From assembly GCA_026003755.1 (NCBI GenBank), contig BPHV01000001.1, forward strand, positions 1 through 64,000: 64,000 bases of DNA, in the 5' to 3' direction. The translations under genes were made by a program, and so were the position numbers. This document shows positions 1 through 64,000 of the stretch, in pieces. Position 1 is the stretch's first letter; every line of letters starts with the position of its first letter. Under the pieces are notes generated by a model. It was not told the origin of the DNA, did no database searches, and saw only the letters and a list, made by a program, of their open reading frames with translations. Source of the DNA: Candidatus Roseilinea sp. (lineage in GTDB: Bacteria > Chloroflexota > Anaerolineae > J036 > Brachytrichaceae).

Positions 1-36
1 TTCGATATCGGCGAACGTGGCGTCCGGATGCGGGTC

Positions 37-118
37 GCCCAACGGTTGGTTTTAGCGGCAGCGGCGGGGCGCGAGCGCAGCGAGCGGAGGCGCTGTCGGC
101 TTGAGCCGCGTGTTGGGC
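37..118 (-). other. attC-like integron recombination site
   Basis: The outer boxes are GCCCAAC (37-43) and GTTGGGC (112-118), which match the RYYYAAC/GTTRRRY simple-site consensus. Inside them, AGCGGCAGCGGC on the left pairs with the complement of the right arm with one unpaired base, as attC hairpins do. The site is 82 bp long. Read on the minus strand it would close the cassette holding NACHT-hicBA, with IS5-like copy A inserted 22 bp from its edge. I assigned it by eye, and a covariance-model search would decide. Confidence 0.55.
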
Positions 119-140
119 AGAACCGTTTTTAGATCACGAC

Positions 141-1068
141 TTGCTCAGTTGAAAACCTCGGATAATGCGAAGCGATGAATGCCAAAACCAAAGGTAGACA
201 GCTGCGTGAGAGTCGGCATGTGAAAGTGGCGCGGATCATCTACGCCCAGGCGCAGGCGGCGTTCCCGCGCTACAGCCATCGGTTCAGCCCGAAGAAGTTC
301 ACCCTGCCGCAGTTGGCGACGTGCGTGCTGCTGAGCTTCTACTTCAAGATGAGCTACCGCGACTTTGAAGAGTTGCTGTTGATGAGCCAGGAACTCCGCG
401 ACGCCTTGGAGCTGACCGCCGTGCCGGACTACAGCACGCTCAATCGGATGTATCACCGCTTTCGAGCCAGTCACTTGGACAAGATGAACGAGGCGCTGCT
501 GAGGGCACTGGATAACGGCGGTTTGGTTCAGGAAGACGCGATCACGCTCGACTCGACCCTCTTTTCGCCCGACGAATGCCAGCGCCTACTTTCAGACCCG
601 CCGCGGCAAGCCGTTCAAACGCTGGTTGAAAGGCGCGTATGCCGTCGGTGTCAGCAGCCAGATGATCCTGGCCGTGGCGCATGGCGTCGGGCCGAGCAAC
701 GACGCGCCGCACTTGTCCACGCTCAAGCGGCGCGCAGGGCGGTATGGCAAACGTGAGAAAAGCGGTCATCCAGTTTGGGTGGCACTGGCCGACAGCGGCT
801 TTGACAGTGCCGCCATCGGCCCACGTGACATCATCCCACCGATTCGGCGCGGTGGTAGTCTGAACGCCAGGCGCGGGCTGAGTTGGTGTCGCATGCGCGT
901 CTGGACGGCTTGTTTTGGAAGAACGAAACGGTCAACTCGGTCATCAAACGCAAATTTGGTGATGCGGTTCGCTCGGTGAAGCCGGCCTGCCAAAACCGTG
1001 AAAGCCGCGTCATTTACAACGCTCATCGCTGAGCATGTCCTTGTGTCTGAAGGTTTTCAACTGAGCAA
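141..1068 (+). mobile_element. IS5-like insertion sequence, copy A
   Basis: The element is 928 bp with matching 18-bp terminal inverted repeats (141-158 and 1051-1068, starting TTGCTCAGTTGAAAACCT). It carries one transposase reading region. It is nearly identical to copy B at 3392-4328 but lacks 9 bp (CGGTCAGCG) near the 3' part of the transposase. No clear target-site duplication is visible at either edge. Confidence 0.85.
175..1032 (+). pseudogene. IS5-family DDE transposase, frame-disrupted (copy A)
   Basis: The N-terminal part (from 175) has the IS5/IS1182-type helix region and the first DDE strand, ITLDSTLF. At the TTTT near 560-567 the reading must advance one base to continue as RPTNASAYFQTRRGKPFKRW, then KGAYAVGVSSQ and the second Asp in DSGFD (626 onward). 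Near 860 it must return to the first frame, giving SERQARAELVSHARLDG and ending VIYNAHR before the stop at 1030-1032. Three reading segments are therefore needed. Copy B shares both shifts, so the element moved or was copied after they arose, or frameshifting is used. The 9-bp deletion relative to copy B is in frame. Confidence 0.8.
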
Positions 1069-1233
1069 CTTCCGAAGTCTCTAAGACTTCGGAAGTCTGA
1101 AGGCGACGTGGATTGGAAATCCAGGGCTCAGATCATGGAAGTCCGCTTCGCGAAGCACCCTTTAGGGCAAGCAGATTCAGAGTCGGCTTCCAGCCGACTT
1201 TCACGGCCTGAGGCGGGGGATTCCATCCCCGCC
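1068..1233. repeat. Cluster of short palindromes (REP-like)
   Basis: Several perfect or near-perfect hairpins follow one another: a 13-bp-arm palindrome at 1068-1096 (arm ACTTCCGAAGTCT), GCTTCGCGAAGC at 1145-1156, CCCTTTAGGG at 1158-1167, AGTCGGCT-TCC-AGCCGACT at 1181-1199 and GGCGGGG(G)AT-TCC-ATCCCCGCC at 1212-1233. The last two share a TCC loop. The sequence TCCGAAGTCT recurs at 1921. The cluster lies between the IS edge and the small reading frame downstream of hicA, with no gene inside. Confidence 0.7.
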
Positions 1234-1281
1234 GGGGGCGCGGACAGGCCGGAACCCCCCTGGCGGGGGCAAGCGCCTGTT

Positions 1282-1443
1282 CTACCGTTTTGCAATTTTC
1301 TCCACCCAATCGGCCAGGTGGAGCGGGTCGGCGGCCAACTGGCCGCGGCCGATGTAGAAGCCGTGACCAGGCGGCAGTTGTTTGGGCAGGGTTGTTGGCA
1401 GGCAGGTCGTTGCGCTTGGAGGAAAACCTTCGGCGTTTCTCAC
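1282..1443 (-). CDS. Small uncharacterised protein downstream of hicA
   Basis: A 53-residue reading frame starts at a GTG (1441-1443) that overlaps the hicA stop codon and ends at 1282. The C-terminal half is protein-like (GHGFYIGRGQL, then LADWVEKIAKR), while the N-terminal half is low in structure-forming residues. It may be the preserved 3' end of an older gene, fused by deletion to the hicBA operon. I do not recognise the family. The tight overlap is the main support. Confidence 0.3.
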   Translation of the reverse strand: MRNAEGFPPSATTCLPTTLPKQLPPGHGFYIGRGQLAADPLHLADWVEKIAKR

Positions 1444-1673
1444 TATTTGACAGCTTTGATGAATTCTTCGGCTGAAACTTTAGCTTGCCTGAGGATGCTT
1501 CTCAATGTACCAATTGCGACTTCATCATGCAGAGGGATGACGCAGCCGAGACTTCCCTCTGGTGTAGATTTCTTCATGACCACATGGCTTCCGCGCTGGC
1601 GCGCCTGCACAAAGCCAAGCCGTTCCAGGGCGCGGACGATTTCCTTGCCAGAGAGATGCGGCAGGTCAGGCAT
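1443..1673 (-). CDS. hicA: HicA mRNA interferase toxin
   Basis: This is a 76-residue HicA/YcfA-like double-stranded-RNA-binding-fold toxin. It has the typical opening (LSGKEIVRALERLGF) and the catalytic His in RGSHVVM. HicA toxins cleave mRNA independently of ribosomes and are neutralised by HicB. The ATG at 1673 is preferred over the longer TTG start because it overlaps the hicB end by 8 nt, which suggests translational coupling. The order is antitoxin first, the reverse of the E. coli operon. The pair sits between two IS5-like copies in a possible integron cassette, where toxin-antitoxin modules are common stabilisers. Confidence 0.85.
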   Translation of the reverse strand: MPDLPHLSGKEIVRALERLGFVQARQRGSHVVMKKSTPEGSLGCVIPLHDEVAIGTLRSILRQAKVSAEEFIKAVK

Positions 1674-1875
1674 ACGTGGCGACTTCAAAGGTGGTCAGGA
1701 ACGGGCGAGGGGTTTCCGGCAGCGGGAATTCTTCCAGATACAGTTCGGTGGCTTCTTTGAGATTCTCAATGGCTTCTTCGATGGTCTTCCCCTGGCTGGC
1801 CGTTCCCACTTCGGAACACTCGGCTACATACCAATCGCCTTCCTTATGGATGAGAGCGGTAAATACGCGCGTCAT
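1666..1875 (-). CDS. hicB: HicB-like antitoxin (short form)
   Basis: The 69-residue protein has the partial RNase-H-like HicB fold: a beta strand FTALIHKEGDWYVAECSEVG, the TASQGKTIEEAIENLKEAT helix, and LYLEEFP. It lacks a C-terminal DNA-binding domain (no RHH or HTH), so autoregulation would need HicA or a separate factor. It is the first gene of the hicBA pair and overlaps hicA by 8 nt. Minus-strand AGGAGACCTGCC just before the ATG provides a ribosome-binding site. It is confidently a HicB-family antitoxin given the adjacent HicA. Confidence 0.85.
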   Translation of the reverse strand: MTRVFTALIHKEGDWYVAECSEVGTASQGKTIEEAIENLKEATELYLEEFPLPETPRPFLTTFEVATYA

Positions 1876-1961
1876 GGCAGGTCTCCTGTTTTTTGATTAT
1901 ACATCACGAAACCGCGGACGTCCGAAGTCTCAGTGTGCCTGCGCGGCGTTCCACAGGGCGA

Positions 1962-3462
1962 TCATCGCTTTCGGACAGGGCGGCGGGAGGCGCTGAGCCG
2001 CGAGATTCTCTCCCATGGGGTGAAAGCCGGGGCGCGCTCCGCTTCGGGCAGGAGCGGCGTCTCGAGGCGGGCGCGCAGGCCAGGGTCGGGGAAAGAAGCG
2101 GCGAACGCGCGCCAGGCGGCCTCGGCCAGCGCCAGGAAGGCGGCGCGTTCTTCGGGCGGCAGGCGCTCGTCGTCGCTGCGTTTGCCTTCTTCCCAGCGCA
2201 GCGTCTGACGCAGGAAGAAGGTGTACAACTCAGCCAGGCGGCGGACGCCCGCGGCCAGGGTCAGCCCGGCTTCCAGGTCTGGCTCGCGCAGCGCCAGCAG
2301 GGTGAGCAAGGTGACGTAGAAGGGGGGTGACGGCGCGCAGGAAGGGCAGGTCGGTCAGGCGCGTCAGACGTTCGAGGACGGCGGGCGAATCCGCATCCAG
2401 ACCGTCGGCGCGGCGCTTTTCGAGCAGGGCTTGCCCCAAGCGATAAGCCAGTCGCTGCACGTCGGGCGGCTGCAGGTCGCGCAGGGCGAAGGTCTCGAAT
2501 CCGCTGTGCAGCCAGGCGTAGGGGCGCGAGGCCACCAGCAGCAGGTTGCCGCGCCAGTCGCTCTCTGCCAGGGCGCGCAGGGCGGCGAGGAAATCGGCGC
2601 GGGCGGGGTCGGGCAGGCGGGCTTCATCGAGGGCGTCCACCAGGAGCAGGGCGCGGCCTCCCTGCAGGGCGTCCTGCAAGACGCGGCGGAGCAGGGCGGG
2701 ATGCAGGGCGGAATACTCGCCGCGCAGCGCCTGAACCCAGGCTTCGAGCGGGTCGAGCGCTTCATTCCAGACCTGGGAAAGGCGGCGCGCGCTGACGGCG
2801 AAGGGCAGGCGTTCGCCCAGCCCTGGCAGCAGGGCGCTTTCGGGGTGGGCGGCGTAAGCCCAGGTGAGGTAGCGCAGGGTGGTGGTCTTGCCCTGGCCGA
2901 GGATACCCGTCAAGGCGAGGGGACGCGGCCTGGCGAGCAGGTCCTGAAACCCGAGGGGCGGCGCCTGCCGCAGCGCGGCGGGCTTCTCTTCCCCCGCGTA
3001 GCGGACGAAGCCCGGCCGCTGGTAGATTTTTTCGAGGGGCAGGTCAAAGGACAGTCGGCTGAGCGGGAAGATGTGCAGTTGGCGCAAGGCGGCGAGGCGG
3101 GCGAGATAGAGGTCACGCGCTTCGGCGGGGCTGGGTTGCCAGGCCGTCCATTGCTGCGCCAGGCTGCCGTCATCGTCCACGTTCACCGTGTTGCCATCGC
3201 CGAGGATGATGACGCTGTGGGCGACGTCGCCTGCGATGCGGATGACCTGCGGCGCGCCGAAACGGGCGAGCAGGGCGCGCAGGTCGTGGATTTGCGCGGC
3301 GAGTTGGGCGATCTCCTCCTGCCGCGGCGGGTGGGGGAGGAGGGCTTTGAGCAGGTCGTAGGTCAGCGAGGCGAGGAGGTTGGTGAGGAAGTTGCTCAGT
3401 TGAAAACCTTCAGACACAAGTACATGCTCAGCGATGAGCGTTGTAAATGACGCGGCTTTCAC
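1962..3462 (-). pseudogene. NACHT-domain NTPase (NLR-like), 5' end replaced by IS and frameshifted
   Basis: The protein resembles bacterial NACHT/STAND ATPases, a group that includes anti-phage bNACHT and Avs proteins. The Walker A is LTGILGQGKTTTLRYL and the Walker B is ALLLVDALDEA, followed by a sensor-like VASRPYAWL. A short N-terminal segment carries the GDGNTVNV motif often found before NACHT domains. The first ~24 residues (from 3462) are encoded by the IS5-like copy B end, so the native start is lost at 3391. At the six-G run 2322-2327 one base must be skipped to continue from LPFLRAVTPFYVTLL into a further ~115 residues ending at 1962. The visible C-terminus lacks a clear sensor domain and may be truncated. 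Defence activity is an inference from family and context. Confidence 0.75.
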
Positions 3463-4328
3463 GGTTTTGGCAGGCCGGCTTCACCGAGCGAACCGCATCA
3501 CCAAATTTGCGTTTGATGACCGAGTTGACCGTTTCGTTCTTCCAACGCTGACCGAACAAGCCGTCCAGACGCGCATGCGACACCAACTCAGCCCGCGCCT
3601 GGCGTTCAGACTACCACCGCGCCGAATCGGTGGGATGATGTCACGTGGGCCGATGGCGGCACTGTCAAAGCCGCTGTCGGCCAGTGTCACCCAAACTGGA
3701 TGACCGCTTTTCTCACGTTTGCCATACCGCCCTGCGCGCCGCTTGAGCGTGGACAAGTGCGGCGCGTCGTTGCTCGGCCCGACGCCATGCGCCACGGCCA
3801 GGATCATCTGGCTGCTGACACCGACGGCATACGCGCCTTTCAACCAGCGTTTGAACGGCTTGCCGCGGCGGGTCTGAAAGTAGGCGCTGGCATTCGTCGG
3901 GCGAAAAGAGGGTCGAGTCGAGTGTGATCGCGTCTTCCTGAACCAAACCGCCGTTATCCAGGGTGCTCAGCAGCGCCTCGTTCATCTTGTCCAAGTGACT
4001 GGTTCGAAAGCGGTGATACATCCGGTTGAGCGTGCTGTAGTCCGGCACAGCGGTCAGCTCCAAGGCGTCGCGGAGTTCCTGGCTCATCAACAGCAACGCT
4101 TCAAAGTCGCGGTAGCTCATCTTGAAGTAGAAGCTCAGCAGCACGCACGTCGCCAACTGCGGCAGAGTGAACTTCTTCGGGCTGAACCGATGGCTGTAGC
4201 GCGGGAGCGCCGCCTGCGTCTGGGCGTAGATGATCCGCGCGGCTTTCACATGCCGACGCTCACGCAGTTGTCTACCTTTGGTTTTGGCATTCATCGCTTC
4301 GCATTATGCGAGGTTTTCGACTGAGCAA
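3392..4328 (-). mobile_element. IS5-like insertion sequence, copy B
   Basis: The element is 937 bp with the same 18-bp terminal inverted repeats as copy A (3392-3409 and 4311-4328), in opposite orientation. With copy A it brackets 2.3 kb (1069-3391) containing NACHT-hicBA, like a composite transposon with inverted ends. On its right it interrupts a lipoprotein gene and on its left it replaces the start of the NACHT gene, so an IS-mediated deletion between these two genes is likely. Confidence 0.85.
3428..4294 (-). pseudogene. IS5-family DDE transposase, frame-disrupted (copy B)
   Basis: It has the same architecture and the same two frame shifts as copy A: a one-base advance in the TTTT after LDSTL, and a return to the first frame before SERQARAEL. 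It keeps the 9 bp that copy A lacks, giving LDGLFGQRWKNETVNS. The stop corresponds to 3428-3430. A few substitutions separate it from copy A, so the two are recent but not identical. Confidence 0.8.
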
Positions 4329-4550
4329 CAATATTCCCTTAACCTGGTCCCTCTTTTGAGGTCTGATACTCAGTCCATACGACCAACGGTCCTTCCAAGC
4401 GGGGTTGGAGCTGAGAAATAGGGCCGCTTGTAAGGCTGTGGCCAAGGTTACTCCAGTAGGCGCTTCATCTGCTTGTAAGCAGGCAGTGCTAAAGCTTAGC
4501 ATCATGACCAATACAAAACCGAAGAGGATTTTGATTTTCATGGTGTTCAT
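4329..4550 (-). pseudogene. Lipoprotein N-terminal fragment truncated by IS
   Basis: From the ATG at 4550 (GAGG five bases upstream) the protein begins with a lipoprotein signal peptide: a Lys-rich start, a hydrophobic core, and the lipobox-like STAC. About 74 native residues remain before the reading frame runs into IS5-like copy B at 4328. The DNA is visibly AT-richer than the chromosomal genes to the right. It starts directly after the attC-like site at 4598-4659, as a cassette gene would. The family is not recognisable from the remaining part. Confidence 0.55.
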
Positions 4551-4597
4551 CCTATCCTCAGAATTTCGTAGAATACAACTACTTCTAAGAGGTAGCG

Positions 4598-4659
4598 GCC
4601 TAACGGCATGCGCGTGGGCCGCAACGCGAAGCGCTGTTGGCTCGACGCGCTTATTGGGC
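4598..4659 (-). other. attC-like integron recombination site
   Basis: On the minus strand it runs from GCCCAAT (one mismatch to the consensus) to GTTAGGC (a full GTTRRRY match). The arms GCGCGTGGGCC and GCGCGTCGAGCC pair with one extra base, the asymmetric bulge typical of attC. The lipoprotein reading frame begins about 48 nt after the GTTAGGC crossover box. The ISKra4-like element starts 26 bp beyond the other edge. I assigned it by eye. Confidence 0.6.
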
Positions 4660-4685
4660 GGTCAAAATCGCTGCCCAACCATGCT

Positions 4686-6269
4686 TGGGTCTATTTCAGT
4701 TTGGGGGCGAAGAATAGGCAGCAGACCACATCGCGTCAAAGGCGTGACCCATGACGGCCGCCCGAATCGGGAGCAGACGCTCGATGCCGGGACGGCTCCA
4801 GCGCATCCCGCTACCGGCGAAGCGATGACGGAATTGCTTGCAGGCGCTCTCGACCACGCCGCTGCCGATCGGCCAGCCATCTTCGCGCAGGCTCTGGTAT
4901 TGCATGCGTCGCCGGTTGTTCCCGAAGTAGCCCGCTTCACGCCGTAGCATCTCGGCGTGCTGGGGATGGGTATGGGCGGCCTGACGGAGTCGAGCCGCAA
5001 TCCGGTCGGCATGGCCCTGGAACAAGAGGGTTTCGTGGGCACGATACCAAGCCTGGGCCGCCGGGCTGCCTGCTGCGTGCAGGCCGTGAGCGACCTGCCA
5101 CAGATGCTGGCTGGCGTGATACCAGTCCACGGCTTGTCGGCTGTCGTAGAAGTGCTCGCTGAGCAGATTCCAAATCCACGCGGCGCCATCGCCCAAGGCG
5201 ATGGTGTCACGTGCCTGCGTCCAGCCGCGACGTTGGGCGGCCGTCCACAACACCTGGCCGAACCGTTCCGGCCCGCCCAGATGGGCGACGTAGCTGGCGC
5301 GGACGGCGTGGGCCGTGTCAACCCACTCCTCGCTCTGGCGATCCCAAGTCGGCTGTAGCACGACATCGAACACGCACCCCACCTTGAGTTCCTTCCAGCC
5401 TTCGCCACGCACATGAACCGTTGCTCCGTCCAGGGCGACACCCATCTTGCCCGGCACGGTCGCCGCCTCGGCGGTGCGCCCGCCGCCGTCCGCCAGGGCG
5501 CGTTGTGTGGCTTCTACCCCCCGAAAGCGCTCTCCCCATACCGCCACCCGCCGCCACACACTGCTGTCGGACATGACCAGCCCGCCCACCTGTCCCAGGA
5601 TGCGCTCCGCTTCCTCAAACGTCACCAGCCCGCTCAGCCACACCGCCTGCTTGGCCACCTGTTCGCTCCAGTGCTTGTCCCACACCGCCAGCTGCCGATC
5701 GAGGGGGGAAAAGCCCGACGCGGCAGGCTTCACAGTAGTAGTATCCTCGCTGCACGGACAGGCTGCCCACGCGGCTCTCGACCGTGTTCCGCTTGCGGCC
5801 TTTGGAGTGCATCTCCCGCCCGCACTGCGGACAGACCGGCCCCGGCACCGGGCGGCTCGCCTCTTGCGCCTCGATCACGGTGACCGCCATCGCCTCGCTC
5901 ATCCGCTTGCGCAGCTTCAGGATCACCTCCTCGATCTGCGTCAGCGTCGGCTGGCCGGCCTGTTCATTCCAGTCCAGCAATTCATCGATCACGGCCTCCG
6001 CTTCTCGCATCAGCACCGCTTTCATCTCGCCTCGCCGTGGCGAAGACGCTGACTTGCGCTGTGTCGTCGCCCTGGTCTCTTTCATGGCACACCTCCCGGA
6101 TATAACTGTCCTCGCATTATGCCCGCAGCGGCCTGCGGCTTGTCGTCCCTCGCTGAGATGCCGGTCTGTCAATCCACGACGACGTCCGTGATCTTCGGAT
6201 GTTCACGCGGGCGAGGTCAATCTGCGCGCTTTTTGAGTGCGCTCCTGCCCCAAAACTGAAATGCACCCA
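4686..6269 (-). mobile_element. ISKra4-like insertion sequence
   Basis: The ends are imperfect inverted repeats: TGGGTCTATTTCAGTTTGGG at 4686-4705, and the complement of a matching stretch containing ATTTCAGTTTTGGGG ending at 6269. The element is about 1.58 kb and encodes one transposase read on the minus strand. It separates the AT-rich hypothetical gene (6277-6693) from its presumed attC-like site. Confidence 0.75.
4696..6085 (-). CDS. ISKra4-family transposase with frame break
   Basis: The N-terminal third (from ATG 6085, GGGAGG upstream) has a helical segment and a zinc ribbon (CPQCGREM, then YYYCEACRVG). The C-terminal part has the ISKra4 signatures GDGAAWIWNL, VDWYHASQHLW and WPIGSGVVESACK. 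The halves join at the six-G run 5703-5708: five bases would give CRVGLFPLDRQLAV in one frame. Either translation or transcription slips at this run, or the gene carries a one-base insertion. Some ISKra4 relatives are reported to use frameshifting, but the shift needed here is +1 (or -2), not the usual -1. Confidence 0.8.
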
Positions 6270-6276
6270 CCATGCT

Positions 6277-6693
6277 TCACAATCGCAGCGCTCGTCTGAA
6301 AGCGTCTTCCAATCTCTCAACTTGCTCAACTATAAGCCAACAAGATTTGTAAAACTCATCAGCGGTGAGAGATGCTTCTAGTATATTGTGCATATATTCA
6401 AGTATTTCTTTGTCACCGATTTTTTCGATGCACCAAAAGCCACGCTTATTTGTTGAGTTGTCTTTCAGCGCTATGGCCAATATGAACTGAGGGAAGTCAT
6501 CAAGAGCGTCCAAAGCAACTATCGTTGGACAGGATAGTTCCCACATATCCCCATATGGAACGACAAACAAAGGCTGTGTATGCCCACGAACATTGAAAAG
6601 GAACTTGGCCCTCGAGGCTTTTAGATCTACAATCTTGAGGCCACTTTCTGAGGCCAGCTTCTTAATCTTACGTTCGAACGGACTGTCAAACAT
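6277..6693 (-). CDS. Hypothetical protein, cassette-like
   Basis: The ~138-residue cytosolic protein begins MFDSPFERKIKKLA. I prefer this start to the longer frame reaching 6753 because of composition. It shows alternating strand and helix segments (FLFNVRGHTQPLFVVPYG, then ALDDFPQFILAIAL). The final residues run up to a few bases from the ISKra4 edge, so the C-terminus may be altered. The gene is clearly AT-richer than the rest of the window. On the minus strand a GTTGGGC box (6748-6754) precedes it, consistent with a captured gene cassette. I do not recognise its family. Confidence 0.6.
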   Translation of the reverse strand: MFDSPFERKIKKLASESGLKIVDLKASRAKFLFNVRGHTQPLFVVPYGDMWELSCPTIVALDALDDFPQFILAIALKDNSTNKRGFWCIEKIGDKEILEYMHNILEASLTADEFYKSCWLIVEQVERLEDAFRRALRL

Positions 6694-6842
6694 TTTGTCG
6701 CCTACTGTGTCATACTTCCAAGAGCTGCACGCCCTATCCAACTGGCCGCCCAACTAGTAGTTATGCGGAAATCCGCCTAATTCCCTTTAGACTACTCCCT
6801 CCGCCTAATCCCCCCAAGTCGTTTGGGATTTTAGGCAGAATG

Positions 6843-7276
6843 AGTTGCTCAGTTGCAAACCCAACGATTCGAGGACGCACTCAGCGGTGCGCGTTGTAGA
6901 TGAAGGACTTAACGCGGCCTTCGCGATTTTGTCAGGCGCGCGTGACCGAACCAATGGCATCGCCGAATTGGCGTTTTGTGTTGACATAGCGACATTCTCC
7001 TCACAAGTGTCGCTGCCGCTTCCGCGCACCGTCAGGCGCGTGCAGCGCTGCATCTCTCCATGGAGTAATTTACTCATCCGGCACGCCGAGCACAAGCGGG
7101 AAAACCCTCAATTTCCACATGCCACGCCTCAACGCGCCTAGCGCCGCACCGCCGGCAAATACAGCGTGCGCATCTCGCTCAGCACCAGCGTGTAGGCCAC
7201 GCCATCCCCGGCCAGCCGATCGCCGGCCCACTGGCGCACCCGCGCGTAATACCAGCCGTCGCTGGCCGGCCTCCAC
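6843..7276 (-). repeat. 434-bp duplication: IS5-like 3' remnant plus 3' end of the M23 gene
   Basis: This stretch is almost identical to 11996-12428. It contains an IS terminal repeat (TTGCTCAGTTGCAAACCC), the degenerate transposase C-terminus (KRQFGDAIGSV, a stop, then QNREGRVKSFIYNAHR), the CAAGCGGGAAAACCCTCAA box at 7093-7111, and the last ~45 codons of the M23/PA14 gene ending LYLPAVRR. Here the copied gene end is cut at 7276 by an ISKra4-like remnant. Confidence 0.8.
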
Positions 7277-7666
7277 GCGGCCGAACGGGCCTGGCCTCAG
7301 CGGCCGGATACGGCGAAGGCCTGGGCGGAGAGACAACCGAACGCGCTGTGGGCCGGCGGAGCGCAGGCCGTTGCGGAAGCGGTGCGAGGGCTGCCTCAGG
7401 CTGAGGCGGCGGAGCTGGCGAGCGACTTTGCCAAGAATGCGGAGCGGATGCGTTATGCAGAGTTCCGTGCGCAAGGGCTGCCGATTGGCAGCGGCGTGGT
7501 GGAGAGCGGCTGCAAGACGGTGATACAGCGACGTTTGTGCCGGGGCTGGGAACGGCGGCATGCTGCGGCCATGCTCGCCGTCTGGTGTGAACTGCACAGC
7601 AATCGGCTAGACGCCGCAATCCGTCAGTGCCGCCGGCGGTGACTGTCACAAATCTGCGCTACACCC
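7277..7666 (+). pseudogene. ISKra4-like transposase C-terminal remnant
   Basis: Only the last ~120 codons remain. They include AWPQRPDTAKAWAERQ, MRYAEFRAQGLPIGSGVVES and CRGWERRHAAAMLAVWCEL, ending at 7642. The element end AATCTGCGCTACACCC (7651-7666) follows and recurs, inverted or direct, at 31069, 31465 and 35974. It is a different element from the one at 4686-6269. Confidence 0.75.
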
Positions 7667-7708
7667 ATCGGTATTTTCAGGTCTTTCATTGCATCCTCCA
7701 AACGACAA

Positions 7709-7780
<72 letters not shown>

Positions 7781-7785
7781 GCTTT

Positions 7786-7824
7786 GGGGGCCTGGGACAG
7801 AAGCCCCATTCCTCCCAGGCCCCC
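7786..7824 (-). terminator. Strong hairpin after the NHL-protein gene
   Basis: The 12-bp perfect arms GGGGGCCTGGGA and TCCCAGGCCCCC enclose a 15-nt loop, just beyond the stop of the minus-strand gene at 7849. There is no T tract, so it may be a stabilising 3' hairpin rather than a complete intrinsic terminator. Confidence 0.55.
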
Positions 7825-7848
7825 TGCTCTCTCACGCCGCTACGCTTC

Positions 7849-11967
<4,119 letters not shown>

Positions 11968-11995
11968 CTGGACCTCCTTACAGTTTTGAGATTTG

Positions 11996-12428
11996 AGTGC
12001 TCAGTTGAAAACCCACCGATTCGAGGGCGCACTCAGCGGTGCGCGTTGTAGATGAAGGACTTAACGCGGCCTTCGCGATTTTGTCAGGCGCGCGTGACCG
12101 AACCAATGGCATCGCCGAATTGGCGTTTTGTGTTGACATAGCGACATTCTCCTCACAAGTGTCGCCGCCGCTTCCGCGCACCATCAGGCGTGCGCAGCGC
12201 TGCATCTCTCCCTGGAGTAATTTACTCACCCGGCATGCCGAGCACAAGCGGGAGAACCCTCAATTTCCACATGCCACGCATCAACGCCCCTAGCGCCGCA
12301 CCGCCGGCAAATACAGCGTGCGCATCTCGCTCAGCGCCAGCGTGTAGGCCACGCCATCCCCGGCCAGCCGATCGCCGGCCCACTGGCGCACCCGCGCGTA
12401 ATACCAGCCGTCGCCGGCCGGCCTCCAC
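11996..12428 (-). repeat. Second copy of the 434-bp duplicated segment
   Basis: This is the counterpart of 6843-7276. The IS5-like remnant occupies about 11996-12180, starting GTGCTCAGTTGAAAACCC. The right part is the intact 3' end of the M23/PA14 gene, so this is probably the source copy. The remnant separates the NHL-protein gene from its likely upstream regulatory box. Confidence 0.8.
12245..12263 (-). promoter_or_regulatory. Conserved dyad box upstream of the NHL-protein gene
   Basis: CAAGCGGGAGAACCCTCAA on the plus strand reads TTGAGGGTTCTCCCGCTTG towards the minus-strand gene starting at 11967. It differs by two bases from the boxes at 17781 and 19392. It lies 277 nt upstream, but about 180 nt of that gap is an inserted IS remnant. 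Confidence 0.5.
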
Positions 12429-15400
12429 ATGATCCACGAGGCCAGGCTGCCCCCAAAGTCGTCGTTCTCGGCCAGCACCGTCGCGCCGTCGCCGGCGTAT
12501 AGCGTCAACACAGTATCGCTGTTGAACCAATCGCCTTGGGTCAGATCGCGCGTCCGAATGACCCAGGCTGTGCCGCCGCGCACCCAGAAGCGCACCCAGT
12601 CCTCATCGTTCAGGCCGCAAGAGGTGTGGCGCTCACTCACGCCGGCGCTGATGGTGCGCGCAGCCGCAGGGCCATTGTCCGGCTCATAAGTGTCGCCGCT
12701 GCAGGGCAGCACAAAAGTCTCGGCCTGAGCGCCGGCAGGATAAGGTTGGACGTTGCCGGCGCGGTCAACCGCCCGCACGCGGAACGCATAGCGATGCCCC
12801 AATTGGCCAAAGTAGAGCAGCGCGGTGGCCTGCGTGCCCGATAGCACCGTCTGCCACGCGCCATCGTCTTCGCGCACCTGCACCTCGAAGCGCTCCAGGC
12901 CGGACACTGCATCCTGGCCGCTCCAGCGGACGACAAACATGGTGCTGAGTTGGCTCGCCGTCAACGCCTGCATGGACGAGGTCGGCGGCGTGCGATCAAG
13001 CGTCACGCTCCACGTGCTGGCCCCGGCTCCGTTGCCGGCGCGATCCCAGGCATACACATAGAAGGCGACGCCCTGCTGATCGGCCACGCCGGCCGGGTTC
13101 CACGGCACCTGCCATCCGTCGCTGCCGTTCAGGTCCCAGCCCAGGCTGCGCCAGGCCCAGCCGCTGTTGTCGCTATAACCCACGAAGAACTGCGCCTGGT
13201 CAATCCCGTTGGCGTCTTGCAGTGCGGCCCGCACGGTGACCGTGTTGGCGTTGAGATAGGCCCCCTGCGTCGGGCTCTGAAGAGCGATGGCCGGCGGGAC
13301 GCCGTCCACCACAACCCGCACCGTCGCCTCCGGGCCGACGAGGTTGCCCGCCGCCCTGACCCGCCAGCGGCTGTCGTAGGTCCCTTCCGCCGATGGCGCC
13401 CTCATCCGGAAATTACTGCTGTTCACCACGTCAAACGTGTAGGTGCTGCCTTCGTTGACCGTTCCGTAGACTGGCTGGGAGGTTGCTGCGCCCAGGGAGA
13501 AGCCACCCACCAGGGAGAGGTTGTCTCCCCGGCTTCCTTGCAAGTAGCCATTCGCCACCCGGATGTGCACCAATGGCTCCACTGCTGCGCCCGGCTGCGC
13601 GTAGTGTGTAGAAGCATGTTCAACCGTCACATTGGGCGGACAATCTGCCAGCTTCTCCCACCCAACGCGGATGGCCGCTCCGCCGCCGTTTTCGTAATGT
13701 TCCACCCGCAGCGCATGTGTGCCCGAACTCAGGTTCAAGTCCACATCGTATGCTGCCACTTGGTCGCGCCACTGATCCAGGCGCAGGACATCATCCACCC
13801 AGAACCGCACGCCATCGTCGGCGAAGAGGTGGAAGCGATACGTGCCGCAGGTGACATATACGTTGCGGAAGAAGCGGGAGCTGAAGTTATCGCTGGGGAA
13901 GGTGGGGTCGGGGCCGCCAGAGCCCCAGTCGTGCCAGAGCGTCTCGCCTTCGTTACGGCGGATGATCGGCGGGCCGGCCATATCGCGGTTGCCCCGATAC
14001 TCGGCGCACCATTGATCGGCGGAGCACGACCCGTCGCGCGGCAAGTAGCCCGGCCCCTGCCACCATACCTCCACGCGCGCGCGGCCCTGATTCTCGAAGT
14101 ACTCCACTCTCACTTCGTGGTTGCCGGGCGAGAGGTAACCGGCCCAGTCATGCCCATCGAAGGATGAGTCCCACCAAGCATCTATGCGATTCTGGCCGTC
14201 AATGAAGATGCGGCAACCGTCGTCGTGCTGGCAATGGAAGCGATATTCCCCGCCGGGGAAATACACAGTGCGCACAAAACGCGCGCTCCATTCGTCCGAG
14301 CGGATGTTGTTGCCCGGCCCGCCGTAGCCCCAATCGCGCAACAGATACACGCCCGCCTCGCCGGTTTGCCAGTTCGGCGCGCCGCTCATGGATTTGTTGT
14401 TCCAATAGCTCGTGCTCCAGTTTCCGGCGACTGCGCTGCAGTTGTAGGACTTGGTGATGTGTGGATTGGGCTGCACGGTGTGCAAGTGGAATTCGTTGCC
14501 GGCGTGATCCCAGATATCCAGGCCGAGTTCAATATCGCCATCGGGCACGCCGGCGGCGCACAGGTCCCAGTCATATTCGTACGGCGCGCCGGCGTCGCTA
14601 TAGATCAATCGCCATTGGCCGCTCCATTTGGCGGTAAAGCGCACTTCTCGGACGCCGCTGCCGCTGTCGCTGGCCCAGGCTGCCAGCCGCACCGTGCGCC
14701 CTACTGTCGCCCCGTTACCCGGGCTGGTGTAATTGCCGCTGGGCGGGGTGGTGTCCGGCGCGTTGGCGGCGCAATTGGGCGTGCTGAAAATCTCGACCGA
14801 CGAGACGCGATCGTTGACGCCTATCCCGTTGTCAAAGCTGTCGTTGGAGAAATCGTTGTCGCCGGGCGCGTTGTAGCACCTACGTCCCCCGCCACCCCCG
14901 CTGTGCTCGAACACGCGCACCGACCATCCGTTAGGGATGCGGATGGATGATGCCTGATCATTCATGCCGGCGGGCATGGTGTGCATGCCTGTGCCGCTGC
15001 GCAGCACATAGCCCTCGTTCTCGCCGCGCCCGCCGCAGTCATAGTTGGCATGGTAGTACAAGATGACGCCGCCGCTTTGTGGGCACGATGGCGGCGGGCT
15101 GCTCTGCCGATGTGCATCCACCCAAGCCGAGGGGTGAGTGTAGCCGAACCAGTCGGGATGAGCGCCGGTGTCGGCGTAGGCGGGTCCGGGGATACTGCTG
15201 TTGTTAAAGCGATAACCGTTCACGTTGCCCGGCGCCTGGCGCATATCCCAGTAGCGACGCATCTCCCAGTGCAGGTGGTCGTCTTCCCAGTCGTACAGCA
15301 CGCCGATTGTTTGACCCTTTTGCACATCTGCATTGACCTGGATGAGTCCATTGGCAGCTAGATGTCCGTACATCGAATAGATGAAGCGATTGCCCCACGG

Positions 15401-16504
15401 CGTGCTCACGCCGGCCGGCAATTCGTGTTCGATGATGACGACGTAGCCGGGGTAGTTGGCGTTGCCCGACCAGACCACCCTGCCGTTGGCAACGGCATAC
15501 ACCGGGCTGCCGGCCGGGCGAAACCAGTCTTCGCCGGTGTGTTGTAACTGTGAAAGCGTCTTGCCATACCACCGAGACCAGCACCGGTCGTTGTCGTCGT
15601 TGTAGGCCACGCCATCGTTGTCGCAGTCGTGGAGGTAGGGATTTCGGACGTTATAGCCGGCATGGCTCGGCGCCCGATTGGCGCTGCCGTCGCGGGGGGC
15701 GACGGGAAAGTCGAACGCAGTAGCCGGGCTGGCGGCTGCGGCTTGGGGCGTGAACGCCGGGGCTGTGTAAGCCGGCGCGTCGAGCAGGGTGAAGGCGCGC
15801 GCGATCTGCTCGAAGCGATCCAACGCGCCGGTGTCGGCCATGTCGGCGCTGAACTGCAAGCGGTAGTCGGCCTGGGGGGTATGGACGAAATATTCCACGC
15901 TGCGCACTTGCCCCTGATCATCCGGCGGGGTGAAGGCAGTTTCATATCGCCGTGCCGTCCGTCCGTCGCTCAGGGTAACCGGCGTCCAGCCTTCGGTCCA
16001 GCGGGTGAACGTCTCGTCGTCAAGCGGTGGGATGCGCGTCACGATCTGGATGTGCTCGCCCAGCCCCAAGGCGCTTACGATCTTACTCTGCGCTGCTTGC
16101 GCCGGATCGGCGCGCTCTGCGGGCGTCACGTCTGGAGGATGAAAGAGGACGTAGCCGGCTTGCGCGTTGCGGTAGGCCGGCCAGTCATCCGGCGGCAGCA
16201 TCGGGTCAACGTGCGCCTCGGCTTGCAGCCTGGGCGCGTTGACCGCAATGCGGCCTGCGACCGGATGATCCGGCCCGGCTTGTTCCAATGCTGCGCGCAG
16301 GGCAGCCTCGGCAGCTTGGCGAAAAGCCTCATCTGTCGCCGCGGGCTGCGCACCGGATTCGATGAGCGCCGACGCGGGGGGCCCCACGTCGGTCTTTGTG
16401 GGCGGCTGCTCTTGGGCCAGGGCAACTGGCCGGAGCGAAGCAAATGTCAGGCTGGCGATCAACACGCCGCCGCAGACGGCTCGTCCTGTCTTCAGGCGTT
16501 GCAT
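12290..16504 (-). CDS. Secreted M23 peptidase-like protein with PA14 and PPC domains
   Basis: The 1404-residue protein has an N-terminal signal peptide (CGGVLIASLTFASLRP). A LytM/M23 domain (~residues 315-425) has a His-x3-Asp pair (HTGEDW), GYVVIIEHELP and the terminal HLHWE, so zinc endopeptidase activity on peptidoglycan is plausible. Two PA14 domains follow (~690-820, GDWGYGGPGNN-like; ~825-955, HDWGSGGPDP), then Ig-like modules with PPAIALQSPTQG and an FN3-like segment. A pre-peptidase C-terminal domain (GDTYEPDN, LTLYAGDG) leads to the tail RTLYLPAVRR. A GAGGGGG Shine-Dalgarno precedes the ATG. It lies 15 nt downstream of the phosphodiester glycosidase gene, probably in one operon. Confidence 0.85.
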   Translation of the reverse strand: MQRLKTGRAVCGGVLIASLTFASLRPVALAQEQPPTKTDVGPPASALIESGAQPAATDEAFRQAAEAALRAALEQAGPDHPVAGRIAVNAPRLQAEAHVDPMLPPDDWPAYRNAQAGYVLFHPPDVTPAERADPAQAAQSKIVSALGLGEHIQIVTRIPPLDDETFTRWTEGWTPVTLSDGRTARRYETAFTPPDDQGQVRSVEYFVHTPQADYRLQFSADMADTGALDRFEQIARAFTLLDAPAYTAPAFTPQAAAASPATAFDFPVAPRDGSANRAPSHAGYNVRNPYLHDCDNDGVAYNDDNDRCWSRWYGKTLSQLQHTGEDWFRPAGSPVYAVANGRVVWSGNANYPGYVVIIEHELPAGVSTPWGNRFIYSMYGHLAANGLIQVNADVQKGQTIGVLYDWEDDHLHWEMRRYWDMRQAPGNVNGYRFNNSSIPGPAYADTGAHPDWFGYTHPSAWVDAHRQSSPPPSCPQSGGVILYYHANYDCGGRGENEGYVLRSGTGMHTMPAGMNDQASSIRIPNGWSVRVFEHSGGGGGRRCYNAPGDNDFSNDSFDNGIGVNDRVSSVEIFSTPNCAANAPDTTPPSGNYTSPGNGATVGRTVRLAAWASDSGSGVREVRFTAKWSGQWRLIYSDAGAPYEYDWDLCAAGVPDGDIELGLDIWDHAGNEFHLHTVQPNPHITKSYNCSAVAGNWSTSYWNNKSMSGAPNWQTGEAGVYLLRDWGYGGPGNNIRSDEWSARFVRTVYFPGGEYRFHCQHDDGCRIFIDGQNRIDAWWDSSFDGHDWAGYLSPGNHEVRVEYFENQGRARVEVWWQGPGYLPRDGSCSADQWCAEYRGNRDMAGPPIIRRNEGETLWHDWGSGGPDPTFPSDNFSSRFFRNVYVTCGTYRFHLFADDGVRFWVDDVLRLDQWRDQVAAYDVDLNLSSGTHALRVEHYENGGGAAIRVGWEKLADCPPNVTVEHASTHYAQPGAAVEPLVHIRVANGYLQGSRGDNLSLVGGFSLGAATSQPVYGTVNEGSTYTFDVVNSSNFRMRAPSAEGTYDSRWRVRAAGNLVGPEATVRVVVDGVPPAIALQSPTQGAYLNANTVTVRAALQDANGIDQAQFFVGYSDNSGWAWRSLGWDLNGSDGWQVPWNPAGVADQQGVAFYVYAWDRAGNGAGASTWSVTLDRTPPTSSMQALTASQLSTMFVVRWSGQDAVSGLERFEVQVREDDGAWQTVLSGTQATALLYFGQLGHRYAFRVRAVDRAGNVQPYPAGAQAETFVLPCSGDTYEPDNGPAAARTISAGVSERHTSCGLNDEDWVRFWVRGGTAWVIRTRDLTQGDWFNSDTVLTLYAGDGATVLAENDDFGGSLASWIMWRPAGDGWYYARVRQWAGDRLAGDGVAYTLALSEMRTLYLPAVRR

Positions 16505-16519
16505 GGCGCCCCCTCTTGT

Positions 16520-17587
16520 TCAACGCACGCAGATGACAATCGCGTCGCTCACCGCGCGACCGCTGCCGGGTGGAATAACGCGCATCCACGCATCGCCGCT
16601 GCGATAGACCAGTTGCGTGCTCGATCCGCCGTCCAGCTTGATGGCTGTCCACACGCCGGCGCCGGCCGGCCCCAGCCATTCGGCGACGGTTTGCAGATTC
16701 TGCTTGGGCGCGACCAGCAGATACACCGTGCGCCCATCGCGGCTGACTGCTGCGACCGACTGGTTGTAGGTCTCCGTGCAATACCGCTCCGGCAGCATTT
16801 GTTGCTTGCACACGTTCATCGGCAGCACCTGGCCGGCCTCGATAAAAATGGGGCCGGCGGTCACCGCCGCCCAGGCGTACGTGTCGCGCCACAAATAGCG
16901 CCCGATTCGCGCGATGCCCCGATCGTCAATCACGAGCGCAGGCCAATGTTGCGGGGTATAGCTTGGGTCAATCTGCACTTTGGCGCGCATGTCGCGCCGG
17001 GCCTGGCCGTTGACCACAGTCCATCCTTCGGAATTGTGATGCCCCGGCCCGAAGTAGCCGCCATTGATGCCGGCCACAATTGAACAGCCAAGCGTCTCCT
17101 GCCATGCCGGGATCATGTCGTGCACAGTCTGCGCACTGAAACGCTCAGGGTCAGTCCAGTTGTTCGCCGTGATGGCGTGTACGCCCACCCACGGCCTGGA
17201 CAGGTCGGCGACGATGGCAACGTATTCGTCAGCGTCGCAGCGCTGAATGCCATCGGCCAGCGCTGTGCACATCGCGCGGGGAAGCGCTGGGCTGTGATTG
17301 CCCAGGCGCGGCATGCCTGTCTGGACCTGGGCGATGGCTGTGCCGGCTGCCTGGCTGCCGCCCGCAGCCAGTGTAGCAACCAGATTTTCGCCGCCGGCGA
17401 CGGCCGTTTCACTCAGGTGCGCCACTTCGGTGGCTGCCTGGCGTTTGGTGTCCTCTACCGCAGTTTCAACTGCGCTGGCCATGGCTGTGCCCATCAGTGC
17501 TTCATCCTCTGGGGTACACCCCGACAGCACTGCACACGCCAGGCTCAGCACCAGCCCGCAGCGCATCTTGTGAAAGCCCGACTGCAT
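16520..17587 (-). CDS. Phosphodiester glycosidase (NAGPA) family lipoprotein
   Basis: The protein is 355 residues with the start at 17587, chosen because AGGAGG lies just upstream and a lipoprotein signal (GLVLSLACAVLSGC) follows. The upstream extension to 17731 lacks these. The C-terminal ~250 residues form the NAGPA/DUF2233 fold, shown by VAGINGGYFGPGH, TAGPIFIEAG and the hallmark LDGGSSTQLV. This family includes enzymes that remove phosphodiester-linked N-acetylglucosamine. Here a role on cell-wall or exopolymer glycans is inferred. It is the first gene of an operon with the M23/PA14 protein. The dyad box at 17781-17799 is 193 nt upstream. Confidence 0.85.
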   Translation of the reverse strand: MQSGFHKMRCGLVLSLACAVLSGCTPEDEALMGTAMASAVETAVEDTKRQAATEVAHLSETAVAGGENLVATLAAGGSQAAGTAIAQVQTGMPRLGNHSPALPRAMCTALADGIQRCDADEYVAIVADLSRPWVGVHAITANNWTDPERFSAQTVHDMIPAWQETLGCSIVAGINGGYFGPGHHNSEGWTVVNGQARRDMRAKVQIDPSYTPQHWPALVIDDRGIARIGRYLWRDTYAWAAVTAGPIFIEAGQVLPMNVCKQQMLPERYCTETYNQSVAAVSRDGRTVYLLVAPKQNLQTVAEWLGPAGAGVWTAIKLDGGSSTQLVYRSGDAWMRVIPPGSGRAVSDAIVICVR

Positions 17588-17780
17588 GGCGACGCGTTCC
17601 TCCTGATCCAGATACGTTGTGCCGGCTGTTTGCCTGCCGGCCACGCCGGCGCCGGCCTTGCTGCTAGCGATCAGCCGGCGACCAGCCGGCGACTGCGTGA
17701 CCGCCAGCAGCAAGGCTCCCCCCAACGGCATGGCCGGCGTGGCCTTCGTGGTAAAGGGTATGCCTTGCCTGTGACCGGCG

Positions 17781-17799
17781 CAAGAGGGAAAACCCTCAA
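17781..17799 (-). promoter_or_regulatory. Conserved dyad box upstream of the NAGPA gene
   Basis: CAAGAGGGAAAACCCTCAA contains the perfect dyad GAGGG-AAAA-CCCTC. It and the preceding ACCGGCG are identical to the copy at 19392, a 26-bp match between two intergenic regions. Confidence 0.6.
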
Positions 17800-17846
17800 T
17801 GTGTCCCGCACCACCGGCTGAATTGCAGGCACGCTTGCGGCGTGCT

Positions 17847-18140
17847 TCACGCGCGCTGATGATCCTGCTCCAGATTTTTCAGCGCCCTCAGTTGCTGCCT
17901 CATCAAATCCCTGATGTCTAACAGCAAAAACAGGGTACCTGTGGTAATGAGTGATGCGATGAAGGACAAGATCAGGCCTGCCAGCGCCCCAGGTACGCTA
18001 AATTCGAGTCGCGCATCCCAAAAGCCACCAAACGGAAACAAGCCGAAAACAAAACCACCCCCGATAAACCCGAGCAGGCTGGAGATGATGATGTAGATCG
18101 TCAGAATCGGTTCCAGGAGCGATACGACCAACTTCTTCAC
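17847..18140 (-). CDS. Small two-helix membrane protein
   Basis: The protein is 97 residues from a GTG at 18140, chosen because GGAGG lies seven bases upstream. The longer ATG frame to 18191 has no such site. Two hydrophobic helices (LLEPILTIYIIISSLLGFI and ALAGLILSFIASLITTGTL) are joined by a Gly/Phe-rich loop, and the C-terminal tail (IRDLMRQQLRALKNLEQ) looks amphipathic. It resembles small DUF4282-type membrane proteins, but I am not sure of the family. It lies between the NAGPA and CHAP genes on the same strand. Confidence 0.6.
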   Translation of the reverse strand: MKKLVVSLLEPILTIYIIISSLLGFIGGGFVFGLFPFGGFWDARLEFSVPGALAGLILSFIASLITTGTLFLLLDIRDLMRQQLRALKNLEQDHQRA

Positions 18141-18250
18141 GATAAGCCTCCAAGATGTGGAATCATGTGTTTTCTGGGCTGCGCCGAGCAAGTGACGCCG
18201 GCGCAGCCCTGTCTTTGTTTATGGGCTGGCACCGGCGTACGGGTTCCCGG

Positions 18251-19318
18251 CTAGAACATGTCTGGTGCGGTGAAGGGGATCCACTTGCCGTTGGCCGGCC
18301 CGCCCCACGGCCGCACCCAGTACATCCGTCCGGTGTACTTCAGCGTGAAATCCACCGAGCGCACCCCATTCTGGCGACTCAGCCGTGGGTCGCTGCGCAC
18401 CCACTCCCCGATTTGCTGAATCACTCCGTGCGCCACCCTGCCATCGGTGAATGACAGTGCGCCGGTGCGATCCAGCGCCGCTGCGATCCTGGCCTCAAAA
18501 TCGGCCTCGTCGGCCGCCAGCCGCCGGGTGCTTTCGGGGGATAGATACACATACACCGCCGTGTCGTCCCGATTCCAGGACAGTGCACCGAGTTCAAGCA
18601 TCTTGCGTTGATCAATCAATTTCTCCTTTACCCGCTTCGAGTGAATCCACCCCAGCAATGTGCTATACGCATTGGGCGTGCTGACGCGGAACTTCTGCTT
18701 GCCGTCCACCAGCTCTACCTCGATCAAAGCGTAGTCACCCAAGCGCACTTTCCCGTCGTAACAGAGATTCTGCTGCACGAATTCCAGGTATCTTCCAAAG
18801 ACCCGATTCACCACCGCCACGTGTCCGAAATTACCGTTCGAGGCGGCTGCGCCAAAGATGAGCAAGTTGCCCGGCGCCGGCGGCCGCTCGGCGGTGCCGT
18901 CGTTGGGGTAGAACGTTAGATCACTGAAGTCTCCCTTGTGCGCTATGGCCACATCGCGCATTTGATACGCTGCGCTGATCAACGAGCCGTTCAGCGACCA
19001 GTTGGGATAGCCCACCGTGGCATACAGGCGCACCGCCAGGTCAACGCACTGGAAGGCGCAGGTGTTCAGCGGCTTGAGCGTTTGCGAACAACTGAAGTCG
19101 CACGTCGAGCCATTCTTGTAAAACACATCCACCCCGCGCCCACCGAGCCAATCCGTGCCTCTCAGGACGCGATGTCTTACATCCGGTAGCTCTTGCTGGG
19201 TCGGCCGGGCGGGTTGTAGCGTAAATGAACCCATCTGGATTCCCTGACCCTGCGCCAACTGCGGTGGGGCCAACGTCGCAAGCACAATTAACGTTGTGAC
19301 AAGTGCGGATCGCTTCAT
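18251..19318 (-). CDS. Secreted CHAP-domain protein
   Basis: The 355-residue protein has a signal peptide (SALVTTLIVLATLAPP, then QLAQGQ). A CHAP amidase/peptidase domain carries the catalytic Cys in NTCAFQCVDLAVRLY and the His in GNFGHVAVVNRV, preceded by APGNLLIFG. CHAP enzymes cut peptidoglycan amide bonds, so it would act outside the cell. The C-terminal ~150 residues are unassigned. AGGGAGG lies five bases before the ATG. The dyad box at 19392-19410 is 73 nt upstream, the best-placed of the four. Confidence 0.8.
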   Translation of the reverse strand: MKRSALVTTLIVLATLAPPQLAQGQGIQMGSFTLQPARPTQQELPDVRHRVLRGTDWLGGRGVDVFYKNGSTCDFSCSQTLKPLNTCAFQCVDLAVRLYATVGYPNWSLNGSLISAAYQMRDVAIAHKGDFSDLTFYPNDGTAERPPAPGNLLIFGAAASNGNFGHVAVVNRVFGRYLEFVQQNLCYDGKVRLGDYALIEVELVDGKQKFRVSTPNAYSTLLGWIHSKRVKEKLIDQRKMLELGALSWNRDDTAVYVYLSPESTRRLAADEADFEARIAAALDRTGALSFTDGRVAHGVIQQIGEWVRSDPRLSRQNGVRSVDFTLKYTGRMYWVRPWGGPANGKWIPFTAPDMF

Positions 19319-19391
19319 GTCAACCTCCCTTTTCGCCTGTCGTATTCAGGCGGCGCTCTGGATTCAGGCTAGCCTGCTGCGCCAACCGGCG

Positions 19392-19410
19392 CAAGAGGGA
19401 AAACCCTCAA
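19392..19410 (-). promoter_or_regulatory. Conserved dyad box upstream of the CHAP gene
   Basis: CAAGAGGGAAAACCCTCAA is identical to the box at 17781-17799 including its ACCGGCG flank. Read towards the CHAP gene it is TTGAGGGTTTTCCCTCTTG. It lies between the divergent CHAP and response-regulator genes, so it could act on both. Confidence 0.6.
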
Positions 19411-19597
19411 CTTCCCGCGCGTGTGTCCTGCCGGCGCCGGCAGGTTGGCATCCGTGCGCCATCAGCGCACGATGCCGCCGCTCATGGCTTTTGAGATTTG
19501 ACAAGAGATTGCTTCGCCAGCCTTCAATGTTTGGCTTATCATTCGATGTACTGTGGACTGTTCTTGACCCTCGGCGCATAGATCATGGGTGGGTAAG

Positions 19598-20377
19598 ATG
19601 GGCGGGTTTTCATCTTGTCCCAAAGTCGCGGCCGGACGCCCCAGTGTGTTGGTGGTGGATGATGACGCCTTCAGCCGCGAAGGCGTCTGCGCCTACCTGA
19701 AGCAAGAGGGCTTCACCGTCTACGAGGCCGGCGACGACGCCGGCGCGCGACTGCTGATCCCCCGCATCCAACTTGACGCCGCCGTGCTCGACATTTCCAT
19801 CCCTCCGGCCATGGGCACCCGCGCCCGCCCCGAACACAGCCTGGGCATTCACCTGGCCCGCCATCTCAAAGAGATCAATCCCCGAATCGGCATTGTGCTC
19901 TTCTCTGCCTACGAAGACCGGGGGCGTGACGTGCTTGCGTTGCTCGATCTGGGCCTGGGCGGAATGGCCTACAAGCTCAAGGGCTGCCGGCCGGCGGCCT
20001 TGCTCGAAGCCTTGCGCGTGGTGTTAGACGGGGGCGTGGCGATTGACCCCGATGTCACCAACCCGCACGATCTGGCCGATGAACTCCTCCGTCGTTTGAG
20101 CAGCGAGGAGCGCCTGTTCATCGAATCCGCCCTCAAGTATGTGCATCATCTGACGCCTCGCGAGTTGCACGTGGCCGACGGCCTGGCGGCCTCGCAAACG
20201 CTAGAGGGCATTGCTGAGCGCTTACAACTCGCCGTCAAAACTGTCGAGCGCTATGTCGGCCAGGTCTATAGCAAGCTGGGCCTGAGCGCGGCCCCGGCCC
20301 ATTTGCGCAAATCCAGCCTGCTCACCAAAGCCTGGCTGATCCGCAGCCTGCGCAACACCACGCCGCCTTCGCCCTAG
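19598..20377 (+). CDS. LuxR/NarL-type response regulator
   Basis: The protein is about 259 residues from the ATG at 19598; a GTG nine bases earlier is in frame. The receiver domain has the acidic cluster VLVVDDD, the phospho-acceptor Asp in AVLDISIP and the conserved Lys in MAYKLKG. A C-terminal LuxR helix-turn-helix follows: LTPRELHVADGLA, then TLEGIAERLQLAVKTVERYVGQV. It is followed 146 nt later by a NarX/DegS-type kinase gene, so the two form a two-component system. The conserved box lies near the regulator and upstream of neighbouring envelope genes, and LuxR-type regulators bind short dyads, so these are candidate targets. Confidence 0.85.
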   Translation: MGGFSSCPKVAAGRPSVLVVDDDAFSREGVCAYLKQEGFTVYEAGDDAGARLLIPRIQLDAAVLDISIPPAMGTRARPEHSLGIHLARHLKEINPRIGIVLFSAYEDRGRDVLALLDLGLGGMAYKLKGCRPAALLEALRVVLDGGVAIDPDVTNPHDLADELLRRLSSEERLFIESALKYVHHLTPRELHVADGLAASQTLEGIAERLQLAVKTVERYVGQVYSKLGLSAAPAHLRKSSLLTKAWLIRSLRNTTPPSP

Positions 20378-20390
20378 TAGCAGGTTGCAA

Positions 20391-20409
20391 TTGAGGGATT
20401 TCCTGCTTG
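20391..20409 (+). promoter_or_regulatory. Conserved box upstream of the sensor kinase gene
   Basis: TTGAGGGATTTCCTGCTTG matches TTGAGGGTTTTCCCTCTTG at 16 of 19 positions. GCGCCGGT follows, as in the other copies, and the box has the same orientation relative to its gene (start at 20524, 114 nt away). This suggests autoregulation of the kinase. Confidence 0.45.
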
Positions 20410-20523
20410 CCGGGGCGCCGGTGATGCGCTACCCTGCACTGTAGGCGCAAGTCTGGGAGGGTAAGAGACTTATCTCGTCTGGCCTGGTGGGATCATTCAA
20501 GCCCGGTCTTTGCTGGCGGTGAC

Positions 20524-22953
20524 ATGAAAACAAATCACGCACCATTCGGCGTGCCGGCGCTGCTGGCCGTGTCCGCCCTGCTGGGCCTGCTTGCCTTTTG
20601 GGTCTCGTTGGGCGATTTGGGCCGGCCTTTCCCCGGCTTCCTCCTCATCCGCGACCCGTCCGGCGCGCAATGGTACATCGCCCAGGACACGCCCAGTTGG
20701 TGGCCCGGCCTGCGCACCGGTGAACTCCTGTACGCCGACCGCGTCCTGGCGATTGACGGACATCCGCTCGTTCCGGGCCTCAATTACATGGCCCTGTATG
20801 CGCAGGCCTACGCCCGCGGCGCGCGCGAGATCACCCTGCGGGTGGCCCGTGATGGGCACGTGTTCGATGCGCGCGCGCCCATAGTGCTATACACGCCGGC
20901 TATGTTGCTCGACTTAACCCTGCCGACCGTGCTGGTGCGGTTGTGCGTGTGGCTGCTGGCCGTCCTGGTGTACATCGCCAATCCTGCCGCACCCCTCAAC
21001 CGCGCGGTGAGCGCGCTCGGCGCGCTGATCGTTGTTGTCATCGGAACGTTCGTCAGTGGCGTGAATTTTGACGCCACGGGCTGGCCGAATCGCCTAATCG
21101 AGGTAGGCTGGTCGGCGGCCACGTCGTTTCTCGGCCTCAGCATCTGGCGAGCGATGATGTGGTTCACGGCGGCGCCGAGTGAACGGCCGGCCTGGCGCGT
21201 CTTGCGCGCCGGCCAGATCGTGTTGCTGGCAGGCGGCGTGATCGCCCTCAGCGTCTATCTGATTGCCAAAGTGTTGTGGTGGACGGCCGGTTGGTCGCCG
21301 CGGGTGGGGACGCTGGAGACGATCGGTTTCGCGATGCTGAATGTGTGTGTGTTTGGAGCCGGTTTCTTTGCCTTGTTGCGCATCGCATGGACGGCGTGGC
21401 GCGCAACCAGTCCCCGCCGGCGTCGCCAAAGCCAGATTTTGATGATCGGCTTTGCCTTCTCGCTCCCGCCCATGATTTTTCAGGTCAACGCCAACATTAC
21501 CCAGGCAGGCGCCTGGTTCTTCTTCGGCCCGTTTGACCTGCGCTACCTGTATCTGGCATTGCCCCTGGCGCTGGCGTTTGCTGTGCTGCGTTATCAGATG
21601 CTGCGCAGCGTCCATCCGTTGTTGCTGGTGGCGCTGGCGTTGATGGGCAGCGGCCTGGTCGCCGATGTTGCCCAGTGGGCGTTGCGCGTCAGCGGCAATA
21701 TCCCGCCCGATGCCGATCCCGGCGTGCCTGCGGTCTTGATCATCATCGTCATCACGCTGGGCGTGGGGGCCGTGAGCGTGCTGTTGCCGCGTTGGGCGGC
21801 TTGGTTCTTCAACTGGGAAGGGCAGCGTTACATGGCGGTGCAACAATTTCTCAACCGGGTAATGCCGCGCGCCGAGCCGGCCACATTGCCCAATGAGATT
21901 GCCGCCGCGCTGGTGGCCGAGTTGCAAGTTGAGAAGGCGGCCCTGTGGTTGCTGGACGAGCAAGGGATGTTGCGCCTGGCGGCCATCGCCCGCCATACCC
22001 AGACCGAAGCCGCGGAGCCGCCGGCCTTGCTTCAGCCGCCGGCGGGCGCGCTGGCGGCCCTGCCCGGCGTAGTGATGTTCCTCGACCATCAGCGCGCGCC
22101 GGCCTGGCTGGCGCCGCTGGGCCAGGCCGGCTTTGTCGTGGTTGCCCTGCTCGCTGCGCAGGGCGAGGCGCTCGGCTTGATGGGCCTGGGCCTGCGCTGG
22201 GACGAGGAGACCTTCCATCGCCGTGATGTCGAGATTGTGGCGTTGATCGCCTTGCAGGTCAGCCTGTTTCTGCTCAACGCGCGTCGGATCGAGGCGCTGC
22301 GCGAGGTGCCGCGCCGCGTCTCCGAAGCCCAAGAGCGCGAGCGGCTGCGCATCGCGCAAGAACTGCATGACACTGTGCAGCAATTCTTGGGGCGGCTGCC
22401 CTTTCACCTGGAGCTGAGCCGGCGCGACATCCGCGCCAACCCTGCCGCCGCCGAGGCGCGCCTGGAGCGCTGTATCGCCGACGTTGAGCAAGCCGCCCGC
22501 GTCGCGCGCCAGATTCGCAGCAGCCTGGCCCCCACGCAACTGGTCAATAGCCTGGCCGGCCCGTTGGCCGATCTGGCCGAGCGTTTTCGCGCGCGCTCTG
22601 GCGTGCACGTGTCGGTTGAGATTGCGCCGGCGGTGGACGACCTGCTGGATGTCGAAGCGCGCCACGCCCTCTTTCGCGTGGCGCAACAGGCCCTGGATAA
22701 CGTCGAGGCGCATGCCGGCGCATCGGCGGTGCGCGTAGTGGCGCAGCCGGCCGAGCATGGCGTGCAATTGATCATCGCCGACAATGGGCGCGGCTTTGCG
22801 CCTGAAGACCAGGCCCTCGCGGTCAGAGCAGGGCACTTCGGCTTGCTGTCTATGCGTGCGCGCGTCGAGTCGTTCGGCGGCCGGCTGACGATAGATTCTG
22901 CGCCGGGCCAGGGCACGCGCGTGGTCGCGTGGCTGCCGGCGCTGCGGACCTAA
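20524..22953 (+). CDS. Membrane sensor histidine kinase (NarL-partner type)
   Basis: The 809-residue protein has a first membrane helix, then an external segment with PDZ-like features (GLRTGELLYADRVLAIDGHPL). Several further helices follow (~130-420), then a GAF-like cytoplasmic domain (~440-575), a HisKA_3 dimerisation domain with the phospho-acceptor His615 in AQELHDTVQQFLG, and a HATPase_c domain with DNVEAHAGA and IIADNGRGF. It is read in the same direction as the response regulator gene just upstream. The input signal is unknown. The PDZ-like segment suggests it monitors proteins or peptides outside the membrane. Confidence 0.85.
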   Translation: MKTNHAPFGVPALLAVSALLGLLAFWVSLGDLGRPFPGFLLIRDPSGAQWYIAQDTPSWWPGLRTGELLYADRVLAIDGHPLVPGLNYMALYAQAYARGAREITLRVARDGHVFDARAPIVLYTPAMLLDLTLPTVLVRLCVWLLAVLVYIANPAAPLNRAVSALGALIVVVIGTFVSGVNFDATGWPNRLIEVGWSAATSFLGLSIWRAMMWFTAAPSERPAWRVLRAGQIVLLAGGVIALSVYLIAKVLWWTAGWSPRVGTLETIGFAMLNVCVFGAGFFALLRIAWTAWRATSPRRRRQSQILMIGFAFSLPPMIFQVNANITQAGAWFFFGPFDLRYLYLALPLALAFAVLRYQMLRSVHPLLLVALALMGSGLVADVAQWALRVSGNIPPDADPGVPAVLIIIVITLGVGAVSVLLPRWAAWFFNWEGQRYMAVQQFLNRVMPRAEPATLPNEIAAALVAELQVEKAALWLLDEQGMLRLAAIARHTQTEAAEPPALLQPPAGALAALPGVVMFLDHQRAPAWLAPLGQAGFVVVALLAAQGEALGLMGLGLRWDEETFHRRDVEIVALIALQVSLFLLNARRIEALREVPRRVSEAQERERLRIAQELHDTVQQFLGRLPFHLELSRRDIRANPAAAEARLERCIADVEQAARVARQIRSSLAPTQLVNSLAGPLADLAERFRARSGVHVSVEIAPAVDDLLDVEARHALFRVAQQALDNVEAHAGASAVRVVAQPAEHGVQLIIADNGRGFAPEDQALAVRAGHFGLLSMRARVESFGGRLTIDSAPGQGTRVVAWLPALRT

Positions 22954-22965
22954 GCGGGCAGACGG

Positions 22966-23115
22966 TCAGCTCACCTGCATGTTCCGCTCGGCCTGTGGCG
23001 TGCGATTGACCGACTGCCCGGCGTTGTTGACTGCCCACCCGCTGATGAAGCCGATGTAAGCCGGGATCAACGGCAGCACGCACGGCGAAGCGAACGACAG
23101 GAAGCCGGCCAATCC
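22966..23115 (-). pseudogene. CcdA/DsbD-like membrane protein fragment
   Basis: A short open stretch on the minus strand reads LAGFLSFASPCVLPLIPAY, then IGFISGWAVNNAG, before a stop at 22966. The SFxSPCVLPLxPxYxG pattern is the first-helix signature of the CcdA thiol-disulfide carrier family. Only ~50 residues remain, without the second Cys-bearing half, so it is a remnant. It fills most of the 200-bp gap after the kinase gene. Confidence 0.6.
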
Positions 23116-23154
23116 AGCGCATCAGCCTATTGTTCAACTCACGGCGCAGGGCCG

Positions 23155-24510
23155 TTAACCGCTCAATCGCGCCTGCGCATAGCGCACGGTGTTCGGCGCT
23201 GCGCCCAGGCCAACCAGGTCGATCACGGCTCCGGGCAAGCTGCCGTTGCGCGTTGCGGCGGTGAAGAAGGTGTGCAGGGGATGAGTCAGTTCCAGTTTGA
23301 CCGCCGGCTCAGGCGTTGGCAGCACGGGCTGGACATAGCAGCCGACGGACCCGCCCTGGTTGTCGCACATGTGATACACCGTCAGCAAGTGATCCGGGTC
23401 GCTGGCGTGAAACGCGGCCCAGGTCGGGCGCGGACTGCTCATTGGCACATCACCGGCGTGGCCGGGAGCGATGGTTAATGTCTCGCGCGTTGCGCTGCCC
23501 GACGGCGCTTCCACGCTGTGCACAAGCGTGGCGCGCTGCGCGACTTCGCCGTGCCGCACGCGCGCGTATTTCAGCGCCACGCTGATCGGCAGGCCGGGGA
23601 AGAAGGCGTCGCGCATGAAGGCATGCCATACATTGCGCTCCAGCCAGAGTAAATGCGCGTCGCCCTCCGGCCCGATCCACAGATCGAGGTTGCGAATGAG
23701 GCCGCACGTTTCATCAACGCTGGCCACGGTGAGGATGGGGGAGAAGGGAGTCGTGAGGATGTCGGGCGTCCACGTGAAGTAGAGTTGCCGAAAGTCGTAG
23801 TCCCACGCGTTGCCGGTGACGCGCTGCTTGTGTTCGCGCCACGCGATGTTTGGCTCCACGATGTCGCTGACCGCCATCACATACGCGGCGCGATTTACGA
23901 GCGCCACCTGCGGATAGCAGGCGCGCAGCGGGAAGCGAATCAAGCCATTGCGCCGCCACTGGCCGCTGTGATCCATGAAGCTCCACGCCTGGCCTTCGTG
24001 GCCGACGATGTTGAGCAGCAAGATTTCTCCCCTTGCGCTGTCGGCAGCGATCCCGCGATAGGAATGCTCGGTGAATTCATACGCCTGATCCCAGACAGGT
24101 TGCAACGCGCGGGGCGGACGGTTGGGCGCGCCGGCCTCGAACTGCAACAGGTGAGGGTGACAGGCCCACGACTCGCCGGTGCTCCACGTTTCGCGGTAGC
24201 GCATTTTGGGATTGATCGAAAGCAGAATGCGCCCGCCGGATAAACGGGCCATGGGGCACGGTTCGCGCTCTTCGGGGCCGGGGCCGGCCTGAACGCGCGT
24301 GAAGCCGGCCTGCCCATCGCGCCGCATGAACAGTTGCCAGCGCGTGTTGCACAGCGGCTTGGCGCCGGCCACCGTCTCCGGCACGCTGCAGAACACAGCC
24401 TCGCCGTCGCGGACAATGATGGGCGAGCCGTAACACCATAGCGGGCCGGCCCCGTTGTCGGGCGGTTCGTAAGTCGTGACGATCTCCTCGGCGACGATCT
24501 CGATGCGCAT
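23155..24510 (-). CDS. Uncharacterised BNR/propeller-like protein
   Basis: The 451-residue protein has no signal peptide. GGGAGA lies upstream of the ATG. The sequence is rich in short strands with aromatic and glycine turns (WCYGSPIIVRDGEAVFCSV, RILLSINPKMRYRETW, LWIGPEGDAHLLWLERNVW), repeating roughly every 45-60 residues. This resembles sialidase or BNR-type propellers found in bacterial genomes without a known substrate. No catalytic set could be assigned by eye. It stands alone, divergent from the small reading frame at 24623. A role in sugar or ligand recognition is only a guess. Confidence 0.55.
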   Translation of the reverse strand: MRIEIVAEEIVTTYEPPDNGAGPLWCYGSPIIVRDGEAVFCSVPETVAGAKPLCNTRWQLFMRRDGQAGFTRVQAGPGPEEREPCPMARLSGGRILLSINPKMRYRETWSTGESWACHPHLLQFEAGAPNRPPRALQPVWDQAYEFTEHSYRGIAADSARGEILLLNIVGHEGQAWSFMDHSGQWRRNGLIRFPLRACYPQVALVNRAAYVMAVSDIVEPNIAWREHKQRVTGNAWDYDFRQLYFTWTPDILTTPFSPILTVASVDETCGLIRNLDLWIGPEGDAHLLWLERNVWHAFMRDAFFPGLPISVALKYARVRHGEVAQRATLVHSVEAPSGSATRETLTIAPGHAGDVPMSSPRPTWAAFHASDPDHLLTVYHMCDNQGGSVGCYVQPVLPTPEPAVKLELTHPLHTFFTAATRNGSLPGAVIDLVGLGAAPNTVRYAQARLSG

Positions 24511-24622
24511 AAGCGGTCTCCCTCGGCCTGAATCAAGCTGAATGCTATGGGAGAGGATAGCATGAGGCGCGCAACGCGCCGGCAGTTTGACGCCCCAGCA
24601 TCTGTACTACGGCGGCTTTCTG

Positions 24623-25012
24623 ATGGCGCAGGTGCGCTATTTTGACCCGGCGCGCAGCCGGCCCGGCCTGCCCAACGATGTGGCCGCGCGGGTCGAAAAG
24701 ATCTCAGCCGATAGCGTGACGCTCTGGCTGGTCAACCTGAACCCACTGACAGCGCGCGAGGTGATCGTGCAGGCCGGCGCATTGGGCGAACACGAGTTTG
24801 TCTCGGCCACATTCGACCGGCGCGTCAGCGACTATCCCGGCTCGCAGAAGGCGTATGCCGCGCCGGCCCTGGAAACGCAGCGGACAACGGCGCCATTGAG
24901 CGGCAACCGCATTGCAGTGCGGCTGCCGCCCGGCCACGAAATGCGTTTGCAGGCGCAGATGCGCCGCTTTGTGAACCCCCCGGCTTATGGCCTGCGCGCC
25001 AGCGGCGCATAG
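24623..25012 (+). CDS. Uncharacterised protein, possible 3' remnant
   Basis: The ~129-residue frame starts at ATG 24623 (MAQVRYFDPARSRPGLP); an in-frame TTG at 24587 is also possible. Neither has a good ribosome-binding site. The middle (VTLWLVNLNPLTAREVIVQAG, then GEHEFVSATF) has the strand pattern of a small C-terminal beta domain, as in larger secreted or glycoside-acting proteins, so it may be the end of a truncated gene. Its last 28 bases overlap the convergent beta-helix gene. I do not recognise its family. Confidence 0.4.
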   Translation: MAQVRYFDPARSRPGLPNDVAARVEKISADSVTLWLVNLNPLTAREVIVQAGALGEHEFVSATFDRRVSDYPGSQKAYAAPALETQRTTAPLSGNRIAVRLPPGHEMRLQAQMRRFVNPPAYGLRASGA

Positions 25013-27069
25013 CTGCGCCACACGGCCATCTCCACCGCGCCCACGTCGCACGCGCCGTTCTGCGGACGCAGCGCGTTGCGCTGATCGGTGGGGATGCAGC
25101 GCGCCGGCGGAATGCGGTTGAGCGCGGGGCTGTGCGGCATGGGCCGATGCGTCGGCGTGAAGTCGAACGGCGAGGCGAACCCCAGCGGGCGCAGCAGCGG
25201 GTTGGTGTTGGTCAGGTCGTTGGGCGCGCTGAGCGCCGCGCAGCTCGCATCGCTGCTCAGATTGTCGTTGGCGCTAACCAGCGCGCCGCCGCTGATAGCG
25301 CAGTTCCCGGCCGTGTTGCCGGCCAGCAGGGTGGCGCGCGCGGTTACCGCGCTGCCCGCTGACAGCCATAGCCCCGCGCTGCTGTTGCTGACGATCGTGG
25401 TATAGGTCAGGTAGCCGGGGCCGTTTTGCACGTGTATCGCCCCGCTTGTCCCCTGGTTGCCGCTGAAGGTGACGTTAAGGGCGCTGAAGCCTGCGTTGAC
25501 GACGCTGAGCGCCCCGCCCGACGCGCTGGCCGTGTTTGTGGTGAGCGCGCTGCTCTCCAGCCGCAACCCGCCGGTGCCGTTTTGTGCGACCCCGCCCCCG
25601 CTGCCCGCCACGGCTGCGTTGCCGTAGACGTGTGAGCCTTGCACCATCAGCATCCCGTTTGCACTATTGATTGCCCCGCCGCCCGAGCTGGCGCGATTGT
25701 TGCACACGATCGAGTCTTGCACATAGCTATTGCCTACGTTTGCCAAACCGCCACCCACCGCCGGCGACATCCCTTCGGCGCGGTTGTCGCACACGATGGC
25801 ATTGACGATTCCCATGCTTCCCGCGCTCGCAGTGTTCAAGATTCCCCCACCGATTTCCAGCGCCCGGTTGAATCTCACCTCGCTGCCGATCAGCAGCGCG
25901 CCGGCAGCCATGTTATACCAGCCGCCACCTTTCCGTGCTGTGTTGCTCAGGATCACGCCGCCGTTGATCTCGCCCGGCAGGTTGCCGGTATATAACCCGC
26001 CACCCAGACCGTCGTTGGCGGTTATCACATTGCCGACGATGCTCGATTGATTGACCCACACCATCTGATTGCTGAACACACCGCCGCCCAGCGCGTTCGG
26101 CGAGAGCGATTCCAGCCCATTGCCGACAATGCTCACCTGGGTCAAGGTGGTTGCTGCCCGCGTGGCAATGCCGCCGCCGTGCGCCTCGTCCGTCGTGGTG
26201 ATACGCCGCGCAATGTTGAAGCTTACCGAGCCGCCAAACACGTCGAGCGAGCCGATGCCGGCTGAGGGTCCGTGATAGATGCCCCCGCCGCCGCGTGCGT
26301 TTGCTTCGCTGATCACGGCGGTGTTGTAGAGCACCCGTGTCTGGCTGACAACAGTCGGCCCGGCGCTCAGGATGCCGCCGCCGTCGCCGCCCTGGGTGGT
26401 GTTGCCGGTCACGGTGCTGGCGATCGTGTGCAGCGCACTGCCCTGATGGCACACCCCGCCGCCGGCCCGCGCGCGATTGTCCCGGATTGTCACGGTGTCC
26501 AGCGTCAGCCGGCCCGTGCCACGATGTCGCACCCCGCCGCCGGACTGATAGCACACATCGCCCGAGCTGCCCGTCTCGTAGGTCGTCGCGGGCATCACCC
26601 CGCCCATGATCGTGAGCCGGGTGAGCGTGACGTTTGCGCTGCTGGTGGGCAGCACATCCATCACGCGGTCGCCGACGCTGGCCCCGATGGTGATCGTGAC
26701 GCCGTTGGCCGGCCCGCGGATCGTCAGCGCACCGCTGCTCGGTCCGCCGATGTCCAGGTCGCGGTAGGCGTTGCTGTCATTGTCGCCGCCGCCGGTGTTC
26801 AGCGTGAGTGTGATCACGGCGATGCTGGGGTCGAACACGATCACATCGTCGCCATACGGCCCGACGCCTGTGCAGCCGTTGTAGTCGCTGTTGTTGTTGG
26901 CTGCGTTGATCGCCCGGCGCAGCGAACAGCCGATTGGCCCGCTGGCGAAATAGTCGTTTTGGGTAGTGACGGTAATCGTCGCGGCCTGCGCCGGCCTGGC
27001 GCTGCCGGCCGATGCGCCGCCCAACACCAATCCCGCGATCACCCATCCAATGCGTACCATCGTTCTCAT
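24985..27069 (-). CDS. Secreted right-handed beta-helix protein (choice-of-anchor Q type)
   Basis: The protein is about 694 residues from ATG 27069, preceded by GAAGGAG; the frame is open to 27117. A signal peptide (IGWVIAGLVLGGASAG) is followed by ITVTT, then CSLRRAINAANN, the N-terminal signature of Chlamydia-Pmp-like and choice-of-anchor Q proteins. Many parallel beta-helix coils with GGG(I/V) turns and paired Asn follow. The end VGAVEMAVWRSYAPLARRP carries the short Pro/Arg tail seen in three neighbours. It is a paralogue of the next gene and probably cell-surface adhesive. Confidence 0.8.
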   Translation of the reverse strand: MRTMVRIGWVIAGLVLGGASAGSARPAQAATITVTTQNDYFASGPIGCSLRRAINAANNNSDYNGCTGVGPYGDDVIVFDPSIAVITLTLNTGGGDNDSNAYRDLDIGGPSSGALTIRGPANGVTITIGASVGDRVMDVLPTSSANVTLTRLTIMGGVMPATTYETGSSGDVCYQSGGGVRHRGTGRLTLDTVTIRDNRARAGGGVCHQGSALHTIASTVTGNTTQGGDGGGILSAGPTVVSQTRVLYNTAVISEANARGGGGIYHGPSAGIGSLDVFGGSVSFNIARRITTTDEAHGGGIATRAATTLTQVSIVGNGLESLSPNALGGGVFSNQMVWVNQSSIVGNVITANDGLGGGLYTGNLPGEINGGVILSNTARKGGGWYNMAAGALLIGSEVRFNRALEIGGGILNTASAGSMGIVNAIVCDNRAEGMSPAVGGGLANVGNSYVQDSIVCNNRASSGGGAINSANGMLMVQGSHVYGNAAVAGSGGGVAQNGTGGLRLESSALTTNTASASGGALSVVNAGFSALNVTFSGNQGTSGAIHVQNGPGYLTYTTIVSNSSAGLWLSAGSAVTARATLLAGNTAGNCAISGGALVSANDNLSSDASCAALSAPNDLTNTNPLLRPLGFASPFDFTPTHRPMPHSPALNRIPPARCIPTDQRNALRPQNGACDVGAVEMAVWRSYAPLARRP

Positions 27070-27190
27070 GTCACACGCTCCTTCACTTTTCAAGTCCTGT
27101 TGTCTTTCGGTCGTCATGTTTGCGAACGCGCTGTGTCTGGACGCCTGTTTGAGTGGGCGGGCCGGAGCTGCGCGCGCATGGGCCTAAAAA

Positions 27191-27230
27191 ACATCGTAGA
27201 GACGCTTCCGGGGCAGCGTCTCTACGATGT
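27191..27230 (-). terminator. Intrinsic terminator of the large beta-helix gene
   Basis: The 16-bp perfect arms ACATCGTAGAGACGCT and AGCGTCTCTACGATGT enclose an 8-nt loop. On the minus strand they are followed directly by TTTTTAGG. It lies 27 bp after the stop codon of the gene at 27257. The arm GTAGAGACGC resembles palindromes scattered through other genomes. Confidence 0.85.
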
Positions 27231-27256
27231 GTGCGCTTAAGCCCTGAAGGGTTCGG

Positions 27257-30200
27257 TTACGGCTTGCGCACGATCGGCGCAAAGATTCGGTATTGTACCT
27301 TCACCACCACGCTGTTCGAGCTCGCCGGCGTGTTGGGGTGGGTGGCGGCGTTCACCGTCGCGGTGTTGGTCAGCACCAGCCCCGGCGTGACCGGCGCGGT
27401 GGCCACAATCTGGATGGCCGGCGCCGCGCCGACGCTCAGCGTGGGCGTGGTGCAGGTCACCGTCGGCGCGCTGAAGCTGCACGACCAGCCGGAGCCACTC
27501 GCGCTGACGTAGGTCAGGCCGGCCGGCAGGTTATCGGTCACCGTCACGCTGGTCGCGCTGCTCGGGCCGGCGTTGGTCACCAGCAGGGTGTAGGTGATCG
27601 TCCCGCCGGGCTGCACGGTGCCGGTGATCGGCGTGACGACGCTCTGCGCCTTGCCGATCTGCAGGGTCGCCGCCGGTGTGACCGGCGTCGTCACGCTGGC
27701 CGTGTTGTTACTCGGGACCGGGTCGGGGTTGTCGGAGGCCACTACGGCGGTGTTGGTGATCGGCCCGCCGGCCGGGACGGTAGCGGTGAACACCAGGGTG
27801 ACCGAGTAGGTGGCCGTCAGGCTGCTGAGCGTGAAGATGGCCTGCGATGAAGAGCTGCTTTGCAGCACAAAACCGCCGCTGCTGACCACGCCGCCGAAGG
27901 TTGCGCCGCCGCTCAGCGTATCGGTGAGCACCACGTTGTTGGCCGCGCCGGCTGAGCTGTTGTTGGTGACGATCACGGTGTAGGTGATAGTCTGGCCGGC
28001 GATCACCGGCGAGGGATCGGCCGACTTGCTGACCTCCAGGTTGGCCTCCTCCAGCTCGAACGCGCCTATGTCGCAGTCGATCCCCTGCGGGCGCAACACA
28101 AAGCGCTGGTCGGTATATACGCTATAGCTGTTGCACGCGCCGGCGGCGTCGAGAGCCGGGCTGCCCGGCGACAGCGCGTGGTTCAGTGTCGTCCCGCCGT
28201 TCAGCGCCAGCGGCTGCAGGAGTGGGTCGGTGTTAAGGATCGTCACAGCGCATGTGTTATCGCTCGACATGGACGCGCCCAACGCGGACGTGCCGTTCTC
28301 AGTCAACGCAGCAGTGCAGTTGCTGCCGGCGTTGTAGGCCAGCAGCGTCGCCAGCACCTCGACCGTGCCGCTGACGGCGATGCCGGCGCCGTTGGTGTTG
28401 CTGGCGACGGTGGTGTGGGTGAGGTAGGCCGTGCCTCCCATAGCGGCATACAGTCCGCCGCCGACCGGCGCGCTGTTGCCGCTGAACGTACTGTTCAGGC
28501 TCTCCAACGTGCCGCTGTTGTAAGACCCGCCGCCGTTGCCGCTCGCGGTATTGGCGATCAGTGCGCTGTAGGACACGTTGGCCGGGCCGGCGTTGTAGAG
28601 GCCGCCGCCATCGATCGCGCTGTTGCCCTGGAAGGTGCTGTTGCCGATGAAGAAGCCGGCTGCTGTGGCGTCGTTGAAAGCGCCGCCGCCGTTGTTGGGC
28701 GCAGTGTTGGTCAACACCTGTGAATTCGCGATGTCGACAAAGCCCAGGTTGTACATGCCGCCCCCGTTGCCGGCGCCGCCTGCGCCGGCCGCGTTGGCGC
28801 ACACGGTCGAGGTTATCAGCATCATAGAGCTGCTGCTGCTGTTGTAAACCCCGCCGCCGTCTTGGTCGGCCTGGTTCTGACACACCATGCTGTCCAATAT
28901 CTGCAGACCACTCACGATGTGGTAAATGCCGCCGCCGTTGCCACTGCCAGGCACCGGGCCGGTCACGGCGCGGTTGAAGCGCACTTGGCTGTTGTGTATC
29001 TCGGCCTGGAGAGTGTTGAAGTTGAACCATCCGCCGCCCTGCTGCGCGACATTGGTCAGAATCTGGGTATCGGTGATCCAGGCCGATTGACCTGCGCTGT
29101 GCACGCCGCCGCCGGCGCTGGGCGCATTGGCGGCGGTGGCCGTGTTGCTGACCACCAGCGAGCTGGTCAGCGTCAGCACATTACCGCTGCGTACGCCGCC
29201 GCCTTGCGCTCCCTGGCCGCCGTCGGCGCGGTTGTTGCGGATCTGGCCGTCGAATATATCGGCCACGTCACCTGAAGAAGTGCCGTTGAAGATGCCGCCG
29301 CCCTCGCCGCCGCCAAAGACCGGGTTGCCCTGCGCTGTGTTGGTGGACACGCTGCTGCTTTGCAGGGTGAGCTGGGCGCCGGTGGAATTGACCATGTCGC
29401 TGTTGTAGATGCCGCCGCCGTACGCGCGAACCCCTTCGGCCCGGTTGTAGTCCACACGGCTATTGTTCTGCACGGTGAGCCGGGCGACGTTGAAGAGGCC
29501 GCCGCCGTAAGCCATGATGCCGGGCGCTGCGCCATCGGCGATGTTGTCACGCACCTCCACGCCATCCAGCAAGGCAATGCCGCTGTTCCAGATGCCGCCG
29601 CCGGCGATGTCGCCCCCAACAAACCGGCGCGCCAGGTTGTTGCTCACCTGACCGCCGGAGATGTTCATCCGTACGTTCTGATGGTAAATGCCGCCGCCAC
29701 CCCCCGGCACAACAGACATCGCCGTGCCGCTGATGAGCGCCGCGTTGCTCAACACGTCGGTGTTGTTCAGGAACAGGTCAGCGCTGCTCCAAATGCCGCC
29801 GCCGTTGCCGGGATTGTTCAGGAACGCGCCGGCCGTGTTGCTGAGCACCGTGCTGGCGTTCACCTGCAAGCCGCGCGCGGTCTGATTGTAGATGCCGCCG
29901 CCGTCGCCGTCGGCGCGGTTGTAGGCCACCGTGCTGGTGACGATAGACTTGGGCACCGTGCCGCCAATTGTGGCGACGCCGCCGCCGAAGCCGCCGGGAA
30001 GGATGACGGTGTTGCTCAGCACCTGGCTGTTTTGCAGCGTGAAGGCGCCGCTTAGCTCGAAAATGCCGCCGCCGGCCCGTCCTGCGGTGTTGTCGCGAAT
30101 CGTGCTATTCACCACGGTCAGGTTGAAGCCACTGACGGCGTAGATGCCGCCCCCCATCATATTCGCCGTGTTGTTGCTCACCGTGCTGTTCAGCACCGTC

Positions 30201-30853
30201 AGCGTGCTGCCCTGCTGACACACCCCGCCGCCGTGCATCGGCATCGCGTTGTTCTGGACGGTCACGTTCTCCAGCGTCAGCGGCCCGCCTGACCAGTTGC
30301 GCACGCCGCCGCCGCTGTTGAAACACGGTTGGCCGCCGCCGGTCTCGCTGGTGGGTGCGTTGCCGCCCTGGATAGTCAGGTTGCGCAGCACGACGGCGCC
30401 GGGTTGTCCCATGGCGATTTGTGGGATATCGAAGATGCGGTCGTCCCAGGGTGACACGCCGGGTTGGACAACCACGCCGTTAGGCCCGCCGTCAATCGTC
30501 AGGTCCTGGCCCGGCGGGCTGCTGTCGCCGATGTCGAGATCGAGGAACGAGTTGTCGTCGTTATTTGCGCCTGGCGTGGTGATAGTCAGGGTGATGACTG
30601 ACACGCCGGGGGCGAACACGATCGTGTCACTGCCGAACATGCCGGCCCCTACGCAGCCGCCAAAGGGGTTGTCAGTATTGGCGGACTCGATGGCTTCGCG
30701 CAGCGAGCAATCTGGACCCGTGCCGAATTCGTCCAAGCCGGTGGTCACGGTGATCGTGGCGGCGCTGGCCACACCGGCCGAGAGCGCCAACGCGCCGGCC
30801 GCCATGAGCAGGCCGGCGCACAGCTTAGTAAAAACGGGGACAAAATCTAGCAA
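27257..30853 (-). CDS. Secreted beta-helix protein with two DUF11 domains
   Basis: The protein is about 1198 residues. A hydrophobic export segment (LCAGLLMAAGALALSAGVAS) is followed by ATITVTT, CSLREAIESANT, and some 700 residues of parallel beta-helix repeats (GGGIY, NNGGG). Two DUF11 Ig-like repeats (SKSADPSPVIAGQTITYTV; GKAQSVVTPITGTV) and the tail YRIFAPIVRKP complete it. The frame opens only with a TTG at 30853. Sixteen bases earlier an ATG (30869) behind AGGAGG gives MMIKNLARFCP in another frame, which meets this one if one base of the GGGG at 30836-30839 is dropped. The real start is probably 30869 with an indel. It is a paralogue of the preceding gene and probably a surface adhesin. 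Confidence 0.8.
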   Translation of the reverse strand: MLDFVPVFTKLCAGLLMAAGALALSAGVASAATITVTTGLDEFGTGPDCSLREAIESANTDNPFGGCVGAGMFGSDTIVFAPGVSVITLTITTPGANNDDNSFLDLDIGDSSPPGQDLTIDGGPNGVVVQPGVSPWDDRIFDIPQIAMGQPGAVVLRNLTIQGGNAPTSETGGGQPCFNSGGGVRNWSGGPLTLENVTVQNNAMPMHGGGVCQQGSTLTVLNSTVSNNTANMMGGGIYAVSGFNLTVVNSTIRDNTAGRAGGGIFELSGAFTLQNSQVLSNTVILPGGFGGGVATIGGTVPKSIVTSTVAYNRADGDGGGIYNQTARGLQVNASTVLSNTAGAFLNNPGNGGGIWSSADLFLNNTDVLSNAALISGTAMSVVPGGGGGIYHQNVRMNISGGQVSNNLARRFVGGDIAGGGIWNSGIALLDGVEVRDNIADGAAPGIMAYGGGLFNVARLTVQNNSRVDYNRAEGVRAYGGGIYNSDMVNSTGAQLTLQSSSVSTNTAQGNPVFGGGEGGGIFNGTSSGDVADIFDGQIRNNRADGGQGAQGGGVRSGNVLTLTSSLVVSNTATAANAPSAGGGVHSAGQSAWITDTQILTNVAQQGGGWFNFNTLQAEIHNSQVRFNRAVTGPVPGSGNGGGIYHIVSGLQILDSMVCQNQADQDGGGVYNSSSSSMMLITSTVCANAAGAGGAGNGGGMYNLGFVDIANSQVLTNTAPNNGGGAFNDATAAGFFIGNSTFQGNSAIDGGGLYNAGPANVSYSALIANTASGNGGGSYNSGTLESLNSTFSGNSAPVGGGLYAAMGGTAYLTHTTVASNTNGAGIAVSGTVEVLATLLAYNAGSNCTAALTENGTSALGASMSSDNTCAVTILNTDPLLQPLALNGGTTLNHALSPGSPALDAAGACNSYSVYTDQRFVLRPQGIDCDIGAFELEEANLEVSKSADPSPVIAGQTITYTVIVTNNSSAGAANNVVLTDTLSGGATFGGVVSSGGFVLQSSSSSQAIFTLSSLTATYSVTLVFTATVPAGGPITNTAVVASDNPDPVPSNNTASVTTPVTPAATLQIGKAQSVVTPITGTVQPGGTITYTLLVTNAGPSSATSVTVTDNLPAGLTYVSASGSGWSCSFSAPTVTCTTPTLSVGAAPAIQIVATAPVTPGLVLTNTATVNAATHPNTPASSNSVVVKVQYRIFAPIVRKP

Positions 30854-31068
30854 GATTCTTGATCATCATTTTGCAACCTCCTGAGATTGGAGAAGGCACA
30901 AGATCCAGCATCGGCGGCTTTGATCTGCGCGTTCAACCGACCGTGCCGAGCATGTGCGCATTGCAGCAAAATAACATCAGCACAGGGCGCATCTTGCTTG
31001 ACGCTTCCCCTACGATTTCCCTACGCTTCACAGCCTGTTGTGCGCACCAGTGGCTATTGCCGAGCTGA

Positions 31069-31480
31069 GGGTGTGGCGCAGATTTATGACCGTCGCCGCA
31101 TTGTTAGCAAAGTAGCCCGCCAGCTCTGCTGCCTCAGCTTGAGGCAGCCATCGCATCGCTTCCGCAACGGCCTGCGCTCCCGCCGGCCCATAGCCCGTCC
31201 AGTTGCCTCTCCGCCCAGGCCCTCGCCGTATCCGGCCGCTGAGGCCAGGCCCGTTCGGCCGCGTGGCGCACAACCGGATGATGGACGCTCACCTGCTCGG
31301 CCTGCCATCGGCTCACCCTGCCCTGCGATGCTGCGCTCGATCCGGCGTTGTCCTTCCTAGCGGTTGACCTGCGTGCCGCGCCGGCCTTTCAGCCGCATCG
31401 GCCTGCCACAGCTCGGACGGAGCGGCTGGGCGATGTCTGCGCGGTGCCGGCGTTGGGTGATCAGAATCTGCGCTACACCC
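31069..31480 (-). mobile_element. Internally deleted ISKra4-like element remnant
   Basis: The ends are GGGTGTGGCGCAGATTT (31069-31085) and its inverted relative AATCTGCGCTACACCC (31465-31480). Between them only scrambled transposase pieces remain on the minus strand (ERAWPQRPDTARAWAERQLD, then WLPQAEAAELAG), related to the remnant at 7277-7642. The 200 bp between the beta-helix gene (30870) and this remnant shows no gene or clear signal. Confidence 0.7.
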
Positions 31481-31496
31481 CGCTTGACAGTCACGT

Positions 31497-31525
31497 TTGA
31501 CAATATAGTGCGGAGTCACTAATAT
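31497..31525 (+). promoter_or_regulatory. Sigma-70 type promoter for rpoD
   Basis: A perfect TTGACA (31497-31502) is followed by a 17-bp spacer and TAATAT (31520-31525). The first rpoD ATG is 83 nt downstream. The -35 box lies 16 bp beyond the end of the IS remnant, so the insertion came close to replacing the native upstream region. Confidence 0.75.
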
Positions 31526-31608
31526 CTACGCGAGCGGCGGCTCTTCACCGGCTAATTTGCGCGGGTTTTAACGCGCGTCTCATTAGGGGTGTGTATAACA
31601 CTAAGCCA

Positions 31609-32993
31609 ATGATTATGAAGAAATCCGCGAAAGCTCCCAAGGCTGTCCGCAAGCCGGCGAGCAAGCCGGCCAAGCGTCAGTCCTAAACGAGTGGCACAGG
31701 TTGCTCGCGCGTCGGTGAGCGCTGTACCGAACGCGGTCATTGAAGCGTCGGCTGCGCCTGTTCCGGTGGCTCAGGCCGGCATGGCCTCTCCTGCGGCTGC
31801 TGCCATTGAGGAGAGCACCGTAGAAGAACTGAGCGGCGAAGAGCAGTTGATCAACCTCGGCCGGGAGAAGGGGTATGTGACATACGAGGACATCCTCAAC
31901 CTCTTTCCCGAAGCTGAGAAGAACTTCGATCAACTCGAAGACCTGCTCGCCGCGCTGTCTGATGCTGGCATTAACGTGGTCGCCAGCGAGGATGAGGCTG
32001 CTGACCAGATCGTAGATGACGAGGACGACGAAGAGGACGAATTCAACGACCGGGCCAACGAAAACCTGCTCGAGGCGATCGAAGCAGACGACAACGGTGG
32101 GCCTGTATCTGAAAGAGATCGGTCGCGTGCCGTTGCTCACGGCGCCGCAGGAAGTGGACCTCGCCCAGCGCATGGAGCGCGGCCGCGAAGCCCGCGAGCG
32201 ACTCCAGTCTGACCCGAACCTGACGCCGGAAGAGCGCGAACGTCTGGAGATGTTGGTCGAAGACGGCATGGCAGCGCGTGAGCATCTCATCAACGCTAAC
32301 TCTCGGCTGGTCATCAGCGTGGCGAAGAAATACATCGGCCGCGGCGTGCCGTTCCTGGATTTGATTCAGGAGGGCAACATCGGCCTGATCCGAGCGGCCA
32401 AGAAATTTGATTGGCGTCGCGGTCATAAGTTCAGCACGTATGCCACTTGGTGGATTCGCCAGGCCGTCACGCGCGCGATTGCCGATCAAGGCCGCACCAT
32501 TCGCGTGCCGGTGCACATGGGCGACCAGATCAACCGTCTGCTGCGCGCCAGTCACCAGTTGACACAAGAGCTTGGCCGTGACCCCACAGTGGCTGAATTG
32601 GCCGAGGCGTTGAACGTGACCGTGCGCAAGGCTGAGCAGATGATCCAGGTTGCTCGCCGACCGATCAGCCTGGAGACGCCGACCGATGACGAGGAAGAGA
32701 GCGTGCTCGGCGACTTCATCCCGGATGAGGACAGCCCGGCGCCGGTTGAGATGGTGACGAATCAGATGCTGCGCGAGCAACTGGCCGATATCCTCGACAC
32801 GCTGCCGCCGCGCGAAGTGCGCATCCTGCAGTTGCGCTATGGCCTGCTCGACGGCGAGACATACACGCTCGAAGAAGTGGGCCGCAAGCTCGGTGTGACG
32901 CGCGAGCGCGTCCGGCAAATCGAAGCTCAGGCCCTCAGCCGATTGCGTCTGCCAGCGCATGCCCGCAAGCTGCGCGACTTCCTGAAAGAATAG
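31609..32993 (+). CDS. rpoD: Primary sigma factor RpoD/SigA, with two frame breaks
   Basis: The expected product is about 461 residues in three reading segments. Segment one (31609-31683) is a Lys/Ala-rich start that stops at TAA unless one T is dropped, giving [13 protein letters not shown]. Segment two, to about 32096, holds region 1.1 ([20 protein letters not shown]) and an acidic linker. One further base must be skipped in GACGACAACGG to continue as [11 protein letters not shown], the start of region 1.2. Regions 2 ([20 protein letters not shown]), 3 and 4 ([19 protein letters not shown]) are complete. Such breaks in an essential gene suggest sequence errors, or a decayed extra copy. No second copy is in this window. 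The product directs RNA polymerase to housekeeping promoters. Confidence 0.85.
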
Positions 32994-33136
32994 CTGCCCC
33001 CACCGCCGTCCGCACGCGCAGACCCTGCGTGGTGGGCACGGCGGGCGATACGGGCCGGCCTAGCCGATCGCGCGCAAACGCATTGCGATTGCTGCCGTTT
33101 GATCGGCATCCGAATCGCTCAGGCGCCGGAAGCGTT

Positions 33137-33142
33137 TATACT
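33137..33142 (+). promoter_or_regulatory. -10 box of a likely leaderless clpX promoter
   Basis: TATACT ends nine bases before the clpX ATG, so transcription would start at or next to the start codon. No Shine-Dalgarno sequence is present. Confidence 0.5.
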
Positions 33143-33151
33143 TGCGCAGCG

Positions 33152-34447
33152 ATGCCCAAGCCTGGTTCGCCCGTCAATCACTGCTCGTTCTGCGGCAAGA
33201 GCGAATTGCACGTCAACCGGCTGATCGCCGGTCCGCGCAACGTGTTCATTTGCGATGAGTGCGTGCAGATGTGCCAGGACATCCTGGACGGCGAGCGGCG
33301 GGCGGCGCGCGAAAACCGAACTGCACCGGCGGGCGGCGCGCCCCTGGCTTCGCCGGCGCCGCGCGTGATCTGCAAACATCTCGATGAATATGTGGTCGGT
33401 CAAGAGAGGGCCAAACGCGCGCTTGCCGTTGCGGTCTATAACCACTACAAGCGCATCGAGAACAAGGGGCGTTTCGCCGATGTCGAGATCGGCAAGAGCA
33501 ACGTGCTGCTCGTCGGACCCACCGGCAGCGGCAAGACCTATCTGGCCCAAACGCTGGCCAAGCTGCTGGACGTGCCGTTTTGCATTGCCGATGCGACGGC
33601 GCTCACCGAAGCCGGCTATGTGGGCGAAGATGTGGAGACCATCCTCGTCCGCCTGATCCAGGCCGCCGATGGCGACGTGCGCCGCGCCCAACGCGGCATC
33701 GTCTACATTGACGAACTGGATAAGATCGCCCGTAAGTCTGCCGACAACCCCAGCATCACCCGCGACGTGTCCGGCGAAGGCGTGCAACAAGCCCTCCTCA
33801 AGATCATCGAAGGTAGCATCGTCTATGTGCCGCCGGACGGCGGTCGCAAGCATCCACAGGCTGAGATGCTGCAGATAGACACGAGCGACATCCTGTTCAT
33901 TTGCGGCGGCACATTTGAAGGCCTGTCGCAGGTGATCGGCGAACGCATCGGCGCAAGGCGGCGCATGGGATTGCCCGCCTACACGTCCGGCGCGCCTAAG
34001 GTCCGCCGTGACGCAGAGCTTTTGCGCCATGTCAATCAAGAAGACCTCATGCGATACGGGTTCATCCCCGAACTCGTCGGACGCTTACCGGTGCTGATCA
34101 CGCTTGATGCGCTCGACCATCAGGGATTGATTGAAGTGCTGACTCGCCCGCGGAACTCGATCATCAAGCAGTATCAGCGGCTGCTCAGCCTGGATGGCGT
34201 GGAGCTCACCTTCACAAACGAGGCGTTGAACGCCGTGGCCGATGAGGCGATCCAGAGCGGCAGCGGCGCGCGCGCTTTGCGCGCGATCATTGAGCGCGTC
34301 TTGCTCGACGTGATGTACGAAATCCCGTCGCGCCGCGACGTGCGGCGCGTCGTGGTTGATGTCGCGGCGGTTCGCGGCCAGTCCGCGCCCAAGCTCTACG
34401 ATCAAAGTGGGCGCCTGATCGGCGGCGAGCTGGACAAAGCCGCCTAG
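33152..34447 (+). CDS. clpX: ClpX, ATP-dependent Clp protease unfoldase subunit
   Basis: The protein is 431 residues from ATG 33152. The longer open frame to 33029 lacks homologous content. The N-terminal C4 zinc finger (CSFCGKSE and CDECVQMC) is followed by the AAA+ core: Walker [15 protein letters not shown], Walker [13 protein letters not shown], the pore and RKH-type loops ([20 protein letters not shown]), and the C-terminal domain with [10 protein letters not shown]. ClpX hexamers unfold tagged proteins and feed ClpP; no clpP is visible in this window. The C-terminal [10 protein letters not shown] sensor-2 arginine motif is intact. The length and motifs are normal. Confidence 0.95.
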
Positions 34448-34477
34448 CCGCGCGAACGGCGCCCCCGAATCCCCGCC

Positions 34478-36016
34478 ATGGCTTCCACCTCACTGCTCGG
34501 CGCGCGCGCGCATCGTCTGCTGCTCATTGCGCTTTGCGCGTTGGCGGGTTTGACCGTCGGCGCGTTGGCGGCCCTGATCAACCCCCTCGTGCTCATCGGC
34601 CTCACGGTCACGGCGCCGTTAAGTCTCTGGCTGATCAGCAGCGTCCCGCGTGCTTTATTGGCGCTGGTGGTGGTGATTGGGCTGTTGCCTCGCTTCGCGC
34701 TGCCGGCGCGGCTGGGCTTTACGCCAACTTTTCTCGACCTGTCGCTGGTGGGGTTGGTCATCGCGTGGGCGATTCACCAGCTCGGCGCGCGGCGCGGCTT
34801 GCCGCTGCGCCGGACGCCGATCAGCCTGCCCGTGCTTTTGCTGACGCTCGTCGCGTTGGCCACCTTCATCATCGGCCTGCCGAACGGCGCGCTGACACCG
34901 CTTGTGCTGCGGCGTTTCGCCGAGCTGGTGCTCAGCCTGCTCATGTCGCTGCTCATCATCGCCGTATTGCGCGGTCTCTCGGCTCAGGAACAACTCGTTC
35001 GCTGGATGCTGTGGATCGGAGCGCTGTCGGCGGCGATCGGCATTGCGTTGTATGTGATCCCGGATGACCTGGCCATCCAGGCGTTGTCGGCGCTGCGGCC
35101 ATTCGGTTATCCCACCGGCCCCGGCGTGCTGCGTTTCATCCGCGACGATCCGGCCTTGATGCAACGCGCGACCGGGCTTTGGATTGATCCGAATGCCTTC
35201 GGCGGCTATCTGCTGGTCACAGGGGCTTTGGGCCTGCCGCAGCTCTTTTCGCCCAGGCCGGTGATGCGTCGTGGATGGGTCGGTTTGTGTCTGCTGCTCA
35301 TCGGCGGCGCGCTTGTGCTCACGGCGTCGCGCGGCGCAATGCTCGGCTTTGCCCTGGTCGTTGGGCTGATGGGCGTGCTGCGCTACCGGCGATTGTTGAT
35401 CTTGTTGGCGATCGTGTTGACGCTGGCGCTTGTGTTGCCGCAAACGCGCGAATTGGTGCAGCACTTTGCGGAGGGATTCCAGGGACGCGATCTGGCGACC
35501 CAGATGCGGTTCGGCGAGTACAAAGATGCCCTGCGGTTGATCGAACGTTATCCGGCGCTTGGCGTCGGCTTTGTGGACGCGCCGGACGTTGATCTCTACA
35601 TCGGCGTGTCCTCGATGTACTTACTGATTGCGCAGCAGATGGGGCTGCTTGGCGTGGCGATGTTTGCGAGTGTGATCGTCGCCCTGTTTTCAGGCGCCGC
35701 GCGCGCCTGGCCGGCGATGGCTCGCGATGCGCGCGCGGCCGCAGTGTTTCTGGGCGCGCATGGCGCAGTGGTTGGCGCGCTGTTCAGCGGCATTTTCGAT
35801 CATTACTTCTTCAACATTGACTTTCACAACTCGGTCACATTGTTCTGGGTGATGATTGCATTGGCCGTAAGCAGCCAGCTTTTGAAGCAAGGGGAGACGG
35901 CTGCGGGGCGCTCTGATCCACTCGAGCCGGCAATCCGGCGTCTGTCAGGGTCGAGTGGGCCAGCCGTGGCTATGGGTGTAGCGCAGATTTGGGACCGTCC
36001 CGGCTGGCGGCGCTGA
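34478..36016 (+). CDS. O-antigen ligase-like polytopic membrane protein
   Basis: The 512-residue protein has about ten predicted membrane helices and a large periplasmic-type loop. The Wzy/WaaL-type region around LVLTASRGAMLGFALVVGLM and the EYKDALRLIERYPALGVGF loop match O-antigen ligase/polymerase proteins, which join or extend undecaprenyl-linked glycans. Its last ~20 codons come from a stray ISKra4-like terminal repeat at 35974 (MGVAQIWDRPGWRR), so the C-terminus was extended or replaced. It starts 30 nt after clpX on the same strand. GT2 and PMT-like genes nearby suggest surface-glycan work. Confidence 0.75.
   Translation: MASTSLLGARAHRLLLIALCALAGLTVGALAALINPLVLIGLTVTAPLSLWLISSVPRALLALVVVIGLLPRFALPARLGFTPTFLDLSLVGLVIAWAIHQLGARRGLPLRRTPISLPVLLLTLVALATFIIGLPNGALTPLVLRRFAELVLSLLMSLLIIAVLRGLSAQEQLVRWMLWIGALSAAIGIALYVIPDDLAIQALSALRPFGYPTGPGVLRFIRDDPALMQRATGLWIDPNAFGGYLLVTGALGLPQLFSPRPVMRRGWVGLCLLLIGGALVLTASRGAMLGFALVVGLMGVLRYRRLLILLAIVLTLALVLPQTRELVQHFAEGFQGRDLATQMRFGEYKDALRLIERYPALGVGFVDAPDVDLYIGVSSMYLLIAQQMGLLGVAMFASVIVALFSGAARAWPAMARDARAAAVFLGAHGAVVGALFSGIFDHYFFNIDFHNSVTLFWVMIALAVSSQLLKQGETAAGRSDPLEPAIRRLSGSSGPAVAMGVAQIWDRPGWRR
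35974..36000 (+). repeat. Solo ISKra4-like terminal repeat
   Basis: GGGTGTAGCGCAGATTT matches the ends of the remnants at 7651-7666 and 31465-31480. It lies inside the 3' end of the O-antigen-ligase-like gene. The 226 bp from the stop at 36016 to the next gene at 36243 contains no recognised gene. Confidence 0.6.
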
Positions 36017-36242
36017 TGGATTGCGTCGTCTCAGGCTCGTCCTCGCCTAGAGGTGCGACGACACGGACCTACGTTACTCCTGCCCGGCGCATCTGTAGAT
36101 GTTGCGCGTCAGCGAACAGCCCTGCACGCACCCGCGAATTGGCGGCTTGGGCGGTGCTTACCGCCGCTTGCGGCGGGCGGAGGCGCCCCCCTTTCGTTCC
36201 GCCGCAAGCCCCCACAAAAGCCAGGCGAAACGAGCAGCGCGA

Positions 36243-37145
36243 TTAGTTGTGTGCGTCGAGAAACCGAAGCGTCTGCGCCAGGGTAGGCGCGCCGGCTTGT
36301 CCGCCGGTGCGCGTCGCTTTCAATGCTGCCGCAGCGGAAGCGAGACGGATGCGTTCCGCGGCCGACATTCCCTTGGCCAGCGCTGCGCAGTACGCGCCGT
36401 GAAACACGTCTCCACACCCCGTCGTGTCTACAACTTGGACGGAGAAAGCGGGTTGATGGCTCACGACTTGTCCGTCATCGCTGAAGAAGCAGCCGTCTTC
36501 TCCGCAAGTCACGGCTACCAGCGCGCGCCCGGGCGTCCATAGTCGGCAGACGCCTTCCTCCGGCGAATGAGCGCCGGTGAGCGCCCGCGCAAAATCCCAG
36601 CTCATCACGACGTGATCCACCAGTTCGAGCAGCTCGCGGCAGCCCGGCAAGTCGCGCTCTATGTCGGAGACGACGGGAATGCCGGCCTCACGCGCGATGC
36701 GCGCTGCGCGGATCATGCCTGCGATGCCGACGTGGTCCACGAATAGCACGCGCGCGTTGCGGATCACCGGTTCTGGGGGCAGGGTGGGGTGCGCGCCGCA
36801 CTGCGCTGGATGTTCGGGGAAGATGTTGCGCGTGCCGCGGTCGGTCCCAACGATGATAGTCGAGCGGATCGGGCCGGCGTCGTCACGCACGATGAGGTGT
36901 GATAGGTCAATGCCCTCGCGCTGCAGCGTCTCTGCGACGAACTGCGAGGCGTCATCCCGACCGAGCATGCCGGCGTAGGCGCAGCGCGCCCCCAGCCGCG
37001 ACGCTGCCACCAGCGCCGTAGCCGTCAGGCCGCCGCACTGGCGCTCGCTGCGCTGAACATGCGATTTGACGTTGGGGGGGGGATAGCTGGGCACGTAGAT
37101 CAAGTGATCGACCGCGGTGGCGCCCAGGCCGAGGATGTCTATCAT
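36243..37145 (-). CDS. PfkB-family carbohydrate kinase
   Basis: The protein is 300 residues from ATG 37145, which overlaps the upstream GT2 stop as ATGA and implies translational coupling. The ribokinase/PfkB fold is clear: an N-terminal sugar-lid motif (GLGATAVDHLIYVP, then CGGLTATALVAASRLG) and the C-terminal anion-hole and catalytic base DTTGCGDVFHGAYCAAL. The substrate (ribose, fructose, an adenosine-like nucleoside or other) cannot be read from sequence alone. Enzymes of this family phosphorylate a sugar hydroxyl with ATP in the cytoplasm. Confidence 0.85.
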   Translation of the reverse strand: MIDILGLGATAVDHLIYVPSYPPPNVKSHVQRSERQCGGLTATALVAASRLGARCAYAGMLGRDDASQFVAETLQREGIDLSHLIVRDDAGPIRSTIIVGTDRGTRNIFPEHPAQCGAHPTLPPEPVIRNARVLFVDHVGIAGMIRAARIAREAGIPVVSDIERDLPGCRELLELVDHVVMSWDFARALTGAHSPEEGVCRLWTPGRALVAVTCGEDGCFFSDDGQVVSHQPAFSVQVVDTTGCGDVFHGAYCAALAKGMSAAERIRLASAAAALKATRTGGQAGAPTLAQTLRFLDAHN

Positions 37146-37912
37146 GGGAGTCGTGGGTCTTGATACGCCCCGCGTAGGTCTGCTGCGCGAATCTCCAGCA
37201 ACTCGCGCACGCCGCGCAAGCTGTCCCGCAGCAGATTCACGCGCCGCGAGTGCCGATAGTCCCATTCCACCGGCACCTCTTTGATGCGATAGCCGAGTCG
37301 CTGGGCCACGAAGAGCATCTCTACGTCAAAGCCGGCGGTGACGGTTGCGCCATGCACCTCGGTGTGGTGGGCGAAGTTGTAGAGGTGCAAATGATCCAGA
37401 ATGGGGCCGATCGCGCTGCCGCGAAAGGACTTGAAGCCGCACTGTGTGTCGGTAATATCCCTAAAGCCAAGTATCAGTTGGCGCAGCAGCATTTGGCTGC
37501 GCGACATGAATTTACGCCACAGCGGCGCATTGCGCCGGTAGGTCCCGCGCGAACCGATGACGACGTCGTAGCCGCGCTCGTACCACGGCAGCAGTTTGGC
37601 CGTCTCGTGTATCGGCGTCGCCTGATCCATGTCGGTAAACAGCACGATCTGGCCGGTTGCAGCGCGCAGGCCTGTTGTCACGGTGAAGGCTTTGCCGCGG
37701 TGCGGATTGCGGATGAGGCGGGTGTTGCGGTGCTGGGCCACAAAATCCTCGGCCAGCGCTGCTGTCTCGTCGGTGCTGCCGTCGTCAACGACGATAATTT
37801 CATACGCGTAGGATTGGACACAGAGGTAGTCGTGCACAGCGGTCAGCGATCCAGATAGGATGTTGGCAGCCTCGTTGTAAGCGGGGATCACAACAGACAG
37901 ATAAGGACTCAT
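37142..37912 (-). CDS. Dolichyl/polyprenyl-phosphate sugar synthase-like GT2
   Basis: The 256-residue GT-A enzyme begins at MSPYLSVVIPAYNEAANIL (ATG 37912), with the nucleotide-binding DDGSTDET and the metal/sugar motif FTDMDQATP. LRQLILGFRDITDTQCGFKSF is typical of Alg5/DPM1-like enzymes that make polyprenyl-phosphate glucose or mannose from nucleotide sugars. No C-terminal membrane helices are present. It overlaps the PfkB kinase start by the ATGA arrangement. The lipid-linked sugar could supply the PMT-like transferase at 39923. Confidence 0.85.
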   Translation of the reverse strand: MSPYLSVVIPAYNEAANILSGSLTAVHDYLCVQSYAYEIIVVDDGSTDETAALAEDFVAQHRNTRLIRNPHRGKAFTVTTGLRAATGQIVLFTDMDQATPIHETAKLLPWYERGYDVVIGSRGTYRRNAPLWRKFMSRSQMLLRQLILGFRDITDTQCGFKSFRGSAIGPILDHLHLYNFAHHTEVHGATVTAGFDVEMLFVAQRLGYRIKEVPVEWDYRHSRRVNLLRDSLRGVRELLEIRAADLRGAYQDPRLP

Positions 37913-38002
37913 GGGATGCACGACTCGCGCATGGCAGTCAGCATAGCTTGATTATCGCAAATCCACCGGGCGCAGTTGTCTTCGGCCGAAGTTGGCGGGA
38001 AC

Positions 38003-38612
38003 CTACTCGCTCAGCATTTCGGCGATGGCGCTTGAGCAGGTTGCGATGACGCGCTCCGGGCAGCCCGCCGCATCAAGCGTTGGCCACACCTGGTATTGGT
38101 CGCGGCCGTACATCTCGCGCGGCGGCAGATAGGCGTAGCTGCCGTTGGTGATGTTCAACGCAGCGATCGCCCGGCAGGGGAAACGACGGCGCAGCTCGAT
38201 GTGCCAATTACGCCCTGGCGTGGTCGAGATGGGGGCCGATGAGATGCCGGCCCGGTCGGTCAGCGTCCTCGCAGCCGATGCTTGGGCCGGCGTGCGTGTG
38301 AGTAAGATGCGGCAACACCCGGCGCTCGGCCACGCCGGGCGCATCCAAGATGGCGCTGCGCACCTCCCGCGCGTCCTCGCGCGTGCGCCACCGGCCCGGG
38401 TCGAGCGAAAGCAAGACGAGCGGCTGTGCGCCGCTTGTGTCCCGCATGAGCGCCGGCGCAGTCAGCGTGGGCGGGCGGTGGATGCCGGGCGCAATTTGGC
38501 CGGCCGCTGCGCCCCAGTTGCGGTTGTAAACGCCGATGGGCGGCGTAATGTCGCGCCGGGCGACGCCGATGTGACCGGCGAAGCCGGTGGGGGCATCGGT
38601 CAAAGCGCTCAC
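38003..38612 (-). pseudogene. Neutral-ceramidase-like protein, internally deleted
   Basis: The start (GTG 38612, overlapping the tyrS stop) reads IGVARRDITPPIGVYNRNWG and continues to LTHTHAGPS, the N-terminal signature of alkaline/neutral ceramidase-like proteins. The open frame then ends at 38208. The family C-terminus (LRRRFPCRAIAALNITNGSY, then YLPPREMYG) continues in another frame to 38003. About 200 middle residues are missing at around 38215, so it is a pseudogene. It would have been the second gene of a tyrS operon. Confidence 0.65.
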
Positions 38613-39832
38613 GCCTGGATCAGCCGGGCGAATCGCCGCTTGCCCACTTGCAGGATTTGTGGCGGGTCAGGGATCTCGCTGGCGTCGGAAACCGTGCGCC
38701 CATCGAGATACACGCCGCCGCCGGTGATCAATCGCCTGGCTTCGCCCTTGGATGCGGCGAACTTGAGCGCGACGATGACATCTACGATGTTCATGCCGGG
38801 CCTCACAGCAAACTCCGGCATCTCGTCGGGCAGCGCCTTCTTTTGAAAGACGGATACGAAGTGCGCTTCGGCCCGCTCGGCGGCTTGCGGATCGTGGAAG
38901 ATGCTGACGATCTCGCGCGCCAGTTCCATCTTCACATCGCGCGGGTTCACGCCACCGGCCAGGCGTCGCCTCACGTCCTCGATCATGGCAGGCGTGTAGC
39001 GCGTGGCCAGCTCGAAGTAGGGGATGAGCGCGCTGTCGGGGATGGACATCACTTTGCCATACATATCTTCCGGCGGGGCCAAGATGGGGATATGGTTGCC
39101 CAGCGACTTGGACATCTTGACGACCCCGTCGGTGCCGGGCAGGATGCCCAGGATGATGCCGATCTGCGGACGTTGGCCCATGGCCTCTTGGAGCTTGCGG
39201 CCGGCGGTGATGATGTTGAACAATTGATCACTGCCGCCTATCTGCACGTCGGTTTCCAGCGCCACAGCGTCGTAGGCTTGCATCAAGGCGTAGAACGTCT
39301 CGTGGAGGTAGATCGGCTCGCCCTTCTCCAATCGCAGCGCAAAGTTCTCGCGCGTCATGAACTGTTGCACGGTGAAGTTTTGGGCGATCTGGATCAGCTC
39401 CAGGAATGATAGCTTGCTCAACCATTCGGCGTTGTAGCGCACACGGGTCTTTTGGCGGTCGAGGATCTTGAACGCCTGTTCGGCGTAGGTGCGCGCGTTG
39501 GCTTCCACCTGTTCGGCGGTGAGCATCGGGCGCAGCCGGTCTTTGTCGGACGGATCGCCCAGCAGGCTGGTGTAGTTGCCGATGAGAAAGGTGACTTCGT
39601 GCCCCAGCTCCTGGAACTGCCGCAACTTGCGCATGGGGATGGTGTGGCCGAGGTGCAGGTCGCTGGTGCGCGGGTCGAAGCCGCAATACACGCGCAACGG
39701 CCGACCTTCTTTCAGCCGCTCGCGCAGCTCGCTGGCCATGTGGCGCGCCAGCGTCTCGTCGCCATAATCGGTGCCCTGCATCAGCAGGGCGACCTGTTCG
39801 TCTAGCGACAGCGATGTGGATGCAATTGTCAT
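38609..39832 (-). CDS. tyrS: Tyrosyl-tRNA synthetase
   Basis: The 407-residue class I synthetase has HLGH (HIGH-type), GGSDQLFN for tyrosine/ATP binding, KMSKS, and a C-terminal S4-type RNA-binding domain (FAASKGEARRLITGGGVYLDG). The layout fits the TyrZ-like branch rather than E. coli TyrS. The start ATG at 39832 lies 7 nt after TATAAT on the minus strand, with no ribosome-binding site, which indicates a leaderless message; the ORF extends eight codons further upstream, but that is unlikely to be translated. It charges tRNA-Tyr in the cytoplasm. Confidence 0.95.
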   Translation of the reverse strand: MTIASTSLSLDEQVALLMQGTDYGDETLARHMASELRERLKEGRPLRVYCGFDPRTSDLHLGHTIPMRKLRQFQELGHEVTFLIGNYTSLLGDPSDKDRLRPMLTAEQVEANARTYAEQAFKILDRQKTRVRYNAEWLSKLSFLELIQIAQNFTVQQFMTRENFALRLEKGEPIYLHETFYALMQAYDAVALETDVQIGGSDQLFNIITAGRKLQEAMGQRPQIGIILGILPGTDGVVKMSKSLGNHIPILAPPEDMYGKVMSIPDSALIPYFELATRYTPAMIEDVRRRLAGGVNPRDVKMELAREIVSIFHDPQAAERAEAHFVSVFQKKALPDEMPEFAVRPGMNIVDVIVALKFAASKGEARRLITGGGVYLDGRTVSDASEIPDPPQILQVGKRRFARLIQA

Positions 39833-39839
39833 CGCGGCG

Positions 39840-39845
39840 ATTATA
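39840..39845 (-). promoter_or_regulatory. -10 box of the leaderless tyrS promoter
   Basis: TATAAT on the minus strand is followed by seven bases (CGCCGCG) and the tyrS ATG. A clear -35 was not found. Confidence 0.65.
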
Positions 39846-39922
39846 CGAAGGGGCACGTGGGCATAGGTAAGATGGATTGTGGGTTGCCTGTGGCGCGTTA
39901 TCTGTTGAGGGGCCGGCCTACA

Positions 39923-41614
39923 ATGGCCGGCGAGTTGAGACTTTCCGATTCACGCGCAGCGGTCGTTGCCCTGCTCTTCGTAGCTTTTATCCTGCGCAGC
40001 GCCAACCTGACCGGCGAAAGCCTCTGGCGCGACGAGGTGGACTCGGTGCGGTTTGCATTCGCGCCGCTGAGCGATCTCGTCGCACGATTCACCGCGAACG
40101 GCTTCAATGGCCCGCTCTATCACCTGATCGTGCGCGGCTGGCTGTCGTCGGCCGGCGTGAGCGATTTTGCGCTGCGCTACTTGTCGGTGATCGGCGGCGT
40201 CGCCCTCGTGGCGTTGGTCTACGTCCTAGGCCGGCGCATGTTCGGCGCGCGTGTGGGAGTTCTAGCGGCCTGGCTGGCGACCCTCTCACCGGTTCTGGTC
40301 TGGTATGCGGGGGAGGGCAAGATGTACTCCCTACAACCCATGTTGCTTGCCCTGGCGCTCTATGCCCTCCTGCGCGCAACCGACTCCCCGGCCGATGGCC
40401 GAGCGTGGCGCTGGTGGACGGCCTTCGTCGTCGCAACTAGCTTGAGTTTCTACGTCCATGTGCTTTCGCCGTTGTTCGTGCCGGTGGCGATGCTGTTCTT
40501 CCTGGCCCAATGGCCGGCCTCGCGACGCCATCTCGCCGGCGGCGCGGTGGCCCTTGCGCTGCTCACCCTGCCGTATCTGCCGCTGCTGGCCTGGCAGGCG
40601 CCGGCCTTGTTGCGCGGGGGCGACATCGGTCATCGCTTCTATCCCCTCGACCAAATCGTCTGGGCGTTAGCGTCGCACTGGCTTTTTGGCCTGGATGGGC
40701 GGGCGCCCGTGTTGTGGGCGATGGCTGGCGAGTCGGTGATGCTGGTGCGCCGAGTGGCGATGCTGCTCAGCCTGATGCTCATCGCGTATGGCTTGTTGAC
40801 CAACGCACGATGTGCGTCGCGCGATGCGCGTGAGGCGCAGGCCTGGCGCATGCAACTGGCGACGCTGGGATGGATGACGCTGCCGGCGCTGTTGATGTTC
40901 CTGATCTCGCTGCGCATGCCCCTCTTTTTGCCGCGCTATGCGCTCTGGTCGGCGCCGGCGTTCTACCTGTTGACCGGCGTTGGGCTGGGCCGAATGCTTG
41001 CGGAGCAACGCGCGATGGCCCGGTTGGGGCTGGCGGCGGTCAGCGTGGTCAGCCTGGCCGGCGTCGCAGCGCAGATCATCTATCCGATCCGTCCTGACCT
41101 ACGGGGCGCCGTCGCCTATGTGCTGCACCGCGCCCAGCCCGGGGACAAGATTGTCTTTCAGATTCCCTACATGAGGCACAGCTTCACCTACTACGCCGAG
41201 CGGTTGGGCTATCCGCTGGCGCAATTGCAATGGGTCGAAGCGCCGTTCACCAACCATGGGATGTCGCCGGATGACGTTGCGCAGGTGATGCGCGCTCAGG
41301 TTATCTCGGCGTCGCGCGTGTGGCTGTTCGAGTCCGAAGCCGCGCTGTGGGATCAGCGCGGCCTGGTTCGTCGGTGGTTCGACGCGACGTTGACGTTGCT
41401 CGACCGGCAGACCTTCCGCGGCGTAGGGGTGGGGTTGTATGCCACCGGCGTCGGGCGGATGGGGGGCGCGCCGCTCAGCCGACGGATGATCGAGGGCGCG
41501 TGTCCCTGTGCAGCCGTTGCGCCTCACGGCAATCCGGCCAATTGTCTGGCCGCCGGGTTAGGGACGACATACTGCGCCATGACCCATGCGGTGCCGTCTG
41601 CCCCACCGGCGTAG
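39923..41614 (+). CDS. PMT/ArnT-like membrane glycosyltransferase (GT39 superfamily)
   Basis: About 563 residues follow ATG 39923; the start is uncertain because the frame is open to 39857. The first helix is followed by the catalytic-type acidic motif LWRDEVDSVRFAF, then FNGPLYHLIVRGW, typical of lipid-linked-sugar-dependent transferases, and 10-11 helices, with a soluble C-terminal domain (YAERLGYPLAQLQW). It would use polyprenyl-phosphate sugars at the outer membrane face, which the GT2 at 37142 could make. The last ~30 residues overlap the convergent SH3-protein gene by 91 bp and look like read-through, so a native stop may have been lost. Confidence 0.75.
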   Translation: MAGELRLSDSRAAVVALLFVAFILRSANLTGESLWRDEVDSVRFAFAPLSDLVARFTANGFNGPLYHLIVRGWLSSAGVSDFALRYLSVIGGVALVALVYVLGRRMFGARVGVLAAWLATLSPVLVWYAGEGKMYSLQPMLLALALYALLRATDSPADGRAWRWWTAFVVATSLSFYVHVLSPLFVPVAMLFFLAQWPASRRHLAGGAVALALLTLPYLPLLAWQAPALLRGGDIGHRFYPLDQIVWALASHWLFGLDGRAPVLWAMAGESVMLVRRVAMLLSLMLIAYGLLTNARCASRDAREAQAWRMQLATLGWMTLPALLMFLISLRMPLFLPRYALWSAPAFYLLTGVGLGRMLAEQRAMARLGLAAVSVVSLAGVAAQIIYPIRPDLRGAVAYVLHRAQPGDKIVFQIPYMRHSFTYYAERLGYPLAQLQWVEAPFTNHGMSPDDVAQVMRAQVISASRVWLFESEAALWDQRGLVRRWFDATLTLLDRQTFRGVGVGLYATGVGRMGGAPLSRRMIEGACPCAAVAPHGNPANCLAAGLGTTYCAMTHAVPSAPPA

Positions 41615-42843
41615 GCGATCCGCCACCACTGCTTGTCCGGCGATATCCCTTTAACCTCCAGGCTGGCGCCGTTCTGTGCGCGGCCCAAGATGGGTGCTTT
41701 TAAGGATGGTGTGGCCCGTATGTTTAATCGGCCGCCGCCGGTGTTGACGACGACCTGCGCCGGTGTTGCGGGTGGCGCCGCAGCATCGGCATGGCCGCCC
41801 AGCGCAGCTTGTGCAGCAGCGTTCGGCGTGACTACCGAATGGTGAATGTAGGCCAGGCCATCTTGGGCGCTGCTGAATTCGATCTGCCACCATTGGCGAT
41901 CGGCGGTGTAGGCGCGCACCGCGAACGTTGTCCCTTGTGGGGCCGAAGCCAGGATCGCGCTGTTGAGGCTGGGTGCGGCGCGCACGTTGGCGGTTGGCGT
42001 TTTCACAACGACGCCCGGCGCCCCAGCGCCTGCGCCGGCCGGCGGCTGCGCGGCGGGTTGTTGCGGAGCCGGCGCATTGCCGATGATGACGAGCGAAGCG
42101 TCATCTACGTGCACGTCGTTGTGAATCACCGGGTACTCCGCTGTGGTGTCAATGATGACCGCGACGGCGTCGGACGCAGCGGTTGCCTCGACGACGAGTT
42201 CCCCCCATGTGTCATAGGGTCGCATCCAGATGCTGCAGACGACCGCCGGGTCGTTCAGGTTGGGGGTGAGCGCGACGAAGCCTGTGGTGTGGATGCAAGC
42301 GCGCGCCTGCAAGCCGCCCGGCTGGCGCGATGAATGCAGCGGCAACACGTCGGAGTTCGTGGTGAGTAAGTTGACCCACACGCTGAAGCGCAATCGCGTT
42401 CCCGGTGTGAGGCCGCGCACGATTTGATACAGGCCGGCCGAGCGGTTGATCGAACGGTAGGTGAAGAAGCTGGCGCTGGTCGGATAGCTGCGCACGCGGT
42501 CGGCGGCGATGTCCACGGTCATCACCCGGAACTCCGGCGCGCGGTTGACCAAGTCCTGGTTCAACTCTTCGCCACTCTTGCACGTCCAAAACGCCGTCCA
42601 TTCGTGCGGGGTGATGGCGTTGTCTTTGGACCAACCGGGGGCGCATACGTCGCCGTTGGTTTGCGCCGGCCAGTCGAAGCCGGGGTTCTTCAGCAAGTTC
42701 GGCCCGCTGCTTTGGGCATGCGCTGCGCCGGGGACGGAGATGACGAGTGCAGCGGCGCACAGCACGGCGTGCAATACACAGCGCGCTGCTGCTGCTGCTG
42801 CGCGTGCGCCGCCTGGCCATCGGAATAGCTTCGCGCCGACCAT
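41524..42843 (-). CDS. Secreted protein with two SH3b domains
   Basis: The 439-residue protein has an N-terminal membrane/signal segment (VLHAVLCAAALVISVPGAAH). A carbohydrate-binding-like region (NLLKNPGFDWP to YPVIHNDVHVDDASLVI, ~50-260) follows; such NPGFE-type modules bind glycans. A Pro/Ala linker and two bacterial SH3 repeats (VKTPTANVRAAPSLNSAIL; GGGRLNIRATPSLKAPILG) come next, which commonly bind peptidoglycan. The ATG at 42843 lies 7 nt after TATAAT, so it is probably leaderless. It may anchor at the wall; no catalytic domain is seen. Confidence 0.8.
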   Translation of the reverse strand: MVGAKLFRWPGGARAAAAAARCVLHAVLCAAALVISVPGAAHAQSSGPNLLKNPGFDWPAQTNGDVCAPGWSKDNAITPHEWTAFWTCKSGEELNQDLVNRAPEFRVMTVDIAADRVRSYPTSASFFTYRSINRSAGLYQIVRGLTPGTRLRFSVWVNLLTTNSDVLPLHSSRQPGGLQARACIHTTGFVALTPNLNDPAVVCSIWMRPYDTWGELVVEATAASDAVAVIIDTTAEYPVIHNDVHVDDASLVIIGNAPAPQQPAAQPPAGAGAGAPGVVVKTPTANVRAAPSLNSAILASAPQGTTFAVRAYTADRQWWQIEFSSAQDGLAYIHHSVVTPNAAAQAALGGHADAAAPPATPAQVVVNTGGGRLNIRATPSLKAPILGRAQNGASLEVKGISPDKQWWRIAYAGGADGTAWVMAQYVVPNPAARQLAGLP

Positions 42844-42850
42844 TGGCGAG

Positions 42851-42856
42851 ATTATA
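42851..42856 (-). promoter_or_regulatory. -10 box of the leaderless SH3-protein promoter
   Basis: TATAAT on the minus strand, then seven bases (CTCGCCA), then the ATG at 42843. Confidence 0.6.
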
Positions 42857-42914
42857 GAATACAGCGAGGCAGAAGTGTTCGGAAGTCGGGAGCGTTAACT
42901 GTGCGCCTGCACAA

Positions 42915-45002
42915 TCACCGGATCAGCCCGCCGATCTGTACGAATACGGGCGCAAAGACGAGCGACACCACGCTCATCAGCTTGATCAGGATGTTCAGCG
43001 AGGGGCCGGAGGTGTCTTTGAAGGGATCGCCGACGGTGTCGCCCACCACCGCCGCTTTGTGATTGTCGGAGCCCTTGCCGCCCAACTCACCCGTCTCGAT
43101 GAACTTCTTGGCATTGTCCCACGCGCCGCCGGCGTTCGCCATCATAATGGCGAGGACGAAGCCCGATGCCGTCGCGCCGACGAGCAAGCCGGCCAGCGCT
43201 GCCGGGCCGAGCAAAATGCCGATGGCGATCGGCGTGGCGACGGCCAGCACGCCCGGCGGCACCATTTCGCGCAGCGCCGAACGCGTGCTGATCGCCACAC
43301 AGCGGGCGTAATCGGCGCGCGCGCTGGGCGCGCCCTCCTTCAGGCCGGCGATCTCCCTAAACTGACGACGCACCTCCTCGACAATCTGCATCGCCGCGCG
43401 GCCGACGGCCGTCATGGTGATCGCGCTGAACAGGAAGGGCAACATCGCGCCGAACAGCAGAGCGCCCAACAGCCTCGGGTCGAGCAGGGTCAGTTGCGCA
43501 CTTTGCAGGCCGCTGGTCTGGGCGTAGGCGGCGATCAGGCCCAGCGCGGTCAACACCGCCGAGCCGATGGCGAAGCCCTTGCCGGTGGCAGCCGTGGTGT
43601 TGCCCAGCGAGTCCAGCGCATCGGTGCGCGCGCGCACTTCTTTGGGCAGGTGCGCCATCTCGGCGATGCCGCCGGCGTTGTCGGCCACCGGCCCATAGGC
43701 ATCCGTCGCTAGCGTGATGCCGAGCGTGCTGAGCATGCCGACCGCAGCCAGCGAGACGGCATACAGTCCGCCGTCTGCGCCGCCGATCCGCCCGCCGACG
43801 GCATTGTTGAAGCCGAGCAGATAGGCGCCGATCACAGCGACCATGACGATGGCAACCGGCGCCAGCGTCGAGCGCATGCCAACGGCCAACCCCTCGATGA
43901 CGAGCGTGGCGACGCCGGTGCGCGCGGCTTGCGCGATCCCCTGCGTCGGCTTCTCGGTATAGCTGGTGTAGTATTCGGTGAAGTAAGCGATCAACAGCCC
44001 AGCAGCTAAGCCAAGTAGAATAGCGAAGAAGATCGGCCAGCCGATCGTGCCGTCCAGCAGGATCAGCATGGCGATGCCGGGCACCACTAACCCAGATGCG
44101 GTCCAGACAGCCCTGCGCAGCGTGCGCAGCAGGTCGCCCTGAGAGGCGTTCTCGCGCGTGCGCACCATGAACGAGCCGATCAGCGCCGCGAGGATGCCTA
44201 CTGCAGCGATGGCGAACGGCAACAGCACCGCTCCAGGGCTGAGTTCGCCGCGCGCGGCTCCTACGACAGCCACGGCCGAAGCGGCCACGATGGAACCGAC
44301 GTAGGATTCGTATAAGTCTGCGCCCATGCCGGCCACATCGCCGACGTTGTCGCCAACATTGTCGGCGATCACGGCTGGGTTGCGTGGGTCGTCTTCGGGG
44401 ATGCCGGCCTCAACCTTGCCGACCAGGTCGGCGCCAACGTCGGCCGCTTTGGTGTAGATGCCGCCACCCACGCGGGCGAACAGCGCAATAGACGACGCGC
44501 CGAACGAGAAGCCGGTCACCGCGTCAATCGCCAGTTGGTTCATGCCGAACAGGAAGAACAGAGCCGACAACCCGAGCAGGCCGATGCTGACTACACTCAT
44601 CCCCATTACGCTGCCGCTGCGGAAGGCGACCCGCAGCCCGGCGTCCAGCGACTTCATGGCGGCAGCGGTCGTGCGCGTGTTCGCGCGCGTGGCGATGCTC
44701 ATGCCGATAAAGCCGGTCAGCGCCGATGTGAACGCGCCGATGACGAAGCACACCGCTGTTTGCCAGCGGATGAACACCGCGATAGCGATGGCCACCACAG
44801 CCGTGAAGATCACCAGCACGCGATACTGCTGCGATAGAAAGGCCTGCGCGCCCTCCCGGATGGCCTGACTGATCTGCCGCATCGTCTCGTTGCCGGGATC
44901 GCTGCCCAGGATGGCCCGCGCAGTGACGGCGACGTAGGCCAAGCCTATTAAGCTGACGACGATCGCGAACACAATCGGAATCAGAGATGGAGATAGAGAC
45001 AT
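42915..45002 (-). CDS. hppA: Membrane-bound proton/sodium-translocating pyrophosphatase
   Basis: The protein is 695 residues from ATG 45002; an upstream in-frame GTG is possible. About 16 helices carry the pyrophosphate-binding signatures [38 protein letters not shown] and the C-terminal [19 protein letters not shown]. The K+-dependence determinant reads [10 protein letters not shown], with Ala where K+-independent enzymes have Lys, so this is predicted to need potassium. Whether it pumps H+ or Na+ cannot be read with certainty. The enzyme uses pyrophosphate from biosynthesis to energise the membrane. It diverges from the J-domain gene. Confidence 0.95.
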
Positions 45003-45116
45003 CGTGTGAGAAGACTCCTTCACCTAAGTGGTTGGATGTTGACTGTTGCGAGCGTATGATTCTACCTGTTGCGTAGAATTCTCATAACGATGCACTGTGC
45101 ATAAGCGAGTGGAACT

Positions 45117-45632
45117 ATGAGCGCATTCGACAAGGACTACTACCAGATCATGCAGGTGGACGAGATGGCGGAGAGCGTCGTCATCGCTGCTGCCTACAAG
45201 GCGCTGGCGGCCAAATATCATCCCGATCGCAATACCTCTGCCGATGCCACCCGCCGCATGCAAGCCTTGAACGAAGCATACGAGGTGTTGTCGGACCCGC
45301 ATAAGCGCGCCGATTATGATCGGCAACGGTTGCCTCGGCGCAACGGCCAGGTCAATGACGCTTCTCAGCCGGCGATGCCCGCGCAGACTGCCCTCGCCGA
45401 CGTGCGCCTGCGGGAACGCTTCGAGCGCATCGCTCAGCGCATCCGCGAAGTGCAGGAGAAGTCTCTCCAGCAGATTCAGACCGTCCAGGAGCGCTCGGCG
45501 CAGCAAATTCGTGACATTCAGGAACGCGCAGCGCAACAGGTCAAAGAAGTCCAGGACAGGGCGGCGCAACAGATCCGCGAGATTCAGCAGCGCACGGCGG
45601 AGCAAATTCGCAGCATTCAGGAAGGCTTGTGA
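45117..45632 (+). CDS. J-domain protein with hendecad coiled-coil tail
   Basis: The protein is 171 residues. Residues 8-69 form a DnaJ-type J domain with the HPD triad (35-37), which stimulates Hsp70 ATPase. There is no Gly/Phe region, zinc finger or C-terminal substrate domain. Residues 109-171 instead contain almost perfect 11-residue repeats of the type IREVQEKSLQQ, repeated five times plus a partial one, predicting a straight helical coiled coil or amphipathic membrane-surface helix. Such a fusion may target Hsp70 to an oligomeric or membrane partner. It stands alone, divergent from hppA. Confidence 0.8.
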   Translation: MSAFDKDYYQIMQVDEMAESVVIAAAYKALAAKYHPDRNTSADATRRMQALNEAYEVLSDPHKRADYDRQRLPRRNGQVNDASQPAMPAQTALADVRLRERFERIAQRIREVQEKSLQQIQTVQERSAQQIRDIQERAAQQVKEVQDRAAQQIREIQQRTAEQIRSIQEGL

Positions 45633-45771
45633 TTGTGCTGTGTGCGCGTGGCATCGGCAGGTGACATGCAGGAGCGCCGCGCGCCCGAGCCGGTTTGGCG
45701 CGCGCACCCGCGCACCGTTCCACATGCTGTGAACTTATGTGTAATCGCCTACCTTTAGGATTTTGGTTCGT

Positions 45772-46347
45772 CTACTTCTCCGGCTGTAGCAGGCCATAGT
45801 CGCCGCCCTTGCGGCGATAGACCACCTTGACCCGGCTGTCGTCGGCGTGCACAAACACGAAGAAATCGTGGCCCAGCAATTCCATTTGTTCGATTGCTTC
45901 TTCCACACTCATCGGCACGATCTGGAACGTCTTGATGCGCACCAGCTTGGGCGGCGGCGCTGCGGGTGGGGTTTCTTCTTCGATCGGCAACGCCTCGGCC
46001 ACGAGCAGTTCTTCGTCTGCGCTCGCGAGCGCTGCTGCGCCGCCCTGCTTGTGGTTTATGCGGCGGCCCTTGTAGCGCGCGATGCGGTGATACATCTTCT
46101 CCAGCGCTAGGTCAAATGCCTTGAACGGGTCAGCGTCTTCTTCTTCGACGCGTAGTAGCGTGCCGCGTCGCCGCACGGTCAATTCGACCGATTTCGGCAC
46201 ATCCTTCTTTTTGCTTTGCCTCGTAAACTCCACGCGCACGTCCTCTAAGCCGGGCAGATATCGTTGTAGGCGCTCGGCTTTGTTGCGCACATACTTATCG
46301 AGGCGTTGGCTGACGTTCATGTTGTGACCTTGAACTGAGACTTGCAT
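45772..46347 (-). CDS. hpf: Ribosome hibernation-promoting factor, long form
   Basis: The 191-residue protein starts at ATG 46347 (GGAGG upstream). The N-terminal RaiA/HPF domain (VSVQGHNMNVSQRLDKYVRN) and the C-terminal dimerisation domain (LVRIKTFQIVPMSVEEAIEQMELLGHDFFVFV) are separated by an acidic/Pro linker. This long form joins two 70S ribosomes into inactive 100S dimers in starved cells. The start lies 61 nt downstream of comF on the same strand, so they are probably co-transcribed. Confidence 0.95.
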   Translation of the reverse strand: MQVSVQGHNMNVSQRLDKYVRNKAERLQRYLPGLEDVRVEFTRQSKKKDVPKSVELTVRRRGTLLRVEEEDADPFKAFDLALEKMYHRIARYKGRRINHKQGGAAALASADEELLVAEALPIEEETPPAAPPPKLVRIKTFQIVPMSVEEAIEQMELLGHDFFVFVHADDSRVKVVYRRKGGDYGLLQPEK

Positions 46348-46408
46348 GATGCTTCCTCCGATGTGGTAATTCACTTTGTCGAGTTGAACCTCTTGTCTTG
46401 CGCGAGCT

Positions 46409-47086
46409 TTAGCTTGACGCGCGGGCCAGCGTGAGCGCGACGACGTGTTGCGCGCCGGCCTCATACAAGACGTGTGCGCATTCCACTAAGGTGGCGCCGG
46501 TGGTGAGCACGTCATCTACGAGCATGAGCGCCCTGCCTTTGACCCGCTCGGGCAGAGCCGCGAACGCGCCGCACATGTTCTCCTTGCGCGCCGTTGCGCT
46601 CAGGTGCGCCTGTTGCTGCGTTGGCCGGATGCGCTGCAGCGCGCGCGCCTCGACCGGCCTTCCTAGCGCGGCGCTGATGTAACGCGCCAGCAGCAAACTC
46701 TGGTTAAAGCCGCGCTCCTTCAGTCGAGTCGCGTGCAACGGCACGGGGACGATCCCATCGGCGGACAGGGCGTTGGCTTGTGCGATGGCGCTCATGTGGG
46801 CGGCGAACGCTTCGGCGAGCTGAGGTTGGCCCTCGTACTTGAAGCAGTGGATGCCTTCGCGGAGCGGCGAGCCAAAATTTGCTGCCGAGATGACCGCCAG
46901 CGATTGGCCCGACGGCAGTTCAAGCGAAACTCGGCTGTCGCGCGCGTTCAGCCACTGCGTCCGATTGTCGCACGCAGCGCACCACCAGCCCTCGCCATAT
47001 TTACCGCATCCACCGCAGCGCGGCGGATACAACAGATCGAGCAAGAACTCGAATGTGCGCTGGCCACGCCCTATTACTGAAGCCAT
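46409..47086 (-). CDS. comF: ComF-family phosphoribosyltransferase-like protein
   Basis: The protein is 225 residues from ATG 47086. An N-terminal CxxC...CxxC zinc ribbon (PPRCGGCGKYGEGWWCAAC) precedes a PRTase fold with the PRPP motif ALMLVDDVLTTGATL and GFNQSLLLARYI. ComF proteins act in DNA uptake or recycling; the biochemical role is unsettled. The hpf gene follows directly in the same direction. The length is normal. Confidence 0.9.
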   Translation of the reverse strand: MASVIGRGQRTFEFLLDLLYPPRCGGCGKYGEGWWCAACDNRTQWLNARDSRVSLELPSGQSLAVISAANFGSPLREGIHCFKYEGQPQLAEAFAAHMSAIAQANALSADGIVPVPLHATRLKERGFNQSLLLARYISAALGRPVEARALQRIRPTQQQAHLSATARKENMCGAFAALPERVKGRALMLVDDVLTTGATLVECAHVLYEAGAQHVVALTLARASS

Positions 47087-47169
47087 GGCGCTTGTGCGCA
47101 ACATACAACGATAGTAAACATGATTTGTCTAAGAATCAAATCGGAGCGCATCGGGGCTTCGCCGATGGG

Positions 47170-47316
47170 CTAACGGGTGACGAGCCGGCTTAAGAAATCG
47201 GTGAGAGCCGGACCGAGCAACACGACGATCACGACGACCACGATTGAGAACAGGATCAGGATGAGGGCAAAGTCTATCAGGCTGCCACGCCCGCCCTCGC
47301 CGCTGGGGGGTCTCAT
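47170..47316 (-). CDS. Small Flp-pilin-like membrane peptide
   Basis: A 48-residue reading frame too short for most gene callers runs from ATG 47316 to TAG 47170. A Gly/Arg-rich start (GEGGRGSLIDFALILILF) leads into one hydrophobic helix (SIVVVVIVVLLGPAL) and a short Arg tail. The order Gly-rich, small acidic residue, ALILIL, then LLGP resembles Flp/TadG-type minor pilins, where EYALI is usual. It lies between comF and the zinc-ribbon gene, with no other tad gene in the window. Confidence 0.5.
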   Translation of the reverse strand: MRPPSGEGGRGSLIDFALILILFSIVVVVIVVLLGPALTDFLSRLVTR

Positions 47317-47354
47317 AACAATTTCATGCCTCAGGTGTGATTATAGGCCTCGCC

Positions 47355-47360
47355 TATACT
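47355..47360 (+). promoter_or_regulatory. -10 box of the leaderless zinc-ribbon gene promoter
   Basis: TATACT, six bases, then the ATG at 47367. There is no ribosome-binding site. Confidence 0.55.
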
Positions 47361-47366
47361 GATCGC

Positions 47367-48071
47367 ATGTCGCGCGCGGAATCTCTCTATCGTTTGCAAT
47401 TGCTCGACCTGGAACTCGACCGTGCCCGTAAGCGCCTGCACGAAATCGAGACGTTGCTCGCCGGCAGCCCGGCGCTCGAACATACACGCGCTGAGAGCGC
47501 CAGAGCCGAGAAAGCGCTGCGACTCGCCTCGTCCGAACTCAAGTCACTCGAGCTGGATGCCCAGGCGCTCGACGACAAGATCGCTCGTGAGGAACAGCGA
47601 TTGTACTCCGGCGCGATCCGCAACCCTAAGGAAATGCTTGACCTGCAGCACGAACTGGATGTTTTGAAGCGGCGGCGGGTGGCGCTGGACGAGCAGATTT
47701 TGGCGGCGATGGAGCAGGTGGAGCAGCGCCGCGCCGACGAGTTACGTTGTCGCCAGGCGCTGGCTCAGGCCGAGCGCAACTTTGCCGAGGACAGCGCGCA
47801 CCTGCGCGCCGAGCGCGACAACCTTACAGCCGCGGTCGAGGGCGCCTTGGAGCAACGCGAAGCCCTGTGGCGCAGCATCCCGGCCAGAGACTTAGACCTG
47901 TATTCGGCCATCCGGGCGAAGAAACCCAACGGCGTGGCTGTTGCGCTCATCAAAGCCGGCGCATGTAGCCAGTGCGGTGAGACGCCTTCCTCCCAACTCA
48001 TCCAGCAAGCCCACACCGGCGCTGCGCTGGCGATGTGTTCCAATTGCGGGCGGATTTTGTATGCGCCGTGA
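47367..48071 (+). CDS. C4-type zinc-ribbon coiled-coil protein
   Basis: The 234-residue protein has a long N-terminal helical hairpin (RLQLLDLELDRARKRLHEIE through EQVEQRRADELRCRQ) and a C-terminal zinc ribbon with CSQCGETP and CSNCGRILY. This is the CT398/zf-RING_7 architecture, a family of nucleic-acid-associated proteins of unknown precise role found in many bacteria. The start is ATG 47367, close behind a -10 box. The length is usual for the family. It ends 75 bp before tRNA-Cys on the opposite strand. Confidence 0.85.
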   Translation: MSRAESLYRLQLLDLELDRARKRLHEIETLLAGSPALEHTRAESARAEKALRLASSELKSLELDAQALDDKIAREEQRLYSGAIRNPKEMLDLQHELDVLKRRRVALDEQILAAMEQVEQRRADELRCRQALAQAERNFAEDSAHLRAERDNLTAAVEGALEQREALWRSIPARDLDLYSAIRAKKPNGVAVALIKAGACSQCGETPSSQLIQQAHTGAALAMCSNCGRILYAP

Positions 48072-48145
48072 AACCGGGGGGACGCCGGCTGACCGACAAG
48101 GGCGCAGGGCGTCAAGGTGAGGGCATCCCCGCGCTGGATGAAAGA

Positions 48146-48216
48146 GGCGACGGTGGGAATCGAACCCACGCATCAGGGTTTTGCAGACCCTTGCCTTACC
48201 ACTTGGCCACGTCGCC
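48146..48216 (-). tRNA. tRNA-Cys (GCA)
   Basis: The 71-nt cloverleaf reads on the minus strand. The acceptor stem GGCGACG pairs with CGTCGCC, the D-arm contains AGTGGTAAGGC, and the anticodon stem-loop AGGGTCTGCAAAACCCT has anticodon GCA. The T-arm is GTGGG-TTCGATT-CCCAC. CCA is not encoded. It lies between the zinc-ribbon and GT2 genes. Confidence 0.95.
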
Positions 48217-48265
48217 GAGTGAGGAGAAGTATAGCACGCAGCGCCCATGCTACACTGATGCGGAG

Positions 48266-49045
48266 ATGAGCGCTGCTTCGTCGCCTCGCGTCAGTGCCGT
48301 CATACTCACATTGAACGAGGAGCGGCACATTCGCGCGTGTCTGGAGACGCTCGCCTGGGCAGATGCGCGCATCGTTTTCGATTCGTTCAGCACCGATGCC
48401 ACGGTCGCGCTTGCCGAGCAAGCCGGCGCGCAGGTGATTCAGCATCCCTTCCAGAACTACGCGCAACAGCGCAATGCCGCGCTTGGCGCCGTTGACAGCG
48501 AATGGGTGTTCTTCGTAGACGCGGATGAGCGCTGCCCGCAGGCGCTGGGCGAAGAAATTCGCGCAGTGATCGCAGCGCCGCGGTGTGATGTGTATGCCGT
48601 GCCCCGGCAGAACTATCTGTTCGGCCGGCTTACGCTGGGCGCCGGCTGGCACCCCGATCACCAGGCGCGGTTGTTTCGCGTCGGTCGCGCTTGCTTCGAC
48701 CCGCGCCGCGAGGTGCATGAGCTGGCGCAGCATGACGGCCCCATGGGCTACCTACGCACCGCGCTGATCCATTACAACTACGACACCGTCGCGCAATTCC
48801 ACATCAAACAACGCAAGTATGCCGAATACGATGCCGGCATCTTGTTCAAGCAGGGCGTTCGACCCAAGCCGCGCAACTTCGTGCTGCAGCCGCTGCGCGA
48901 GTTTCGTCGGCGGTTCTTCATTCTGCGCGGCTATCGCGATGGCTGGCACGGTCTGCGCCTGAGCGTGCTGATGGCGTATTACAACTTCGACATGTACCGT
49001 CGGCTGGCGCGCATGTGGCGGGAGCAGGATGGGCGAGGCGCTTAG
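48266..49045 (+). CDS. Glycosyltransferase family 2, WaaE/KdtX-like
   Basis: The protein is 259 residues from ATG 48266; the upstream open frame crosses the tRNA and is not coding. TACACT nine bases before the ATG suggests a leaderless start. The GT-A motifs are ILTLNEERHIRACLETLAWA, a nucleotide-contacting DSFSTDAT and the metal site FFVDADERC. GWHPDHQARLFRVG, then REVHELAQHDGP, is characteristic of LPS-core beta-glucosyltransferase-like enzymes. It probably adds a sugar to a surface glycan or lipid. It converges with, and overlaps by 4 bp, the SDR gene. Confidence 0.85.
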   Translation: MSAASSPRVSAVILTLNEERHIRACLETLAWADARIVFDSFSTDATVALAEQAGAQVIQHPFQNYAQQRNAALGAVDSEWVFFVDADERCPQALGEEIRAVIAAPRCDVYAVPRQNYLFGRLTLGAGWHPDHQARLFRVGRACFDPRREVHELAQHDGPMGYLRTALIHYNYDTVAQFHIKQRKYAEYDAGILFKQGVRPKPRNFVLQPLREFRRRFFILRGYRDGWHGLRLSVLMAYYNFDMYRRLARMWREQDGRGA

Positions 49046-49773
49046 ACCAGCGACCGCCCGCCATCCACGAAATACACCGCGCCGGTGGCGAAATCCTCTT
49101 CGATCAGGTAACGCACCGTGCGCGCGACGTCCTCCGGCGAGCCGATGCGTTTGAGGGCGGACTTTTCGATTGCCCACCGCCGTTTGGCCTCGTCGGCGTC
49201 GTCCGGCAGCAGGACGGTGCCGGGCGCGATGGCGTTCACGCGCACCTGCGGCGCCCACTCCAGCGCCAACACCTTTGTGAGCGCCACCAGCGCAGCCTTG
49301 CTGGCCGAGTGATGGGCGTAGCCCGGCCAGGCCTGGAACGCCGATAGGTCGGTGATGTTGATGATCAGGCCGCGGCCTTGCGCGATCATCTGCGGCGCGA
49401 TGGCCTGCGCCATCAGGAACGGCGCTTTGGCGTTCAGGCTCATCTCCGCGTCCCATTCTGCCTCGCTGATCTCGAGCGCCGGTTTCTTCAACCAAATGGA
49501 CGCATTGTTGATGAGGACATCTACACGCCCGAAGTGCTGTAGCACGGCCTGCGCCAACGCGCGCACCTGGTCGGCTTTTGTCATGTCGGCTTGCATGGCA
49601 AAGCTGCGCGCGCCCAGGCGCTCGATCGCTTCCGCCGTGGCGCGCCAGGGTTCGCTTTCGAGGTAGTAGCTGAACGCGATATGCGCACCGTGCGCCGCCA
49701 AGTCGAGCGCAACGGCACGCCCGACCCGCTGCGCAGCGCCGGTGATGAGGACGACTGATCCTGTGATCTCCAT
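49042..49773 (-). CDS. SDR oxidoreductase, pteridine-reductase-like
   Basis: The protein is 243 residues from ATG 49773. It has the Rossmann motif VVLITGAAQRVGRAVAL, NNASIW, the catalytic Ser region IINITDLSAF, and YAHHSASKAALVAL. In the last motif the residue four before Lys, normally the catalytic Tyr, is His, with Tyr three residues earlier. GAAxRVG and a C-terminal VDGGRSLV resemble FolM/PTR1-type reductases. Activity is uncertain because of the substitution. It diverges from greA with 51 bp between starts. Confidence 0.75.
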   Translation of the reverse strand: MEITGSVVLITGAAQRVGRAVALDLAAHGAHIAFSYYLESEPWRATAEAIERLGARSFAMQADMTKADQVRALAQAVLQHFGRVDVLINNASIWLKKPALEISEAEWDAEMSLNAKAPFLMAQAIAPQMIAQGRGLIINITDLSAFQAWPGYAHHSASKAALVALTKVLALEWAPQVRVNAIAPGTVLLPDDADEAKRRWAIEKSALKRIGSPEDVARTVRYLIEEDFATGAVYFVDGGRSLV

Positions 49774-49811
49774 GCCGTGATTGTGCACCACGTCGCGCGA
49801 TCCTGGTCGGG

Positions 49812-49817
49812 TAAAAT
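49812..49817 (+). promoter_or_regulatory. -10 box of the leaderless greA promoter
   Basis: TAAAAT, seven bases (TTCGGCC), then the greA ATG at 49825. Confidence 0.55.
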
Positions 49818-49824
49818 TTCGGCC

Positions 49825-50310
49825 ATGTCAAGCCCGCACGATTCGAATAAGATCTATCTCACCCCCGAAGGCGCACAAAAGCTGCGCGACGAGCTGGCCT
49901 ATCTGCGCGACGTGAAGCGCCCGGAGCTGGCGGAGCGCCTGCGTTTCGCCATCCAGCAGGGTGACTTGTCGGAGAATGCGGACTACACTGCGGCGAAAGA
50001 AGAACAGGGGTTTTTGGAAGGACGCATCTTGGCCCTCGAGCGCATGCTGGCCGACTGCATCATCCTCGATGAGGCGGCCAATGACCAGGAAGAAGTGCGT
50101 ATGGGCAGCCGCGTCACAGTGGTTGAGGATGGCTTTGACGACCGAGAAACCTTCCAGATCGTCGGCGTCGCGGAAGCCGATCCGATGAACGGCAAGATTT
50201 CGAATGCCTCGCCCTTGGGTCAGGCGTTGATCGGCAAGCGCGTGGGGGCAAAGGTGCGTGTGGTGACGCCCGCCGGCGTGACCGTCTTCAAGATCCTAGC
50301 CATCGAATGA
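49825..50310 (+). CDS. greA: Transcription elongation factor GreA
   Basis: The protein is 161 residues from ATG 49825. The N-terminal coiled coil (LTPEGAQKLRDELAYLRDVKRPELAERL) has the acidic tip QGDLSENADYTAAKEEQGFLEGRI, and the C-terminal FKBP-like domain ends SPLGQALIGKRVGAKVRV. GreA rescues backtracked RNA polymerase by stimulating transcript cleavage. The length and motifs are normal. The 3' end overlaps the convergent chrA by 23 bp. A -10 box sits directly before the start with no leader. Confidence 0.95.
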   Translation: MSSPHDSNKIYLTPEGAQKLRDELAYLRDVKRPELAERLRFAIQQGDLSENADYTAAKEEQGFLEGRILALERMLADCIILDEAANDQEEVRMGSRVTVVEDGFDDRETFQIVGVAEADPMNGKISNASPLGQALIGKRVGAKVRVVTPAGVTVFKILAIE

Positions 50311-51463
50311 CCCCGACGACCAGGCCGGCGCCCACCAACCAGGCGGCGTCCAGCTTGAAGCGTCGCAGCGCGACGAGCGAGGCCAACCCGATGCCGGCCG
50401 TCACCCAATCCACCAACGCGCTGCGCGAAAGCTGTGCCGCAGCCACGGTAATAGTCGCCACGACCGCGATGTTCACCCCGCACAAGAAGCGCTGAACACT
50501 GCGGTGCGTGCGCAGATGGCCTAAAAACCTTCGCTCCAAGACCACAAAGACGAACGCCGGCGTAAAAATGCCGATCGTCGCCAGCACCGCACCGGGGAGG
50601 CCTGCTACCAGATACCCTACGAACGTCGCAGTCGTGAACACCGGGCCGGGCGTGCTCTGGCCCAGGGCAATGCCGTCCAGCAACTGCTCCTGAGTGATCC
50701 AGCCCAGGTTGCGCACCCCCTCTTGTTGCAGGATGCCGACCAGCGCGAACCCGCCACCGTAGATCAGTGCGCCGATCTTGAGGAAGTGCCAGAACACCTG
50801 GGCGAGCAGTCCTGGATCGGTTGAAGTCGTGAGCAGCGTGAACTGCGCCGCCGATTCAGCAGGCAGTGCAGCACCCAGTGGCGCGAGGGATCGCCACGCG
50901 CTGCTGATGATGAGCAGCGCCAGACCGGCCAGGACAAAGAGGAGCAGCACGTCCAACGGGCCGGAGAGCACCGCAGCGATCGAGAGGAAGAGGAGCAACC
51001 ATTCGCGCCAGCCCGTCAGCATCGGTCGTCCGAGCTGCACCGTTCCGCTGATGATCAGCGCCAAAGCCACAGGCTTGATGCCATAGAGCATCTCTTCAAT
51101 GGCGTCGAGCGTGCCCAGGTTGACGTAGATGACCGAGAGGGCGAGCACGATGAAAAACGCCGGTAGGATAAAGCACATGCCGGCGATGATCGCGCCGGCT
51201 ACGCCGCCCAGCCGGTGGCCGAGGTAGATCGCCATTTCCGTTGAGGTGGGGCCGGGCAGTAGGTTGGCAACGGACAGGTCGTTGTTGAACTGCTCGGCGC
51301 TCACCCACCTGCGCCGGTCCACCAGATCCGCGCGCATCAGGGCGATGTGCGCCGGCGGCCCACCGAAGCCGATGAAGCCCAACCGGGTGAAATAGGCAGC
51401 GATTTGCAACAGCGCTGGGCGTCGCAGTGTCGCGTGCCGTGCTTCAGTGTCAACGGATTGCAT
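50288..51463 (-). CDS. chrA: Chromate transporter, fused two-domain ChrA
   Basis: The protein is 391 residues from ATG 51463, inside the end of the FAD oxidase gene. Two homologous halves each carry the CHR signature: FIGFGGPPAHIALMRADLV with LSVANLLPGPTSTEMAIYLG in the first, and KIGALIYGGGFALVGIL with ALGQSTPGPVFTTATFVGYL in the second. About ten helices are predicted. The family exports chromate, and sulfate-linked roles are suspected. It is read in the same direction as the FAD oxidase with a 14-bp overlap. Confidence 0.9.
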   Translation of the reverse strand: MQSVDTEARHATLRRPALLQIAAYFTRLGFIGFGGPPAHIALMRADLVDRRRWVSAEQFNNDLSVANLLPGPTSTEMAIYLGHRLGGVAGAIIAGMCFILPAFFIVLALSVIYVNLGTLDAIEEMLYGIKPVALALIISGTVQLGRPMLTGWREWLLLFLSIAAVLSGPLDVLLLFVLAGLALLIISSAWRSLAPLGAALPAESAAQFTLLTTSTDPGLLAQVFWHFLKIGALIYGGGFALVGILQQEGVRNLGWITQEQLLDGIALGQSTPGPVFTTATFVGYLVAGLPGAVLATIGIFTPAFVFVVLERRFLGHLRTHRSVQRFLCGVNIAVVATITVAAAQLSRSALVDWVTAGIGLASLVALRRFKLDAAWLVGAGLVVGVIRWLGS

Positions 51464-52739
51464 CGAGCAACCGGTAATACAGGCCGGCCAGCGGCAGGAA
51501 CCATGGGTTGCCGCGATATAGGTTGGCCGGAGCCGTGGGGAAGGGCAGGGTGAAGAGGGGGTTCTCGATGCGCCGGCCGGCGATGCGCTGCGCCACACAT
51601 GCGCCCAGATAGGAGAGCAACGCCACGCCGTGGCCACCACACCCGAGCGCATAGTGAATGCCCTCCGCAGTAATGCCGGCGTGCGGCAGCAGGTCGAACG
51701 TGAAGCCCAATGTGCCGCCCCAGGCATACTCAACCGCGATGTCCTTCAACTGCGGATATACCTCCAGCATGCCGCGCCTGAGGATGGCTGCGCTCTCGCG
51801 CACGGTGTGCGCATTGGCGGGCATGAAGCTGGCGCGTCCGCCGAAGATTAGGCGGTCGTCCGCCGAGAGGCGGAAGTAGTAGAGAAAGTTCTTCGAGTCG
51901 AACATCATGCGCCGATGTCGGCTGACCCGCTGCGCCAGCTCCGGCGGCAGCCGCTCGGTGGCGATGATGTAGGAGCCGATTGGGATGATCCGGCGCTGCA
52001 ACCAGGGGACGAGGCGTTCCGTGTAACCGTTCGTCGCGATCATCACTTGATCGGCATGTAGCTTGCCGCGCACGGTCATCACCTCGAATCCCGATCTGTT
52101 GGCCGCGCTGCGCTCGATGCGCGTCACGCGCGCCTCCTCGAAAAGCCACGCGCCGGCGCGCTCGGCGGCGCGTGCCAGGCCGGCCGCATATTGCGCCGGG
52201 TTCACTCCGGCGCTCGCCTCGTCCACCAACCCGCCGTGGTACAGGTCGGTTTCGATCTCATCGCCCAGGTGGGCCTTATCCACCAGGCGCACCGGGTGCC
52301 GGAAGTGCTCCTGCAACAGCTCCGCCTCGCGGATGAAGCCGGCGAAGTGGCCGGGTTTGTAAGCCAGCTCGATGTGGCCGCAGCGTCGGAAGTCGCAGGC
52401 GATGCCTTCCTCGCGGACGACTCGCTCGACGTGGTTGATCGCGTCGAGCGACGCGCAGAACAGCGCGCGCGCCGTCTCCATCCCGAAGCGCTTGACCAGC
52501 GCGCCGGCGCTGGATTTGAGGCCGGTGAGCACCATGCCGCCGTTGCGAGAGCTGGCGCCCCAGCTCAGCGCGTTCGCTTCGAGCACAGCCACACGCGCGC
52601 CGCTGCGCGCCAGCTCACGCGCGGCGGATAACCCCGTGTAGCCGCCGCCGACGATGGCAACGTCCACGCGTGCGGGGAAGTCATGTGGCGTGGGCGAGAA
52701 AGGCGCGACGGTGTCGGACCAATACGGTCGCTCTTTCAT
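51450..52739 (-). CDS. FAD-dependent amine/amino-acid oxidase (DAO family)
   Basis: The protein is 429 residues. An N-terminal PYWSD motif, typical of gamma-glutamylputrescine oxidase (PuuB)-like enzymes, precedes the FAD motif VDVAIVGGGYTGLSAARELA, then SWGASSRNGGM, AYKPGHF and the C-terminal GCGGHGVALLSYLGA. The substrate is not determined; relatives oxidise secondary amines or amino acids to imines with H2O2 release. The ATG at 52739 follows GATAAT by 7 nt, so it is leaderless. It is followed by chrA with overlap. Upstream, 33 bp away, is the ccmB stop. Confidence 0.85.
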   Translation of the reverse strand: MKERPYWSDTVAPFSPTPHDFPARVDVAIVGGGYTGLSAARELARSGARVAVLEANALSWGASSRNGGMVLTGLKSSAGALVKRFGMETARALFCASLDAINHVERVVREEGIACDFRRCGHIELAYKPGHFAGFIREAELLQEHFRHPVRLVDKAHLGDEIETDLYHGGLVDEASAGVNPAQYAAGLARAAERAGAWLFEEARVTRIERSAANRSGFEVMTVRGKLHADQVMIATNGYTERLVPWLQRRIIPIGSYIIATERLPPELAQRVSRHRRMMFDSKNFLYYFRLSADDRLIFGGRASFMPANAHTVRESAAILRRGMLEVYPQLKDIAVEYAWGGTLGFTFDLLPHAGITAEGIHYALGCGGHGVALLSYLGACVAQRIAGRRIENPLFTLPFPTAPANLYRGNPWFLPLAGLYYRLLDAIR

Positions 52740-52746
52740 GCCCGGC

Positions 52747-52752
52747 ATTATC
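52747..52752 (-). promoter_or_regulatory. -10 box of the leaderless FAD oxidase promoter
   Basis: GATAAT on the minus strand, then seven bases (GCCGGGC), then the ATG at 52739. It lies in the ccmB-oxidase gap, so the oxidase may be transcribed separately from ccmAB. Confidence 0.55.
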
Positions 52753-52771
52753 GCGTAAGCTAAGGCAGCCC

Positions 52772-53446
52772 TCATCCTTCCACCAGATACTCGAACAGCA
52801 ACGTGCCCGCCGTCCAGAAGATGACGATGAAGGCCAGCTCGACGCCGATCCAGGCTGCGAATTCACCCAGCGGCAGCCGGTCGAGGAAGCCCGATGTGGC
52901 GATGACGGCGGCGACGAGCAGCGGCAGCGCGAGTGGGAAGAGCAAGATCGGCAAGAACACCTCGCGGGCGCGGGTGCTGGCCGCCATGGTGGCGATCAGC
53001 GTGCCGGCGCCGGCGTAGCCGATCACGCCGAGCAGCACGACCAGCCACACGCCCGGTTGCATCAGCGCTTCGTCGAACAGGATGGCCATGATCGGCGTGA
53101 CCAGCAGCGCAACGGCCAGCGTGAAGATGACGTTGGCGATGGCCTTGCCGGCGAAGATGATGCTGCGGTCGCATGGCGCCAGCAATAGCCCATCTATGCA
53201 CTGGTTGATCTGCTCGGACGACATCGAGCGCGACAGCCCCAACGTGCCGGCGAACACCAGCGTCACCCAGAGCACGCCGGGGGTGAGCGGGCGAAATGTG
53301 TCCACGCGCAGCCGCAGGGCAAAGTTGAACATCACGATGGCCATCACGGCGAACGCCACCATCGCCGTGGTGGATTCGCGCGTGCGCAGCTCCAGCAGCA
53401 TGTCTTTGCGAATGATGGCGGCAATTTGGCGGAGAGCAGTCGGCAT
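52772..53446 (-). CDS. ccmB: Heme exporter permease CcmB
   Basis: The protein is 224 residues from ATG 53446. It has six helices and the CcmB pattern, with AIIRKDMLLELRTRESTTAM at the N-terminus and SRSMSSEQINQCIDGLLLAP in the middle. It forms the membrane part of the ABC transporter needed for cytochrome c maturation. It lies 14 bp downstream of ccmA. No ccmC or later ccm genes are in the window downstream; a ccdA fragment at 22966 is unrelated in position. Confidence 0.85.
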   Translation of the reverse strand: MPTALRQIAAIIRKDMLLELRTRESTTAMVAFAVMAIVMFNFALRLRVDTFRPLTPGVLWVTLVFAGTLGLSRSMSSEQINQCIDGLLLAPCDRSIIFAGKAIANVIFTLAVALLVTPIMAILFDEALMQPGVWLVVLLGVIGYAGAGTLIATMAASTRAREVFLPILLFPLALPLLVAAVIATSGFLDRLPLGEFAAWIGVELAFIVIFWTAGTLLFEYLVEG

Positions 53447-53460
53447 GGCGCAGGCGGCCT

Positions 53461-54219
53461 TCAAGCGTGGCTCATGAGCGCGGTGAGTGAATGGGCAGTG
53501 ATGTCGTCGCGCACTTCGCGCGCAATGCGTCCGCCCTGCAGGATTAGGGCGCGCGTGACGCCGTCCAAGCCGCGACTCAACTCGTGGGTGGTCATAACCA
53601 CGGCACGGTCGCCCAGCGCGGCCTCGCGCAGCAGCGCGGATAGATTGGCGGCCGACGCCTGGTCGAGGCCGGTGAATGGCTCATCCAGCAAGAGCAGCGG
53701 TGGATCGTGCAAGATGGCGCGGGCGATGGCGAGCCGCTGGAGCATGCCGCGCGAAAAGGTGCGCGCCGGATCGTCGCGACGCTGCCAAAGGTTGACGCGC
53801 CGCAGCGCTTCCTCGATTCGGGAAGAAAGATTGCGGATTGGGGGATTGGAGATCGCAGATTGCGCCGACGAATCTCTCATCTCCAATCCCCAGTTCGCTG
53901 CGCCATACATGCGCCCATAGAACTCCAGGTTCTCGCGCGCGGTGAGGTCGGGGTAGATCAGCGATTGGTGCGACACCAGTCCGATGCGGGCGCGCGCGCG
54001 GTCGGGATGCGCCAGCGCGTCTATCCCGCCGATGGTGAGCGCGCCGCTGTTGGGTCGGGTGAGCGTGGCGAGGATGCGCAGCAGCGTCGTTTTGCCGGCG
54101 CCGTTGGCGCCCAGGATAGCGACGAACTCGCCGCGCGAGACGTCGAGCGAGACGCCGCGCAGCACAGGGCGTAGGCCATACCGTTTGCCGATGTTCGCGG
54201 CGTAGAGCAGCGCAGTCAT
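53461..54219 (-). CDS. ccmA: Heme exporter ATPase CcmA-like, with in-frame insertion
   Basis: This is a 252-residue ABC ATPase: Walker A GANGAGKTT, Q-loop LVSHQSLIYPDLTAREN, signature FSRGMLQRLAIARA, Walker B LLLLDEPFTGLD and switch MTTHELSRG. It pairs with the adjacent ccmB. Residues ~110-133 (GLEMRDSSAQSAISNPPIRN) are extra relative to the usual short linker and are encoded by a 13-bp inverted-repeat element (53841-53891), inserted without changing the frame. Activity is probably kept because the insertion lies between the Q-loop and the signature helix. Confidence 0.85.
   Translation of the reverse strand: MTALLYAANIGKRYGLRPVLRGVSLDVSRGEFVAILGANGAGKTTLLRILATLTRPNSGALTIGGIDALAHPDRARARIGLVSHQSLIYPDLTARENLEFYGRMYGAANWGLEMRDSSAQSAISNPPIRNLSSRIEEALRRVNLWQRRDDPARTFSRGMLQRLAIARAILHDPPLLLLDEPFTGLDQASAANLSALLREAALGDRAVVMTTHELSRGLDGVTRALILQGGRIAREVRDDITAHSLTALMSHA
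53841..53891. repeat. Inverted-repeat element inside ccmA
   Basis: The perfect 13-bp arms GGGGATTGGAGAT and ATCTCCAATCCCC enclose 25 bp. The sequence is unlike the surrounding ccmA codons and lies wholly within the extra ~24 residues of the protein. Confidence 0.75.
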
Positions 54220-54357
54220 GGGAACGACGTCGTCGGCGTCGCCGGATTGGCGCGCGCTGACAGGCGGTAAGTGTAACCGACTCGGCTTGACGGGGGCGCT
54301 TGTGCAACCTTGCAGGCTGATTGACTTTTAGCATCGCTTATGCGATATGTTCGCGCT

Positions 54358-55075
54358 ATGAATCTACGCGACAAAATCGTTGTCATTGTTGGCGGCGCGA
54401 CGGGCATCGGCAAAGCGACGGTCGAGATTTGCGCGAGGGCCGGCGCAGCCGTGATCGTCGCCGACCTCAACGAAGTGGAGGGGCATGCCACGGCATCTGC
54501 CGTCGGTGGCGCTTTCTTTCCCATCAATGTAGCTGATGAATCTTCGGTCGCTGCCGCCTTCACCGACATCGCCGCGCAGTATGGACGCCTGGACGCGCTG
54601 ATCCAGACCGCCGGCATCTTGCGCGGCGCATTCGTGCCGCTCGAAGAGTTCGACCTCGCCACTTTCGAGTCGGTTGTGGATGTGAACCTGATCGGCAGCT
54701 TTTTGTGCGCCAAACACGCCGTCCCGCTGCTCAAGAAGGCGGGCAGGGGGCGTGATTGTGCTGGTGTCGTCTGGCGCGGCGATCGGTGGCAGCTCTTCGT
54801 ACGCCTACGGCGCCAGCAAAGGGGGCGTGAACGCGCTGGGCATCACGCTGGCCAACAAGTTAGCCGCTGACAACATCCGCGTCAACGTCGTGATGCCGGG
54901 CAACATTGACACGGCGATGAAGCGGTCGGTGATCGCCGCCGAGCGAGAGCGACTGGGTGGGGGTGGGGAGCAGCAACAGCTCAACCTGGGCGAACCGGCC
55001 GGCGTCGGGCGCATCCTGGCTTGGTTGGTCAGCGACGACGCGGACTACGTGCGCGGCATGATCCAGACGCGCTAG
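54358..55075 (+). CDS. SDR-family dehydrogenase with a single frame break
   Basis: The protein is about 238 residues if the GGGGG at 54746-54750 is read as GGGG. The first part has VVIVGGATGIGKATVEICAR and VDVNLIGSFLCAKHA. The second has VIVLVSSGAAIGG, the catalytic YGASKGGVNAL and VNVVMPGNIDTAMKRS. It resembles 3-oxoacyl-ACP or sugar dehydrogenases. The ATG follows TATGTT by 6 nt (leaderless-like). It precedes, by 8 bp, a sugar-isomerase-like gene, which suggests a catabolic pair. As written the sequence is truncated at ~54870. Confidence 0.75.
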
Positions 55076-55083
55076 GAGGTCGC

Positions 55084-55974
55084 ATGAAACTCGGCGTTGC
55101 CGGCCAACTGGCTCGCCCTGATGAACCCAATGCGGTGCTCCTACCACCGGACTGGCGGACGATTGACGCAGCGGCGACGCGGCGCGTGCGCCAAGCCGGA
55201 TTTCGCGGCGCGCAATTATTCATTCAGCGCCCGCTGGAAGCCGACCCGCAGGAGGTGCGGCGGGTAAAGCGCGCCTTCGATGCAGCCGGCCTCGAAGTGG
55301 CGCAGGTGAACGGTTGGTACGAGCCGCTGTGCAGCTACGACGATGCTGCGCGCGCGCAGGGCGTGCGCGGCATGCAGGCGCTGGTGCGCATCGGGCGGAT
55401 GGTGGATGCGCCCAGCGTCTATGTCCGCCCGGGGGGACACAACCCAAACGGTCACTGGTATGCCCATCCGGAAAATCACTCCGCGCGCACGTTCGACAAA
55501 ATCGTGGACAGCCTACGCCAGATATGCGCTGTGGCACAAGCCGAGGGGGTGCCGGTGGCCGTTGAAGGACACGTGCTCTCGGCGCTCGACACGCCCCGGC
55601 GCGTGCGCGACTTGTTCGACGCAGTGGGTTCGCCGATGCTGAAGTTCAACTACGATCCGGTCAACTTCGTCGGCACGGTGAGGCAGGTGCACGACACGGC
55701 AAGCGTGCTGAACGAGCTCTATGATCTGCTGGGGCGCGACATGGTGGCGGCGCATGCTAAGGATTGCCGCCTGACCGACCAGCTCGTCGTGCACATCGAA
55801 GAAGTCGTGCCCGGCGCCGGCGTGCTGGACTACGCGCTGTTCATGCGCCGCTTTCAAGCAGCCTGCCCGGAGGGCTATTTCATCATTGAGCATCTGCCCA
55901 ATGCGCTTGTGCCACAGGCGCGCGACTTTGTTCAGGCGATGGCCCGTCGCTATGGCATCCCCCTGGCGTGCTAA
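55084..55974 (+). CDS. Sugar phosphate isomerase/epimerase-like TIM-barrel protein
   Basis: The protein is 296 residues from ATG 55084 (AGGAGG six bases upstream). It has the xylose-isomerase-like AP_endonuc_2 fold with metal-binding residues in VAVEGHVLSAL (Glu), KFNYDPVNF (Asp), AAHAKDC (His) and FIIEHLPN (Glu). Such enzymes isomerise or epimerise keto- or aldo-sugars or inositol intermediates. The exact substrate is not readable. It is probably co-transcribed with the SDR gene just upstream. Confidence 0.8.
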   Translation: MKLGVAGQLARPDEPNAVLLPPDWRTIDAAATRRVRQAGFRGAQLFIQRPLEADPQEVRRVKRAFDAAGLEVAQVNGWYEPLCSYDDAARAQGVRGMQALVRIGRMVDAPSVYVRPGGHNPNGHWYAHPENHSARTFDKIVDSLRQICAVAQAEGVPVAVEGHVLSALDTPRRVRDLFDAVGSPMLKFNYDPVNFVGTVRQVHDTASVLNELYDLLGRDMVAAHAKDCRLTDQLVVHIEEVVPGAGVLDYALFMRRFQAACPEGYFIIEHLPNALVPQARDFVQAMARRYGIPLAC

Positions 55975-56058
55975 GCATGGCTGATTCGCAATGTCCAGTT
56001 ACCTGAAATTTAGTTGCGGTCGCCTGATAACTGCAACAACTGCATTCGAGGGTGTGCA

Positions 56059-56571
56059 ATGACAAGGGAAACTTCACGCAGACGGTTCCTCACGCTTATG
56101 GGAATGAGCCTCGTGGTCGGTTGGTCGCTGGCTGCATGCAGCGGTGATTCGGGGCAGTCGGCCCAGCCTACCGCGCCGCCGCCCGGTTCGGGAGGCGAAG
56201 TCTCGATTACGCTGGCATCGAAAGGCAGCACGCCGTTCTACGATCGGGACCGCCTAGAGGTCAAGGCCGGCGCGCGCGTCACGCTTACGTTCAAGAACGC
56301 CGCCGATCCTGGCTCGAGTCGGATGTTCAACTGGGTGCTGGTGAAGCCAAACGCCAAGCTCCGCGTGGTGAGCGATGGCCAGTCGGAGGGTTCGCCCGAG
56401 ACGAGCTACGTCAAGCCGAACGATCCGAATGTTATCGCGCATACGCGCTTGGTGGCCGCCGGCGAGAGCGACACGATCACGTTCGACGCGCCGCCGCCGG
56501 GCGAGTATCCCTTTATCTGCACCTTTCCAGGCTACTACAACACGATGAATGGCGTGCTGGTGGTGCGGTAG
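56059..56571 (+). CDS. Cupredoxin-like lipoprotein lacking both copper His ligands
   Basis: The protein is 170 residues. A twin-Arg/lipobox leader (RRRFLTLMGMSL, then LAAC) predicts export and lipid anchoring. The rest has the auracyanin/azurin fold with MFNWVLVK and GEYPFICTFPGYYNTMNG. In copper-binding relatives these read HNWVLV and CTFPGHYxxGM, so the two His ligands are replaced by Phe and Tyr while Cys and Met remain. It may bind no copper or another metal, or serve as a structural or ligand-binding protein. A convergent oligopeptide transporter operon follows. Confidence 0.75.
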   Translation: MTRETSRRRFLTLMGMSLVVGWSLAACSGDSGQSAQPTAPPPGSGGEVSITLASKGSTPFYDRDRLEVKAGARVTLTFKNAADPGSSRMFNWVLVKPNAKLRVVSDGQSEGSPETSYVKPNDPNVIAHTRLVAAGESDTITFDAPPPGEYPFICTFPGYYNTMNGVLVVR

Positions 56572-56666
56572 GCAACGGCCTGAAGTATCCCAAGCCGGCG
56601 CGCGGATGGATGAGGGCAGGGCAGCGCCCGTGCCCATCTGCTTGCGGAGTCTGCGTCGCGCCCGCG

Positions 56667-57614
56667 CTATAGCCGTGCGCGGTCGGATGATGGATCGAGC
56701 GCGTCGCGTAGACCGTCGCCGAGGAAGGAGAATCCCATCACCAACAGCGCCAGGGCGAGGGTGGGGATGACGCCGACGTAGAGATAGTTCGGGCTGGAGA
56801 GGTAGCGGCCGATCGCGCCGACCATTTTGCCCCAGCTCGGCAATGGATCGTTGATGCCGTAGCCCAGGAAGCTCAAGCCGGCTTCGGCGCCGATGAAGCC
56901 GGGAATGGCGAAGCTGATCGCCACGATGAGCGGGTTGATGATGTTGGGCAGCAAGTGCCGCACTAAGATGAAAGGCGTCGTTGCGCCCAGGCTGCGCGCT
57001 GCGCTCACGAAGTCGCGCTCTTTGTAGGTTAGCACTTGTGCACGCACCAGGCGTGCTAGCCCCGGCCAGCCGAGTATCGAGATGGCAATCGTGACTTGTA
57101 AGATGCCGTTGCCAATCAGCAGCATCAGGAGGATTTGAAAGAGCAAGCCCGGCAGCGCGCCAATCACTTCGAACACGCGGTTGAGCAGGTAATCCCATGC
57201 GCCGCCGAAGTAGCCTGAGAGGAATCCGAAGAGCAGAGCGAGCGCTACGACAATGGCGGTCGCAGCGAGCGAAACAACCAGGCTGACGCGCGCCCCCCAG
57301 ATCAGGCGGCTGAGCAGATCGCGCCCAAGTTCGTCGGTGCCCAGCACATGTGCCGGGTCACGGCCAGGTGGCAGCCACGTCTTGAACAAGTTGGTCTTGT
57401 CGTAGGGAAAGGGCGAGATGACCGGCGCGAGCACACCGGTGGCGATGAATATCAGCACGATGAACAAGCCGATGATGGCCAGTCGGTTGCGTTGGAATCG
57501 CCGCCAGGCCAACTGCGTCGGCGAAAGCGGCTTGTAAGTCATCGTCGTCGTGCCTCGTGTGGTGGCCGCGTGGGCGGAGGTCGCGCCTTGCACCGTGGGG
57601 TTCTGCGTCGCCAT
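56667..57614 (-). CDS. Oligopeptide/dipeptide ABC permease, DppC/OppC type
   Basis: The protein is 315 residues. A cytosolic N-terminal tail and LAWRRFQRNRLAIIGLFIVL precede the OppC-type N-terminal helix, then FLGTDELGRDLLSRLIWGAR, the EAA loop (AARSLGATTPFILVRHLLPN) and IGAEAGLSFLGYGI. It forms a heterodimer with the adjacent DppB-type permease, whose stop is 3 bp upstream of this ATG. GGAGGAGG precedes the start. No ATPase genes of the system are in the window. Confidence 0.9.
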   Translation of the reverse strand: MATQNPTVQGATSAHAATTRGTTTMTYKPLSPTQLAWRRFQRNRLAIIGLFIVLIFIATGVLAPVISPFPYDKTNLFKTWLPPGRDPAHVLGTDELGRDLLSRLIWGARVSLVVSLAATAIVVALALLFGFLSGYFGGAWDYLLNRVFEVIGALPGLLFQILLMLLIGNGILQVTIAISILGWPGLARLVRAQVLTYKERDFVSAARSLGATTPFILVRHLLPNIINPLIVAISFAIPGFIGAEAGLSFLGYGINDPLPSWGKMVGAIGRYLSSPNYLYVGVIPTLALALLVMGFSFLGDGLRDALDPSSDRARL

Positions 57615-57617
57615 CGG

Positions 57618-58562
57618 TCAGTGCCCTCCTCCTAATCGGACGCGCGGATCGATCAGCGTGTAGGCAATGTCGATCAATAAGTTGCTGATCGTCAAAATCG
57701 TTGCCGTGATGATGACTGTGAAGATGATGACGGGGTAGTCACGGGTGTAGATGCTCTCCAGGAAGAAACGCCCGATGCCGGGGATGGCGAAGGTGATCTC
57801 GACGAACGTCGAGCCGGTGATCGCGTTGGCCAGCACCGGGCCGAAGATGGTGACCAGCGGGATGAGCATGTTGCGCATGGCGTGCTTCATGATGACGACG
57901 GAGTAGCGCAGCCCTTTAGCGCGTGCGGTGCGGATGTAGTCATGGCCGAGCACGTCCAGCATGCCGGAGCGCGTGTAGCGCGTGAGCGAACCGACCGTGC
58001 CCAGGCCGAAGATAAACGCCGGCAACACCCACGCATTGGGGGGCTGTTGATACAGCGGCTGGCCGTTGTTGAAGCCGAACCACTTCAGCCCGATGACGAA
58101 GACGGCGATGCCGAAGAAGATCAACGAGATGATCGGTATGGTAACGGTGGCCAGCGCAAGCGTGGTGATGACTTGATCCACGATGGTGTTGCGTTTGAGC
58201 GCGGCGATCACGCCGAGCACGACGCCGAGCGGAAAGCTCCATGCCACCGACAGAAAGCCCAACATCAAGCTCGACCCCCAATACTTGGAGAACAGGTCAA
58301 TCACCCGCGTGTTGGGGTAGTAATAGGACATGCCAAAGTCGCCCTGCACCGCCTTGGTGAGCCAATTCCACCAGTTCACGTAGAACGGTTGGTCTAACCC
58401 GTACTTGCGCATCATGTTGGCTTTGGCTTCAGGCGATAGCGGCTGATTGAGTTCGTCAAAGGGGCCGCCGGGCGTGTTGTACATTAAAAAAAACGTCAAG
58501 AACGAGACGGTGAGCAGCACGAAAATCAGCCCGGCCAAACGGCCTAAGATATATCTCGCCAT
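57618..58562 (-). CDS. Oligopeptide/dipeptide ABC permease, DppB/OppB type
   Basis: The protein is 314 residues from ATG 58562. It has the OppB N-terminal helix (RYILGRLAGLIFVLLTVSFL), a long periplasmic-side loop (NTPGGPFDELNQPLSPEAKA), and the EAA loop (RTARAKGLRYSVVIMKHAMR). No Shine-Dalgarno is visible; a 17-bp-arm hairpin lies nine bases before the ATG, between this gene and the binding-protein gene, and could limit permease expression. It works with the DppC-type partner. Confidence 0.9.
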   Translation of the reverse strand: MARYILGRLAGLIFVLLTVSFLTFFLMYNTPGGPFDELNQPLSPEAKANMMRKYGLDQPFYVNWWNWLTKAVQGDFGMSYYYPNTRVIDLFSKYWGSSLMLGFLSVAWSFPLGVVLGVIAALKRNTIVDQVITTLALATVTIPIISLIFFGIAVFVIGLKWFGFNNGQPLYQQPPNAWVLPAFIFGLGTVGSLTRYTRSGMLDVLGHDYIRTARAKGLRYSVVIMKHAMRNMLIPLVTIFGPVLANAITGSTFVEITFAIPGIGRFFLESIYTRDYPVIIFTVIITATILTISNLLIDIAYTLIDPRVRLGGGH

Positions 58563-58571
58563 ACGATACGA

Positions 58572-58610
58572 ATCAGAACCTAAGGTCCTCAACGGACCTT
58601 AGGTTCTGAT
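58572..58610 (-). terminator. Intercistronic hairpin between binding protein and permease genes
   Basis: The perfect 17-bp arms ATCAGAACCTAAGGTCC and GGACCTTAGGTTCTGAT enclose a 5-nt loop. There is no T tract downstream, so it could be an attenuator or mRNA-stabilising element favouring the binding protein over the permease genes. Confidence 0.55.
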
Positions 58611-58635
58611 GCTTGGTGTTTGGTGCGACTGAGGC

Positions 58636-60519
58636 TTACGGGATGCTCTTGCGATACTCGAGGACGTTGTTGGCGATGTAGATCTCCGAGGCGCTGCTGT
58701 TCATCGCGCCTACGTTCGGCCAGGCGACGCCGCGGTTGATGTTGATCTTGCCGGGTTCCATCGGCGCGCCCTTGATGTAGGGCTTCCACAGGTTCACCGG
58801 CGTGCGATGGATGCAGAAGATAAAGGCGCATTCCTCGACCATCAACTTCTCGGCCTGCTGGTAGAGCTTGGTGCGCTCCTCGATGTCGGTCATCGGGCCG
58901 GCCTTGGCCAGCAGGTCCTGGTATTCCTTGTTGTTCCAGGTGTGGCGGCCGCCCAGGTCGCTGCCCTTCATCACCGTCAGCATGTTCGATGGGTCAAGGT
59001 AGTCCATGCCGTAGGAGATGTAGCCGAAGTCAATCGTCGTATCGGGCTTGCCATCCGGCGTGCGCTTGAGCAGGTCGGCCATGTAGTCCTTCTGCGGCAC
59101 GGACTTGACTTCAACCTCGATGCCGAGGTTCTGCTTGATCGAGTCGGCGTAGGCTTGGGCGATCTCTTTGCCGAAGTAGCCCTCCATGTCGCCGCGCATC
59201 TGCAGCAGCAGTTTGTCCACCTTGACGCCGGATTCCGCATAGAGCTGCTTGGCCAATTCGGGATCGTAGCGTTGGATTTCCTTCAGCGCTTCGCCGTTAG
59301 CGGCGGGGAAGCCGGGCGCCAGGAACGAGTAGGCCGGGCGGGCCAGCAGCGGCTTGGTGATGAACTTGACGATGCTATCGCGGTCCAACAGGTGCGAAAG
59401 CGCCTGGCGGAACTTCAGGTTGTCGAACGGCGGCTTGGTGACGTCGAAGAAGAAGTAGTCGGTGCGGAAGTCGCCCACGTCCGGCGTGGCCTGAGCGCTC
59501 AACTGCGGATCGTTCAACACCGCATCCACCTGTGCCGCGTTGCTGATGGGCGTGTAGTCCAACTGGTTGGCCTGATACGCCTGGAAAGCATCGGGGAACG
59601 GCACGGCGATCATGCGCTCGAGGAAGGGCTTGATGTCGTCGGCCGCCTTCGGGTTGGCGACGATTTCGATGCGGGTCGGGCTAAACTCTTTGACGATGAA
59701 CGGACCGCATGAGACGGAGGTGGCCGGGTTGGAGTTGTATCCCGGGCCGTGGGCGGCCAGCGCCTTGGCCTGCAACGGCATGGCGAACAGGAATAGGCGC
59801 GGCAGATATGGGGTGACTTCGCTGGTCTCGATGATCAGCTCGTAGTCATTAGCGCCTTTGCGCACGCCCAGCTCTTCAACGGGCAACGTGCCGGCGACGA
59901 CTTCATCAAAGTTCTTGATGTTGCCGGAGCCTTTGCTATAGTACCAAGTAAAGTCGTAACCGCTCTTCGGATTGGCCATGTAGCGGAAGGTGGCCACGAA
60001 ATCGTCGGCGGTCAGCGGCGTGTCGTCGCTCCAAACAATGTCGTCCCGCAGGGTGAACGTCCAGGTCAGGCCGTCTTCGGACACCTTCCATTCCTTTGCC
60101 GCGCCGGGTACCAGCTCAAAATCCTTGTTAATGCGCGTGAGCGGCACGCCATACATGTCGGACAGCGGGGCGCGGTTGTAAACGCTTGCGCTGATGTCCA
60201 TAAACTGGCCGGGACTACCGCTGCCGGCGGTGACGTATACCTGCAGCTCTGGCGGCGCAGCATCTTCTGGCAGCACCTTGCCCACGCTATTCTTCATCGG
60301 GCCAGCCGGCGCAGCGGGTGCCTCGGTCGGCTTTGGCGCCTCGGTAGGCTTGGGGGCGGCCGGCGCTTCGGTAGCGGCCGGCGCCGCGGGCGCTTCGGTA
60401 GCTGCGGGGGCAGCAGGAGTGGCCGGCGCGCACGCAGCCAAGAGCGCGCCGCCTGCACCGATGCTCAGCAATTTCAGCATCTGACGGCGACTGAGAGTCG
60501 TTTCTGGTTTATGTGTCAT
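58636..60519 (-). CDS. Extracellular solute-binding protein family 5 (oligopeptide type)
   Basis: The 627-residue lipoprotein has a leader RRQMLKLLSIGAGGALLAAC with lipobox, then a long Pro/Ala/Glu/Thr linker (residues ~30-75). The SBP_bac_5 core follows, with RINKDFELVPGAAKEWKVSE, FTLRDDIVWSDDTPLTADDF, RQALSHLLDRDSIV and KININ near the end. It captures peptides or similar ligands for the DppB/C permeases encoded downstream on the same strand. GGAGGAACAAC precedes the ATG. The upstream ~180 bp to 60723 shows no gene. Confidence 0.9.
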   Translation of the reverse strand: MTHKPETTLSRRQMLKLLSIGAGGALLAACAPATPAAPAATEAPAAPAATEAPAAPKPTEAPKPTEAPAAPAGPMKNSVGKVLPEDAAPPELQVYVTAGSGSPGQFMDISASVYNRAPLSDMYGVPLTRINKDFELVPGAAKEWKVSEDGLTWTFTLRDDIVWSDDTPLTADDFVATFRYMANPKSGYDFTWYYSKGSGNIKNFDEVVAGTLPVEELGVRKGANDYELIIETSEVTPYLPRLFLFAMPLQAKALAAHGPGYNSNPATSVSCGPFIVKEFSPTRIEIVANPKAADDIKPFLERMIAVPFPDAFQAYQANQLDYTPISNAAQVDAVLNDPQLSAQATPDVGDFRTDYFFFDVTKPPFDNLKFRQALSHLLDRDSIVKFITKPLLARPAYSFLAPGFPAANGEALKEIQRYDPELAKQLYAESGVKVDKLLLQMRGDMEGYFGKEIAQAYADSIKQNLGIEVEVKSVPQKDYMADLLKRTPDGKPDTTIDFGYISYGMDYLDPSNMLTVMKGSDLGGRHTWNNKEYQDLLAKAGPMTDIEERTKLYQQAEKLMVEECAFIFCIHRTPVNLWKPYIKGAPMEPGKININRGVAWPNVGAMNSSASEIYIANNVLEYRKSIP

Positions 60520-60722
60520 CTCGTTGTTCCTCCGTAAATGATTTGATGTGAGTATTGAGGGCGATGGCCGATTGCTTTATTTACGGACGATCACCTCCTC
60601 TGAGCGGGCAATTCTAGGCGGAACCCCCCCATTACGCAAACCGAGCAGCTCCTAGGCATCGTGATTTCGACCTTGGAGGATTAAACGCCAAAGCCGGCTT
60701 TAGCGTTGGCGCGACAGCAGGG

Positions 60723-62369
60723 TTATCTGCCAAAACGGAACGATTGCATCACGGCCTCGACTTCGCCATCGAGAGATGCTTGGCTTCGCTGGGCCAGCCG
60801 TGTGTATATGCCAACGACCACGCGCTTTTGTTCAGGGAAGACGTAGAAGACCTGTTGTATCTGCTGCCCGTCATCTGTGCTTGTGGTGGTGAAGCGCACG
60901 TATGTCAGGCCGTCATCGGTCTTGCGCTCTTGCGGTTCCGAGCTGATGCGATGGCCGCTGCTGCGCAGTTGGCGCGTCAGCGAGCTGACGTAGTCCGATA
61001 GTTTGCCGGGCATTGCTTCCTCGAGAAAGAGGATATTCGGAGCAAAGTTCTGTGACACAGGGCCGATCAGGACGCTGAATTCGGTGTCTGAAACATTCAG
61101 TTCTTGGGGGGACTTCAAACGCCATTCTGGCGGCAGGTTGTAGGAGAAGTTGCCGAGTGGCTCGTAGTGCCGTCCATCTTCTAACGTCTCTGCCTCATCA
61201 TCGGTTGCCGGCCCAGCCTCTGCGAGGCCCAGCGTGTTGATCATCGCTTCGATTTGCTCGTCGCTGTCTGGCGAGCTGCCGCGTGGCCGCGCATAGAGCG
61301 CTGCAATCTTGCGTCCCTCAATATCAACGATGTAAGCGGTAATTTGCGCGCGCTGGTTATCAACCGTGCCTTCCATGACGAACTGAGCGGCGTCGTAGCC
61401 CGTATCGGTGGTGAACAGCGAATCCCGAATGAGGCGGGCGCCCCGCGCGTCGCCATAGAATTCCCGCAGTCGGTTCGGCAGCAGGGAGCGATACTTGCGC
61501 CTAAATGCCTGATCAATAGGCGCAGGATCGTCCAGCGTAAAGAAGGCGACCGTTGGTTTAAAGCTGCCTTCTTCTCCCGTGTTAACGAGGGACTTGAATT
61601 CTGCGTTAGGGATGTCTTCCAGCTCCCAGCCTTCTGGGATGACATACGAGAACCCACCATCCGGCTCACTGTGTCGCGAGGGCTGGCTTTGTTCCTCCTC
61701 AACTTCAAGGAGCTCGATAGTCTTGACAAAGTTGTCTACGTCCCTATCGTATCGCTGTTGACTGTTCTGCAGGCGGGTGTAAGTGACGATAAGCCAACGC
61801 GGCCCCAGCGCAACGATGTAAAAGACTTGGCGCAACCGCCGCCCTTGGAGCGTCGAATTGGCAGTTAGCTTGACCACATCGCTGTCCTGGTCGGTGGCCA
61901 GCCTTTCCTCCTTGAGCAACGCGAATCCTGAGATTGTGCTTTTCAGCTCTTCAATTGCAAGTTCGACGTAAGTCTCCAAGTCAACCTCAGACTCGTCTAT
62001 GATGAAATTCACGTTAGGGGTAAAGCCGCTCCCATCGGAAGGGGCAAACAGCACTTTGAAGGATGACATTGAGACTTCCGCGGTTCGCCAGCCGGCGGGT
62101 GGGATATAGGCAAATCCCCCATCGCGCTCCTCGACGCGCTTGCCCGCCGTCGTGACCGGTGCCTTTGTCGGGGTCGGTGTGGGGGATGGGGTGGGGCGTG
62201 GTGTTGGGCGGATGGACTGCGACGGGTCTGGGCTTTCGATCACTGCAGCGGGCGGTATTTGGTAGCGGGGCCGATCAATGGCTGAGGTTGCGCCGAAGCT
62301 CTGGCCGGCGATGGCCAGGGCCGATATGCTCACTATGGCGTAACGCAAGAGGGTTCTAAGCTGGGTCAT
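60723..62369 (-). CDS. Secreted protein with three PsbP/DUF1795-like domains
   Basis: The protein is 548 residues. The signal peptide (RYAIVSISALAIAGQSFG) is followed by a Pro/Thr linker. Three repeats of one fold follow, each opening DGGFAYIPPAGW, DGGFSYVIPEGW or LGNFSYNLPPEW and containing LQGRRLRQVFYIVALGPRWL-like strands. This is the PsbP/Mog1/DUF1795 fold, often found in lipoproteins of unclear role. The three units at ~85-225, ~235-385 and ~405-548 have diverged. It lies alone between the transporter and nadE. Confidence 0.75.
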   Translation of the reverse strand: MTQLRTLLRYAIVSISALAIAGQSFGATSAIDRPRYQIPPAAVIESPDPSQSIRPTPRPTPSPTPTPTKAPVTTAGKRVEERDGGFAYIPPAGWRTAEVSMSSFKVLFAPSDGSGFTPNVNFIIDESEVDLETYVELAIEELKSTISGFALLKEERLATDQDSDVVKLTANSTLQGRRLRQVFYIVALGPRWLIVTYTRLQNSQQRYDRDVDNFVKTIELLEVEEEQSQPSRHSEPDGGFSYVIPEGWELEDIPNAEFKSLVNTGEEGSFKPTVAFFTLDDPAPIDQAFRRKYRSLLPNRLREFYGDARGARLIRDSLFTTDTGYDAAQFVMEGTVDNQRAQITAYIVDIEGRKIAALYARPRGSSPDSDEQIEAMINTLGLAEAGPATDDEAETLEDGRHYEPLGNFSYNLPPEWRLKSPQELNVSDTEFSVLIGPVSQNFAPNILFLEEAMPGKLSDYVSSLTRQLRSSGHRISSEPQERKTDDGLTYVRFTTTSTDDGQQIQQVFYVFPEQKRVVVGIYTRLAQRSQASLDGEVEAVMQSFRFGR

Positions 62370-62564
62370 TTCATTCTCCTTAATAGGGCATCTGCAAAGG
62401 GCCAGGTGAGCTGACGGGATGCTTTACGTCCAATCAACTCATCCTAACGATTCTGAAGTATAGCGAACGGCATGTGATGTTGCACGGCTGCTGCCGGAGG
62501 TTCAAACGGGTGTCGGCGTCGGCGGATGACCACGCCGATGGCCATATGTCAGTGCAGGCTTTTC

Positions 62565-62570
62565 TATAAT
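62565..62570 (+). promoter_or_regulatory. -10 box of the leaderless nadE promoter
   Basis: TATAAT, eight bases (CGTCCGGA), then a GTG start at 62579. Confidence 0.6.
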
Positions 62571-62578
62571 CGTCCGGA

Positions 62579-64000
62579 GTGGTTGCTCGTCCGTCAGACT
62601 TATTCTCCGCCGCTTCGCTGGGCATGCTGCGCGTCGCGGCGATTGTGCCGGCCTTGCGCGTTGCCGACGTGGCGTTCAACGCGCGCGCGACTATCGCCGC
62701 GCTGGAGGTGGCGCGGGCGCAGGAGTGTGTGCTGGCTGTTTGCCCTGAGCTGGGCATCACCGGCTACACCTGTGGTGACCTCTTCCGGCAAACCAGCTTG
62801 CTGGAAGCAGCGCAGGCTGGCTTGCTACAGGTGGCAGAAGCAGCCGGGCGGATCGGCATCGCCGCAGTCTTGGGTCTGCCCATCTCGCTGGACGGGCGTG
62901 TGTTCAACTGCGCAGCGTTCGTGAGCGACGGGCGCGTGCTGGGTTTCGTGCCCAAAACTTACCTGCCGAACTACAGCGAGTTCTACGAGCAGCGCTGGTT
63001 CAGTTCGGCGCAATGGGCCACCGCGCAACACGTCATGCTCGACGGCCAGGCCGTGCCCTTCGGCGCCGACCTGCTGTTCGTCGCTGAGGATATGCCGGAC
63101 TGTGTGCTCGGTATCGAAATCTGTGAAGACTTGTGGGCGGTCGAGCCGCCCAGCGGCCCCATGGCCCGCGCCGGTGCCACGGTGCTGCTCAACCCATCGG
63201 CCAGCCCAGAACAACTCGGCAAGGCGGACTACCGGCGCGACCTGGTGCGACAGCAATCGGCGCGCTGCATCGCCGGCTACCTGTATGCGGGATCGGGGCC
63301 GGGTGAATCTACCACCGACGTAGTGTATAGCGGGCATGCGCTGGTGTGCGAGAACGGCCAACTGTTGGCCGAGACCGAGCGCTTTCGCTTCGACACTCAA
63401 GTCGCCATCGCCGATCTCGATCTACAACGCCTGCGCCATGACCGCTGGCTCAACACCACCTACCGGTCAGCCGGTGGGTCGCATGCCTTTCGCATGATTC
63501 CCTTTCGCCTGGGCGATGCTCAGACCAACATCTTGTGGCGCGCGCTGCGTCGGCCGATCTCGCAAATGCCGTTCGTGCCAAGCGATCGGGCGGCGCGCGC
63601 TCAGCACTGTCGCGAAATCTTCGCCATTCAGTCCACCGGCCTGGCCAAGCGACTGCTGCACACTGGCGCGCGCCGGGTGACCCTCGGCGTCTCCGGCGGG
63701 CTGGATTCGACGCTGGCGCTGCTCGTGACGGCGCGCGCCTTTGACAAGCTCGGCCTGCCGCGCGAAGGCATCACTGCCATCACGATGCCCGGGTTCGGCA
63801 CCACCGAGCGCACGCGCGGCAACGCGTGGGCGCTGATGCAGGCTTTGGGCGTCACGGCGCGCGAAATTCCCATCCACATGGCTGTCGGCCAGCATTTCGC
63901 CGACATCGGCCACGACCCAGATCAACACGACGTGACCTACGAGAATGCACAGGCGCGTGAGCGCACACAGATCCTGATGGACGTGGCCAACCAGATCGGC
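62579..64000 (+). CDS. nadE: Glutamine-dependent NAD+ synthetase (partial, runs off end)
   Basis: The first 474 codons of an open reading frame from GTG 62579 lack the 3' end because the window ends. The N-terminal nitrilase-type amidohydrolase domain carries the triad Glu57 (CPELGITGY), Lys126 (VPKTYLPNY) and Cys182 (GIEICEDLW). The C-terminal synthetase domain has the pyrophosphatase P-loop [14 protein letters not shown] (~370-382) and [14 protein letters not shown]. It amidates nicotinate adenine dinucleotide, using glutamine-derived ammonia, in the cytoplasm. The GTG is preferred because of the adjacent -10 box; an ATG at 62624 is the alternative. Confidence 0.9.

Follow-up and report, generated by a model that had tools for sequence, protein, structure and literature searches.

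Auracyanins are surface-anchored proteins, and they and the azurins provide the closest described systems for the protein analysed here. Auracyanin A of Chloroflexus aurantiacus (2aan) is a small surface-anchored domain whose cupredoxin fold corresponds to residues 46-170 of our protein. However, auracyanin A has two histidines, a cysteine and a methionine, and our protein, referred to below as the His-less protein, has neither histidine. Azurins (TIGR02695) have the ligand-loop architecture CTFPGxxxxM and an N-W-V-L strand in common with it. Opp/Dpp/Nik-type ABC importers with a family-5 solute-binding protein are represented by the operon next to the gene, which encodes an SBP_bac_5 protein and DppB- and DppC-like permeases; we know of no cupredoxin-fold accessory for importers of this type. 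In plants, the early nodulin-like proteins (ENODL phytocyanins) belong to the cupredoxin family, are unable to bind copper and have been kept for other roles (PMC4499708). The likeness to the His-less protein is that of a probably copper-less cupredoxin family member, but ENODL proteins are a plant family with another domain make-up, a separate loss and no operon context. Because this parallel exists, the His-less protein is not a new category; our literature searches found no specific account of bacterial cupredoxins that lack copper ligands.

The window, which is the whole stretch of DNA analysed (64,000 nucleotides), comes from Candidatus Roseilinea sp., which belongs to a group of hot-spring phototrophs, and the family Roseilineaceae has been proposed for Roseilinea (PMC8446752). 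These organisms have been reported to possess a bc complex III but to lack alternative complex III (PMC8446752), and they would differ from the usual setting of auracyanin, which typically accepts electrons from alternative complex III (PMC5826079). The gene and its N-terminal signal are located as follows.

56059 to 56571, forward strand: His-less auracyanin/azurin-like lipoprotein gene, 170 amino acids, identified from its open reading frame, its PF00127 match and the fold match of its model
56074 to 56139, forward strand: putative Tat-type signal (SRRRF) and lipobox (LAAC, Cys27), with R7, R8 and C27 invariant in the His-less clade

The frame begins with an ATG at 56059, with GAGG about 10 bases upstream, and its stop codon ends at 56571. 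SRRRF and LAAC are presumably a Tat lipoprotein signal. The protein passes the Pfam search for PF00127 (Copper-bind; 37.6 bits, gathering cut-off 21.2), and its top PDB sequence match is auracyanin A. It fails the azurin equivalog TIGR02695 (62.5 bits, cut-off 105.1), as does the histidine-bearing paralogue (97.1 bits). This paralogue (locus L001) is the other of exactly two PF00127 matches in the window genome, and it has all four ligands in the motifs HNWVLV and CTFPGHATLM. The corresponding positions of the His-less protein are these.

56326 to 56328, forward strand: Phe90 (TTC), at the position of the azurin ligand His46 in the alignments
56518 to 56547, forward strand: CTFPGYYNTM, the metal-loop equivalent, with Cys154 and Met163 kept and Tyr159 in place of His117

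Alignment to azurin pairs F90 with His46, C154 with Cys112, Y159 with His117 and M163 with Met121, and the His-Cys-His-Met ligand set of type-1 copper proteins is therefore incomplete. The original prediction, that HNWVLV had become FNWVLV and CTFPGH had become CTFPGY with only Cys and Met left, is confirmed by these alignments. The homologues that it proposed to collect also exist: other species of the genus contribute six more full-length orthologues, 76-93% identical, in which F, C, Y and M recur, so that these residues are common to 7/7 full-length genus members. Chance or a sequencing error can be dismissed because these seven agree and because the Tyr159 codon varies synonymously among them (TAC/TAT). 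Going by what we know of azurin ligands, we take it as likely that no type-1 copper is held.

The change extends beyond the genus. The 14 full-length His-less proteins, which come from four genera (g1, the genus of the window, and g4, g7 and g8), form one clade with support of 98/90 in the first tree, and the same clade is recovered at 98/89 from an alignment without the signal region and the four ligand columns. The clade nests among H-C-H-M paralogues, many of them from the same genomes, which indicates common ancestry with members that carry the copper ligands. Within it the His46 position is occupied by F (12) or Y (2) and the His117 position by Y (12), F (1) or M (1). Among the best 80 loci of the scan, about 70 inspected relatives in other families or phyla are all H-C-H-M where the site is complete; therefore the ligand change looks restricted to this family. 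It had been considered that the histidine of IAHTRL might take over a ligand position. This residue is not a substitute ligand, since it corresponds to azurin His83, which is not a ligand, it is also present in relatives that bear the copper ligands, and other His-less members have Tyr, Asn, Ser or Ala there. Genus g2 (L025, L045 and L049) has an auracyanin-like group of its own in which the ligands were altered separately, with Q at the His46 position, S or C at the Cys112 position, then H and M, in the motif [S/C]TAPRH.

The positions conserved mainly in the His-less clade lie partly in a helix and partly at the old metal loop. The helix motif is unlike that of the histidine-bearing paralogues.

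56359 to 56382, forward strand: clade-specific helix motif LRVVSDGQ, residues 101-108

Here L101, R102, V104 and Q108 are conserved; Y160 and N164 are clade-specific in or adjoining the metal loop, and T77, D138 and E149 are also conserved mainly in this clade. Structure prediction, which had been suggested as a check, gave an auracyanin/azurin fold. The model has a block-mean pLDDT of at least 94 from residue 51 on (about 94-98 in the domain) and the predicted beta-sandwich is of the auracyanin-type cupredoxin kind. Its best match is auracyanin A (2aan), with Z 21, 121 aligned residues, an rmsd of 1.1 and 39% identity, a match that is expected and silent on metal because the input alignment of the predictor included histidine-bearing paralogues. 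The His-less genes have a median dN/dS of 0.066 (0.03-0.10) in the genus and 0.068 in g8, and the histidine-bearing paralogue has one of 0.071. The His-less protein is thus under the same constraint as that paralogue, and its ligands were lost while the predicted fold was retained under strong selection.

The His-less gene is arranged tail-to-tail with an importer operon on the opposite strand.

56667 to 57614, reverse strand: DppC/OppC-type permease, the convergent neighbour, conserved in all testable genomes
57618 to 58592, reverse strand: DppB/OppB-type permease, conserved in the neighbour operon
58636 to 60519, reverse strand: family-5 solute-binding lipoprotein (SBP_bac_5), OppA/MppA-like, conserved in the neighbour operon

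This arrangement was found in 13/13 testable genomes from four genera, testable meaning that the assembly shows the downstream side of the gene: seven of g1 (window included), G015 and G024 of g8, G014, G019 and G026 of g7, and G011 of g4. The G024 contig carries DppC only in part. Other neighbours of the gene are not maintained beyond the genus, and the copper-type paralogue has other surroundings: in several genera it lies next to a PBP-like protein and an M28 peptidase. The contigs of G020 and G023 stop at the His-less gene, and an importer orthologue was not found elsewhere in either genome. G008 has neither the gene nor the operon. In G006 a 4.2-kb deletion (L181 15740-15848), equivalent to window 56516-60692, takes the operon together with the last codons of the His-less gene; this joint loss was set aside as proof of dependence because the single deletion removes both and counts as one event. 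A consensus scan of the intergenic region gave no terminator shared by the convergent genes, and no ATPase gene for the importer was seen beside the operon within the window.

From these observations we infer that the gene arose by duplication of the copper auracyanin/azurin gene of this family, that both copper histidines were lost in one ancestor, and that the product was thereafter kept as a metal-free, membrane-anchored surface lipoprotein. The aromatic residues at both histidine positions would fill the old copper pocket, which is probably plugged by them, and no type-1 copper would then be bound and no electron carried. More tentatively, the face with the metal loop, now remodelled, and the helix motif (LRVVSDGQ, YYNTMN) may let the domain bind a ligand or another protein, and its most likely role would be that of an accessory to the SBP-DppB-DppC importer on the cell surface. 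A metal-free type-1 site is very probable. The explanation as a whole, a re-used metal-free surface lipoprotein that is perhaps an importer accessory, is the one we favour with some reserve. The link to the importer has the conserved neighbourhood as its one support and is tentative, and the stricter version, a one-time conversion of a bacterial blue-copper protein to a metal-free cupredoxin-fold lipoprotein that serves a peptide-type ABC importer as its dedicated accessory or co-receptor, is somewhat more doubtful again. The strong selection on a gene beside a peptide-transporter operon also bears on function; therefore the His-less copy probably has a function for which copper is not required.

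Several other explanations were weighed against the metal-free domain. In one, Cys154 and Met163, perhaps with Tyr159, would hold Cu(I), haem or another group in a non-canonical site. Solved structures exist for azurins whose ligands were altered or whose metal was exchanged, for example iron azurin (4hz1), and Cys and Met are kept throughout the genus and in most g7 members. However, the Cys112 position is Thr in four clade members (G015, G020 and G024 of g8, plus G011) and the Met121 position is Leu in G019, while the aromatics remain, which speaks against a site built from Cys and Met and in favour of a metal-free domain; moreover, the clade columns contain no further clade-specific His, Cys or Met. 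We regard such a site as quite unlikely, and binding elsewhere on the protein is possible. Thus the part of the original prediction that proposed a different metal or cofactor at Cys and Met found no support, and the part that proposed a conserved scaffold with lost ligands and a new function is supported by the single origin, the purifying selection and the parallel retention of the histidine-bearing copy. The idea that the gene is a decaying auracyanin pseudogene could appeal to the two ligand losses, to the truncated copy in G006 and to the absence of the gene from G008, but it is barely credible given intact frames in 14 species of four genera and a dN/dS of about 0.07 where measured (g1, g8), and for the intact copies these selection data refute it.

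The alternative that touches the importer rather than the metal site is an independent surface lipoprotein whose neighbourhood is inherited gene order. Such a protein might occupy the docking partners of auracyanin without carrying electrons, or might bind some other ligand, and the predicted fold still resembles the surface of an electron carrier. The convergent genes are not co-transcribed, and therefore simple vertical inheritance could account for the neighbourhood. In G013 and genus g2 the importer occurs without the His-less gene, and so the gene does not always accompany it. On the other hand, only the importer operon stays beside the gene across four genera, and a decoy for a photosynthetic partner would leave the non-phototrophic members unexplained. 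This independent role is unlikely in our estimate. Photo_RC genes are present in 9/9 genomes of the genus examined, but G019, G026 and G011, relatives in which no Photo_RC genes were detected, carry the His-less gene too; this argues against a role as a photosynthetic carrier, and the gene was rejected as a marker of photosynthesis.

The re-used metal-free lipoprotein would be a single-origin bacterial case in which the fold of an electron-transfer metalloprotein serves without its metal ligands, and the ancestral-type copy is still available for comparison in the same genomes. It would also mean that PF00127 matches are not all copper carriers in this family, which includes phototrophs with an unsettled electron carrier. 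The family name Copper-bind would mislead the annotation of the His-less protein.

Some further observations were made at this locus. The importer proteins of g8 (L043, G015) are 82-91% identical to those of g1 (window 56667-60519), whereas the adjacent His-less proteins are only 43% identical; the comparison suggests that the operon was transferred to a site next to a resident gene, or that rates have been very uneven. The importer operon is adjoined by a gene at 60723-62369 (reverse strand) for a 548-amino acid protein that contains a DcrB-like domain and what look like repeated units; this gene is beside the operon in G002 too and was kept in G006 after the deletion. Finally, the short-chain dehydrogenase gene at 54340-55075 has one extra base near 54746 compared with its G002 orthologue, which splits the 249-amino acid frame in two; either a true frameshift or an error in sequencing may be the cause.
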